The notes beneath the pieces were generated by a model. It worked only from the letters and a program-made list of their open reading frames with translations, was not told the DNA's origin and ran no database searches. Shown one piece after another: positions 1-42,319 of a stretch of DNA of 42,319 nt. How positions within the stretch are numbered: the first letter of the stretch is position 1; every line of letters begins with the position of its first letter. The stretch is from positions 1 through 42,319 of the forward strand of contig JAJDWE010000039.1 in NCBI GenBank assembly GCA_022825725.1, read 5' to 3'. Source of the DNA: Gemmatimonadota bacterium. Lineage in GTDB: Bacteria; Gemmatimonadota; Gemmatimonadetes; Palauibacterales; Palauibacteraceae. The position numbers and the translations under genes were made by a program.

Positions 1-510
1 GAGCGGCAGCGGCTGGCGCCTGCCGAGGACCGTGACGCCGGGGTCCACGTTCGTCACGTCCCGGAGGACGCGGGGCCGGAACTCGAGACGGTGGAAGGCG
101 TTGCAGTTCCGCGCCTGGGTGCGCTCGTCCTCCGCCGCGCCATCGATGTAGCCGAATACGCCGCGCGGGAGCCGACGTCGGGCGACGTCCCGGAGATCCT
201 CGACGCTCGCGCAGCGGCCGAGTCGGCGCGCGACGGGGTTCAGCTCGAACTTCCGGAAGCGGACGGCGGAGCGGAACGTCTTCAGCATCGAGACTTCCGA
301 AACCCCGAACACCACGCCGAAGAGCACGCCGCCGGCGAAACCGAGGATCGCGAGCACCGGCGGCCAGATATCGACGAGCGACGCCATCGGGAGTCCGCCG
401 GGCAGCGTGTCGGCGAGGATTTCGATCACCGCACCGACGAACGCCCCCGCCAGGGCCCAGATGAAGGCCACCCGGACGATTCCGCGCAGGTGTCTGCGCC
501 GCTTCCTCAT
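1..510 (-). CDS. FMN-dependent 2-hydroxy-acid dehydrogenase with N-terminal membrane domain (partial)
   Basis: The frame stays open from an ATG at 510 to the left edge, so the C-terminal catalytic part is missing (170 residues seen). Residues about 11-72 form two hydrophobic segments (around 11-33 and 47-72) after an Arg/Lys-rich start. From about residue 85 the sequence matches the N-terminus of the lactate/mandelate dehydrogenase family (LldD, MdlB): a KFELNPVARRL stretch, a VEDLRDVARRRLPRGVF segment, then YIDGAAEDE and a VLGRRQPLPL strand. The family oxidises 2-hydroxy acids to 2-oxo acids with FMN. A strong GGAGGGG ribosome site lies just upstream of 510 and only 11 bases separate it from the preceding stop, so the long start is supported. 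An internal Met at residue 75 (codon starting 288) would give a conventional soluble enzyme. FMN and catalytic residues are outside the window, so substrate cannot be judged. Confidence 0.8.
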   Translation of the reverse strand, partial: MRKRRRHLRGIVRVAFIWALAGAFVGAVIEILADTLPGGLPMASLVDIWPPVLAILGFAGGVLFGVVFGVSEVSMLKTFRSAVRFRKFELNPVARRLGRCASVEDLRDVARRRLPRGVFGYIDGAAEDERTQARNCNAFHRLEFRPRVLRDVTNVDPGVTVLGRRQPLPL

Positions 511-521
511 GACCCCTCCGC

Positions 522-2030
522 TCACTCGGGGACGTTCCCGCGGGAACGTCCGACGCGGGCCTCGGCTTCGATCTCGACCCGGTATCCTGACCCGATGAGA
601 CCCGCCTGGACCAGCGTGTTGACGGGCCGGATGTCGCCGAAGCGGCGGCCGTGGGCACGGGCCACGGGTTCCCAGTCCTCCAGTTCAGGCACGAAGATCC
701 GGGTCCGGACCACGTCCTCGAGGCGGCCGCCCAGCGCCTCGATCGCGCCCTCGATCTTGTCGATGACGTAGTGCGTCTGCGCGGCCGGGTCGTCGCCTCC
801 GATCCGGCGGTCCCCGTGCGTGGCCGTCGTCCCGGAGACCGCGATGTGATCGCCCGTTCGCACGGCCCGGCTGTAGCCCGCGAGGTCCTCCCACATCGTG
901 CCGGAATCCACTCGCGTCCGGCCGCCGCTACCGGACCGGACGGGGTACGGCGACGGAAGCTCGTCGAGGTGATCGCTGAGGTCGCCCGCCGCCGTCAGGT
1001 AGGGAGGCCGCCGATACTCATCCCCGCAGTCTCCGGGGATGGGATCCAGGGCTCCGCCCGCGGCCGCGAGCGTTTCCCGATCGTCGTCATCCAGCCGGAG
1101 CGACGAGAGGCGCAGGTTGTCGGCGATGTGCTCGCTCCGCCCCAGCCGGGCGCCGATGATCACCCCCGCCACCGCGGGCCGGTCGAGGATCGCGCGCGCC
1201 GCGACGTTCGCCATCGAGACGCCGTGCTTCTCCGACACCGACCGGACGGCCCGGAGCAGCGTCTGCAGCCGGTCCCAGCCGCCCGCCGCCTCCACGAAGC
1301 GGCGGTACTTCATCTCCGACCAGGTTCGGACGCCGTCCGCTCCGGGGTCGTCGGCGCCCAGCCAGCGCTCCGTCAGAAGACCGCCCGCCAGCGTCCCGTA
1401 TGCGAGCACCTGGACCCCGTGTTCGAGACAGACGTCCGTCATGGCGCCGGCGGCGCGTCCATCGAGGAGGGAGAACGAAACCTGGTTCGACACGACCTCG
1501 ATGCCGGTGTGGAGGACCATGTCGAGGTGGACAGCGTCGAAGTTCGTGAGTCCGAGGTGCCGGATCAGCCCTTCGTCCTTCAGCTCCTGGAGGGTGAAGA
1601 GGCAGTCGAGCCAGCTCGGATCCGCGTAGTGCCAGGCGTGGAACTGAAGGAGGTCGATCGTATCCGCGCGGAGCCGGTCCAGCGACCGCCGGACGGCCTC
1701 CCGCACCGTTGCCGGCGTGTGCGCGCCCGGCGCGGGCGTCCACTTGGTGAGGAGCTGGAGGTCTCCGTCCCGGTGCGGCGCACGCGACGCGCACGCCCCG
1801 GCGATCTCCTCGGCCGAACCGTAGTGGTCCGCCATGTCGAAGGTCGTGAAACCCGCCTGGCTGTACGCGTCCATCGCGGCCGCCGCGGCCCCGACGTCGA
1901 TCGGGCCCTCGCGTTCCAGGTCGGCGACCTGCCACAATCCGGTCAGCACCCGCGAGATCTCCAGGCCGGGAGCGAGTTCCCGGCGCTCCGGCCTACTCAG
2001 GAGGCAGCTCGCGGAAGAGGCGGTCGACAT
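522..2030 (-). CDS. Aldo/keto reductase fused to a RidA-like domain
   Basis: A 502-residue fusion. Residues about 15-325 are an aldo/keto reductase barrel with the catalytic tetrad Asp65 (FDMADHYG), Tyr70, Lys96 and His131, plus a C-terminal IIGARLGRSEHI cofactor segment, so an NADPH-dependent oxidoreductase is expected. After a Pro/Gly-rich linker, residues about 378-494 match the RidA/YjgF/UK114 family, which hydrolyses reactive enamine/imine intermediates; the RPVNTLVQ segment supplies the conserved Arg468 and VEIEAEA ends the fold. The ATG overlaps the permease stop by 38 bases, suggesting translational coupling. The last residues (RSRGNVPE) are encoded by a 20-bp perfect palindrome also found elsewhere in the window. 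Substrate is unknown. Domain assignment is secure; joint function is inference. Confidence 0.88.
   Translation of the reverse strand: MSTASSASCLLSRPERRELAPGLEISRVLTGLWQVADLEREGPIDVGAAAAAMDAYSQAGFTTFDMADHYGSAEEIAGACASRAPHRDGDLQLLTKWTPAPGAHTPATVREAVRRSLDRLRADTIDLLQFHAWHYADPSWLDCLFTLQELKDEGLIRHLGLTNFDAVHLDMVLHTGIEVVSNQVSFSLLDGRAAGAMTDVCLEHGVQVLAYGTLAGGLLTERWLGADDPGADGVRTWSEMKYRRFVEAAGGWDRLQTLLRAVRSVSEKHGVSMANVAARAILDRPAVAGVIIGARLGRSEHIADNLRLSSLRLDDDDRETLAAAGGALDPIPGDCGDEYRRPPYLTAAGDLSDHLDELPSPYPVRSGSGGRTRVDSGTMWEDLAGYSRAVRTGDHIAVSGTTATHGDRRIGGDDPAAQTHYVIDKIEGAIEALGGRLEDVVRTRIFVPELEDWEPVARAHGRRFGDIRPVNTLVQAGLIGSGYRVEIEAEARVGRSRGNVPE
531..550. repeat. Perfect 20-bp palindrome, copy 1
   Basis: GACGTTCCCGCGGGAACGTC is its own reverse complement. 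It lies inside the final codons of the aldo/keto reductase-RidA gene, 7 bases from its stop codon, and shares the core CGTTCCCGCGGGAACG with copies at 21915 and 22859 and, with one mismatch, 22891. Confidence 0.85.
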
Positions 2031-3534
2031 CCGTCCCGGAGGCTCGCAGCGTGCTCATCTTCCGGAAGTAGATGAGCGATCCCAGCGCCATGACGCCGAT
2101 CCAGAGCGGCGTGGAGCGGAAGTACCACGCGGCGACGTCCGAGTTGAGGTCCTTCCACGTGTGCGTCACGAGAAACGTCCCCAGGAGGACGATGCCCGCG
2201 AGGCAGACGCACGTCCGCAGCGTCGGGGCGCGGAGCACGCGGAAGTTCGCGGCGATCCCGGGGTTCCGGCGCGGGAGGACGAGCACGGAGACGCACATGA
2301 TGATGAAGTTGACGAGCATCGACGTGACCATGAGGTCGACGCCGAGGAAGAAGTCCCCCGCCCACTCGCTGCCGAGGATCGCGACCGAGGCCAGCGCGGT
2401 CGACAGCAGAATGGCCGCGTGCGGCGTGCGGAACGCGGGGTGCACGCGGGCGAGGCCGGACGGAAAGATCCCATCTTCGGCCCACGCGAAGACGAGGCGC
2501 GAGACGGAGAGGATCATCGCCGGCAGGTCGTTGATGAGGGCGATCGCGGCACCGGCGACGATGAGGACCGTCCACCACGGCGGGAGCACGTAGCCGAGGA
2601 GTCCCGGAGCGGTGAGGTCCTGTTCCTGCGCCCGCGCCCACACGAACTCCCACGGGACCGTGTGATAGACGGCGGCCGTGAAGAGCAGGTAGTAGGCGCC
2701 CACGATGAAGACCGCGAGGCCGATCGCGAGGGGGAGCGCGCGGTTCGGATTCCGTGCCTCGCCGCCCGCCTGTGCGATCGCGTCGAAGCCGACGAAGCTG
2801 GCGAAGAGGAGGCCGGAGGCGGCGAGAAAGCCGGCCGGGCCCAGCGGTGGAGGCGCGGCGGCCGGCACCTCCACGCCTTCGCTCGCGAGGAGCGCCGCCG
2901 CGAAGTCGCCCTGGTCGAACGAGAATCCGGCCACGATGACGATCGCGCCCAGGGCGAACATGACGACCATGAGCGGCACCACGGTGCGTTCGTAGGCCTT
3001 GAGGCCGCGCAGGTTCACCCACGCGAACGTCCACAGCATCGCGAGCGCCAGCGCCACCCGGACGGAACCCGTGTCCAGCAGGTCGGCCAGCTCCGCCATC
3101 CCCAGCGCGCCCGCGATGTCCCGCAGGAAGGGGACGATGAGATAGGAGACGACCCCGATGACGATGGAGAGGCCGAACCACTGCGAGAAGCTCGCCACGA
3201 AGCCCCAGTACGGACCGAGCGCCCGGCTCGCGAAGACGTAGCTGCCGCCGGCCCGCGGCATGGCGGAGGCGAGGATCGCGTAGGCGAGCCCGGCAAGGAC
3301 GGCCGGTAGCGCGCCGAAGGCGAAGGCCGGGAGCACGTTCTCCGCGATGCCGGGCACGTTCCGCTGGATCATGACGGGAACCACGTTGATCCCGGCCCCC
3401 AGCATCGAGCAGATGCCCGTCGCCGCCAGACCCCACAATCCGAGCTGGCGCGCGAGTCCCGTTCCGCCGGCTTCCGGCGCCCCGGCCCCTCCGTTCGCGG
3501 TCGTCAGACTTCCTCCCCCGCGAGGAACATCCAC
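1993..3534 (-). CDS. APC-family amino acid permease
   Basis: About 505-514 residues with roughly twelve hydrophobic segments. The first membrane segment carries the APC-superfamily signature [18 protein letters not shown], followed by [19 protein letters not shown] and, further on, [22 protein letters not shown], the usual substrate-pathway and loop motifs of amino acid/polyamine/organocation transporters. It should import amino acids or related amines across the inner membrane; specificity cannot be read. No ATG sits near the conserved start. A GTG at 3534 is used here. A CTG at 3507 that overlaps the ppsA stop as CTGA, just behind GGGGGAGGAAG, is a serious alternative. It is the second gene of the ppsA operon. 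Confidence 0.88.
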
Positions 3535-5906
3535 GTCTCGACGGCGGTGTCCGGGTTGAGCGACATGCTCTCGATCCCCTCCTCCACGAGCCAGCGCGCG
3601 AGATCGGGGTAGTCCGACGGTCCCTGCCCGCAGATCCCGATGTACTTGCCCGCCTTCGCGCAGGCGCGGATCGCCATCGAGAGCGTCGCCTTCACCGCGG
3701 CGTCGCGCTCGTCGAAGATGTCGGCGATGAGCCCGGAGTCGCGGTCGAGGCCGAGAGTGAGCTGCGTCATGTCGTTCGACCCGATCGACATCCCGTCGAA
3801 GTGCTCGAGGAACTCGTCCGCGAGCAGGGCGTTCGAGGGAAGCTCGCACATCATGATGAGTTGCAGCCCGTCCTCCCCCCGGGCGAGGCCGTTCTCCGCC
3901 AAGAGGTCGACGACGGCCCGCGCCTCGGCCACGGTGCGGACGAAGGGGACCATCAACCACACATTGTCGAGCCCGATGCTCCGGCGAACGCGCCGCAGCG
4001 CCCGGCATTCGAGTTCGAACGCGGGACCAAAACTCTCCGACACATAGCGGGACGCGCCGCGGAAGCCGAGCATCGGGTTCTCCTCGTTCGGCTCGTAGCG
4101 GCGGCCGCCGATGAGATCCGCGTATTCGTTCGACTTGAAGTCGGACAGCCGCACGATGACGGGCTCGGGGGCGAAGGCCGCGGCGATCGTGGCGACCCCT
4201 TCCGTGAGTTTCTCGACGTAGAACTCGACCGGATCCGCATAACCGGCGTGCTGCACCCGGATTTCCCGCTGGAGTTCGGCCGGCAGCTTCTCGAAGTCGA
4301 GCAGGGCCTGCGGATGGACGCCGATCATGCGGTTGATGATGAACTCGAGCCGGGCGAGGCCCACCCCGTGGTTCGGGATCGAGGCGAAGTCGAACGCGCG
4401 GTCCGGGTTCCCCACGTTGAGCATGATCTTGACCGGGATCCGGGGCATCGCGCCGAGCCGGATCTCTCCCTCCTCGAACTCGAGCAGCCCTTCGTAGACG
4501 TAGCCCGTGTCGCCTTCGGCGCAGGACACCGTGACGTCGCCGGCCTCCTCAAGCTGCGCCGTCGCGTCGCCGCAGCCGACGACCGCCGGGATGCCGAGTT
4601 CGCGCGCGATGATCGCCGCGTGGCAGGTGCGGCCGCCGCGATTCGTGACGATGGCGGCGGACTGCTTCATCATCGGTTCCCAGTCCGGGTCCGTCATGTC
4701 CGTGACGAGCACGTCCCCGCGCCGGAAGCGCGCGATCTCGGACGCGGACTCGATGACGCGCGCCGGGCCGCCTCCGATCCGTCCGCCGATGCTGCGCCCC
4801 TCGGCAAGCACCTGGCCCCGCTCCTTGAGCGTGAAGCGGGAGATCACTCCGCCCGTGCGGCTCTGCACGGTCTCCGGACGCGCCTGCACGATCCGCAGGC
4901 CTCCGTCGACCCCGTCCCGGGCCCACTCGATGTCCATGGGGCGCCCGTAGTGGTCCTCGATCAGGAGCGCCTGACGGGCAAGTTCGTGCACCTCATCGTC
5001 CGTCAGCGAGAAGCGAAGCCGGTCTTCCTCGGGAACCGCGACCGTCTCGACCGACGCGGCGGCGGGACCCGCGTCCGCGCCGTCCCGCGCGTCCGCGTAC
5101 ACGAGCTTGATCGCCTTGCCCCCCAGGTTTCGCCGGAGGATCGCGTGGCGCCCGGCGCGCAGGGCGGGCTTGTAGACGTAGAACTCGTCCGGGTTCACGC
5201 CTCCCTGCACGACCGTCTCCCCGAGACCGTAGGCGCTCGTGATGAACACGACATCGCGGAAGCCCGACTCGGTGTCCAGCGTGAACATCACCCCGCTCGA
5301 CCCCTTGTCCGCGCGGACCATGCGCTGGACGCCGACGGAGAGCGCGACGTCGCGGTGCGCGAACCCGTGGTGGACGCGGTAGGCGATCGCGCGGTCGGTG
5401 AAGAGCGAACCGTAGACCTCGTGGACCGCCGCGAGGACCGCCTCCACGCCCCGGACGTTGAGCAGCGTGTCCTGCTGTCCCGCGAAGGAGGCTTCCGGGA
5501 GATCCTCGGCCGTGGCGGAGGAGCGCACGGCGACGGAAATGTCGCCCGGGGCGTTGCTCCTGGCGCCGAGTTCGCGGTAGGCCGTTTCGATTCGGGCGGC
5601 GAGCCCCGGCGGCAGCGGCGTGTCGGCGATCCAGCTCCGGATCTCGGAGCCCGTGCGGGCGAGCGCGCCCAGATCCTCGACGTCCAGCTCGTCGAGGGTG
5701 GTGTGAATGCGGTCTCCGAGTGCGCCCGAGAGGAAGTCGCGGTACGCCCGGGCCGTGATCGCGAAGCCGCCGGGGACATCCACGCCCGCGGCGGAGAGAT
5801 GGGAGATCATCTCGCCGAGCGATGCGTTCTTCCCTCCGACGGATTCGAGATCGGCGAGTCCGATCGACTCGAATGGCGCGATATACCCGGACACGGCGAC
5901 TCCCAA
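3504..5906 (-). CDS. ppsA: Phosphoenolpyruvate synthase
   Basis: 800 residues, the usual length for PEP synthase, which converts pyruvate, ATP and water to PEP, AMP and phosphate for gluconeogenesis in the cytoplasm. The N-terminal ATP-grasp part opens with [17 protein letters not shown] and contains [20 protein letters not shown]. The swivelling phosphohistidine domain has [21 protein letters not shown] with His429 as the phosphorylated residue. The C-terminal PEP/pyruvate barrel has [17 protein letters not shown] and catalytic Cys759 in [11 protein letters not shown]. The predicted start is TTG at 5906; GTG at 5894 is nearly as good, both near a GGGAGG ribosome site. It heads a leftward operon and is divergent from its regulator ppsR 65 bases away. 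Confidence 0.95.
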
Positions 5907-5971
5907 CCCCGGCCTCCCGGCGACTCCGGGCAGTTGTCTCAGGCGAACTGAAGCCGGAGAATCAGCGTACG
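5907..5971. promoter_or_regulatory. Divergent ppsA/ppsR intergenic region
   Basis: These 65 bases must contain the leftward leader of ppsA and the rightward leader of ppsR. The ppsA side carries GGGAGG close to its start. I see no clear -10/-35 pair, so exact promoter positions cannot be given. Confidence 0.35.
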
Positions 5972-6808
5972 ATGACCCAGCGAACGGTTTTCTTCGTCTC
6001 CGACCATTCGGGCGTCACGGCCGAGACGCTCGGCCAGAGCCTGATCGCGCAGTTCGACGCCCTCGACTTCACGAAAATCACCGTACCATTCGTCTCCACC
6101 GTCGACAAGGCGAAACAGGCCGCCAGGAACATCAACACCACAGCGCGGGTCCAGGGGTCGCCGCCCATCGTCTTCAGCACGCTCGTGAAGGAGGACGTGC
6201 GGGACACGGTGCGGGAGATCGTGGGGAGGACGGACGCCCTCTTCCTCGACTTCTTCGACTCCTTTCTCGGGCCGCTCGAAAAGGAACTCGGCCACACTTC
6301 GCAGCACGCGATGGGGGTCTCGCACGGCATCCAGAACTACCGGGAATACGACCGCCGCATCGAGGCGATGAACTTCGCGCTGTCTCACGACGACGGCTCG
6401 AACCCGCAGGGATACGATCGGGCCGACCTCGTCCTGATCGGCGTGTCGAGATCGGGAAAGACCCCCACCTGTCTGTATCTCGCCCTCCAGTACGGCGTGT
6501 TCGCCGCGAATTATCCCCTCACGGGAAGCGATCTGGAGGAGCGGCGGGTCCCGTCCGCCCTCTCCCCGCACCACGACAAGATCTACGGGCTCACGATCGA
6601 GCCCCAGCGCCTGGGGGAGTTGCGGAGCGCGCGCGGCATCGGCCGCCGCTACGCCTCGCCCCGCCAGGTGAGCTTCGAGATCCGTCAGGCACAGTCGCTG
6701 TTCGAGCGCCTCGACATCCCCTTCATCGACGCGACGCGCTGCTCGATCGAGGAACTCGCGAGCAGGATCCTCGACGCCACGCATCTCGAGCGCCGCACGA
6801 CATCATGA
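5972..6808 (+). CDS. ppsR: PEP synthase regulatory protein (bifunctional kinase/pyrophosphorylase)
   Basis: 278 residues, the normal size for the DUF299/PSRP family. The protein opens with [17 protein letters not shown] and carries the P-loop-like GVSRSGKT at residues 157-164, followed by [19 protein letters not shown], the family hallmark. In characterised members it inactivates PEP synthase (or pyruvate phosphate dikinase) by ADP-dependent threonine phosphorylation and reactivates it by phosphate-dependent dephosphorylation. The divergent neighbour ppsA is the obvious partner and makes the PEP-synthase assignment more likely than the dikinase one. The ATG at 5972 fits the family N-terminus; the same frame is open further upstream but overlaps ppsA. 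Confidence 0.95.
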
Positions 6809-6834
6809 TTCCCTCTCCCACCGGAGGTCCCGCC

Positions 6835-9800
6835 ATGTGTGATTCCCGCACCGACTCGGCTCTCGCCGACCGTACCGCTCCCGGCGCCGGTTCCGCTCCC
6901 GCCGGCCTTTCGGCGCTTCTCTGTCTCGCGCTTGCCGCGCCGGGGGCCGCGCTCCCGCAGGAAGACGACGTCTCTCCGGCGTGGGATGTGACCGCGCCGC
7001 TCGGCGAGACCCGCGAAATCGATTTCACGACGGACGAGGGGACGTGGATGTCGATCGACCTCGAGCCGGGGGGAGAGTGGCTCGTGTTCGACCTCCTCGG
7101 GCACATCTACCGGCTTCCGGCGGAGGGGGGCGAGGCGGAGGTCCTCACGCAGAACACCGGCGTGGCGGTCAACTATCACCCGGCCCTGTCGCCGGACGGG
7201 TCGACGATCGCCTTCATCTCGGATCGCGGGGGACAGAGCAACCTCTGGCTGATGGACGCCGACGGCTCGAACCCGCGGCCCGTGTTCGAGAACCAGGGGC
7301 TGCGCGCGTGGGAGCCCGCCTGGAGTCCCGACGGACGGTTCATCGCCGTGCGTCGGGCTTCGACACAGAGGGGCGGCGGGGGTCCGGCACCGGGGCTGTG
7401 GATGTACGCGCGCGACGGCGGCGAGGGCGTGCAACTCGTCGGGTCGGACTATTCCGGGGCGCAGTGGCCGTCGTTCTCGGCGGATGGAGCGTCGCTCTAC
7501 TTCCACTTCCGGGCGGCGCCACCGGGGCTGGGGTCCGGCCGGCTGGACATGACGCAGGGGCACAAGCAGATCCGGCGCCTCGACCTCGAGACGGGGCGGG
7601 TCGACGAGATCACCTCCGGCATCACGGTCCAGCAGGGGCAGACATCGAGCGGCGGGGCGATCGCGCCGGAGCCGTCTCCGGACGGGCGCTGGCTCGCCTT
7701 CGGGCGCCGCATCCCGGACGGGACGATCTCCCACGACGGGCACCGCTTCGGGCCCCGCACCGCGCTCTGGCTGCGCGACCTGGAGACGGGCGCCGAGCGC
7801 GTCCTCATGGACCCCATCGAGGTGGACATGGCGGAGGGGATGAAGGTGTCCCGGGACCTGCCGGGGTACAGTTGGGCTTCGGACTCGCGCTCGCTCGTAG
7901 TGTCGGCGGGTGGGAAGATCCGCCGCGTCGGCCTCGACGGCGCCGTCGCGACGATCCCCTTCACCGCCCGCGTGCAGCGGACGATCTCGGAGATGGCGGG
8001 CCGCCCGCAGATGGCGCTGGGCGAGACCTTCAACGTGAAGTTCCCGCGCTGGACCGCCTCCTCGCCGGACGGGAGCCGGCTCGCCTTCCAGGCGGTGGGG
8101 CGGGTGTGGATCATGGACCTGCCGGATGGGACGCCGCGGCGGCTCACGCCGGACTCGTTCGAGCCGTTCGAGATGGCGCCAGCGTGGTCGCCGGACGGGC
8201 GCTCGATCGCCTTCACGAGCTGGGCGGACGCCGCCCAGGGGCATGTGTGGCGGGTGTCGGCGGACGGTGGCGAGCCGCGGCAGCTCACGACGCGGGCGGC
8301 GGAATACCTCAACACCGTGTGGAGTCCTGACGGCGGGGACATCGTCGTCACGCGGGGGTCGGGGGCGACGACCCGCGGCCGGACCGTGGCGAGCAACCAG
8401 TTCTTCGACTTCGTGCGCGTGCCGGCGGAAGGCGGCGACGCGACGCTGATCACGAAGGTGGCGCGGCCCTACACGGGCGGGCGCCCGCTCATGCCGCGGC
8501 GGCCGGTCGCGCAGGCGTCGTTCGGACCGGACGGCCGGCTCTTCTACCCGGAGGCGCTTGGGCCCGACGACGGCGACCCGGCGGGGACCGAGATCGCCTC
8601 CATCCGCCTCGACGGGAGCGACCGCCGGGTCCACTTCACGCTGCCGGACGCGGACGAGGCGGCGGTGTCGCCGGACGGGGCGTGGCTCGCCTTCCAGGAG
8701 GGCGACAACGTGTACCGGATGCCGTTCCCGTACGGCGGGACGGGGTCCAACATCGTCCGCATCGCCAAGCGCAGCGGCCAGTTCCCGGTCACGCAGGTCA
8801 GCTTCGAGGGCGGGATCCATCCGCGCTGGCGCGACGCGAGCACCCTCGAGTTCGTGAGCGGCCCGCGCTACTACATGCACGACCCGACGACGGGCGAGAC
8901 GGTCGAGACGCCGATCGACCTCGAACTCCCGCGCCACATTGCCCGAGGGAGCGTCGCCTTCACCGGCGCCCGCATCATCACGGCCGAGGACGACCGGGTC
9001 ATCGAGGGCGGCGACATCGTCGTGCGGGACGGCCGCCTCGCCTGCATCGGCGAGTGCGACACCGCCGGCGCGGACCACGTGGTCGACGCGGCCGGCACGA
9101 CGATCATGCCCGGCCTCATCGACATGCACGCGCACCATCACCGCGACCACGTGGGCGTGATCCCGCAGCGCAACTGGGAATCCGCGATCTACATGGCGTA
9201 CGGGATCACGACGACGCTCGACAACTCGCAGTGGTCGTCGAACGTCTTCCCCGCCGCCGAACTCATCGAGGCGGGCGCCATGATCGGCCCGCGCACGTAC
9301 AGCACGGGCGACCCCGTCTACTCCGGCGACGGGGCGCGCCAGAACGAGATCTCGAGCTATGAGTTGGCGGACCAGAACGTCGCGCGCCTCGCCTCCTGGG
9401 GCGCGGTGATGATCAAGGAGTACCTGCAGCCGCGCCGCGACCAGCGGCAGTGGGTCACGGACGCAGCGCGGGTGCGCGGCCTGCGCGTGACCGCCGAGGG
9501 CGGCGACATCGAGTACAACATGGGCATGATCATGGACGGCCATACGGGATGGGAGCACCCCATGAGCTACGTCCCGCTGTATGGCGACGTCGCGAAGTTC
9601 TTCGGGCACGCGGACGCGGTGTATTCCCCGACCTTCATCGTGGGCGGCCCCGGCGCCTGGAACGAGGAGTATTTCTACCAGACCGATGACGTGTGGAAGG
9701 ATGAGAAGCTGCGCCGCTGGCTGCCGTGGCGGATGCTCATCCCCTCCACCCGGCGCCGCATGATCCGCCCGGAAACGGACTACAGCTTCCCCCTCCTCGC

Positions 9801-10248
9801 GCGCGGTCTCGGGGACATCATCGAGGAGGGCGGCTGGGGCGCGATCGGCTCGCACGGCCAGCTGCACGGCCTCGGCTCCCACTACGAGGTGTGGATGGCC
9901 GCGGCGGGCACGGACGAGATGACGGGGATCGAGGTCGGCACGATCCACGGCGCCCACTTCCTGGGCCTGGCGCACGAGACCGGATCGCTCGCCGAAGGCA
10001 AGCTCGCGGACTTCATCGTCCTCAACTCGAACCCGCTCGACGACATCCGCAACACGGCGGACATCCGTCTCGTGGTGAAGGACGGGATCGTGTACGACGC
10101 GGACACGCTGGATGAGGTGTGGCCCGACCCGAAGCCGTTCGGCGACTACTACTGGGTCGACGAGGATGCCCTCATGAGCGACGACCGCCCCACCGATTAC
10201 TGGGACCGGCGCCGGGAGGGACCAGGCGGCCCCGATCTCCGCAACTGA
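6835..10248 (+). CDS. Exported TolB-like propeller fused to an amidohydrolase
   Basis: 1137 residues. The ATG at 6835 sits 7 bases after GGAGG and is followed by a hydrophobic leader ending near ALPQEDD, so export is likely. Residues about 90-650 are a WD40/PD40-like propeller with repeated SPDG cores (NYHPALSPDGSTIAF, AWEPAWSPDGRFIAV, MAPAWSPDGRSIAFTSW, AVSPDGAWLAF). Residues about 700-1110 form an imidazolonepropionase-type amidohydrolase: a small beta domain, then GTTIMPGLIDMHAHHHRDH with the HxH metal ligands, a GSHGQLHGLGSH segment, and LAEGKLADFIVLNSNPL closing the fold. It should hydrolyse a cyclic amide or related bond outside the cytoplasm; the substrate is unknown. It follows ppsR by 26 bases but is probably functionally separate. 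Confidence 0.88.
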   Translation: MCDSRTDSALADRTAPGAGSAPAGLSALLCLALAAPGAALPQEDDVSPAWDVTAPLGETREIDFTTDEGTWMSIDLEPGGEWLVFDLLGHIYRLPAEGGEAEVLTQNTGVAVNYHPALSPDGSTIAFISDRGGQSNLWLMDADGSNPRPVFENQGLRAWEPAWSPDGRFIAVRRASTQRGGGGPAPGLWMYARDGGEGVQLVGSDYSGAQWPSFSADGASLYFHFRAAPPGLGSGRLDMTQGHKQIRRLDLETGRVDEITSGITVQQGQTSSGGAIAPEPSPDGRWLAFGRRIPDGTISHDGHRFGPRTALWLRDLETGAERVLMDPIEVDMAEGMKVSRDLPGYSWASDSRSLVVSAGGKIRRVGLDGAVATIPFTARVQRTISEMAGRPQMALGETFNVKFPRWTASSPDGSRLAFQAVGRVWIMDLPDGTPRRLTPDSFEPFEMAPAWSPDGRSIAFTSWADAAQGHVWRVSADGGEPRQLTTRAAEYLNTVWSPDGGDIVVTRGSGATTRGRTVASNQFFDFVRVPAEGGDATLITKVARPYTGGRPLMPRRPVAQASFGPDGRLFYPEALGPDDGDPAGTEIASIRLDGSDRRVHFTLPDADEAAVSPDGAWLAFQEGDNVYRMPFPYGGTGSNIVRIAKRSGQFPVTQVSFEGGIHPRWRDASTLEFVSGPRYYMHDPTTGETVETPIDLELPRHIARGSVAFTGARIITAEDDRVIEGGDIVVRDGRLACIGECDTAGADHVVDAAGTTIMPGLIDMHAHHHRDHVGVIPQRNWESAIYMAYGITTTLDNSQWSSNVFPAAELIEAGAMIGPRTYSTGDPVYSGDGARQNEISSYELADQNVARLASWGAVMIKEYLQPRRDQRQWVTDAARVRGLRVTAEGGDIEYNMGMIMDGHTGWEHPMSYVPLYGDVAKFFGHADAVYSPTFIVGGPGAWNEEYFYQTDDVWKDEKLRRWLPWRMLIPSTRRRMIRPETDYSFPLLARGLGDIIEEGGWGAIGSHGQLHGLGSHYEVWMAAAGTDEMTGIEVGTIHGAHFLGLAHETGSLAEGKLADFIVLNSNPLDDIRNTADIRLVVKDGIVYDADTLDEVWPDPKPFGDYYWVDEDALMSDDRPTDYWDRRREGPGGPDLRN

Positions 10249-10377
10249 CATTGTGACAGGGAGGTGGCAGCGGACGCGAGTTGATCCCAGGTTGAGGGTG
10301 ACCGGGAACGTGGGGCCGAGGACCGTGGCCGGAGGCGCCGCGGCACGTCATACGTTTTCCGGAGGAGGCAGACGGGG

Positions 10378-10647
10378 ATGGGAGCTGAACTCATAGGGAT
10401 TATCGCCGTGGGCGCGACGCTGGCCGGGCTCACCCTCAGCAGTTCGCACCGGCAGCGCGACGACATGAAGAGCCTGCGAGGAGAACTGCGGGGGGAGATT
10501 CAGGCGCTGCGAGGGGAACTGCGGGCCGAAATCAACGACCTTCGGGGCGAAGTGCACGGGTTCCGCGTTGAGATCACGGAACGCGTGGCCAGGATCGAGG
10601 CCAGAGCGTTTCCGGGTGCGTCCGGCGGATCCGGTGGCGCGGGTTGA
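10378..10647 (+). CDS. Small membrane-anchored coiled-coil protein
   Basis: 89 residues with a GGAGGAGG ribosome site 8 bases upstream of the ATG. Residues 4-22 are hydrophobic (LIGIIAVGATLAGLTLS), giving one N-terminal membrane segment. Residues 30-72 are a charged helix with repeated LRGEL/LRGEI/LRGEV units about one every 7-11 residues, as in a coiled coil; the DNA repeats as well (ctgcgaggagaactgcgggg). The tail is Gly/Ser-rich. Similar short membrane-helix proteins are common hypotheticals. Function unknown. It stands alone between the amidohydrolase and the convergent creatininase-like gene. Confidence 0.7.
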   Translation: MGAELIGIIAVGATLAGLTLSSSHRQRDDMKSLRGELRGEIQALRGELRAEINDLRGEVHGFRVEITERVARIEARAFPGASGGSGGAG

Positions 10648-10695
10648 GCACGATCGGCCGTTGCGTCGATTCGAGTCACGGCCGAGTCACGGAGT

Positions 10696-11562
10696 TCACT
10701 GTTCGTTGCCGGCGATCGAGCGGCGGATGGCGCGGGCGGTGATCCCGGCGCGGTAATCGACGAGGCGCCGCCCGTTCCGGATCGTTTCCTCCAGCGGTGA
10801 GAGGTCGACGCCGTTGATCGAGAAGAGGCCGGCGTCCGTGCGTTGCTCCGCCCGGATCGTCTCGGGATCCACCGTCGCCATAATGGACGAATAGTGATAG
10901 TCGTCGTGGTACTCGTTGCGGGTCGCCACGCACTCGTCCGGCTGCTGGAATATCCCCAATTCCTCCTTCAGATAGTCGCAACTATAAATGTCTTCCGTAT
11001 AGTATTCCGGGATGAAATGGACGCGGGCCGGACGGTCCGCCCAGGCGCGGTTCAGGGTGGCGGCCACGTTTTCCATGCCGCTGACGTTTCCTCCGCTGTC
11101 TCCGATGAGGACGAGATTCTCGAACCCGTGTGCGGCGAGGCTGCCCAGGACATCGGTGAGCATGGCCTCGAACGTCTCCTGCCGGACGCTGATCGTCGCG
11201 TGGTAGCGCATGTGTCCGGACGGCGGATCGATGCTCCCCTCCGGGACCAGCTTGATGACGGGCGCGACGAGCGCGTTCCCCAGTTCGCGCGCGATCGCCT
11301 CCGCGGTGGCCTGCAGCACGAAGTTGTGTTTCCCGCTCGCGAGGTAGGGGCCGTTCTGCTCGATGCCCCCGGTACCGATGATGGCCGTCGTCATCCCCTC
11401 GGCCAGCGCGTCGCGCACCTCCATCCACGTCATCTCCTCGATCCACACCGTGTCGAGGCGCTCGATCGGGCGCGGGGCGTCGAGATCCTGTGCGTGGAGC
11501 GGAGCGGCGGCGACGGCCGCCAGAGAAAGAAGAGCGGAGGCATTGAGGATTCTGCGGAACAC
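10696..11562 (-). CDS. Exported creatininase-family amidohydrolase
   Basis: 288 residues with a clean signal peptide (about 1-24, ending at HAQ). The family fold, shared by creatininase and FAPy hydrolase, is shown by the GTGGIEQNGPYLASGKHN block at residues 63-80, GHMRYHATISV, and the central NLVLIGDSGGNVSGM. Classical members use EQHG..L..GTD for two metal ligands; here the block has Glu68, Asn70 in place of the ligand His, and His79 near the usual Asp. Metal binding may therefore differ. The enzyme probably cleaves a cyclic or linear amide in the periplasm, substrate unknown. It is divergent from the amidase lipoprotein at 11675. Confidence 0.82.
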   Translation of the reverse strand: MFRRILNASALLSLAAVAAAPLHAQDLDAPRPIERLDTVWIEEMTWMEVRDALAEGMTTAIIGTGGIEQNGPYLASGKHNFVLQATAEAIARELGNALVAPVIKLVPEGSIDPPSGHMRYHATISVRQETFEAMLTDVLGSLAAHGFENLVLIGDSGGNVSGMENVAATLNRAWADRPARVHFIPEYYTEDIYSCDYLKEELGIFQQPDECVATRNEYHDDYHYSSIMATVDPETIRAEQRTDAGLFSINGVDLSPLEETIRNGRRLVDYRAGITARAIRRSIAGNEQ

Positions 11563-11674
11563 GGCGGTCTCCCGGGGTCGAGGCTACGGCGGCCAGCGGA
11601 TCATCCCTTACTATACGGCCACGATAGGGCGAGATTCGAGGTCCGCGTCAGAGTCCCGGGACTCGGAGGATCCC

Positions 11675-13441
11675 ATGAAGTCAGTTGCAAACGCCAACGT
11701 CCGCGCTGCAAGGACCGGATTTCGGCCGGGGAGCGTGCCGCCGGGGGGCTTGCTGCCGGCGATCGTCCTGCTGTCCGTAATTTCGGTAGCGTGCGGCAGC
11801 CGGGCATCGGAGACGGAGCCATTCGACGTAGTCGAGGCGACGATTCCGGAGATGCAGGCGGCGATGGAGAGCGGGCAGCTCACGTCGCGCCAACTCGTCA
11901 TGGAGCACCTGGCGCGGATCGCGCGCTACGAGTGGCAGGTCAACGCGGCCGTCTCGATCAATCCGAACGCGCTCGCGGAGGCCGAGGCGCTCGACGCGGA
12001 GCGGGCGACGGGCGACGTGCGCGGTCCCCTGCACGGCATCCCGGTCGCGCTCAAGGACAACATCCACACGACGCACATCCCGACGACGGGCGGGTCGCTC
12101 GCCTTCGAGGGGTACTACCCGCCGTACGAGGCCACCCTGACGACGAACCTGCGCGAGGCGGGCGCGATCATCATCGCGAAGGCGGGGCTCACGGAGTTCG
12201 CGAACTTCATGGCGGGGCCGCCGAACCAGATGCCCGGAAATTACAACGCCCTCACGGGTTACGGCCTCAACCCCTACGATCCGCGCCGCGACCCTCGGGA
12301 AGACCGCGACGATGGGCGTCCGGCGCTCACGACGGGCGGCTCCAGCTCCGGGATCGGGACGGCCGCGAGCTTCTGGTCCGCGAACGTGGGGACGGATACC
12401 GGAGGGTCGATCATCAGCCCCTCGAACGCGAACATGCTCGTCGGCATCCGGCCGACGATCGCGCGGGTCAGCCGCTGGGGCGTGGCTCCGGTGACGCTGG
12501 ACCACGACATGGCGGGGCCGATGGCCCGCACGGTGACCGACGCGGCGATCATGCTGGGGGCGATGGAGGGGGCCGCGCCCGACCCGAACGACGCGGCCAC
12601 CGCGCGGTGCGAGGCGCCGCCGGGCCGGGACTACACGCCGTTCCTGAACGCCGACGGGCTGGAGGGCGCGCGGATCGGGATCCCCCGAGCCTTCTACTAC
12701 GAGCCCGTGGAGGTCGGAGGCGAGACGATCGGAGGCCTCGGCGAGGAAGCGGCGGCGCTCATGTCCGAGGCCATCGCGGTCCTCGAGGCGGCGGGCGCCG
12801 TGATCGTGGACCCGGCCCAGATCCCCAGCTTCGTCGATCCGGACCCCGAGGCCAACTTCAACACGTGGCCGCTCTGCATCGGCGGGCACCAGGCGAAGGG
12901 TTCGGACGAGGGGTGTTCGGTCAACTTCAAGTACGGGATGAAGCGCGACTTCGACGCGTGGCTCGAATCGCTCGGCCCCTCGGCGCCGGTCGGGACGCTG
13001 ACCGAGCTCCGGGAGTGGAACCTCGCGCACCGCGACGCGGGGTCGATGAAGTACGAGCAGTCGCGCTACGACATCTCCGATGAGATGGACGTGGAAGCGG
13101 ACCGCGCCCGGAACGAGGCGGACATGGCGAAGGATTCGCTCCTGAGCCAGATGCGGGGGATCGACGCCGTGCTGGAGGAATACGACCTCGACGCGATCTT
13201 CACGCCGGGAAGCCGGGGAGCCGCGCTCGCCGCGCGGGCCCAGTACCCGCACATCGTCGTGCCGTTCGGCTTCGTGCCCAACGCGCCGACGCCGGCCTTC
13301 CCCGAGGGCTTCGACGCGCGGCCCGCGCCGTTCGGCATCGGGTTCACGGGGGCCGCCTGCAGCGAGCCGCGGCTCATCGAACTCGCGTACGCCTTCGAGC
13401 AGGCCACCCTGCGCCGCGTGCCGCCCGAGAGCTTCCCGTGA
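11675..13441 (+). CDS. Amidase-signature lipoprotein
   Basis: 588 residues. The ATG lies behind CGGAGGATCCC. The leader ends in the lipobox-like SVISVAC, so the protein is probably lipid-anchored outside the cytoplasm. The amidase-signature catalytic set is visible: Lys127 in GIPVALKDN, the cis-Ser at 223 in TGGSSSGIG, and nucleophile Ser245 in DTGGSIISPSN. Spacing between the two serines is 22 rather than the usual 24. Members hydrolyse carboxamides; GatA-like tRNA amidotransferase function is excluded by export and context. The stop overlaps the next start as GTGA, giving an operon with tesB and an NHL lipoprotein. A second amidase in the window (28513) is a distant paralog. Confidence 0.9.
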   Translation: MKSVANANVRAARTGFRPGSVPPGGLLPAIVLLSVISVACGSRASETEPFDVVEATIPEMQAAMESGQLTSRQLVMEHLARIARYEWQVNAAVSINPNALAEAEALDAERATGDVRGPLHGIPVALKDNIHTTHIPTTGGSLAFEGYYPPYEATLTTNLREAGAIIIAKAGLTEFANFMAGPPNQMPGNYNALTGYGLNPYDPRRDPREDRDDGRPALTTGGSSSGIGTAASFWSANVGTDTGGSIISPSNANMLVGIRPTIARVSRWGVAPVTLDHDMAGPMARTVTDAAIMLGAMEGAAPDPNDAATARCEAPPGRDYTPFLNADGLEGARIGIPRAFYYEPVEVGGETIGGLGEEAAALMSEAIAVLEAAGAVIVDPAQIPSFVDPDPEANFNTWPLCIGGHQAKGSDEGCSVNFKYGMKRDFDAWLESLGPSAPVGTLTELREWNLAHRDAGSMKYEQSRYDISDEMDVEADRARNEADMAKDSLLSQMRGIDAVLEEYDLDAIFTPGSRGAALAARAQYPHIVVPFGFVPNAPTPAFPEGFDARPAPFGIGFTGAACSEPRLIELAYAFEQATLRRVPPESFP

Positions 13442-14349
13442 GCTACACCGTACAGGATCTCGTCGACCTGTTCGACCTCGAGCCGGTGGAGCGGAACATC
13501 TATCGTGGGGAGAACCGGGATATCGGCTCGGGCCGGATCTTCGGAGGACAGGTGCTCGCCCAGTCGCTCGTGGCGGCGCGGCGGACCGTCGACGCCGAGG
13601 ACCGCTCCGCGCACTCGCTGCACGGGTACTTCATTCTGGCCGGCGACCTGGAGATTCCGGTCGTCTACTTCGTGGACCGCCTGCGCGATGGACGGAGCTT
13701 CACCACGCGGCGCGTGACCGCGATCCAGCACGGCCGCGCGATCTTCAACCTGTCCGCCTCGTTCCACAAGACGGAGGACGGCATCGAACACCAGGACGAG
13801 ATGCCGGATGTGCTGCCGCCGGAGGCGCTGGAGTCGGAGATCGACATCATCCGGCGGAGTGCCGAGCGCGTCCCCGAGCCGCTCCGCTCCCTGCTCACGC
13901 AGGATCGGCCGCTCGACCGCCGTCCCGTGGCCCCGCTCGACCCCTTCAAGCCGAAGCCGGACCGGCCCGTCCGGCGAGCCTGGATTCGCACCGTCGGAGA
14001 GCTGGGCGACAACCCGCTCGACCACCAGGCGGTCCTCGCCTACGCCTCCGACTACGGGCTCCTGCGTGCCGCCCTCGTTCCGCATGGGCGTACTTTCTTC
14101 GACCGCGACCTGATGGGCGCCTCGCTCGACCACGCGATCTGGTTCCACCGTCCCTTCCGGGTCGACGAATGGCTCCTGTACGTGACCGAGAGCACGGTCG
14201 CGAGCGGCGCGCGGGCGTTCACGCGCGGGAGTTTTTTCACGCGGGAAGGGGCGCTCGTAGCCTCGGTCGCCCAGGAAGGCGTGATCCGGACCGGCGGCCG
14301 GCCCGCTTCGGCCGAGCGGCCCGCAACCGATGAAGGAGACGACACATGA
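13438..14349 (+). CDS. tesB: Acyl-CoA thioesterase II
   Basis: 303 residues, two hot-dog domains. It aligns throughout with E. coli TesB: FGGQVLAQSLVAA near the start, HSLHGYFILAGD, then LDHAIWFHRPFRVDEWLLY and VAQEGVIR. The catalytic set is Asp205, Ser229 (Thr228 in E. coli) and Gln279. It hydrolyses medium- to long-chain acyl-CoA to free acid and CoA in the cytoplasm. The GTG start overlaps the amidase stop by 4 bases and the stop overlaps the next ATG by 4 bases, so translation is likely coupled with two exported proteins. That pairing is unusual and no pathway is evident. Confidence 0.95.
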   Translation: MSYTVQDLVDLFDLEPVERNIYRGENRDIGSGRIFGGQVLAQSLVAARRTVDAEDRSAHSLHGYFILAGDLEIPVVYFVDRLRDGRSFTTRRVTAIQHGRAIFNLSASFHKTEDGIEHQDEMPDVLPPEALESEIDIIRRSAERVPEPLRSLLTQDRPLDRRPVAPLDPFKPKPDRPVRRAWIRTVGELGDNPLDHQAVLAYASDYGLLRAALVPHGRTFFDRDLMGASLDHAIWFHRPFRVDEWLLYVTESTVASGARAFTRGSFFTREGALVASVAQEGVIRTGGRPASAERPATDEGDDT

Positions 14350-15398
14350 CACGGCGAATCACACGACTCGGCGTCCTCTTCTGCCTCGCCCCTGTCGTCG
14401 CGGCGTGCGGCGGCTCCGGGGACGAAGGCGGCGCCGCGAACGCGGACGGCGCGGCTCAACAGTTGGAGCCCGTCAACGACCTGCCCGGCCCCTACGAGCG
14501 CATCGAACCCTGGGCGGAACTGCCTCCGGGCGCGGTCCAGTGGGGGCAGGTCACGGGCGTCGAGCAGGGACCGGATGGTCATCTCTACGTCATGCACCGC
14601 TGCTTCGAGAACAGCTGCGCCGACCGGCCCGAAGACCCGATCGTCAAGTACGACATGTCCGGCCGGGCGCTCGCTTCCTGGGGCGCGGGACTGTTCAACT
14701 ATCCGCATGGATTTTACGTAGACGATGAGGGGAACGTCTGGGCGACGGACGCCCGCGGAAACGGGGAACTCGGACACCAGGTGTTCAAGTTCAGCTCCGA
14801 AGGCGAACTCCTGCTCACCCTCGGGCAGGCCGGCGTCGCGGGCCTCGGGCCCGACGTCTTCAACCAGCCGACGGATGTCCTCGTCCTTCCCGGCGGCGAC
14901 TTCCTCGTCACCGAAGGTCACGGCGAAGGCAATGACCGCGTCGTGCGCTTCAGTCCGGAGGGGGATTTCCTGGACGCCTGGGGCGGACCGGGCTCCGGAC
15001 CCGGCCAGTTCAGCACGCCGCACGCGATCGCCAGCGACTCACAGGGACGGATCTTCATCGGCGACAGGGCAAACAACCGCATCCAGATCTTCCTCGAGGA
15101 CGGCACGTTCCTGGAGGAATGGAAGCAGTTCAGCCGTCCGAGCGGGATCTTCATCGACGACGACGACACGATCTACGTCGCGGATTCCGAGAGCTGGGGG
15201 CCGAACAACCCCGGCTGGAAGAAGGGGATCCGGATCGGGAGCGCGCGCGACGGATCGGTCTCGTACTTCATCGAGGACATAGAGTCCACGACGATCGAGC
15301 ACAGCGGAGCCGAAGCCGTCGGCGTGGATTCGGAAGGCAACGTCTACGGCGGCGTCGTCCGCCGGCGCATGCTGGAAAAACACGTGCGGGTCAGGTAG
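14346..15398 (+). CDS. NHL-repeat (six-bladed propeller) lipoprotein
   Basis: 350 residues. The start overlaps the tesB stop as ATGA. The leader ends in APVVAACGG, a lipobox. The rest is built from NHL-type blades such as FNYPHGFYVDDEGNVWATDA, FNQPTDVLVLPGGDFLVTEG and FSTPHAIASDSQGRIFIGD followed by RANNRIQIF. This resembles the catalytic-core propeller of peptidyl-alpha-hydroxyglycine alpha-amidating lyase, but such propellers in bacteria mostly have unknown roles and I do not claim lyase activity. Third gene of the amidase-tesB operon. Confidence 0.85.
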   Translation: MTRRITRLGVLFCLAPVVAACGGSGDEGGAANADGAAQQLEPVNDLPGPYERIEPWAELPPGAVQWGQVTGVEQGPDGHLYVMHRCFENSCADRPEDPIVKYDMSGRALASWGAGLFNYPHGFYVDDEGNVWATDARGNGELGHQVFKFSSEGELLLTLGQAGVAGLGPDVFNQPTDVLVLPGGDFLVTEGHGEGNDRVVRFSPEGDFLDAWGGPGSGPGQFSTPHAIASDSQGRIFIGDRANNRIQIFLEDGTFLEEWKQFSRPSGIFIDDDDTIYVADSESWGPNNPGWKKGIRIGSARDGSVSYFIEDIESTTIEHSGAEAVGVDSEGNVYGGVVRRRMLEKHVRVR

Positions 15399-15415
15399 AG
15401 AGGACCGAGCCCCGG

Positions 15416-16483
15416 CTACCTCGTCCAGATCACGACGGCCCCGCAGCGCGCGTCGTATCCGCCGAACTCGGGCGGCAGTTCCCCGGCCCCCTGGTACACC
15501 TCGATGCCGGCGACCTCCACCGGCAGCACGAGCGTGTCCACTTCCCGGACCGGAATCGGAGAACCATCGAGGTAGGCGCTGAGTTCACAGCCCCCGGGCG
15601 TGAATCCTCCGGCCGCCCTCCGACTCTCGACCCAGCAGTCGCGGAACCCGGAGCCGGGGCAGCGAAGGCGGATGCCGGGCGCGTCGGCGAGCATGTGCGA
15701 GACGCGTAGCGGGCGCCGCCGGTCGATGTCCTCCAGCGTGAAGTACGTGCCCCCGCCGATGAGTTCGCCGAAGTACTTGCGGTCGTAGAACCCGTTGATC
15801 TCCAGCCGTCGCGGTCGGGTTGCGGTCACCACCAGCGGTTCCATCTCCACGGGTGCGGGCACGAGGCCGACCTGGAGTTCCGTGCTCAGTCCGCGGACCA
15901 CCGTCACCTGGTAGCGGAGGGAAGCGTAGCCGATCCTTTCGACCTCGAGCAGGTGCTCCCCGCCGGGCACGCCGGTGAGGGCGAACCGGCCCTGGCGGTC
16001 GCTCTGGACCTCGGCCGGCCGGCCGACGAGCGACACCGTGGCCGTGGCCACGGGATCCTCGGTGGAGGCGTCGAGCACTCGGCCCACGATTCTCCCCGGC
16101 TCGATGTCTCCGAACAGGACGCGCAGATGGACCTCGTGCGGCGCGCCGGGCTCGAAGTCGACCGCCGCCTCCTCGCTCGAATCATCCCCGAACTCCGCCC
16201 ATAGCGTCGCCCCCCGCGCATCGGCGGGAACGCAGATCGAGAAGCGCCCGTCCGCCGCCGCGGGTTCGCGCAGCGGCCTGAGCACCCGGTCGCCGGTCCA
16301 GCGGAGCACGACCGTGGCCCCGGGAAGGTTGAGGGCCCCGGACTCCTCGGTCACGAGGACGTGAAGCGAAGCCCGGTCCCCGCAGTCCTGCTGCTGACCC
16401 GCGACCGCGCCGGTCGCCGCGGCCAGCTGCGCAAGAACGAGCCACGCTACGGTCGCCGCTGATCGAACAGTCCCGCTGGTCAC
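15416..16483 (-). CDS. Carboxypeptidase-regulatory/TonB-plug protein without barrel (paralog A)
   Basis: 355 residues from a GTG at 16483. A signal peptide (about 1-29) precedes a beta-rich domain (30-125, with SLHVLVTEESGA and TVVLRWTG), then a carboxypeptidase-regulatory-like domain (about 130-210: GRIVGRVLDASTEDPV, FALTGVPGGEHLLEVERIGY) and a TonB plug-like domain (about 220-355: LEDIDRRRPLRVSHML, then GIEVYQGAGELPPEFGG, ending RCGAVVIWTR). In ordinary TonB-dependent receptors a 22-strand barrel would follow; here the gene simply ends. It is 36-40% similar by eye in layout to the next gene, with identical domain order and near-identical ends. Probably periplasmic or surface-exposed; function unknown. 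It follows paralog B by 24 bases. Confidence 0.82.
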   Translation of the reverse strand: MTSGTVRSAATVAWLVLAQLAAATGAVAGQQQDCGDRASLHVLVTEESGALNLPGATVVLRWTGDRVLRPLREPAAADGRFSICVPADARGATLWAEFGDDSSEEAAVDFEPGAPHEVHLRVLFGDIEPGRIVGRVLDASTEDPVATATVSLVGRPAEVQSDRQGRFALTGVPGGEHLLEVERIGYASLRYQVTVVRGLSTELQVGLVPAPVEMEPLVVTATRPRRLEINGFYDRKYFGELIGGGTYFTLEDIDRRRPLRVSHMLADAPGIRLRCPGSGFRDCWVESRRAAGGFTPGGCELSAYLDGSPIPVREVDTLVLPVEVAGIEVYQGAGELPPEFGGYDARCGAVVIWTR

Positions 16484-16507
16484 GTCTCGACTCCCGTCAA
16501 AAGGGAA

Positions 16508-17554
16508 CTATCTCGTCCAGGCGACGACCGCGCCGCACCGGTTGCGATCGTCCCGGAACCCGGCCGGCAGGCCCTCCAGTCCCTTGTAGACCTCAAGTCC
16601 GGCAACCTGGTTCAGCAGCACTGCTCCGCCGATGCCGTATCCGCGCACCGGGACGCCGTCGACATAGATGGCCATCGGACAGCCCTTCCAGCCCATATGC
16701 CCCGTCGTGTTCAACAACGTCACGCCACTCCGCCGGACTTCCGGGATATGGTCCGAGATGAAACGGCCGACGCTGCCAGCCCGCCAGCGCTCGATGTAGT
16801 CGGCGGTGAGGAACGTACCGGTGCCGAGCAGCTCGCCCCACAGCTTGCGTTCGTAGAAGCCCGTGATCTCCAGCCGGCGCGGCCGCGTGACCGTCGCCAC
16901 CAGCGGTTCCATCTCCGCCGAAGCCGGGACGAGCCCGACCTCCATTTCCGCCGTGAGACCCCGGTGTACCGTGACCCGGTGGCGCAGCGGCGCGTAGCCC
17001 GGGCGCCGCACCTGCAGTTCATGTGCCCCGACCGACAGGCCGCTCAGGACGAACCGTCCCCGGCCGTCCGTCTCGACCGTCGCCGTCCTCTCGGACAGGG
17101 ACACGGTCGCCGCGGTCACGGGAAGCTCCGTTGCGCGATCGTTCACCTGGCCGATGATCCGTCCCGTCCCCGCCGGGCCGGTGAGGATCCGCAACTCGAC
17201 GTCCGTCGTCGCTCCAGGCTCGAACGCAACGGCCGCCTGTTTGCTCGAGCCCTCGCCAAACTCGGCCCAGAGGGTCGCCCCCCGCGCAGCGCCGGGAACG
17301 CACAGCTGGAAGCGCCCGTCCGGCCCCGCTGCACCGCGCACCGGCGCGCGCTCGGCGGCTGTCCAGCGAAGGACCACCGTTGCGCCAGGCGCGCGCACGG
17401 CCCCCGACTCATCGACGACGAGGACACTCAGCAAAGCCCCGTCCCCGCAGTCCTCCGCCTGCTGCGCCGTCGCGGATCCGACGCCGACCGCCAGCGGAAC
17501 GACCATGAGCGCCGCTATCGCCCGTGCGCGCCTCGTATTCCAGTCGTGAGCCAT
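16508..17554 (-). CDS. Carboxypeptidase-regulatory/TonB-plug protein without barrel (paralog B)
   Basis: 348 residues, a tandem duplicate of the gene at 15416. Domain order is the same: signal peptide (ending near SATAQQ), beta-rich domain with LLSVLVVDESGA and ATVVLRWTA, regulatory-like domain (TGRIIGQVNDRATELPV, FVLSGLSVGAHELQVRRPGY) and plug-like domain ending VAGLEVYKGLEGLPAGF and RCGAVVAWTR. There is no barrel. An earlier in-frame ATG at 17584 overlaps the aminotransferase stop as ATGA and may be the true, translationally coupled start; 17554 was chosen because it gives a tidier signal peptide. Function unknown. Confidence 0.82.
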   Translation of the reverse strand: MAHDWNTRRARAIAALMVVPLAVGVGSATAQQAEDCGDGALLSVLVVDESGAVRAPGATVVLRWTAAERAPVRGAAGPDGRFQLCVPGAARGATLWAEFGEGSSKQAAVAFEPGATTDVELRILTGPAGTGRIIGQVNDRATELPVTAATVSLSERTATVETDGRGRFVLSGLSVGAHELQVRRPGYAPLRHRVTVHRGLTAEMEVGLVPASAEMEPLVATVTRPRRLEITGFYERKLWGELLGTGTFLTADYIERWRAGSVGRFISDHIPEVRRSGVTLLNTTGHMGWKGCPMAIYVDGVPVRGYGIGGAVLLNQVAGLEVYKGLEGLPAGFRDDRNRCGAVVAWTR

Positions 17555-17580
17555 GCCGTGTCCCCGGTCGTGATGTGGAG

Positions 17581-18906
17581 TCATTCGAGCGCCGCGTCGA
17601 TGGCGGCGGCGTGCCTTCCGAGGAAGGCGTCGAATGCCGCGACGAGCGCGTCGCAATCCTCGTCGTCGTGCGCCATCGAGACCGTGACGAACCCCCGGCG
17701 GGCGACGTAGAACCCCGCCAGGAGCATCTCCAGCTGGAAGAGGTCCCGGGCCGCCATCGGCGTGTGCGCGACATCGGCGCGGCGGCGGATCGGCTTCCGC
17801 TGGAAGTGGACCGTCATGATCGATCCGCGGCCCGTGACCTGCGCGGGCGCGTCCCTCGCCGCCGCGACCCCGTTGAGCGCGGCTCGCAGGGCGTCTCCCC
17901 GCACCGTCAGCCGGCGCACCGCGTCGGGCGTGAACACGTCGCGCAGCCCCGTGAGACCCGCCGCCATGGTCAGCGAGTTGTTGTTGTGCGTGCCGGGATG
18001 GCTCAGGTGATTCTCCCGGCGCGGATCGAAGCGGTCCATGAGATCGGCGCGTCCCCCGAAGGCGCCGAAGGAGGCGCCGCCCCCGAGGTACTTTCCGAAG
18101 GTCGTAAGGTCGGCGTGGATGTCGAGCGCCTCCTGCAGGCCGCCCGGAGCGAGTCGCGAGGTCTGGACCTCGTCGAAGATCAGCAGGACGCCGGCCCGGC
18201 GCGTCGCATCCGAGAGCGCCTTCAGAAACACCCGGGTCCCGGGAATGCATCCGCCGCCCGCGAGCATCGGTTCCACGAGCACGCAGGCGAGGTCGGTCGC
18301 CCGTTCCGCGATGAGGGATCGCGCGGATTCGGCGTCGTTGTAGTCCGCAACGATCCACGGGAAGGGCACGTTGAGACGCCGATCCGGGCCCGTGAAGTTC
18401 AACGGCCCGCCGTGATACGCCCCGTCGAACACGAGCACCGCGTCGCGATACGTCACCGCCCGTGCCAGGCTGACCGCCATGAGGTTCGCCTCCGTCCCCG
18501 AGTTCGTGAAGCGCAGGCGGTCGACGGACGGAAAGCGGCGGCAGATGAGTTCGGCGAATTCCTGCTGGTTCGGACTCGGCCCGCCGAGGGTCAGGCCCCT
18601 CCCTGCCGCCTCCACGATCGCGGCCCGGATGGCGGGGTTCGAGTGGCCGTAGAGCCCGGCCGTGTAGTCGTTGAGGAAATCGACGTAGACGTGCCCGTCG
18701 AGGTCGTGGAGCCGCGACCCTTCGCCCCGGACGATGGTGACCGGGAAGGGGTCGTAGTGGTTGACCGTTCGGGTGTCCGCCCCGGGCAGGTGGTTCGTGG
18801 AGCGCTCGAAGCTCGCCTGACTCAGGGGATTCGCCGCCGCGTAGCGCGCCGCCGCGTCGGCCGCGAGTTCCTCCAGTGAACGCGTCCGGACCGGGCCAGT
18901 CGTCAT
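17581..18906 (-). CDS. Class III aminotransferase, glutamate-1-semialdehyde aminomutase-like
   Basis: 441 residues. PLP enzyme of the class III fold: FTNSGTEANLMAVSLARA in the cofactor-phosphate region, LLIFDEVQTSR with the pyridine-binding Asp, and Lys272 in TFGKYLGGG as the Schiff-base lysine. Overall spacing follows glutamate-1-semialdehyde 2,1-aminomutases, but many relatives are transaminases or amine mutases of other substrates, and no haem genes are nearby, so hemL is not assigned. The ATG at 18906 is preceded by GGGGGAC; upstream in-frame starts lack support. It is followed in the same direction by the two plug-domain paralogs and is divergent from the aldo/keto reductase at 19017. 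Confidence 0.88.
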   Translation of the reverse strand: MTTGPVRTRSLEELAADAAARYAAANPLSQASFERSTNHLPGADTRTVNHYDPFPVTIVRGEGSRLHDLDGHVYVDFLNDYTAGLYGHSNPAIRAAIVEAAGRGLTLGGPSPNQQEFAELICRRFPSVDRLRFTNSGTEANLMAVSLARAVTYRDAVLVFDGAYHGGPLNFTGPDRRLNVPFPWIVADYNDAESARSLIAERATDLACVLVEPMLAGGGCIPGTRVFLKALSDATRRAGVLLIFDEVQTSRLAPGGLQEALDIHADLTTFGKYLGGGASFGAFGGRADLMDRFDPRRENHLSHPGTHNNNSLTMAAGLTGLRDVFTPDAVRRLTVRGDALRAALNGVAAARDAPAQVTGRGSIMTVHFQRKPIRRRADVAHTPMAARDLFQLEMLLAGFYVARRGFVTVSMAHDDEDCDALVAAFDAFLGRHAAAIDAALE

Positions 18907-19016
18907 CTGTTCCGTCCCCCGCTCGGGTTCCGCTACGTTGCCGGTGCCACCCGGTGCGCCCCCGGTGTGAGCGGCGGGCCCCGGACGGTTGTACCCCATC
19001 GGAGGATACCAAGATC

Positions 19017-19985
19017 GTGGAGAGAAGAAAACTCGCCAATACCGACCTCGAGGTGTCCCGTGCCTGCATGGGCACGATGACGTTCGGGTCGCAGACCGAT
19101 GTCGATACGGCCGCGGCGATGGTCGATCTGTGCTTCGAGCGGGGCATCGACTTCTTCGACACCGCGAACGTCTACAACCAGGGCCTGTCGGAGGAGATCC
19201 TGGGAGAGGTTCTCGGGGACCGGCGCGCCGAGATCATCCTGGCGAGCAAGGTCTGTAATCCGATGGGAGACCCCGTCGAGTACCGGGGGCTCTCGCGCGA
19301 CGCAATCCGCCGCGGGATCGACGATTCTCTGCGGCGGCTCGGAACGGACTATCTCGACATCTATTACCTGCACCTGCCGGACTATGAGACGCCCATAGAG
19401 GAGAGTCTCGCCACGCTGGAGGAGCTTCGCGTCGAGGGCCTCATCCACTATCCGGCGACATCCAACTACAGTGCGTGGCAGATGGCCGAGATGTTCTCCG
19501 TCTGCGAGCGGGAGGGCTGGGCGAAGCCGTGGATCGCGCAGCCGATGTACAACCTCGCGGCGCGCGGAATCGAGCAGGAGTACCTCGCGTTCACGAAGCG
19601 ATACGGAATCTCGAACGTCGTCTACAATCCGCTCGCGGGCGGGCTCCTCACCGGCAAGCAGAGCCCCGGGGCGCCGCTCCCCGGAACCCGCTTCGACGAC
19701 AATCGGATGTACCTGGACCGCTTCTGGCACGACGAGTACTTCCGCGCCGTGGCCGAGGTCGGGACGACCGCCCGGGACGCCGGCCTGACGCCGGTGCAGC
19801 TCGCGCTGGGCTGGCTGCGCGCGCAGGAGGGGGCGGACTGCATCATCCTCGGCGCCTCCCGCATGGAGCACCTGGAGGAGAACCTCGCCGCCTTCGACGC
19901 GCCGCCGCTCGGAGCCGAGGTGCTCGCCGCCTGCGATGGCGTGTGGGCGCGGCTTCGGGGGCCGACGCCAGCCTACAACCGCTAG
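19017..19985 (+). CDS. Aldo/keto reductase
   Basis: 322 residues from a GTG at 19017, 12 bases after GGAGG; no better start is visible. The catalytic tetrad is present: Asp48 and Tyr53 in FFDTANVYNQG, Lys78 in ILASKV and His119 in YYLHLPD. The C-terminal IILGASRMEHLEENL binds the NADP phosphate. This is a cytoplasmic NADPH-dependent carbonyl reductase or related dehydrogenase; the sequence is closest in style to the YajO/Tas-like group. It is not closely similar to the reductase domain at 522-2030. Substrate unknown. Confidence 0.92.
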   Translation: MERRKLANTDLEVSRACMGTMTFGSQTDVDTAAAMVDLCFERGIDFFDTANVYNQGLSEEILGEVLGDRRAEIILASKVCNPMGDPVEYRGLSRDAIRRGIDDSLRRLGTDYLDIYYLHLPDYETPIEESLATLEELRVEGLIHYPATSNYSAWQMAEMFSVCEREGWAKPWIAQPMYNLAARGIEQEYLAFTKRYGISNVVYNPLAGGLLTGKQSPGAPLPGTRFDDNRMYLDRFWHDEYFRAVAEVGTTARDAGLTPVQLALGWLRAQEGADCIILGASRMEHLEENLAAFDAPPLGAEVLAACDGVWARLRGPTPAYNR

Positions 19986-21131
19986 CTACGCGTCGCGGGG
20001 CGAGCCCTCCAGGAGGCCCTCGAAGGGACGTTCCTCCGCGCCGTTTTCGGTGCAGACGGCGTAGTGCGTCTCCGCCGAGCCGTACAGCGCGACGCCGGCC
20101 GTCTCTCCCTGCTTGTTCAGGAGGAAGAAGCGGACGTCGAAGTTCGGCAGGCCGCGCTCGTTGAGGAGCCGCGACTCGACCGTGTTCGACCGGATCCGCT
20201 CCAGCGTCGCCATGCCGGCGTCGAGGGGGCTCATCCCCTGGCGCATGAACTCGACGGCGAGGAAGGACGAGAGGTTGTAGAGGTTCGCCTCGCCCCGGCC
20301 CGTCGAGCCGACGGCGCCCACATCGTTGTCCACGTACAGCCCGGCCCCGAGGATCGGGGAGTCGCCGGTGCGGCCGGGGATCTTCCACGAGAGGCCGCTC
20401 GTCGTGGTGACGCCGCAGACGTCCCCTTCCGCGTTCACCGCGTTGCAGTTCGTCGTCCCCCAGAACGAGTGCGCGGGGATCAGGCCGTCGTCGACCATCG
20501 AGAGCCCGGCCTCGAGACGCTTGCGGGGGTCGAGCCAGTGGCCGGGGTCGATCCGCCGGCGCCATTCGAGCCACAGGGCGCGGGACGCCTCCGTATTGAG
20601 GTCGTCCTCGATCTCGAACCCGAGTTGGCGCGCGAACGCCTGGGCGCCGGCGCCGACGAGGAGGTGATGGTCCGTGAGTTCGGCCACCGCCTTCGCGACC
20701 AGCGACGGGGTGCGCACGCCTTCCAGCGCCGCGACGCCCCCGGCCCAGCGACGGGGTCCGTGCATGCAGCATGCGTCGAGTTGGACGACGCCGTCCGCGT
20801 TGGGGAGCCCGCCGTAGCCTATCCCCATCTCGGTGGGGTCGTTCTCGGGGATGTTCACGCCCGCCATGAGCGCATCGAGCACATCCTCGCCCTCGACGAT
20901 CCCGCGGAAGGCGCGTTCCACCGAGCTTTCCGGTCCGCCGTTGTTGAAGCGGATCCCGCTGAGGTCGGAGACGACGATCGGCGGGGCGGCCCGCGGGCGG
21001 CGGACGGCGGGAGCCCCTGAGCGGGCGGAGGCACCGGAAGGGCGGCGCTCGGTGGCCAGAGCGGCGGGCGTGGCGGCCGCGGCCAGGCCGGCGGCGGAAG
21101 TTCGAACAAAGTCGCGGCGGTCCATGCTCAT
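19986..21131 (-). CDS. Tat-exported N4-glycosylasparaginase/isoaspartyl peptidase-type Ntn hydrolase
   Basis: About 381 residues from the ATG at 21131, behind GAGG. The leader MDRRDFVRTSAAGLAAAA is a twin-arginine signal. The mature part is an N-terminal-nucleophile hydrolase of the plant-type asparaginase/glycosylasparaginase family: IGYGGLPNADGVVQLDA, then WGTTNCNAVN with Thr226 as the expected self-processing nucleophile, TTTSGLSWKIPGR, and TGDSPILGAGLYVDNDVGA. The usual HDT before the nucleophile is WGT here, a variant known in this subfamily. It should cleave beta-aspartyl or asparagine amide bonds in the periplasm. It converges with the aldo/keto reductase and is divergent from a toxin-antitoxin pair. 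Confidence 0.92.
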   Translation of the reverse strand: MSMDRRDFVRTSAAGLAAAATPAALATERRPSGASARSGAPAVRRPRAAPPIVVSDLSGIRFNNGGPESSVERAFRGIVEGEDVLDALMAGVNIPENDPTEMGIGYGGLPNADGVVQLDACCMHGPRRWAGGVAALEGVRTPSLVAKAVAELTDHHLLVGAGAQAFARQLGFEIEDDLNTEASRALWLEWRRRIDPGHWLDPRKRLEAGLSMVDDGLIPAHSFWGTTNCNAVNAEGDVCGVTTTSGLSWKIPGRTGDSPILGAGLYVDNDVGAVGSTGRGEANLYNLSSFLAVEFMRQGMSPLDAGMATLERIRSNTVESRLLNERGLPNFDVRFFLLNKQGETAGVALYGSAETHYAVCTENGAEERPFEGLLEGSPRDA

Positions 21132-21205
21132 GTTCTCAATCCTCGGTCGGGAGGGCTCATGTCCCCTCAACATACGATGATCCAAATGGCCACGGGCGCG
21201 GGCTT

Positions 21206-21236
21206 ATGTTATCATGATCCAGAGTAGCGATAACAT
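21206..21236. promoter_or_regulatory. Inverted-repeat operator of toxin-antitoxin module 1
   Basis: ATGTTATC at 21206-21213 is mirrored exactly by GATAACAT at 21229-21236 with 15 bases between, so the arm centres are about two helical turns apart. The site is AT-rich against a GC-rich background and ends 21 bases before the antitoxin start. Autoregulation through such repeats is normal for VapBC-type modules; binding here is inferred. Confidence 0.6.
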
Positions 21237-21256
21237 GATCCCGGAGTGGATGCGGC

Positions 21257-21487
21257 ATGATGATTCGGACGCAGATTTCGGTGGATCGAGAACTCTACGA
21301 GCGAGTGAAGGAAGCCGCACGCAGGGAGGGGATTTCAATCGCGGAACTGTGCCGGAGAAGTCTGGCCGAAACCCTCTCGAGGCTGCCCGACGAGCAGCCG
21401 TGGATGGCCTATCTCGGGACGGTCGACGGTGAACCCGGGGACAGCGCGACCGTCGATGAAGTGGTCTACGGTCGCGCGACGCCTTGA
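21257..21487 (+). CDS. Ribbon-helix-helix antitoxin (VapB-like)
   Basis: 76 residues. The N-terminal IRTQISVDRELYERVKEAAR and following ISIAELCRRSLAETL form the beta-helix-helix DNA-binding fold of CopG/RHH antitoxins, and the acidic tail (residues 45-76) would wrap the toxin. Two adjacent ATGs (21257, 21260) are possible starts. Its stop overlaps the next start as TTGA, the standard arrangement with a PIN toxin. It should bind the inverted repeat just upstream. Confidence 0.82.
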   Translation: MMIRTQISVDRELYERVKEAARREGISIAELCRRSLAETLSRLPDEQPWMAYLGTVDGEPGDSATVDEVVYGRATP

Positions 21488-21894
21488 AGGGACGAAAGGT
21501 CTTTCTCGACACGGGCATCCTCATCGCGGCCCTCAACCGGCGGGACCAGTACCATGCGCAGGCGCGGTCGCTGTTCGGCGGACCCCTGCCGCGCTGGCAT
21601 ACTTCGGTGCTCGTCTGGTCGGAGGCGTATTCCTGGTTCCTGCACCGCCACGGCGAGGAGCAGGCCCGTGCGTGCCGCCGCCTCCTGGAGAACCTCGACG
21701 GACTCGCCCTGCTCGAGGGAACATCCCGGCTCCACCGCGACACGTGCCGGATCCTCGACCGGCTGCGAGGGGCGCGCCTTACGTACGTGGACGCGTCCAG
21801 TCTTGCCCTGATGGAACAACACGAGATCGGGATTGCATGGGCCACGGATCATCACCTGGGGCTCACCGGGGCGGAAGTGTTTCCTCGATCGTGA
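21484..21894 (+). CDS. PIN-domain toxin (VapC-like ribonuclease)
   Basis: 136 residues from a TTG that overlaps the antitoxin stop. The four acidic residues of the PIN nuclease site are in place: Asp9 (FLDTGILIAAL), Glu47 (WSEAYS), Asp103 (YVDASSLALM) and Asp122 (WATDHHLGL). Such toxins are Mg2+-dependent RNases that cut tRNA or rRNA and are held inactive by the partner antitoxin. No truncation is visible. Target unknown. Confidence 0.88.
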   Translation: MKGRKVFLDTGILIAALNRRDQYHAQARSLFGGPLPRWHTSVLVWSEAYSWFLHRHGEEQARACRRLLENLDGLALLEGTSRLHRDTCRILDRLRGARLTYVDASSLALMEQHEIGIAWATDHHLGLTGAEVFPRS

Positions 21895-21914
21895 GCCGGG
21901 ATCGGCGCGCAACG

Positions 21915-21930
21915 CGTTCCCGCGGGAACG
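21915..21930. repeat. 16-bp palindrome, copy 2
   Basis: CGTTCCCGCGGGAACG, a perfect palindrome 20 bases after the toxin stop codon and about 85 bases before the dapB-like start. It has the same core as the copies at 531 and 22859. It is not followed by a T-run, so a simple intrinsic terminator is less likely here. Confidence 0.8.
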
Positions 21931-22015
21931 TCGGAAGGGCCGCCGGGCACCGCCACAGTGCCGGCGGGAACCGTTACTGAGCCGCCGTGGAACCGCCAAA
22001 TGGACGGGAGCGAAG

Positions 22016-22822
22016 ATGAGCATTCGGGTCTGCGTGGGAGGAGCTACGGGATGGACGGGCGAGAGCGTCGTGGCCGCCATCCTCGAATCGGACGAGTTCG
22101 AACTGGCGGGCGCTGTAGCGCGGCGAGCGGCGGGACAGACAATCGGCGAAGTGCGGGGAGAGGCGGACGGCTCCCCGGTGCGGATTTCCGCCGAGGTGGC
22201 GGAAGCGCTGAGCGAGCTGGCCGACGTCTACATCGACTACACGCACCCGAGCACCGTCTACGGCAACATCATGTGCGCGGTCGAAGCGGGCGTGGCCGCG
22301 GTCGTCGGGACTTCGGGACTCACGGGACGGGAATACGGCGAGATCGACGCGGCCGCACGTGCGCGGGGCGTCGGCGTGATCGCCGCGGGCAACTTCTCGA
22401 TCACGGCGGCGCTGCTGAAGCACTTCTCCGGCATCGCGGCGCGCCACGTACCGCACTGGGAGATCGTCGACATGGCTTCGGCGGCGAAGCCCGACGCGCC
22501 GAGCGGTACCGCGCAGGAACTGGCGGAGTTTCTGGGAACGGTCGCGACCAACGAATTCGGCCGGCCGGTCGAGGACACGCTGGGGTCACGGGAGGCGCGC
22601 GGAGCCACGATCGGAGGCGCACAGGTTCACTCGGTGCGGCTTCCGTCCTACGTCATCTCCGTAGAATCGATCTTCGGCCTTCCCGGCGAACGCCTCTCGA
22701 TCCGGCACGACGCGGGGTCGAGCGCGGAACCTTACGTGGGCGGCACCCTCCTCGCGGCGCGGCTGGCGCCGGAACGGGTGGGGCTCACGCAGGGACTCGA
22801 CCGGCTGCTGTTCGAGGGATAG
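22016..22822 (+). CDS. dapB: 4-Hydroxy-tetrahydrodipicolinate reductase homolog (DapB family), atypical active site
   Basis: 268 residues, normal length for DapB. The N-terminal Rossmann part opens VCVGGATGWTGESV; the middle has YIDYTHPSTVY and AAGNFSITAALLK; the signature block KPDAPSGTAQELAE is present with Lys158. DapB reduces the dihydrodipicolinate precursor with NAD(P)H in lysine and peptidoglycan synthesis. Here the catalytic His-His pair that precedes this block in E. coli (His159-His160) is Ala154-Ser155. Either chemistry is altered or this is a relative with another substrate. It has no lysine-pathway neighbours. The ATG at 22016 follows GGGAG at good distance. Confidence 0.82.
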   Translation: MSIRVCVGGATGWTGESVVAAILESDEFELAGAVARRAAGQTIGEVRGEADGSPVRISAEVAEALSELADVYIDYTHPSTVYGNIMCAVEAGVAAVVGTSGLTGREYGEIDAAARARGVGVIAAGNFSITAALLKHFSGIAARHVPHWEIVDMASAAKPDAPSGTAQELAEFLGTVATNEFGRPVEDTLGSREARGATIGGAQVHSVRLPSYVISVESIFGLPGERLSIRHDAGSSAEPYVGGTLLAARLAPERVGLTQGLDRLLFEG

Positions 22823-22858
22823 GCGCCCCGCGACTGAGGCCGGGAGACGGCGTCGTCG

Positions 22859-22879
22859 CGTTCCCGCGGGAACGTTTTT
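22859..22879 (+). terminator. Palindrome copy 3 followed by T-run, probable dapB terminator
   Basis: CGTTCCCGCGGGAACG (22859-22874) is followed directly by TTTTTC. A 6-bp stem with a CGCG loop and a U-run is an intrinsic terminator shape. It lies 37 bases after the dapB stop, between convergent genes. Confidence 0.55.
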
Positions 22880-22890
22880 CGAGCGGCGGA

Positions 22891-22906
22891 CGTTTCCGCG
22901 GGAACG
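22891..22906. repeat. 16-bp palindrome with one mismatch, copy 4
   Basis: CGTTTCCGCGGGAACG, differing by one base from the core palindrome. It sits 16 bases after copy 3 and 3 bases beyond the stop of the leftward TolB-like gene, so both convergent genes end on a copy. Confidence 0.75.
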
Positions 22907-22909
22907 TCT

Positions 22910-23940
22910 TCAGCCCTCCGGACGGTTGGCGACGATCGCGATCCGGGAGCCATCGGGGCTCACGGCCAGCCGGGTGATACCCTCGACGCCCAGCTCCGAA
23001 AAATCTCCGATCTCCGTCCAGTCGGAACCCTCCGACCAGGCGAACAGCCGCCATCTCCCATGAGCATCTCGCCCTCCGGCGTCCAGGCGTAGTCCTCGCG
23101 CCCGGGGAGCGTGAGCGTGATCCGCTCGCTGGTTTCCGCGGCAGGGTCGAGGCGCTCGATCCACCACTCCTCGTCCGACACCTTCCGGACGAAGGAGATC
23201 TCCTCCGTCCCCGGAATCCGGTGGATGGACCGGCCCGGGCGCTCCGCGACGACCCCAATCTCTCCGCTGAGCGCGTCGCCGACCTGAAGCGTGGGTGGAT
23301 TGCCGAGAATGAACATCGCCACGACGTGTTCGTTGGCCCACGCGTGGTATCCCACGGGCTCGGCGGTGGCGAAGATCGGCCCCAGCGATTCGCCGGAGAG
23401 GTCGTAGCGCCAGAGGTACTGCTTGCCGCGGATCTCGTGGATCGCGGAGAAGGCGTCCTGCCCCGGGATCTGAAGCGCCGAGAACTCGCTCGCCTCCTCC
23501 GTGCGCGTCAACCGCTCCGACTCGCCGGATCCCGCGCCGTCCCCCGCCCCGGAGCCCGCGAGTCGCATGATCTCCGTCTGCCTCCGGTCCAGCGCCGCCG
23601 TGTGGAGGATCGCCGAACCGTCCAGGAGGAAGCTCGGCTGGTTGTCGTACGCGTCGCGGTCCGTCGCCCGCTCCAGACCGGAGACCGAGAGCGCGCCCCC
23701 CTCGCGGACGAGCGCGCCCATCCAGATGTCGGTGGAGGGAGAGCCCGCGGCCGTCGGAGTGTAATCGTCAGGCGCCGGCCCGATCTCCGGCATCGGCCCA
23801 TCCGGTGGCTCCGCCGGGAAGGCGACCGCCGCCTCCGGCTCGCCGCCCTCCGATACTCCCTCGTTCTCCTGGGCGCAGCCCGCCGCGGCCGCGAGCCCGA
23901 ACGCCAGGGCCGCCATCGTTCGCAGAGTCATTTGTGCCAT
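22910..23940 (-). pseudogene. TolB-like propeller lipoprotein with frame break near 23050
   Basis: The frame starting at 23940 encodes a lipoprotein leader (FGLAAAAGCAQE) and about 300 residues with the look of a WD40/TolB-type propeller (LLDGSAILHTAALDRR, QIPGQDAFSAIHEI, GREDYAWTPEGEMLMGDG). It then becomes unrelated sequence and stops at 22960. From about 23050 a second frame continues sensibly as RLFAWSEGSDWTEIGDF and ends with LAVSPDGSRIAIVANRPEG at 22910. Joining the two needs one extra base (total 1031 bases), so a 1-base deletion or a sequencing error in the GATGGCGGCTG stretch is likely. If real, the protein loses its final blade. Role unknown. It lies upstream of the palindrome pair and downstream of the CocE-like gene in the same direction. 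Confidence 0.7.
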
Positions 23941-23961
23941 GCCTTCCTCCTAACGGCCCGG

Positions 23962-25893
23962 CTAAGGGTCTTCCGGCAGGACGCCGAGGATGACGCGCGA
24001 GGGGTGCTCGGCGGACCGGTACAGGGTCTGCGTCGCGGCCTGGTAGTCGCCCGGTGACGCCGTGTAGGTGTCCACGAACGTCTGCGGGTTGCGGTCGTAG
24101 GCCGGGAACCAGGAACTCTGGACGTGGACCATCAGCCGATGCCCCGCCTTGAAGGTGTGGAAGCGGTCCCGGAGGTCGATCTCGATCCTCGTCACCTCCC
24201 CGGGCACCATCGGCTCCGGGTTTTCGAGGTCGTTCCGGAAGCGGCCCCGCATGATCTCGCCCGCGAGGTGCATCTGGTAGCCGCCCATCGGGACGTCGCA
24301 GTTCGCGCTCGGCGGCGCGTCGTCGGGGTAGACGTCGATCAGCTTCACGATCCAGTCGGAGTCCGTCCCGGTCGTGGAAACGAAGATCTCGGCCCCGATC
24401 GGACCCGCGATGGTCAGGTCCTCCTCCAGCGGTTCGGACTGGTACACGAGGACATCGGGTCGCTCCGAGGCGAAGCGCTGGTCCTCCACCTTCCACAGGT
24501 GCCCCAGCGTCGTGCGCTCCTCGGCGGAGAACGGCACCGGGTTGGCGGGGTCGCTCACGTACGAGTCCGAGTCCGCAGTTCGCGTCGGCGGCTCGAAGTC
24601 CAGCGTCCCGTCCGGTCCCAGGTAGAGGCTCACCGGAGTGACGCCCGCCGGAGGCCATGAATCGTAGGCGCGCCACTCGTTCGTCCCCGTGAGGAAGACG
24701 TTCGCCTCCGTCGCGTCCCATGTCCCCTCGTCCTTCAGGTGGTACTCGAAGAAGGGGTACTGGAACTCGCCCTGGAAGTGGAGCGAGGTCCTGCTGTCGA
24801 AGGCGATGCAGCCGAGGAAGTCGCCGTCCATGCGCCGCCAGCCGCCGTGGAGCCACGGACCGACGACGAGCGTGTTCTCGAGGCCCGGGTTCTCCGCCTC
24901 GACCGTCCGGTAGATGGACATCGGACCGTAGAAGTCCTCGGTGTCGAACCAGCCCGCCACGTTGAGCGTCGCGGGGCGGACGTCGTCGAGGTAGCGGAGG
25001 GCGTTCTGCCGCTGCCAGAACTCGTCGTAGTTCGGGTGCTCGATGAAGTCCCGCCACGCCGGCACGTCGCCGTGGAAGTAGAGTTCGTCCACCGCGATGG
25101 CCGAACCGGCGTTGAGGAAGAAGTCGTAGCCGGAAGGGGTGCCGTAGTCGAAGCGGGCGCCGCGCGTGTCCGTGGGGCCGTCGCGCCGGCGGGCGTTCCC
25201 GGAGAGCCAGGAGAAGGCGTACATGATTCGGAAGGCGCCGTTATGGTGCCAGTCGTCGCCGATGAACATGTCCGAGGGCGAGGCCTGGGGCGAGGCGGCC
25301 ACGAGCGCCGGGTGCGCGTCCACCATCCCCATCACCGTCTGCCAGCCGGGGTAGGAGATTCCCCACTGCCCCACGCGTCCGTTGTGATTCTCGACGTTCG
25401 CGAGCAGCCACTCGATCGTGTCCCAATTGTCCGTGATCTCGTCGGTGTCGGTGGGGCCGCGGGGTTCCGCAGCGGGGGCGCGGATGACCTCGAACTCGCC
25501 CTCCGACCGGAACTGACCCCGCACATCCTGGAAGGCGAAGATGTACCCGGAACGGTCGAACTCCGCGGAGGGTCCGAGCGGGTTCCGGTATTCGCCGGGT
25601 TCGTAGGGACCGATGGAATAGGGGGTTCGGAAGAGGAGGATGGGATACTCGCGCGAGCGGTCCCGCGGTTCGTAGACGAGCGTGTAGAGTTCGATCCCGT
25701 CCCGCATCGCGACCATGTGCTCGGACTTCTCGTAGTTCGCCGCGAGATGCTCGTGGTGAGCCGCCGCGGCGGCTTCGGCCTCGGTCTGGACGGGGGGCGG
25801 CGGGGGCGGCGCGTCGGTTTCCGAGACGCATGCGGGCAGCGACACGGCGGCCACCCACGGCAACAGCGGTGCCAGCCACGGATTCGTCTTCAT
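23962..25893 (-). CDS. CocE/NonD-family hydrolase lipoprotein
   Basis: 643 residues from the ATG at 25893. The leader ends VAAVSLPACV, a lipobox, followed by a Pro-rich linker. The catalytic alpha/beta-hydrolase domain has the RDGIELYTLVYEP opening, DVRGQFRSEGEFE, and nucleophile Ser180 in GQWGISYPGWQT. The C-terminal jelly-roll domain typical of Xaa-Pro dipeptidyl-peptidase/cocaine-esterase relatives has IGAEIFVSTTGTDSDWIVKL and RHRLMVHVQSS-like text near AGHRLMVHVQSSWFP. Members cleave esters, beta-lactam side chains or Xaa-Pro peptides; the substrate here is unknown. It is exported, and 21 bases separate it from the TolB-like gene downstream. Confidence 0.9.
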   Translation of the reverse strand: MKTNPWLAPLLPWVAAVSLPACVSETDAPPPPPPVQTEAEAAAAAHHEHLAANYEKSEHMVAMRDGIELYTLVYEPRDRSREYPILLFRTPYSIGPYEPGEYRNPLGPSAEFDRSGYIFAFQDVRGQFRSEGEFEVIRAPAAEPRGPTDTDEITDNWDTIEWLLANVENHNGRVGQWGISYPGWQTVMGMVDAHPALVAASPQASPSDMFIGDDWHHNGAFRIMYAFSWLSGNARRRDGPTDTRGARFDYGTPSGYDFFLNAGSAIAVDELYFHGDVPAWRDFIEHPNYDEFWQRQNALRYLDDVRPATLNVAGWFDTEDFYGPMSIYRTVEAENPGLENTLVVGPWLHGGWRRMDGDFLGCIAFDSRTSLHFQGEFQYPFFEYHLKDEGTWDATEANVFLTGTNEWRAYDSWPPAGVTPVSLYLGPDGTLDFEPPTRTADSDSYVSDPANPVPFSAEERTTLGHLWKVEDQRFASERPDVLVYQSEPLEEDLTIAGPIGAEIFVSTTGTDSDWIVKLIDVYPDDAPPSANCDVPMGGYQMHLAGEIMRGRFRNDLENPEPMVPGEVTRIEIDLRDRFHTFKAGHRLMVHVQSSWFPAYDRNPQTFVDTYTASPGDYQAATQTLYRSAEHPSRVILGVLPEDP

Positions 25894-25932
25894 CTGCGGC
25901 TCTCCCACGGAACCTCCAGGTCGGCACTCGCC

Positions 25933-25961
25933 TTGATTGCAACGCAATCATTCTGTAGAGT
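25933..25961 (+). promoter_or_regulatory. Promoter with palindromic operator, toxin-antitoxin module 2
   Basis: TTGATT (25933-25938) and TAGAGT (25956-25961) are separated by 17 bases, a plausible -35/-10 pair. The -35 box and spacer overlap a palindrome, TGATTGC-AAC-GCAATCA (25934-25950), with perfect 7-base arms. Binding by the antitoxin just downstream would block the promoter. The site also lies 40 bases from the divergent CocE-like start. Confidence 0.55.
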
Positions 25962-25986
25962 GCTCAACGACAGGGAGGTAAGAGTC

Positions 25987-26229
25987 ATGGCGAGCATCAC
26001 GATCCGCAACCTGGATGACGAGGTGAAGACCCGCTTGCGCGTGCGCGCGGCGGGGAACGGCCGCTCCATGGAGGAGGAAGCGCGGCGCATCCTTCGCGAC
26101 GCCGTCCGGCGCCGGCCGAGTACGGGGAACCTCGCCAGCATCATCCGTTCGCACTTCGGGCCGACGAACGGCATCGACCTGGATCTGCCACTGCGAGAAC
26201 CTGCGCGCGAGCCACCCTCCTTCGACTGA
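25987..26229 (+). CDS. Ribbon-helix-helix antitoxin (FitA/VapB-like)
   Basis: 80 residues, ATG behind GGGAGG. ASITIRNLDDEVKTRLRVRAA followed by NGRSMEEEARRILRDAV is the Arc/FitA-type ribbon-helix-helix DNA-binding fold. The C-terminal 30 residues, ending EPPSFD, would contact the toxin. It is followed after one base by a PIN toxin gene and preceded by a palindromic operator. Confidence 0.88.
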   Translation: MASITIRNLDDEVKTRLRVRAAGNGRSMEEEARRILRDAVRRRPSTGNLASIIRSHFGPTNGIDLDLPLREPAREPPSFD

Positions 26230-26230
26230 G

Positions 26231-26665
26231 TTGACCGCCTTGCCCCTGCTACTGGACACCAACGTGGTGTCCGAGTTGATCCGCAAGTCGCCCCATCCCG
26301 CTGTCGCATCCTGGGTCTCGGGCTTTTCCGTGAACGACCTGTTCTTTTCCGCCATCGGCGAAGCCGAGTTGCGCTACGGTGCCGCCATCCTCCCGGCCGG
26401 CCGACGCCGGGACACGCTCGTATTCGAGATCGACGCGATGCTGCGCGACGCCTTCGAGGACCGGGTGTTGCCGTTCGACAGCGACGCTGCGCGCGAATAT
26501 GGCAATATCGCCGCCGCGCGCCGTTCGCTCGGACGGCCCGTGGCGCCGGCCGATTGTCAGATTGCCGCGATCGCGGCGTCTCGCGGCATGGCTGTGGCCA
26601 CACGCAACGTCCGCGATTTCGAGAACATGGGAATCGAACTCGTGGACCCGTGGGCAGCGGCGTGA
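26231..26665 (+). CDS. PIN-domain toxin (FitB/VapC-like ribonuclease)
   Basis: 144 residues from a TTG one base after the antitoxin stop. PIN-domain acidic residues: Asp9 in LLLDTNVVSEL, Glu44 in IGEAELRYG, Asp108 in APADCQIAA, and Asp129 after the ATRNVRDFENMG motif typical of FitB-type toxins. Expected to be a Mg2+-dependent RNase neutralised by the gene before it. Intact. Confidence 0.9.
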   Translation: MTALPLLLDTNVVSELIRKSPHPAVASWVSGFSVNDLFFSAIGEAELRYGAAILPAGRRRDTLVFEIDAMLRDAFEDRVLPFDSDAAREYGNIAAARRSLGRPVAPADCQIAAIAASRGMAVATRNVRDFENMGIELVDPWAAA

Positions 26666-26728
26666 CCTGCCGACGGAACCCTGCGGACGCCTGAACCCGG
26701 CGCGGCGCGGTCGCCAAGATCACCGGGG

Positions 26729-28318
26729 TCAGCGGCGTCGGTGAAGCTCCGCCCAGTGCGTGAGCGCGTTTCCCAGCCTCACGTTCGGGAGCGTGATCGC
26801 GATGACCGAGCCGTTCAGCACGTCCCCCCTGAGCCTGAGTTCGACGGACAGCACGTGATCGGTGCGGTTTGCGTCCTCGGTGCCGATGTCGCCCCGGAAG
26901 CCGCCGCGCAGGTATTCCCCGTCGAAGCGGGCGTTGTTGAGCAGCGTCCACAGGTCGTCTCCCAACTGGACGTGGACGCGGCCGTCCTCGCCGATGGCGA
27001 GCACCAGGCGGTGCGGGCCGAGGTGCGTGTCCACCTCGCCGACCCAGTCCCCCGCGAGATCCGGCATGGGCACGAAATCGATCAGCGGGGCTCCGCCCTC
27101 CGTCGCGTCCTCGAGGATCCCCTCGCGCTCCAGCCGGTGGGGGTCGGGCACCTCCGGCCGCGTCGGCCTCGGCACGGCCTCCGGGAACAGCGTGTGCCAG
27201 AGGAGGTTCGAGATGTAGCCGGTGAGGGGCGTCGCCGAGTTCGAGAGGACGACGACGGCCGCGTTCTCCTCCGGGGCGATGGCGAGTTCCGTGCGGACGC
27301 CGCCCATCCCGCCGCCGTGGCGCTGGAGCGTGAGGCCGCCGGGGAGGTCCCGTATCGCCCAGCCGATCCCGTACTCGGCCCCGGGCGCGCTCTCCCGGAT
27401 CGGTTGCCGCATCGCCTCGATCGAGGCGTCCGAGAGGATCCTCCGTTGATGGTCGAGGTCGCGGCCGAGGTGGAACATCCCGAAGCGGACGAGGTCGTAG
27501 GCGCTGCTGAACACGGCCGAGCCGCCGGGATGGTCGAAGTCGTAGAACGGAATCGGACTCTGGTCCGTCGCGTAGCGCGTCGCCGTGAAATCCTCTAGTC
27601 CCGGGCCGATGCCGACCGAGGTCCGGGTGAGACCCAGGGGCTGAAACACTTCGTCGCGCATAAAATCCAGGTATGACTGTCCCGAGACGCGCTCGATGAT
27701 GTAGTCGAGGATCCCGAAGCCGAGGTTCGAGTAGTTCCAGCGTTCATCCGGCGCCGTCACGAGGTTCGCGTAGCGGCGGATCGTCTCGTCCATGTGCGGC
27801 CGCCGGTACGGTTCGTCCTCGTAGAAGAACTGGTAGTGGAGGGGGAGCCCCGCCGTGTGGCTGGCCACGCGCCTTACCGTGGCGCCTGCCGCGTCCCAGG
27901 CGCGTCCGTCGATCTTCGCCGGGCCCAGGTAGTCGTTCGCCGGCGCGTCGAGGTCGACGAGGCCCCGTTCCACGAGAATCATGAGGCCGGTCGCCGTGAT
28001 CGGCTTCGAGATCGAGGCGAGCGAGTACATCGTGTGTTCCGTGGCCGGGATCCGCCGCTCGCGATCCGCCCAGCCGAACCCCTCCTCCCACACGACCTCC
28101 CCGCCGACCGCGACGGCAACGGCGAGCGAGGGCGCGTCCCAGGCGACGAGCGCGCTCTGGATCTCGCTCCGGACGGAAGCGAAGTCGGGCACCGTCTGGC
28201 CGTGAACATCCGCCGCGCCGAGGGCCAGCATGCCGAGGGCGGCAACGCCGAACCGGAGGGCGCCGGGCCGAGCGACGCCGAGCCGCGGGACGCCGGGACG
28301 TCTGACGGTATCCTTCAT
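26729..28318 (-). CDS. Exported beta-lactamase-fold serine hydrolase
   Basis: 529 residues. The ATG at 28318 is chosen over 28324 because AAGGAG lies 6 bases before it. A signal peptide runs to about residue 35 (ADVHGQ). The penicillin-binding/class C beta-lactamase fold is shown by Ser102-x-x-Lys105 (SISK), the YSNLGFGILDYII segment supplying the Tyr-x-Asn, and RHGGGMGG for the third motif. The C-terminal part (about 400-529) is a beta-rich lipocalin-like domain often seen in this group (DUF3471 type). Members act as esterases or D-aminopeptidases more often than as antibiotic-degrading enzymes; I infer a peptide or ester hydrolase. Confidence 0.9.
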   Translation of the reverse strand: MKDTVRRPGVPRLGVARPGALRFGVAALGMLALGAADVHGQTVPDFASVRSEIQSALVAWDAPSLAVAVAVGGEVVWEEGFGWADRERRIPATEHTMYSLASISKPITATGLMILVERGLVDLDAPANDYLGPAKIDGRAWDAAGATVRRVASHTAGLPLHYQFFYEDEPYRRPHMDETIRRYANLVTAPDERWNYSNLGFGILDYIIERVSGQSYLDFMRDEVFQPLGLTRTSVGIGPGLEDFTATRYATDQSPIPFYDFDHPGGSAVFSSAYDLVRFGMFHLGRDLDHQRRILSDASIEAMRQPIRESAPGAEYGIGWAIRDLPGGLTLQRHGGGMGGVRTELAIAPEENAAVVVLSNSATPLTGYISNLLWHTLFPEAVPRPTRPEVPDPHRLEREGILEDATEGGAPLIDFVPMPDLAGDWVGEVDTHLGPHRLVLAIGEDGRVHVQLGDDLWTLLNNARFDGEYLRGGFRGDIGTEDANRTDHVLSVELRLRGDVLNGSVIAITLPNVRLGNALTHWAELHRRR

Positions 28319-28512
28319 CCGCATCTCCTTCCGGGAGGGGTGGCTTTGGACGGTGGAGCGTTACGCGGGCGGGCGTCAATGGGCCGGGGGCGGGGCGGAC
28401 TCATTGACCGTCGGCCGAAGCGGCTTCCATGATGCCTCCATCGACCTGGCGGGTCGACTCGGGGTCGAGGTCTTCGCCCGAGCCCGGCAGGCGGGGAAAC
28501 AGGATGGGAACC

Positions 28513-30186
28513 ATGAGTGAAATGGATCGGCGAACCTTCCTCGGCACCGGCGTGGCGGCCGGCGCCCTGCTCTCCCTCGGCGGCTGCGCGCCTCGGGGCG
28601 ATGACGCGCCGTCGGGATCCAGAGGATCGGCGGATGAAACCTCGGCTGACGTGCCGGATTTCGCGCTCGACGAGATCACGATCGACGAGGTCCACGCGGG
28701 GATGCGGTCGGGCGACTACACCTGCCGATCGGTCACGGAGATGTACCTGGAGCGGATCGAGGCGCTGAACCGGCAGGGGCCGCGCCTGTTCGCGGTGCTC
28801 GAGACGAACCCCGACGCGATCGAGATCGCCGACGCACTCGACCGCGAGTTCCAGGCCTCGGGACCGAGGGGGCCGCTGCACGGCATCCCCATCCTTCTGA
28901 AGGACAACGTCGACACGGCGGACGGGATGACGACGACCGCCGGGTCGACGGCGCTCCTCGGGTCCATCGCGCCGCAGGATTCGTTCGTGGCGGCGGGGCT
29001 GCGCGCGGCCGGGGCTCTGCTGCTCGGCAAGGCGAACATGAGCGAGTGGGCGGGCTGGAAGTCCTTCGAGTTCGGGGCGTCGGGCTGGAGCGGGCGCGGG
29101 TGGGACGGCGGCAGGGGCGGCTTCTGCGCGAACCCGTACGCGCTCGACCGCACGCCGGGCGGGTCGAGTTCCGGGTCCGGGTCGGCGGCCGCGGCCAATC
29201 TCGCGGTCGCGACGATCGGCTCCGAGACCGACGGCTCGATCGTCGGCCCGTCGTCACGCAACTGCCTCGTCGGCATCAAGCCCACGATCGGCCTCCACAG
29301 CCGGGGCGGCGTCATCCCCATCGCCCACAGCCAGGACAGCACCGGCCCCATGGCCCGCACCGTGCGCGACGCCGCGATCATGCTCGGCACGATGGTCGGC
29401 GTCGACCCCCGCGACCCGCTGACCGCCGCGAGCGCGGGCAACTTCCTGACCGACTACACCGGCGCGCTCGACCCGGGCGGCCTCAGCGGGGCCCGCGTCG
29501 GCGTCCTGCGCGAGTACGCCGGCTTCGACAGCCGCGTCGACGCCCTCTTCGAGGAGGCGCTCGACACCATGCGGGCGGAGGGCGCGACCGTCGTCGACCC
29601 CGTCACGCTTCCGGAGGAACTCCGCTTCGGCAACGAGTACGAGATGGAGGTGCTGTACCACGAGTTCAAAGCGGATCTCAACGCGTACCTCGCGTCGCTG
29701 GGCCCGGACGCCCCGATCAAGTCGCTCGCCGAACTCATCGAGTACAACGAGGCGAACCACGACCTCGAACTCGCCCTCTACGGACAGGAACTGCACGTGC
29801 GCTCGCAGGAACGCGGGCCGCTCACCGACCAGCGGTACCTCGACGCGCTGGCCGCGAGCCATCGCCTTTCCCGCGACGAGGGGATCGACCGGGCCATGGA
29901 CGAACACGGGCTCGACGCACTCGTCGGGATCACGGCGGGGATCCCCGCCATGCAGGATCCGCTCGATGCCTCCGGCGGGGGCGGCGGAGGCTGCTCCACG
30001 CCGCCGGCCATGGCCGCCTACCCCAACATGTCCGTGCCGATGGGGTTCATCCGTGGGCTCCCGGTCGGAATGTCGCTGTGCGGCCGCGCGTGGAGCGAGG
30101 CGACGCTCATCCGTCTCGCCTACAGCTTCGAGCAGGCGACGAACGTCCGCCGGCCGCCGACGTTCCAGGCGACCGTCCGGGTCTGA
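28513..30186 (+). CDS. Tat-exported amidase-signature lipoprotein
   Basis: 557 residues. The leader MDRRTFLGTGVAAGALLSLGGC combines a twin-arginine motif with a lipobox Cys. The amidase-signature catalytic triad is Lys130 (LLKDNVDTADG), Ser218 (GGSSSGSGSAA) and nucleophile Ser242 (ETDGSIVGPSS), with the usual 24-residue spacing. It is a carboxamide hydrolase outside the cytoplasm. The start at 28513 is uncertain by a few codons (28504 and 28522 are also ATG). A deoxyhypusine synthase-like gene starts 15 bases after its stop, suggesting co-transcription. Confidence 0.9.
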   Translation: MSEMDRRTFLGTGVAAGALLSLGGCAPRGDDAPSGSRGSADETSADVPDFALDEITIDEVHAGMRSGDYTCRSVTEMYLERIEALNRQGPRLFAVLETNPDAIEIADALDREFQASGPRGPLHGIPILLKDNVDTADGMTTTAGSTALLGSIAPQDSFVAAGLRAAGALLLGKANMSEWAGWKSFEFGASGWSGRGWDGGRGGFCANPYALDRTPGGSSSGSGSAAAANLAVATIGSETDGSIVGPSSRNCLVGIKPTIGLHSRGGVIPIAHSQDSTGPMARTVRDAAIMLGTMVGVDPRDPLTAASAGNFLTDYTGALDPGGLSGARVGVLREYAGFDSRVDALFEEALDTMRAEGATVVDPVTLPEELRFGNEYEMEVLYHEFKADLNAYLASLGPDAPIKSLAELIEYNEANHDLELALYGQELHVRSQERGPLTDQRYLDALAASHRLSRDEGIDRAMDEHGLDALVGITAGIPAMQDPLDASGGGGGGCSTPPAMAAYPNMSVPMGFIRGLPVGMSLCGRAWSEATLIRLAYSFEQATNVRRPPTFQATVRV

Positions 30187-30201
30187 GCGCGCCCGTAACA
30201 C

Positions 30202-31251
30202 GTGACGCTCACCGACTTCATCGACCGTCATTACCGCCACTTCAACGCGGCGACGCTGAGGGCGGCCGCCGAGGCCTACCGCGACCTGGTCGAGGGCGGA
30301 GGACGGATGCTCCTCACGCTGGCGGGCGCCATGAGCACGGCGGAACTCGGGCTCTCCCTCGCGGAGATGATCCGGGCCGACAAGGTGCATGCGATCTGCG
30401 CCACCGGCGCCAACCTCGAGGAGGACCTCTTCAACCTCGTGGCGCACGACCATTACCGGCGCATCCCGGACTGGCGCGCCCTCACGGCCGAACAGGAGAA
30501 GGACCTCGAGCGGCGCGGGCTGAACCGCGTCACCGACACCTGCATCCCCGAAGCCGAGGCTTTCCGCGCGGTCGAGGCGCCGCTGCGCGAACGGTGGCGG
30601 GCGTCCGACGCCGCGGGCGAGCGCCGACTCCCGCACGAGTACCTCTACCAGTTGATCCGCGACGGCACGCTTGCGGATGGCTACCAGATCGATCCGGCCG
30701 ATTCGTGGCTCGTGGCGGCGGCGGCGGCCGATCTCCCCCTGTTCGTCCCGGGCTGGGAAGACTCCACGCTGGGCAACGTCCTCGTCGCGGAACAACTCGC
30801 CGGCGGACTGGGCCGCCCCGGGCCTGTCCTCGGAGGCACGGAGTACATGGCGGCGCTCGCCGAGTGGTACGCGCTCACGAGCACCGGCCTCCCGCTGGCG
30901 GAGGCGCCCGAAATCGACGCTGACCCGGACGCGGCGCTCACGCGGCCGGACGCCGGCACCGGCCCGGACGCGAAACCCGTCGGCCTGTTCCAGATCGGGG
31001 GCGGGATCGCGGGCGACTTCCCCATCTGCGTCGTCCCGATGATCCGGCAGGACCTGCGCCGCTGGTGCCCCTACTGGGCGTACTTCTGCCAGATCAGCGA
31101 CTCCACCACGAGCTACGGATCGTACTCCGGCGCCGTCCCCAACGAGAAGATCACCTGGGGCAAGCTGGACGTGGACACGCCGAAGTTCGTCATCGAGTCC
31201 GACGCGACGATCGTCGCCCCGCTCGTGTTCGGCTACGTCCTCGGCTGGTAG
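30202..31251 (+). CDS. Deoxyhypusine synthase-like protein
   Basis: 349 residues from a GTG. The NAD-binding part is a close family match: GAMSTAELGLSLAEMIRADK, then ATGANLEEDLFNLVAHDHY. The C-terminal part has SYGSYSGAVPNEKITWGK with Lys321 at the position of the spermidine-bound catalytic lysine of eukaryotic and archaeal enzymes. Residues about 230-258 are an acidic, Ala/Pro-rich insertion. Bacteria lack eIF5A, so deoxyhypusine is not an expected product; bacterial relatives have been linked to homospermidine and other polyamine chemistry. No polyamine genes are adjacent, and the upstream gene is an exported amidase. Cytoplasmic; substrate unknown. Confidence 0.9.
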   Translation: MTLTDFIDRHYRHFNAATLRAAAEAYRDLVEGGGRMLLTLAGAMSTAELGLSLAEMIRADKVHAICATGANLEEDLFNLVAHDHYRRIPDWRALTAEQEKDLERRGLNRVTDTCIPEAEAFRAVEAPLRERWRASDAAGERRLPHEYLYQLIRDGTLADGYQIDPADSWLVAAAAADLPLFVPGWEDSTLGNVLVAEQLAGGLGRPGPVLGGTEYMAALAEWYALTSTGLPLAEAPEIDADPDAALTRPDAGTGPDAKPVGLFQIGGGIAGDFPICVVPMIRQDLRRWCPYWAYFCQISDSTTSYGSYSGAVPNEKITWGKLDVDTPKFVIESDATIVAPLVFGYVLGW

Positions 31252-31263
31252 GCGGCGCCGGCT

Positions 31264-32187
31264 TCAGCTACCCCCGTCCCCTCCGTCCTCGAGCAGCGCG
31301 TCCAGGTCCCAACCCTCCAGGGCCTCGACGGTGGCCCGGTCCGTCCAGTCGAAGCGGAGCGGCGTGATCGTGACGAGGCCGTCGTTGTACGCCTCGGTGT
31401 CGCTCCCCGCCGGGGAGGGATCGGGCGGGACGAACACGGAGCGAAACCGACGCTCGCCCTCCGCGTCTTCGGCGATGCCGCCCCCCTCGCTCGGCTCCCC
31501 GGTGACCTCCTCGTAGTCGATATCGAAGTAGCTGCCGCCCATGGGCCGGGCCGCGATGCCGCGCGTTTCGGCGGCCGTCGCGACGGGGAAGTTGAGCGAA
31601 TAGACGATGCCGATCTCAGGCTCCCGGCGCCGCAGTTCGGCGACGAAGCGCGCGACGATGCCGGCCGCGTGCTCGAACCCGCCCGGCGACCCGTCCCGCG
31701 AGGCCGCCACCGCCGGCATCCTGAGGTACGCCCCCATCATCGCGGCCCCCACCGTCCCGGACATGTGCGAGATTTCACCGACGTTCGCGCCGATGTTGAT
31801 CCCGCTCACGACGAGATCGAACCCGGATTCCGGCGCGAGTTCGCTCACGGCGAGGCGGACGGCGCTCGCCGGCGTGGCGTTCACGCAACTCCCCGCCGGC
31901 GTGGTCCGGACGCGGAACTCCTGGTCAATGGTGATGCTCATGCTCGTCCCGCTCTGCTGGCCGCACGGCGCCACCACCGTCACTTCGCCGACCGCCCGCA
32001 GCGCCGTCGCGAGCGCCTGGATGCCGGGAGAATCGATGCCATCGTCGTTCGTGACGAGAATGTGGTAAGGAGAGGTGTCGTCGAGGGCGCTCGCGGGCGC
32101 CTCCGACCCCGCCCCGCCGCCGCACGCGAGAGCCCCGCCGCACGTGACCGCCACCAACGCCCGTCTCGTCGCTTTCCTGGCCTTCAT
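31264..32187 (-). CDS. surE: SurE-family 5'/3'-nucleotidase with lipoprotein signal
   Basis: 307 residues. SurE motifs are complete: ILVTNDDGIDSPG with metal ligands Asp48-Asp49, APCGQQSGTSMSITI, VVSGINIGANVG and SGTVGAAMMG. SurE dephosphorylates nucleoside monophosphates and short polyphosphates. Ordinary SurE starts directly at the ILVTNDDG strand; here about 40 extra residues precede it, with a basic start and a hydrophobic segment ending at Cys22 in GALAC, so the enzyme is probably a lipoprotein outside the cytoplasm. It would release nucleosides and phosphate for uptake. It is convergent with the deoxyhypusine synthase-like gene and divergent from a small membrane protein. Confidence 0.92.
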   Translation of the reverse strand: MKARKATRRALVAVTCGGALACGGGAGSEAPASALDDTSPYHILVTNDDGIDSPGIQALATALRAVGEVTVVAPCGQQSGTSMSITIDQEFRVRTTPAGSCVNATPASAVRLAVSELAPESGFDLVVSGINIGANVGEISHMSGTVGAAMMGAYLRMPAVAASRDGSPGGFEHAAGIVARFVAELRRREPEIGIVYSLNFPVATAAETRGIAARPMGGSYFDIDYEEVTGEPSEGGGIAEDAEGERRFRSVFVPPDPSPAGSDTEAYNDGLVTITPLRFDWTDRATVEALEGWDLDALLEDGGDGGS

Positions 32188-32282
32188 CGCAGTCCCCCGC
32201 TCGTTTCTTCGCTCATTCCCGTGTCCCGTGTTGTTCCGGAAACTCCCGACGAATAGTCTCGCCGGGAGCGATCCGCGGAAAG

Positions 32283-32747
32283 GTGACGAACACCGTGAAG
32301 ACGATCCTGAAGCTGGCAGCCCTCGTCGTGCTGTTGAACGCCGTGCGCTACACCGTGGGCGGGTGGATCGAGGGCTTCACGATCATGGAACCCATGCATC
32401 GCCCGATGCCGCTCTTCCCCGAGGCGTTCGATCAGGAATTCACCACCAGCGACTTCATGATCTCGCTCGGGTACAACTACGCGATGTGGTTCGTCGCCGC
32501 CGTCGTCTTTCATCTCCTGAACCCTGTGCTGCGGGGCTCGATCTTGGTCCGGAGTTTGAAGAGCTACCTGCTGATGGCCGCCTTCTTCTGCGCGTTGGCC
32601 GCCGTCTACATGAACCACTACGTGGCGGGGATCCGGCCCTTCTACTACTGGAGCATGGTGGACGCGTTCATCGTGTTCACCGTTGTGGCGCTCGCCAACG
32701 CCCTCCTCTATCCGCGGTTCTTCCGCGACCCGCACCCCGCCGGATGA
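32283..32747 (+). CDS. Small integral membrane protein, unknown function
   Basis: 154 residues with four hydrophobic segments: about 6-24, 67-86, 92-112 and 126-145. The start GTG at 32283 could be replaced by a GTG at 32295, which has a better-placed AAGG upstream. No catalytic motif or family is recognised. It lies 95 bases from the divergent surE start and 22 bases before the BIG2/LRR lipoprotein. Confidence 0.75.
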   Translation: MTNTVKTILKLAALVVLLNAVRYTVGGWIEGFTIMEPMHRPMPLFPEAFDQEFTTSDFMISLGYNYAMWFVAAVVFHLLNPVLRGSILVRSLKSYLLMAAFFCALAAVYMNHYVAGIRPFYYWSMVDAFIVFTVVALANALLYPRFFRDPHPAG

Positions 32748-32769
32748 GAGTTCGATAAAGGCGCTCGAC

Positions 32770-34221
32770 GTGGGAGCTTCGAAGACCGCCCCGAACCGAA
32801 GCGGTATCGCGATGAGCCTTTCGCTCCTCGCGATCCTGTCCTGCGGCGATTCCGCGACGGCTCCGGCTCCGTCACCGCCGCCGGTTCCTCCTCCCGCCCC
32901 CCGGCCGACAACCGTGTCGGTGAGCCCGGCCACGGCCGAGTTGACGGCGGTGGGCGCGACGGTCCAGCTGACGGCCGAAGTGCGCGACCAGAATGGGCAG
33001 ACGATGGCGGGAGCCGCCGTGACCTGGGCGAGCGGCGCACCCGCAGTGGCAACCGTGAACGCGACGGGGCGGGCGACGGCGGTGGCCAACGGCACGGCAA
33101 CCATCACCGCAACCGCGGGCGACGCGTCGGGAAGCGCCTCGCTGACGGTGGCCCAGGAAGTCAGCGCGGTGGCCGTGACATCGTCCGCAGACACGCTGGA
33201 GGTGGGAGACACGCTGCGTCTGGCCGCCGTAGCGACGGACGCGAACGGACATGCGGTAGAGGAGGCGTCGTTTGCCTGGTCTTCCAACGACGCGTCCGTG
33301 GTCGACGTGGACGGATCGGGGCTGGCGACGGCGGTCGCGGCGGGGACGGCGGTGGTGACGGCGTCGTCGTCGGGCGTCTCGGGGAGCGCGGAACTGGTGG
33401 TCGTTCCGGCGGTGGGCGCGGTGACTGTGCGGCCGGACACGGTGCGGTTCACCGCTCTCGGCCAGTCGGTTCGGCTGTCGGCGGAGGTTCTCGACCGCGA
33501 CGGACGCGTGCTGCCGGGCGTCGCGGCGTCGTGGTCGAGCGGCGACGCCGCGGTGGCGACCGTCGACTCGCTGGGACTGGTCACGGCCGTGCGTGCCGGC
33601 GCGACCGTGGTGACGGCGGCGGCGGGCCGGGCGGCGGGCGAGGCGGTCGTGACCGTGACGCAGTCGGCGGACTCGGTAGTGGTGTCGCCGGCGGCGGCGA
33701 CGATCGCGCCGGGCGACACGCTGCGGTTCACGGCGGAGGCGTTCGACGAGAGCGGCCGACCGGTGCTGGGGGCGGAGTTCAACTGGTCGTCAGCCGACCG
33801 ATCGGTGGCGACGGTGGACGCATCGGGTCTCGTGCGTGGCGTCGCCGTTGGCGGGGCCACGATCACCGCCACGGCCGGAAGCGCCGGGGGAACCGCCCGG
33901 ATCACGGTCGCGAACTCGGACCGGACGACGCTGGAGGCGTTCTATCGAGCGACGAACGGGCCGAACTGGGTCAACAGCGAGAACTGGCTCACAGATGCCC
34001 CGCTAGACGACTGGTATGGCGTCGTCACGGACGGAGAAGGACGGGTCGTAGAGCTTGTCCTCGAAGGCACGTTCGATCCCGAGAACGCAACGCGTACGCC
34101 GCATGGCTTGACGGGCTCAATCCCCCCGGTACTGGGTCGACTCGCGAACCTTGCCGTGCTCGGCCTTTCACGACCCGCACTGACGGGTCCGATCCCGCCG
34201 GAACTATGTAGTCATTTGTAA
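32770..34221 (+). CDS. BIG2/LRR lipoprotein, truncated at its 3' end
   Basis: 483 residues from a GTG at 32770; the ATG at 32812 would leave no basic n-region. The leader ends LLAILSCG, a lipobox, followed by a Pro-rich linker. Four bacterial Ig-like (BIG2) domains follow at about 47-130, 131-212, 215-297 and 300-378, each with a VATVD/ATAVA core. From 382 an LRR region begins with an FYRATNGPNWVNSENWL cap and two repeats (LTGSIPPVLGRLANL, LTGPIPPEL), then ends abruptly as CSHL and a stop inside an AT-rich inverted repeat. The homologous gene at 37765-41627 continues with many LRRs and a protease, so this one has lost its C-terminal part. Surface-exposed; adhesion-like role is inference. Confidence 0.8.
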   Translation: MGASKTAPNRSGIAMSLSLLAILSCGDSATAPAPSPPPVPPPAPRPTTVSVSPATAELTAVGATVQLTAEVRDQNGQTMAGAAVTWASGAPAVATVNATGRATAVANGTATITATAGDASGSASLTVAQEVSAVAVTSSADTLEVGDTLRLAAVATDANGHAVEEASFAWSSNDASVVDVDGSGLATAVAAGTAVVTASSSGVSGSAELVVVPAVGAVTVRPDTVRFTALGQSVRLSAEVLDRDGRVLPGVAASWSSGDAAVATVDSLGLVTAVRAGATVVTAAAGRAAGEAVVTVTQSADSVVVSPAAATIAPGDTLRFTAEAFDESGRPVLGAEFNWSSADRSVATVDASGLVRGVAVGGATITATAGSAGGTARITVANSDRTTLEAFYRATNGPNWVNSENWLTDAPLDDWYGVVTDGEGRVVELVLEGTFDPENATRTPHGLTGSIPPVLGRLANLAVLGLSRPALTGPIPPELCSHL

Positions 34222-34244
34222 CATGATATATTTCAACATGTTAC
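34218..34244. repeat. AT-rich inverted repeat at truncation point
   Basis: GTAACATG (34218-34225) and CATGTTAC (34237-34244) are perfect arms around an 11-base AT-only-like loop. The stop codon of the truncated BIG2/LRR gene lies inside the left arm. The surrounding 34205-34290 is far more AT-rich than the rest of the window. It could be a terminator-like hairpin, a recombination site or the remnant end of an element; no transposase is visible next to it. Confidence 0.55.
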
Positions 34245-34865
34245 GTCATATATCGCTATCGATGTATCACTCAAGATATGCAGACATGAGCGGGATTGGA
34301 TGCGACAGCATCGGACTTCGATGGGTAACTGTTCGGTCAGCCCGTGGAAGAACGGTCGGTCGGCATACTACCCTCAAGCGCAAGCCATACTGCGTCGGTG
34401 TTGCCGCTGATCCACCAGCGCGGCGGCTGGACCACCCCCCGGACAAGCTTAGCCGAGGGTGCTCGCCGTGCCGCGAAATCCATTGCGCGGCTGGCCAACC
34501 GACCACATCGTTCCGGCGGCACGGGTCTCGGTCTCCGCTCTGCCCACTTGTCTCGATGGAGGTGGAAGTGGGGGCGCTCGTCGGTTATCGAGACCACGGC
34601 TTCACCGAACAGTTACCGATGGACGATTTCAAGCTCTCGACGGGTGGGTTCGGTTGCCCGCAAAGAGGTTCAGCAAACGTCGGTCGCCAGCATCCTCACC
34701 ACCACGCTGGCCACCTCGAATTCGTCAAGCGTTTATGAACGCCGCCAATCGATCCGGGCCGAAGGCGTCAGGCATCTCCGTCGCGCCAGTGCGATAGGTG
34801 CCGAGATACATTCCCTCGGGGGACAGGGTATCGATGGGTTGGTGCCTCAGCGATTCGTCGCCCCG
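34245..34865. other. Stretch without a recognisable gene
   Basis: About 620 bases. Open frames exist on both strands but their translations are low-complexity, Ser/Arg-rich and match no family I know, and none has a convincing ribosome site. Short pieces such as TLDEFEVASVVVRMLATDV on the minus strand look protein-like but are bounded by stops, so decayed coding sequence is possible. The left end is AT-rich. Confidence 0.5.
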
Positions 34866-35477
34866 TCAAAAGAGTTCCCTGCGGGCGCTCTCGGCCTCGC
34901 CTTCGTCAATCTCGCCGGCGTCAGCCCCTGCAATCTGGTCCGCCAATACCTGCCCGTAGGTCGGATAGCACGACCGTTCGACTTGGCCGGCCGGATCCCA
35001 GAGCCGCGCACGGATCAGGGCCTTGGCACAGTGGAGGAACGCTTCCTCGACCGTCACCTTGAGGACCGAAATGGGCGGCTTGCCCTTGATCGAGAGCGGT
35101 TCGAGCAGCTTCGGGTCGGTGGAGATCTCGGCCCGGCCGTTAATGCGTAGCGTCTCGGTGAAGCCCGGCACGAGGAACAGCAGGCCCACATGGGGGCGCT
35201 CGACGAGGTTCATCAGCGTATCGACCTGACGGTTCCCCGGCCGGTCCGGAAGCAGCAGCGTTCTGTCGTCGAGAACATGCGCCAAAGAGCCCGGCGGATC
35301 GCCGCGCGGGGAGGCGTCGGCCCGTCCGTCAGCGCGCGCGGAACTGATGACGTAGAACGGGGAAAGGGCGATGAAATCCCGGCAGTGTGCGTCCAGACGA
35401 TTCAGGACCTTCAACTCGGCCCTCGGCGCGGGCGGACGATAGACCTTGCGCAGTTCATCCATTGTGTCGATCGCCAC
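34866..35477 (-). CDS. PPOX-type flavoprotein (MSMEG_1061-like)
   Basis: 203 residues from a GTG at 35477, chosen because AAGGAGG lies 5 bases upstream. The protein is a split-barrel pyridoxamine-phosphate-oxidase-like flavoprotein: HCRDFIALSPFYVISSA, SPRGDPPGSLAHVLDDRTLL, PDRPGNRQVDTLMNLVE, then LLFLVPGFTETLRINGRA and EEAFLHCAKALIRARLW. This matches the MSMEG_1061 type FMN-binding oxidoreductases, cytoplasmic, substrate usually unknown. It is intact and stands alone, divergent from the lipoprotein pair at 35770. Confidence 0.9.
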   Translation of the reverse strand: MAIDTMDELRKVYRPPAPRAELKVLNRLDAHCRDFIALSPFYVISSARADGRADASPRGDPPGSLAHVLDDRTLLLPDRPGNRQVDTLMNLVERPHVGLLFLVPGFTETLRINGRAEISTDPKLLEPLSIKGKPPISVLKVTVEEAFLHCAKALIRARLWDPAGQVERSCYPTYGQVLADQIAGADAGEIDEGEAESARRELF

Positions 35478-35769
35478 GTATGCCTCCTTACTTGTCGGGC
35501 GAAGCATGTCTTCCAAGATAATCGCTAGGCACCAACGGGGGCCACTCGGTTTCCGCCCTCAAGTCGTTCGCCGCGCGCTTCTCGGCGAACAGGGCTGACG
35601 CGACCGGGGACAGTCACTTCGGACGGCGGCCGCCGGGCGTGCGCCGTCGGCGACGGGCAATCGCACAGGGCCGGATCGACCGCTTGTATCGGTCGCCGCC
35701 CCTCGCTAGCGTTCCTCTCCCGTCGGTTCCCCCATAGAGTGGCCTTTCCCTCAACAAGAACGCATCCGC
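35478..35769. other. Intergenic region without gene
   Basis: Between divergent genes. It holds a short hairpin, CGACCG (35677-35682) and CGGTCG (35690-35695), not followed by a T-run. The minus-strand frame at 35525-35818 has no family resemblance and is not called. No clear promoter was found. Confidence 0.4.
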
Positions 35770-36438
35770 ATGACGAGACCGAATCCAAGCACAGCGGCAA
35801 CGTTACCTGGGCCGCCATCTGACTTCACGCTCTTCGACCGGAGCGACGACCAGCCTCGGCCCCGGGCCGAAGCGCTACGCCGGGCACTGCTCTCGGCTGC
35901 CCTCGTCTTGTCGTCCACGGGGGCTGCGGGCTGTGCCTCGCTTATTCCGGAGAACATGGTCCTTGGCGATCTGGACCGCGCCGTCGCCCGGCACGCCCAA
36001 GGGGTGGATCTGCTTCTTAACCAAGCCTCGGACAGTCGGCTCACAGACAGGATCGCCGCAGCGGCGGAAGCGGCCGGAAACCACCGAACGGCGCAGATGA
36101 TGCGTGACGTGGCCTCGTACCATGCCACCCCGGTGGAGGCTGCGGAGTCGGCCGCAGAGGCGGGAGCCGGTCACTTGCTCTTCCACCACATCGCGCCGCA
36201 CCTGCCGGCCGCCCCGCTGGAGAGGATCTTCCTCAAGGGCGCCAAGGACATCCTTGACGGAGAGGTGACCCTCGGCACGGACGGCACGCTGATCTCGCTG
36301 CCTGTGGAAGGGCAGGACACGGTGGATCCCCTCCAAATGTCGGCGTTCTTGGGGGCCACGAGTCGGCGAAGAACAGGCCGGCAGATTACCGCGACGCCAG
36401 TTCACGACGAGCGTATCGGTCCAGGAGGGTTGATGTGA
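35770..36438 (+). CDS. C-terminal fragment of a metallo-beta-lactamase-fold hydrolase behind a lipoprotein-like leader
   Basis: 222 residues. From about residue 75 the text matches the last third of MBL-fold hydrolases of the ribonuclease Z/arylsulfatase-like group: ARHAQGVDLLLNQA, GNHRTAQMMRDVASYHATPVE, AEAGAGHLLFHHIAPHLP, then LERIFLKGAKDILDGEVTLG. The HxHxDH metal-binding half of the fold is absent. Instead residues about 38-58 form a basic, hydrophobic leader ending STGAAGCAS, like a lipobox. There is no ribosome site at the ATG and the n-region is unusually long. It may be a remnant created by an internal deletion, or a chimera. The stop overlaps the next gene as GTGA. Confidence 0.6.
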   Translation: MTRPNPSTAATLPGPPSDFTLFDRSDDQPRPRAEALRRALLSAALVLSSTGAAGCASLIPENMVLGDLDRAVARHAQGVDLLLNQASDSRLTDRIAAAAEAAGNHRTAQMMRDVASYHATPVEAAESAAEAGAGHLLFHHIAPHLPAAPLERIFLKGAKDILDGEVTLGTDGTLISLPVEGQDTVDPLQMSAFLGATSRRRTGRQITATPVHDERIGPGGLM

Positions 36439-37511
36439 CCCAGGACCGGCGGACTGAATCATCCGCGATGAGGATGTCGCGCATACTCTTGGGCTTGGCT
36501 GTCGCCGGATTGCTTTCTTCCGCCTGCCGCGATGGCGTCGTCGATCCGGTGCCCGGAGCCTGTGCCGCCGATAACGGCGCTCAGATCAGGTTCGGGTTCT
36601 ACGCGTTCTTCGCACCCGTCAGTCACAGCGAGGACGCCGACCCGGATTCGCCGGGGTTCGCCGAGCACGCGGGCTACGAGGCCGATCTGCTTACGGCCTT
36701 CGAGGCGATGGAGCCGCCCGGGACAACCTTCCTGCGGAAGCCCGTCGCGGACTGGCCGGGCATCTGGCTGCTTCCGGCAACTCCAGAGTTCGACATGGTC
36801 GGGGGAGGCATCACGATTCTGGAGTCCCGCACACTCGATGCCTCAGGCGAGCGGGCCATCGAGTTCACATCGGGCCACATCGCTTTCCGCCAGTCACTGC
36901 TGGTTCGATCCCGGGATGTGGAGCACTTCGGTTCGTACGACAGTTTGAGCAGCGCGGTGCGCGTCGGAGTGCTCCGTAGCTCCACGGGAGAGGCCCGGTT
37001 GCTTCAGATCACGGGACTCACGAACGACGATGGGGTACTTGCGGTCGGGACGAGAGTCGAAACGCCCCACGGCGTTTTGGTTGCCGACGGGACGGCCCGC
37101 TACACGATCACAGCGGCATCCGCCTCTGCCGAGTTGGAGGGCAGGACGCACATCTTCCCGCCTTCGGCCGCGATGCCCCAAGTCGTCTACTTGGGCGACG
37201 TGTCGGGCGAGCGTGAGTTGCTGGCCGCCTTGCGTGCGGGGATGATCGACGCTGTGGCTCAAGTCGAGGTCGGCAACGGAGAGGCGGCGAGGGCATCGGA
37301 GGGCGCGTTTGCGGTGGCCGTCGTCGATTCCTTGGCGGAGTACGGCGGATTTGCCCTCGACGCCGACGATGGCCAACTGCTGGCCTGCATCGACGAGCGA
37401 CTCGATTGGCTGACCGACCAGCGGCGGATCGGCTACGCCGAATGGCGAACGGATCCGGGCGTATTTCTCGCACGCGCGGCGTTGTGGAATCGGGGTGCGA
37501 GCGCGACGTAG
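36435..37511 (+). CDS. Solute-binding protein family 3-like lipoprotein
   Basis: 358 residues; GTG start overlaps the previous stop, with ATGs at residues 12 and 14 as alternatives. The leader ends GLLSSACRD with lipobox Cys31. The mature part resembles periplasmic amino-acid-binding proteins: IRFGFYAFFAPVSH, HAGYEADLLTAFEAM, FDMVGGGITILESR, AIEFTSGHIAFRQSLLVRSRD, and GERELLAALRAGMIDAVAQ. There are no ABC permease or ATPase genes nearby, so it may feed a distant transporter or act as a sensor-type or lyase-type relative. The C-terminal third keeps the typical DERLDWLTDQRRIGYAEW. Confidence 0.78.
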   Translation: MTQDRRTESSAMRMSRILLGLAVAGLLSSACRDGVVDPVPGACAADNGAQIRFGFYAFFAPVSHSEDADPDSPGFAEHAGYEADLLTAFEAMEPPGTTFLRKPVADWPGIWLLPATPEFDMVGGGITILESRTLDASGERAIEFTSGHIAFRQSLLVRSRDVEHFGSYDSLSSAVRVGVLRSSTGEARLLQITGLTNDDGVLAVGTRVETPHGVLVADGTARYTITAASASAELEGRTHIFPPSAAMPQVVYLGDVSGERELLAALRAGMIDAVAQVEVGNGEAARASEGAFAVAVVDSLAEYGGFALDADDGQLLACIDERLDWLTDQRRIGYAEWRTDPGVFLARAALWNRGASAT

Positions 37512-37764
37512 GATCGTCCGAATCCGGTCATCCTGCAAAGTCGAATGGTGGCACCGGACTCACGCGTCGGGGGGCGCGCGACGCTCGACGACTCTATCCC
37601 AGGTTGCCGACGAACCCATTGAATCAAAGATAAGCGGCGATATCACAATGTTTTACACAGTAACGACGTTCGCATGCATCAACTTACAATGTGCAGAAAT
37701 GAGCTAGAATCCGTGCGACGGTATCGGATGCCGGTGGACGGGGCGGGCGGTGCCCGCGCGTCCT
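37512..37764. other. AT-richer intergenic region
   Basis: Between two convergent genes. Positions about 37615-37710 are clearly AT-richer than the flanks and hold two direct copies of ACAATGT about 40 bases apart. No gene, hairpin with T-run or recognisable element is seen. Confidence 0.4.
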
Positions 37765-40700
37765 TCAGCGTCGCCAAGCGCCCGGATCCGGGATCCCTCG
37801 GCTGAAGAGCACACGGTGTGCCGGTCCGGCACCGGCGTCTGTGCCCATCGCGGCGGTCGCGGCTCGCCCGCCCGGCCCGTCGCGGAGGAAGCCGGTGACT
37901 TGGCCGGAGGTCCGGTCACGGAGGATGGCCATGGGCAGGTTGTGGTCCGCGTCGAGGGTGATCGATCCGCCGGGTCCCGACAGCGTAATCGAGGCCAGTG
38001 TCCCGGCCCACCCGGGCCGGACGGGCAACGTGAAGGCGAAGTTTGAGCCCCCGTCGCCATCCTCCGCCTGGGGCATTGCGAAGCTCAGGGAAAAGAGAAC
38101 GTCGTCGGCGTGCGACCGCCCGGTGATCCGGTGGTCACCGGTCACTTCGGGCATTGCGGGTGGAGCATCGAGCACAAACGCGGGTTCGAGGAACGGCGCG
38201 GAGAGGGAATCCACCCCACCCCAGATCAGGAGCGATGGTACCGGCCGTGCCGCCGCTAGCGCATTCAGCCGGCCCTCGCTGTGCAGCCGGTAGCGGAGCG
38301 CCTTGTCGAAACTGAAGTCGCTGACCCAGTAGGGCGAACAGTAGGACATCAGGTCCTTGTACTCGCTGGGAGGCACCAGTCGCCCGCCCTCGCTGAAGTC
38401 GTATCCCCAGACCCCGGGCGAGGCGTCGGCGTACGGATACGCCGGGTCCACGCCAGACGGCCTACCGCATGGCGTGTGCTGGAGCGACAGGTTGTGTCCG
38501 AACTCGTGGGCGATAACCGACGAGCTGGCGACAGAGTAGGCGGTTCGCCGTCCGAGATTTCCGATGCCGGCAGCGCCGGAAAACTCTCCCGACAAAGTCC
38601 CATATAGTAGCCGTTCCCACCCTCGATGGCCCGAATCGCTTGGACTTGGCCGATCAGGTTGCTCGCTTCGTTGCTGGAGCTCACGACGGGAGCATGGGCC
38701 GTCACCGTGAGGTCCCCCACGGGAAGAAGCGTTCGCGTGTGCCGGAGCATCGAGTGCCCTGCGGGATCGGCCTCCATGCCGGTTGCGAGTTCAATTACCG
38801 CAGAGTCCGGGTCGGTCTCCCATAGGAAGGGGATGAAGGTGATGTCGAACAGCGGCATCTCGCGTACCTCGATTTCGAGTCTTCCCGTCTCGGGGATCCG
38901 CCGCGCGACCTCCAAATCGGCATCAAGCGTGCCATCCGGGTCGATCTCGATCACCATTTCGAGCCCCGGCTGGACGATCCCGGCGGGGACCGGCGCGTTG
39001 GCCGAACGCGCCAGCGATCCCTCGTCCACCTCGGTCGGGATCGGACCCGGCTTGTCGGGAATGTCCACCGAATGCGCTAGCGACCCGTCGATATAGAAGT
39101 CGGCGCGCACGCGCGGAATGCGCTCCGCGTTGGTGCGCGCCGCCATCGGGAAGACGCGCAGCAAGGCCTCTTCGCCCGCCACCAGCGCGACGGGCAGATC
39201 AAGGGACTGGGCCGCTTGCGTCAGATAGGCCCCGGTGGGCTCGGAATCGCATCGCCGCACCCGCCGGGTGAGCAGCGCGTTCAGCCAGGCCAGCAGTGCC
39301 GCGTCCTGTGGCGCGCACAGCTTTGTGCCCGTGGCGTGGAAGTGGCTCAACTCGCCCAGGTTCGCGAGGCTTGCCGGCAGCGGCCCCGACATCTCCGCAT
39401 TGCCCGTCAGGGCAAGCGACCGCAGCCGCGCGAGATCGCCGAACTCGGGTGGGATGGGTCCCGACAGGCGGTTGCTGCCAAGGAACAACTCGGTCAGGCT
39501 GGCCATTCGGGCCAGCTCCGGCGGGACGGGACCGTCAAGTTCGTTGTAGGAGAGGTTCAGGTATTCGAGCTTGGCGAAGTTCCCGAACGCGGCGGGTATC
39601 GACTCTGAGATTGCGTTGCCGGACAGGTCCAGAATCCACAACTCGGTAAGGTCGGCGAGCCCTGCCGGAAGGGGACCCGACAGTCTGTTGCCTTCAAGGT
39701 GGAGTTGGCGCAGGCCGGAGAGTTCGGCGAGTCGCGCTGGAATCGAACCGGTCAGACCGTTGTCGGCCAAGTCCAAGTGCATCAACTCCGCCAAGTCGGC
39801 CAACTCGTCCGGAATCCCGCCCGAGAGCTTGTTGCCGGAGATATGCAGCTCCCGCAGCCGGGTGAGGTTGCCAAGCTCGGCGGGTATCTTGCCCGATACG
39901 AGTATCCCGGCGAGATCCAAAAACTCCAAGTTGGTGAGTTCCCCCAACTCGGGTGGGATCGGTCCTCGCGAAAGATCGCTGCCCGAAAGCGAGAGCGATG
40001 CCAAAGCGCCGAGACCGACGATGTCGGGCGGGATCGCGCCGACCAGGCCGTTGTGGGACAGGTCCAGCCCGACGACCCGACCCTGAGTGTCGGCGTCGAC
40101 ACCGTGCCACTCGCGCAGCGGGGCATCGGTGAACCAGTTCCCGGTGTCGAACCACCGCTCTCCGCCCATGGCGTCGTAGAGCTTCCGCAGCACCTCTCGA
40201 TCCGCCGTTGGTTCGCAGTCCTCGTCCGTACCCTCGTGCACCTCCAGGGCGTCGAGCCAGCGGCGGATGGACGCCTCCGTCGGCACGCAGAGATCCGTTC
40301 CCGAGTACCGGAACTCTCTGAGCGCCGAGAGGCGCGGCAGCGTGTGCGGGAGGAACCCCGTAAGGCTGGGATTGTCGTCGAGTCGCAACGCCTTCAGAAG
40401 CCCGAGATCGCCCAGATCAAGCGGCAACTCTCCGGACAGCCCGTTGCCGGAGAGGTTGATTCCGGTAACCCGGCCGAGCGAATCTTCCGCAGCGACCCCG
40501 TGCCACCGGCCCAGCACGGGGAATTCGCCCTCGAACCAACCGGTCGAGCGAGTCCAACCGTCACCGCCCATCGCCCGGTACATGGCTTCCAGCACCGCGC
40601 GGTCGTGCGCGTTGCAATAGTCGTCCCCCTTATGCACCTCGATTCCGGCGACCCAGTCCGCGAAGGCCGGTGTCCCCGGCATGCACAGACCCTCGTAGCT

Positions 40701-41627
40701 GTCCCATCCGAAGTATCTCAGCGGCAGCCCGATCAAGGCAGGAGGGACGATTCCGACAAGATCGGTATCGATCAGGTCCAGATGCGTGAGCTTCTTGAGG
40801 TTGCCAAGCTCGTGCGGGATGGACCCGGAGAAGTCGTTCGCCCATAGGGCTAGCTCGGTCAGATTCGTGAGGTCGCCCAGCTCCGGTGGGATGCTGCCCG
40901 TGAGGCCGGTGCCCGCGAGTGCCAGCTCCCTCAGGTTGGACAACTTGCCGAGCTCGGGTGGGATGGGGGCGGGAAGCGGATTCTGACCGGTGTAGTCGTA
41001 GATGGTCAGCCGGGTCAGGCCGGCGAGCTCGCCCAGCTCGGGCGGAAGAAAGCCCGCCAGGTTGTTGTTGGAGAACCGGAGGCCAGTAACTCTTCCTTGG
41101 GCATCGGTTTCCACTCCATGCCACTCCCCTAGCGGCAAGTCGCTCAGCCAGTTGGAGTTGTCGGTCCAGTTGTCGCCATCGGTCGCCCCGTACAGCGCCA
41201 TGAGCGCTTCGCGATCCGCACCCTCGGAGCGCAACTCCACGTGCACCGCGGCCTGTGCATCGACGGAGCCGGAAGTCGCTATCATGTGCGCCGTTCCGTT
41301 TCCCACTGCTGCCACAAGGCCGTTCGCGGCGACCGTGGCAACTTCGGGGTCGGAGCTTGCCCAGTTGACCTCGGCGTCGGCGATGATGTTGCCCACAGCG
41401 TCGTACACCGTCGCCGTGAGCGTGGCCGTATCGCCCAGCGCGGAGAACGTCAGTTCACTCGGGGCGACCTGCACTGATGTTGGGGATAGCCGAGGATCCG
41501 GCGGGTCGGTGGGTGAGGCTGAGTCATCCGCGCATGCCCATATGGCAACGACAGCCAGTAGCGCGGCGCCACGCGTCCGCTTGCGGGAACGCTTCGATCC
41601 AGACAAGCGATAATCATGAACATCCAT
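37765..41627 (-). pseudogene. BIG2/LRR/metzincin protease lipoprotein with frame break at about 38600
   Basis: Reads as one protein of about 1287 residues if a single base is added near 38600. N-terminal lipoprotein leader with Cys32 (AVVAIWAC), one BIG2 domain (about 46-130), then leucine-rich repeats to about 795 in three cassettes, each closed by a Cys-containing cap (LCMPGTPAF, LCVPTEASI, LCAPQDAAL). A beta-rich linker follows, then a zinc protease domain: HEFGHNLSLQH (38476-38508) is the HExxHxxxxxH metzincin site and LMSYC (Met codon 38347) is the Met-turn. The first frame shifts after GGNGYYMG and dies at 38349; the second carries the protease to 37765. A G lost from ATGGGACT would explain it. 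If the break is real the protease domain is not made. Surface adhesion/protease role is inferred. Confidence 0.75.
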
Positions 41628-41806
41628 GTGTCCAACAATAGTCAAGAACGGGATCACCGGCCTCCGCTTGGACCCACCGGATACCGGGTGCCCAGCCGCC
41701 TTCCAAGTTTCCAAGGCGGCAAAGGGAGGGGGCAAGAGAGATTGTGGCAGGTGGTGGAAGGCGAAGCCAGTGGTTGATTCGGGCGCGGCCCTTGACGGAG
41801 GGACCG

Positions 41807-41835
41807 CTCATTAACGTAAGTCGTTGCCTTATAAT
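41807..41835 (+). promoter_or_regulatory. Probable promoter of HU-family gene
   Basis: A consensus TATAAT stands at 41830-41835 in an AT-rich patch 38 bases before the start codon. The hexamer 17 bases upstream (CTCATT) is a poor -35. A TATAAT is rare in this GC-rich sequence, so the -10 call is reasonable and the -35 weak. Confidence 0.45.
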
Positions 41836-41872
41836 AACAAGACTTGACCACCCATCGGAAGAGGAGAAAAGG

Positions 41873-42304
41873 GTGACCAAAGCCGACCTTGTGGAGCGGG
41901 TTGCCGACACAGTGCGACCGCGAGTTACCAAGAAGGACTGCGGGTTGGTGGTCGAAGCCTTTCTCGCCTCCGTGCAGGATGCCCTCGTGGGAGGCGACGG
42001 CATCGAAATCCGAGGCTTCGGCACCTTCAAGGTGCGACGCCGCACAGCCCGCACGGCCCGCAACCCCCGGACCGGAGAGCTTGTCGAAGTCCCACCCCGG
42101 ATCGCGCCGGTCTTCCAGCCATCAAGACTCTTCCTCGACCGGATGAATCGCCCGACCGTATCCGCGGAGGAAGCCGAACGGGGAGTGTCAGATTTTCTGT
42201 GTAAATGGCCCTCTCACTCATACGGGCACTCGGCCCTCGAACACGATCGACAGGTGGTTCAGGGCGGCGGTCCAGTCCTGAACGGGCCGGGTCCAGCGCT
42301 GTGA
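41873..42304 (+). CDS. HU/IHF-family DNA-binding protein, 3' end altered by IS insertion
   Basis: GTG start at 41873 behind AGAGGAG. Residues 1-93 are a complete HU fold: TKADLVERVADTV helix, FLASVQDAL, the beta-arm signature GIEIRGFGTFKVRRR, TARNPRTGELVEVPP and closing helix PSRLFLDRMN. HU proteins bend and compact DNA as dimers. A normal protein ends near residue 95-103. Here the frame reads on for 40 residues that are an antisense translation of an IS256-type transposase end, from about nucleotide 42185. The HU core is probably functional; the tail is an artefact of insertion. Confidence 0.85.
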   Translation: MTKADLVERVADTVRPRVTKKDCGLVVEAFLASVQDALVGGDGIEIRGFGTFKVRRRTARTARNPRTGELVEVPPRIAPVFQPSRLFLDRMNRPTVSAEEAERGVSDFLCKWPSHSYGHSALEHDRQVVQGGGPVLNGPGPAL

Positions 42305-42319
42305 GGCCCTGTCGATCGC
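42185..42319 (-). mobile_element. End of an IS256-family insertion sequence (continues beyond window)
   Basis: The segment begins with GTGTCAGATTTTCTGTGTAA, the style of terminal inverted repeat found in IS256-family elements, followed by the 3' end of a transposase gene on the minus strand. The exact outer boundary (42184 or 42185) and the target duplication cannot be fixed because the other end is outside the window. Confidence 0.75.
42218..42319 (-). CDS. IS256-family (mutator-type) transposase, C-terminal end only
   Basis: 33 codons plus stop, open to the right edge. The text AIDRASQRWTRPVQDW continues as TAALNHLSIVFEGRVPV before a TGA. Trp-Thr-Arg-Pro followed by a short spacer and Leu-Asn-x-Leu-x-Ile-x-Phe-Glu-Gly-Arg is the characteristic C-terminus of IS256/mutator DDE transposases. 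The catalytic DDE residues lie outside the window, so activity cannot be judged. Confidence 0.85.
   Translation of the reverse strand, partial: AIDRASQRWTRPVQDWTAALNHLSIVFEGRVPV

Follow-up and report, generated by a model that had tools for sequence, protein, structure and literature searches.

An accessory HU gene has very probably been hit in its last codons by the transposition of a 1.33-kb insertion sequence (IS) of the IS256 family, which lies antisense to that gene. The gene is the last one of the window, by which we mean the whole 42,319-nt stretch of DNA analyzed here, the complete contig C41 of a 3.49-Mb Gemmatimonadota genome in 84 contigs (G000). It starts with GTG at position 41873, with an AGGAG site ahead, and its frame of 143 codons (41873-42304) closes with a TGA codon at 42302-42304, 15 nt short of the contig end. 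The IS begins with the third base of codon 103. The insertion event looks ordinary; it accounts both for the stop of the contig and for the greater length of an HU protein that an annotation would otherwise describe as a tailed HU. The features of the region are as follows.

41873-42181, forward strand: host part of the HU-family gene, codons 1-103 (PF00216 match; 81% identity to G091:C106 over residues 1-101; dN/dS)
42172-42180, no strand: predicted left half of a 9-bp target duplication, AGCCGAACG (9-bp duplications in two of three relatives' copies)
42179-42319, no strand: 141-bp contig-end overlap, a repeat break of the assembly (exact match to G000:C19:1-141)
42181-42205, forward strand: right terminal inverted repeat GGGAGTGTCAGATTTTCTGTGTAAA, read inward (5 of 25 mismatches against the left end GGGAGTGTGCTGATTTCTGTGTAAA in locus L040)
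42181-42319, reverse strand: IS256-family right end, IS positions 1334-1196, antisense to HU and running off the contig (98% identity to the 1334-bp IS of G007)
42182-42304, forward strand: IS-encoded 40-residue tail of the HU frame with its TGA (absent from the HU relatives examined; pLDDT below 50 for residues 106-143)
42218-42319, reverse strand: last 33 codons of the transposase, AIDRASQRWTRPVQDWTAALNHLSIVFEGRVPV, and its stop (100% identity to residues 379-411 of the L040 transposase)

The insertion sequence and its junction with the HU gene

A complete copy of the IS was found in a related genome (G007, contig C4; locus L040, positions 306-1639). This copy spans 1334 bp with a single ORF for a 411-aa transposase, a Transposase_mut protein with a full-length match to PF00872 (4e-119). 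The terminal inverted repeats are of about 25 bp; the two ends of the L040 copy differ at 5 of 25 positions, and the right end in the window is perfect, the 25-mer at 42181-42205 being identical to the right end of the G007 copy. Read antisense, window positions 42221-42319 match the L040 transposase at residues 379-411, with 33 of 33 positions identical. Because the complete copy fixes the boundary and the transposase codons run antisense, the IS starts at 42181, in opposite orientation to HU. These matches bear out the IS256-family identity, the insertion at the 3' end of an HU gene, and the antisense orientation that the initial annotation had proposed. Its further claim, that the frame enters the terminal repeat at about 42185, was right as to the repeat and slightly off as to the position, since the true start of the IS is 42181, within codon 103. 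A 22-mer within the IS end had three matches genome-wide (two exact and one with 2 mismatches, up to 3 being allowed) vs. none for the reversed pattern, which excludes chance.

The 141-bp end was matched in 7 of 100 genomes, the window's own genome included. In a genome from a different family (G099:C38), positions 3-122 of locus L042 hold an IS right end 99% identical to that of the window over 120 bp, and this near-identity suggests either a recent spread or a binning error. Duplications of 9 bp flank two of the three two-ended copies in relatives: the L040 copy has the 9-mer GCGCCAACC on both sides, and a second copy with an internal deletion (L046, 1141 bp) has GGCCGCCGC on both sides. The flanks of the third copy (L043) are unmatched.

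The window's own genome contains five stretches of the IS, none of them complete. Four are junctions at contig edges, with right ends on C41 and C19 and left ends on C38 and C64. They carry four different 9-mers (AGCCGAACG, CGCGGCGCG, TCCGCCTCC, and CCCTGGCCA), which implies at least four insertions, or rearrangements. The fifth stretch (C3:960-1079), which is 88% identical to the IS, looks like a remnant. The contig edges hold only the first 24-25 and the last 33 transposase codons, and a PF00872 profile search of the assembled genome gave no match, as the assembly lacks the IS body; the transposase that the initial annotation expected beyond the window edge is complete in the relative G007. 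At locus L078 (141-667; G000:C64), a copy of the IS appears to be inserted in another gene, which reads as that of an IstB-like ATPase. No other IS end with a matching AGCCGAACG was found among the 84 contigs, and neither TCCGCCTCC nor CCCTGGCCA, which flank the left ends on C38 and C64, matches it. The target duplication of the window's copy thus remains predicted, its partner flank being absent from these contigs. The predicted left-end junction had 0 matches in viral contigs.

These unmatched junctions bear on whether the HU gene was joined to the IS end by an IS-mediated rearrangement, i.e., by recombination between two copies, with a far side unrelated to HU. We consider this unlikely. 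It would agree with the lack of a 9-mer common to any two of the four junctions in the own genome, and one of the three two-ended copies in relatives (L043) shows unmatched flanks as well. However, halves without a match are to be expected if the contigs that flank a repeat are lost or remain unbinned, and another contig of the same genome, C60, starts in the relaxase found downstream of HU in sister loci (see below), which fits an unrearranged neighbor but is no proof of it. The rearrangement also overlaps in part with the insertion, which may have come first, so the likelihoods of the two need not sum to one.

The stop of contig C41 at 42319 is due to its last 141 bp, which it has in common with another contig end, the IS being a repeated element; C19 continues past its 141 bp into unrelated coding sequence. 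Some contigs of relatives are titled k141_, and from these titles it is plausible that the final assembly word length was 141 here too. That the IS part lies inside this overlap, where the contig ends, is what would be seen if the assembly had wrongly extended the HU contig into the IS end of another locus. Nevertheless, such an artefact is very improbable: the junction falls exactly at the IS terminus as known from a complete, independent copy; the sequence in common with C19 starts 2 bases before this terminus, where the flanks part; and the tip of an IS is not where a random misjoin would be expected.

The HU domain and the IS-encoded tail

The Pfam family Bac_DNA_binding (PF00216) covers residues 1-92 of the HU protein (E 1.9e-27; 95.7 bits vs. 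a cut-off of 22.4), that is, the whole HU domain. The domain is intact, in agreement with the earlier reading of an HU fold complete to residue 93, and an alignment of 18 sequences shows a conserved HU core. Pairwise dN/dS values between the window HU and six relatives were 0.11-0.26 over 93 codons, and are rough, as dS was 0.64-1.17; they fit purifying selection on these HU genes before the insertion. The HU gene is adjoined by a divergent gene (38349-41735) for a 1128-aa leucine-rich-repeat protein with a bacterial Ig-like domain. Elsewhere in the window, in this bacterial genome, the protein encoded at 30202-31251 matches deoxyhypusine synthase (PF01916, 4.8e-37).

The 40 antisense residues described in the initial annotation correspond to residues 104-143 and end at the IS-encoded TGA. 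Three frames can enter the IS end, and the frame used gives the longest run, with 40 residues vs. 7 and 32 for the others. The nearest relative HU (G091:C106) ends at residue 104, and the alignment of the DNA ends of the two genes places the insertion about 7 nt before the native stop; about 1-5 native C-terminal residues would have been displaced. An AlphaFold2 model, built with an alignment of 18 sequences, had pLDDT values of 81-96 by ten-residue block for residues 1-90 and below 50 for residues 106-143; the model as a whole is moderate, because its mean pLDDT is 69.4 and its pTM 0.44.

The comparison of HU C-termini suggested with the first reading gave no relative with this tail among 121 distinct sequences from the fetched loci, the window's included. 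Their lengths range from 87 to 143 aa with a median of 101, the 87-aa sequence being cut at its start. The window HU is the longest, the next ones have 129 aa with unrelated ends, and the HU genes of the four sister loci described below encode 104, 105, 105, and 108 aa. A native tail, i.e., an HU subfamily with a disordered C-terminal extension, was rejected on these lengths and has next to no chance of being correct: natural tails do occur in some HU relatives, which reach 129 aa in total, but the sequences of these tails are unrelated to that of the window, several being rich in Pro/Gly; the nearest HU genes all lack the window's tail, and the IS end also adjoins non-HU sequence (C19, C3, G003, and G007).

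With the insertion as the preferred reading, the gene most likely continues to encode an HU that folds and has a disordered tail, or it represents a tolerated hit in a non-essential copy, and the product is likely to be harmless or mildly altered. A tailed nucleoid protein or a change in HU expression, the two consequences named in the initial annotation, would be possible outcomes. Very probably, a 1.33-kb IS256-family IS, present at several sites in the genome, transposed into the last HU codons in opposite orientation, and 40 residues from an antisense reading of the IS end would take the place of about 1-5 dispensable C-terminal residues. The HU domain would be left untouched, the IS would supply the new stop, and the relaxase gene of a mobilizable element would lie just beyond the IS, as the four sister loci suggest. 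It is possible that the insertion is present in only part of the population.

The accessory HU and the relaxase genes of its sister loci

Three PF00216 matches were found in the genome, namely the window HU, C43:3444, and C69:35298. The C43 protein is 62% identical to the window HU, and that of C69 is a more distant paralog. The window HU is an accessory copy, and another HU (C43) remains; the initial annotation did not note this, nor the relaxase gene next to the sister genes. At least 14 of the 16 other genomes of the genus have a match at 60-63% identity to the window HU, like C43, and at least 6 of the 16 (G002, G003, G007, G009, G010, and G013) have one at 70-75%. Among the matches listed, the window kind of HU is thus patchy. 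Among the 80 best loci, HU relatives were found mostly in Gemmatimonadota MAGs; a search of viral contigs with the HU protein gave one weak relative only, with 43% identity over residues 1-69. In a midpoint-rooted FastTree tree of 107 sequences, with proteins cut at 110 residues and without rows below 58% identity, matches not starting at residue 1, and duplicates, the window HU groups with the sister loci L113, L070, L114, and L056 (support 0.957; inner nodes 0.57-0.90).

Each of the four sister loci has a relaxase gene directly downstream of HU and convergent with it, at distances of 16 nt (L113), 504 nt (L114), 21 nt (L070), and 505 nt (L056). The relaxase is of the MobA/VirD2 type (PF03432; 4.5e-07 in G091). 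In L113 (VXNP01000035.1), the convergent HU-relaxase pair consists of the genes at 3001-3315 and 3335-4885, and in G091 an N6/N4 DNA methylase gene is found on the other side of HU. Given this arrangement in four of four sister loci, the window HU probably belongs to a mobilizable element.

In the window's own genome, contig C60 opens with the first 28 relaxase codons, which read off the contig edge; the other relaxase trace is a degenerate piece with a stop on C11. C60 is collinear with G091:C106 (90% over 1.2 kb) and with G003:C63 (two segments, of 1.4 kb at 87% and of 8 kb at 85%, separated by a divergent stretch), and the relaxase follows in both. At that place, G003 has no HU, but a fragment of the window's IS. 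From this collinearity, it is plausible that C60 is the neighbor of C41 across the IS.

The IS fragment of G003 (L057, positions 3651-3853 of this C63 locus) is a 185-bp right-end piece (3659-3843) whose end is 7 bases away from the stop codon of the relaxase. On the outside it is flanked by 9 bp that repeat its own tip (GGGAGTGTC), which would be consistent with an insertion into the end of another copy. A family of proteins of about 240-290 aa is encoded beside IS ends and relaxase remnants (L041, 311-1183; L057, 1179-3341; L062, 14-898; L076, 8233-8955); its members stand in tandem in G003, and the sole member scanned (L041) had no Pfam match.

With the G091 relaxase as the sole query, relaxase matches were obtained in 6 of 49 fetched HU-bearing loci and 5 of 81 tree loci, two contigs being in both, which gives nine distinct ones. 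Outside the four sisters, the relaxase is separated from HU by kilobases or sits on its other side (L079, L081, L084, L115, and L143), and most of the wider HU relatives had no relaxase match within the DNA searched, often a flank of only 3 kb. We tentatively raise the possibility, which we regard as rather doubtful, that the HU proteins of this small, element-borne clade, encoded convergently with a MobA/VirD2-type relaxase, serve a mobilizable element as a dedicated component of its relaxosome. If this were true, the IS-encoded tail would alter or abolish mobilization, not nucleoid structure. A by-product of the analysis is a testable pairing of accessory HU and relaxase genes in Gemmatimonadota-related MAGs.

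Comparison with known systems

Members of the IS256 family are about 1.3-1.5 kb long with one transposase ORF, whose product has a DDE catalytic triad, and generate target duplications of 8-9 bp. The element described here resembles them in its 411-aa Transposase_mut, its length of 1334 bp, its imperfect terminal repeats, and the 9-bp duplications of the relatives' copies, whereas the window shows one end only. The best eight plasmid matches listed are annotated as IS256 family or ISXax1-like, with 57.5-59.3% identity over at least 97% of the transposase. Among the 5000 plasmid matches listed, 27 have a place at 60-80%, and the rest are below 60%. At that distance, as judged from the sequence, the window element is one of its own, with ordinary anatomy. 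The available part of PMC3942029 treats the IS256 family as a well-described, Mutator-type group (p-MULT 1). Among the literature matches listed, titles and abstract beginnings did not mention an IS256-family insertion in an HU gene, in a search whose wording was not specific and for which "HU" is unsearchable alone. The finding is new only as one more case of IS256-family transposition, here into an accessory HU gene.

The window HU is like other members of the HU family (PF00216) in having the full domain at residues 1-92, and unlike them in the 40-residue IS-encoded tail of its frame and as an accessory copy besides C43 and C69. Integrative conjugative elements of the Acidithiobacillia carry accessory HU genes, and one of these elements is listed with a relaxase-mobilization nuclease in its context, according to the accessible portion of PMC10561277. 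The probable location of the window HU on a mobile element would resemble those cases; what sets the four sister loci reported here apart from the description in that portion (PMC10561277) is the direct convergence of the HU and relaxase genes.
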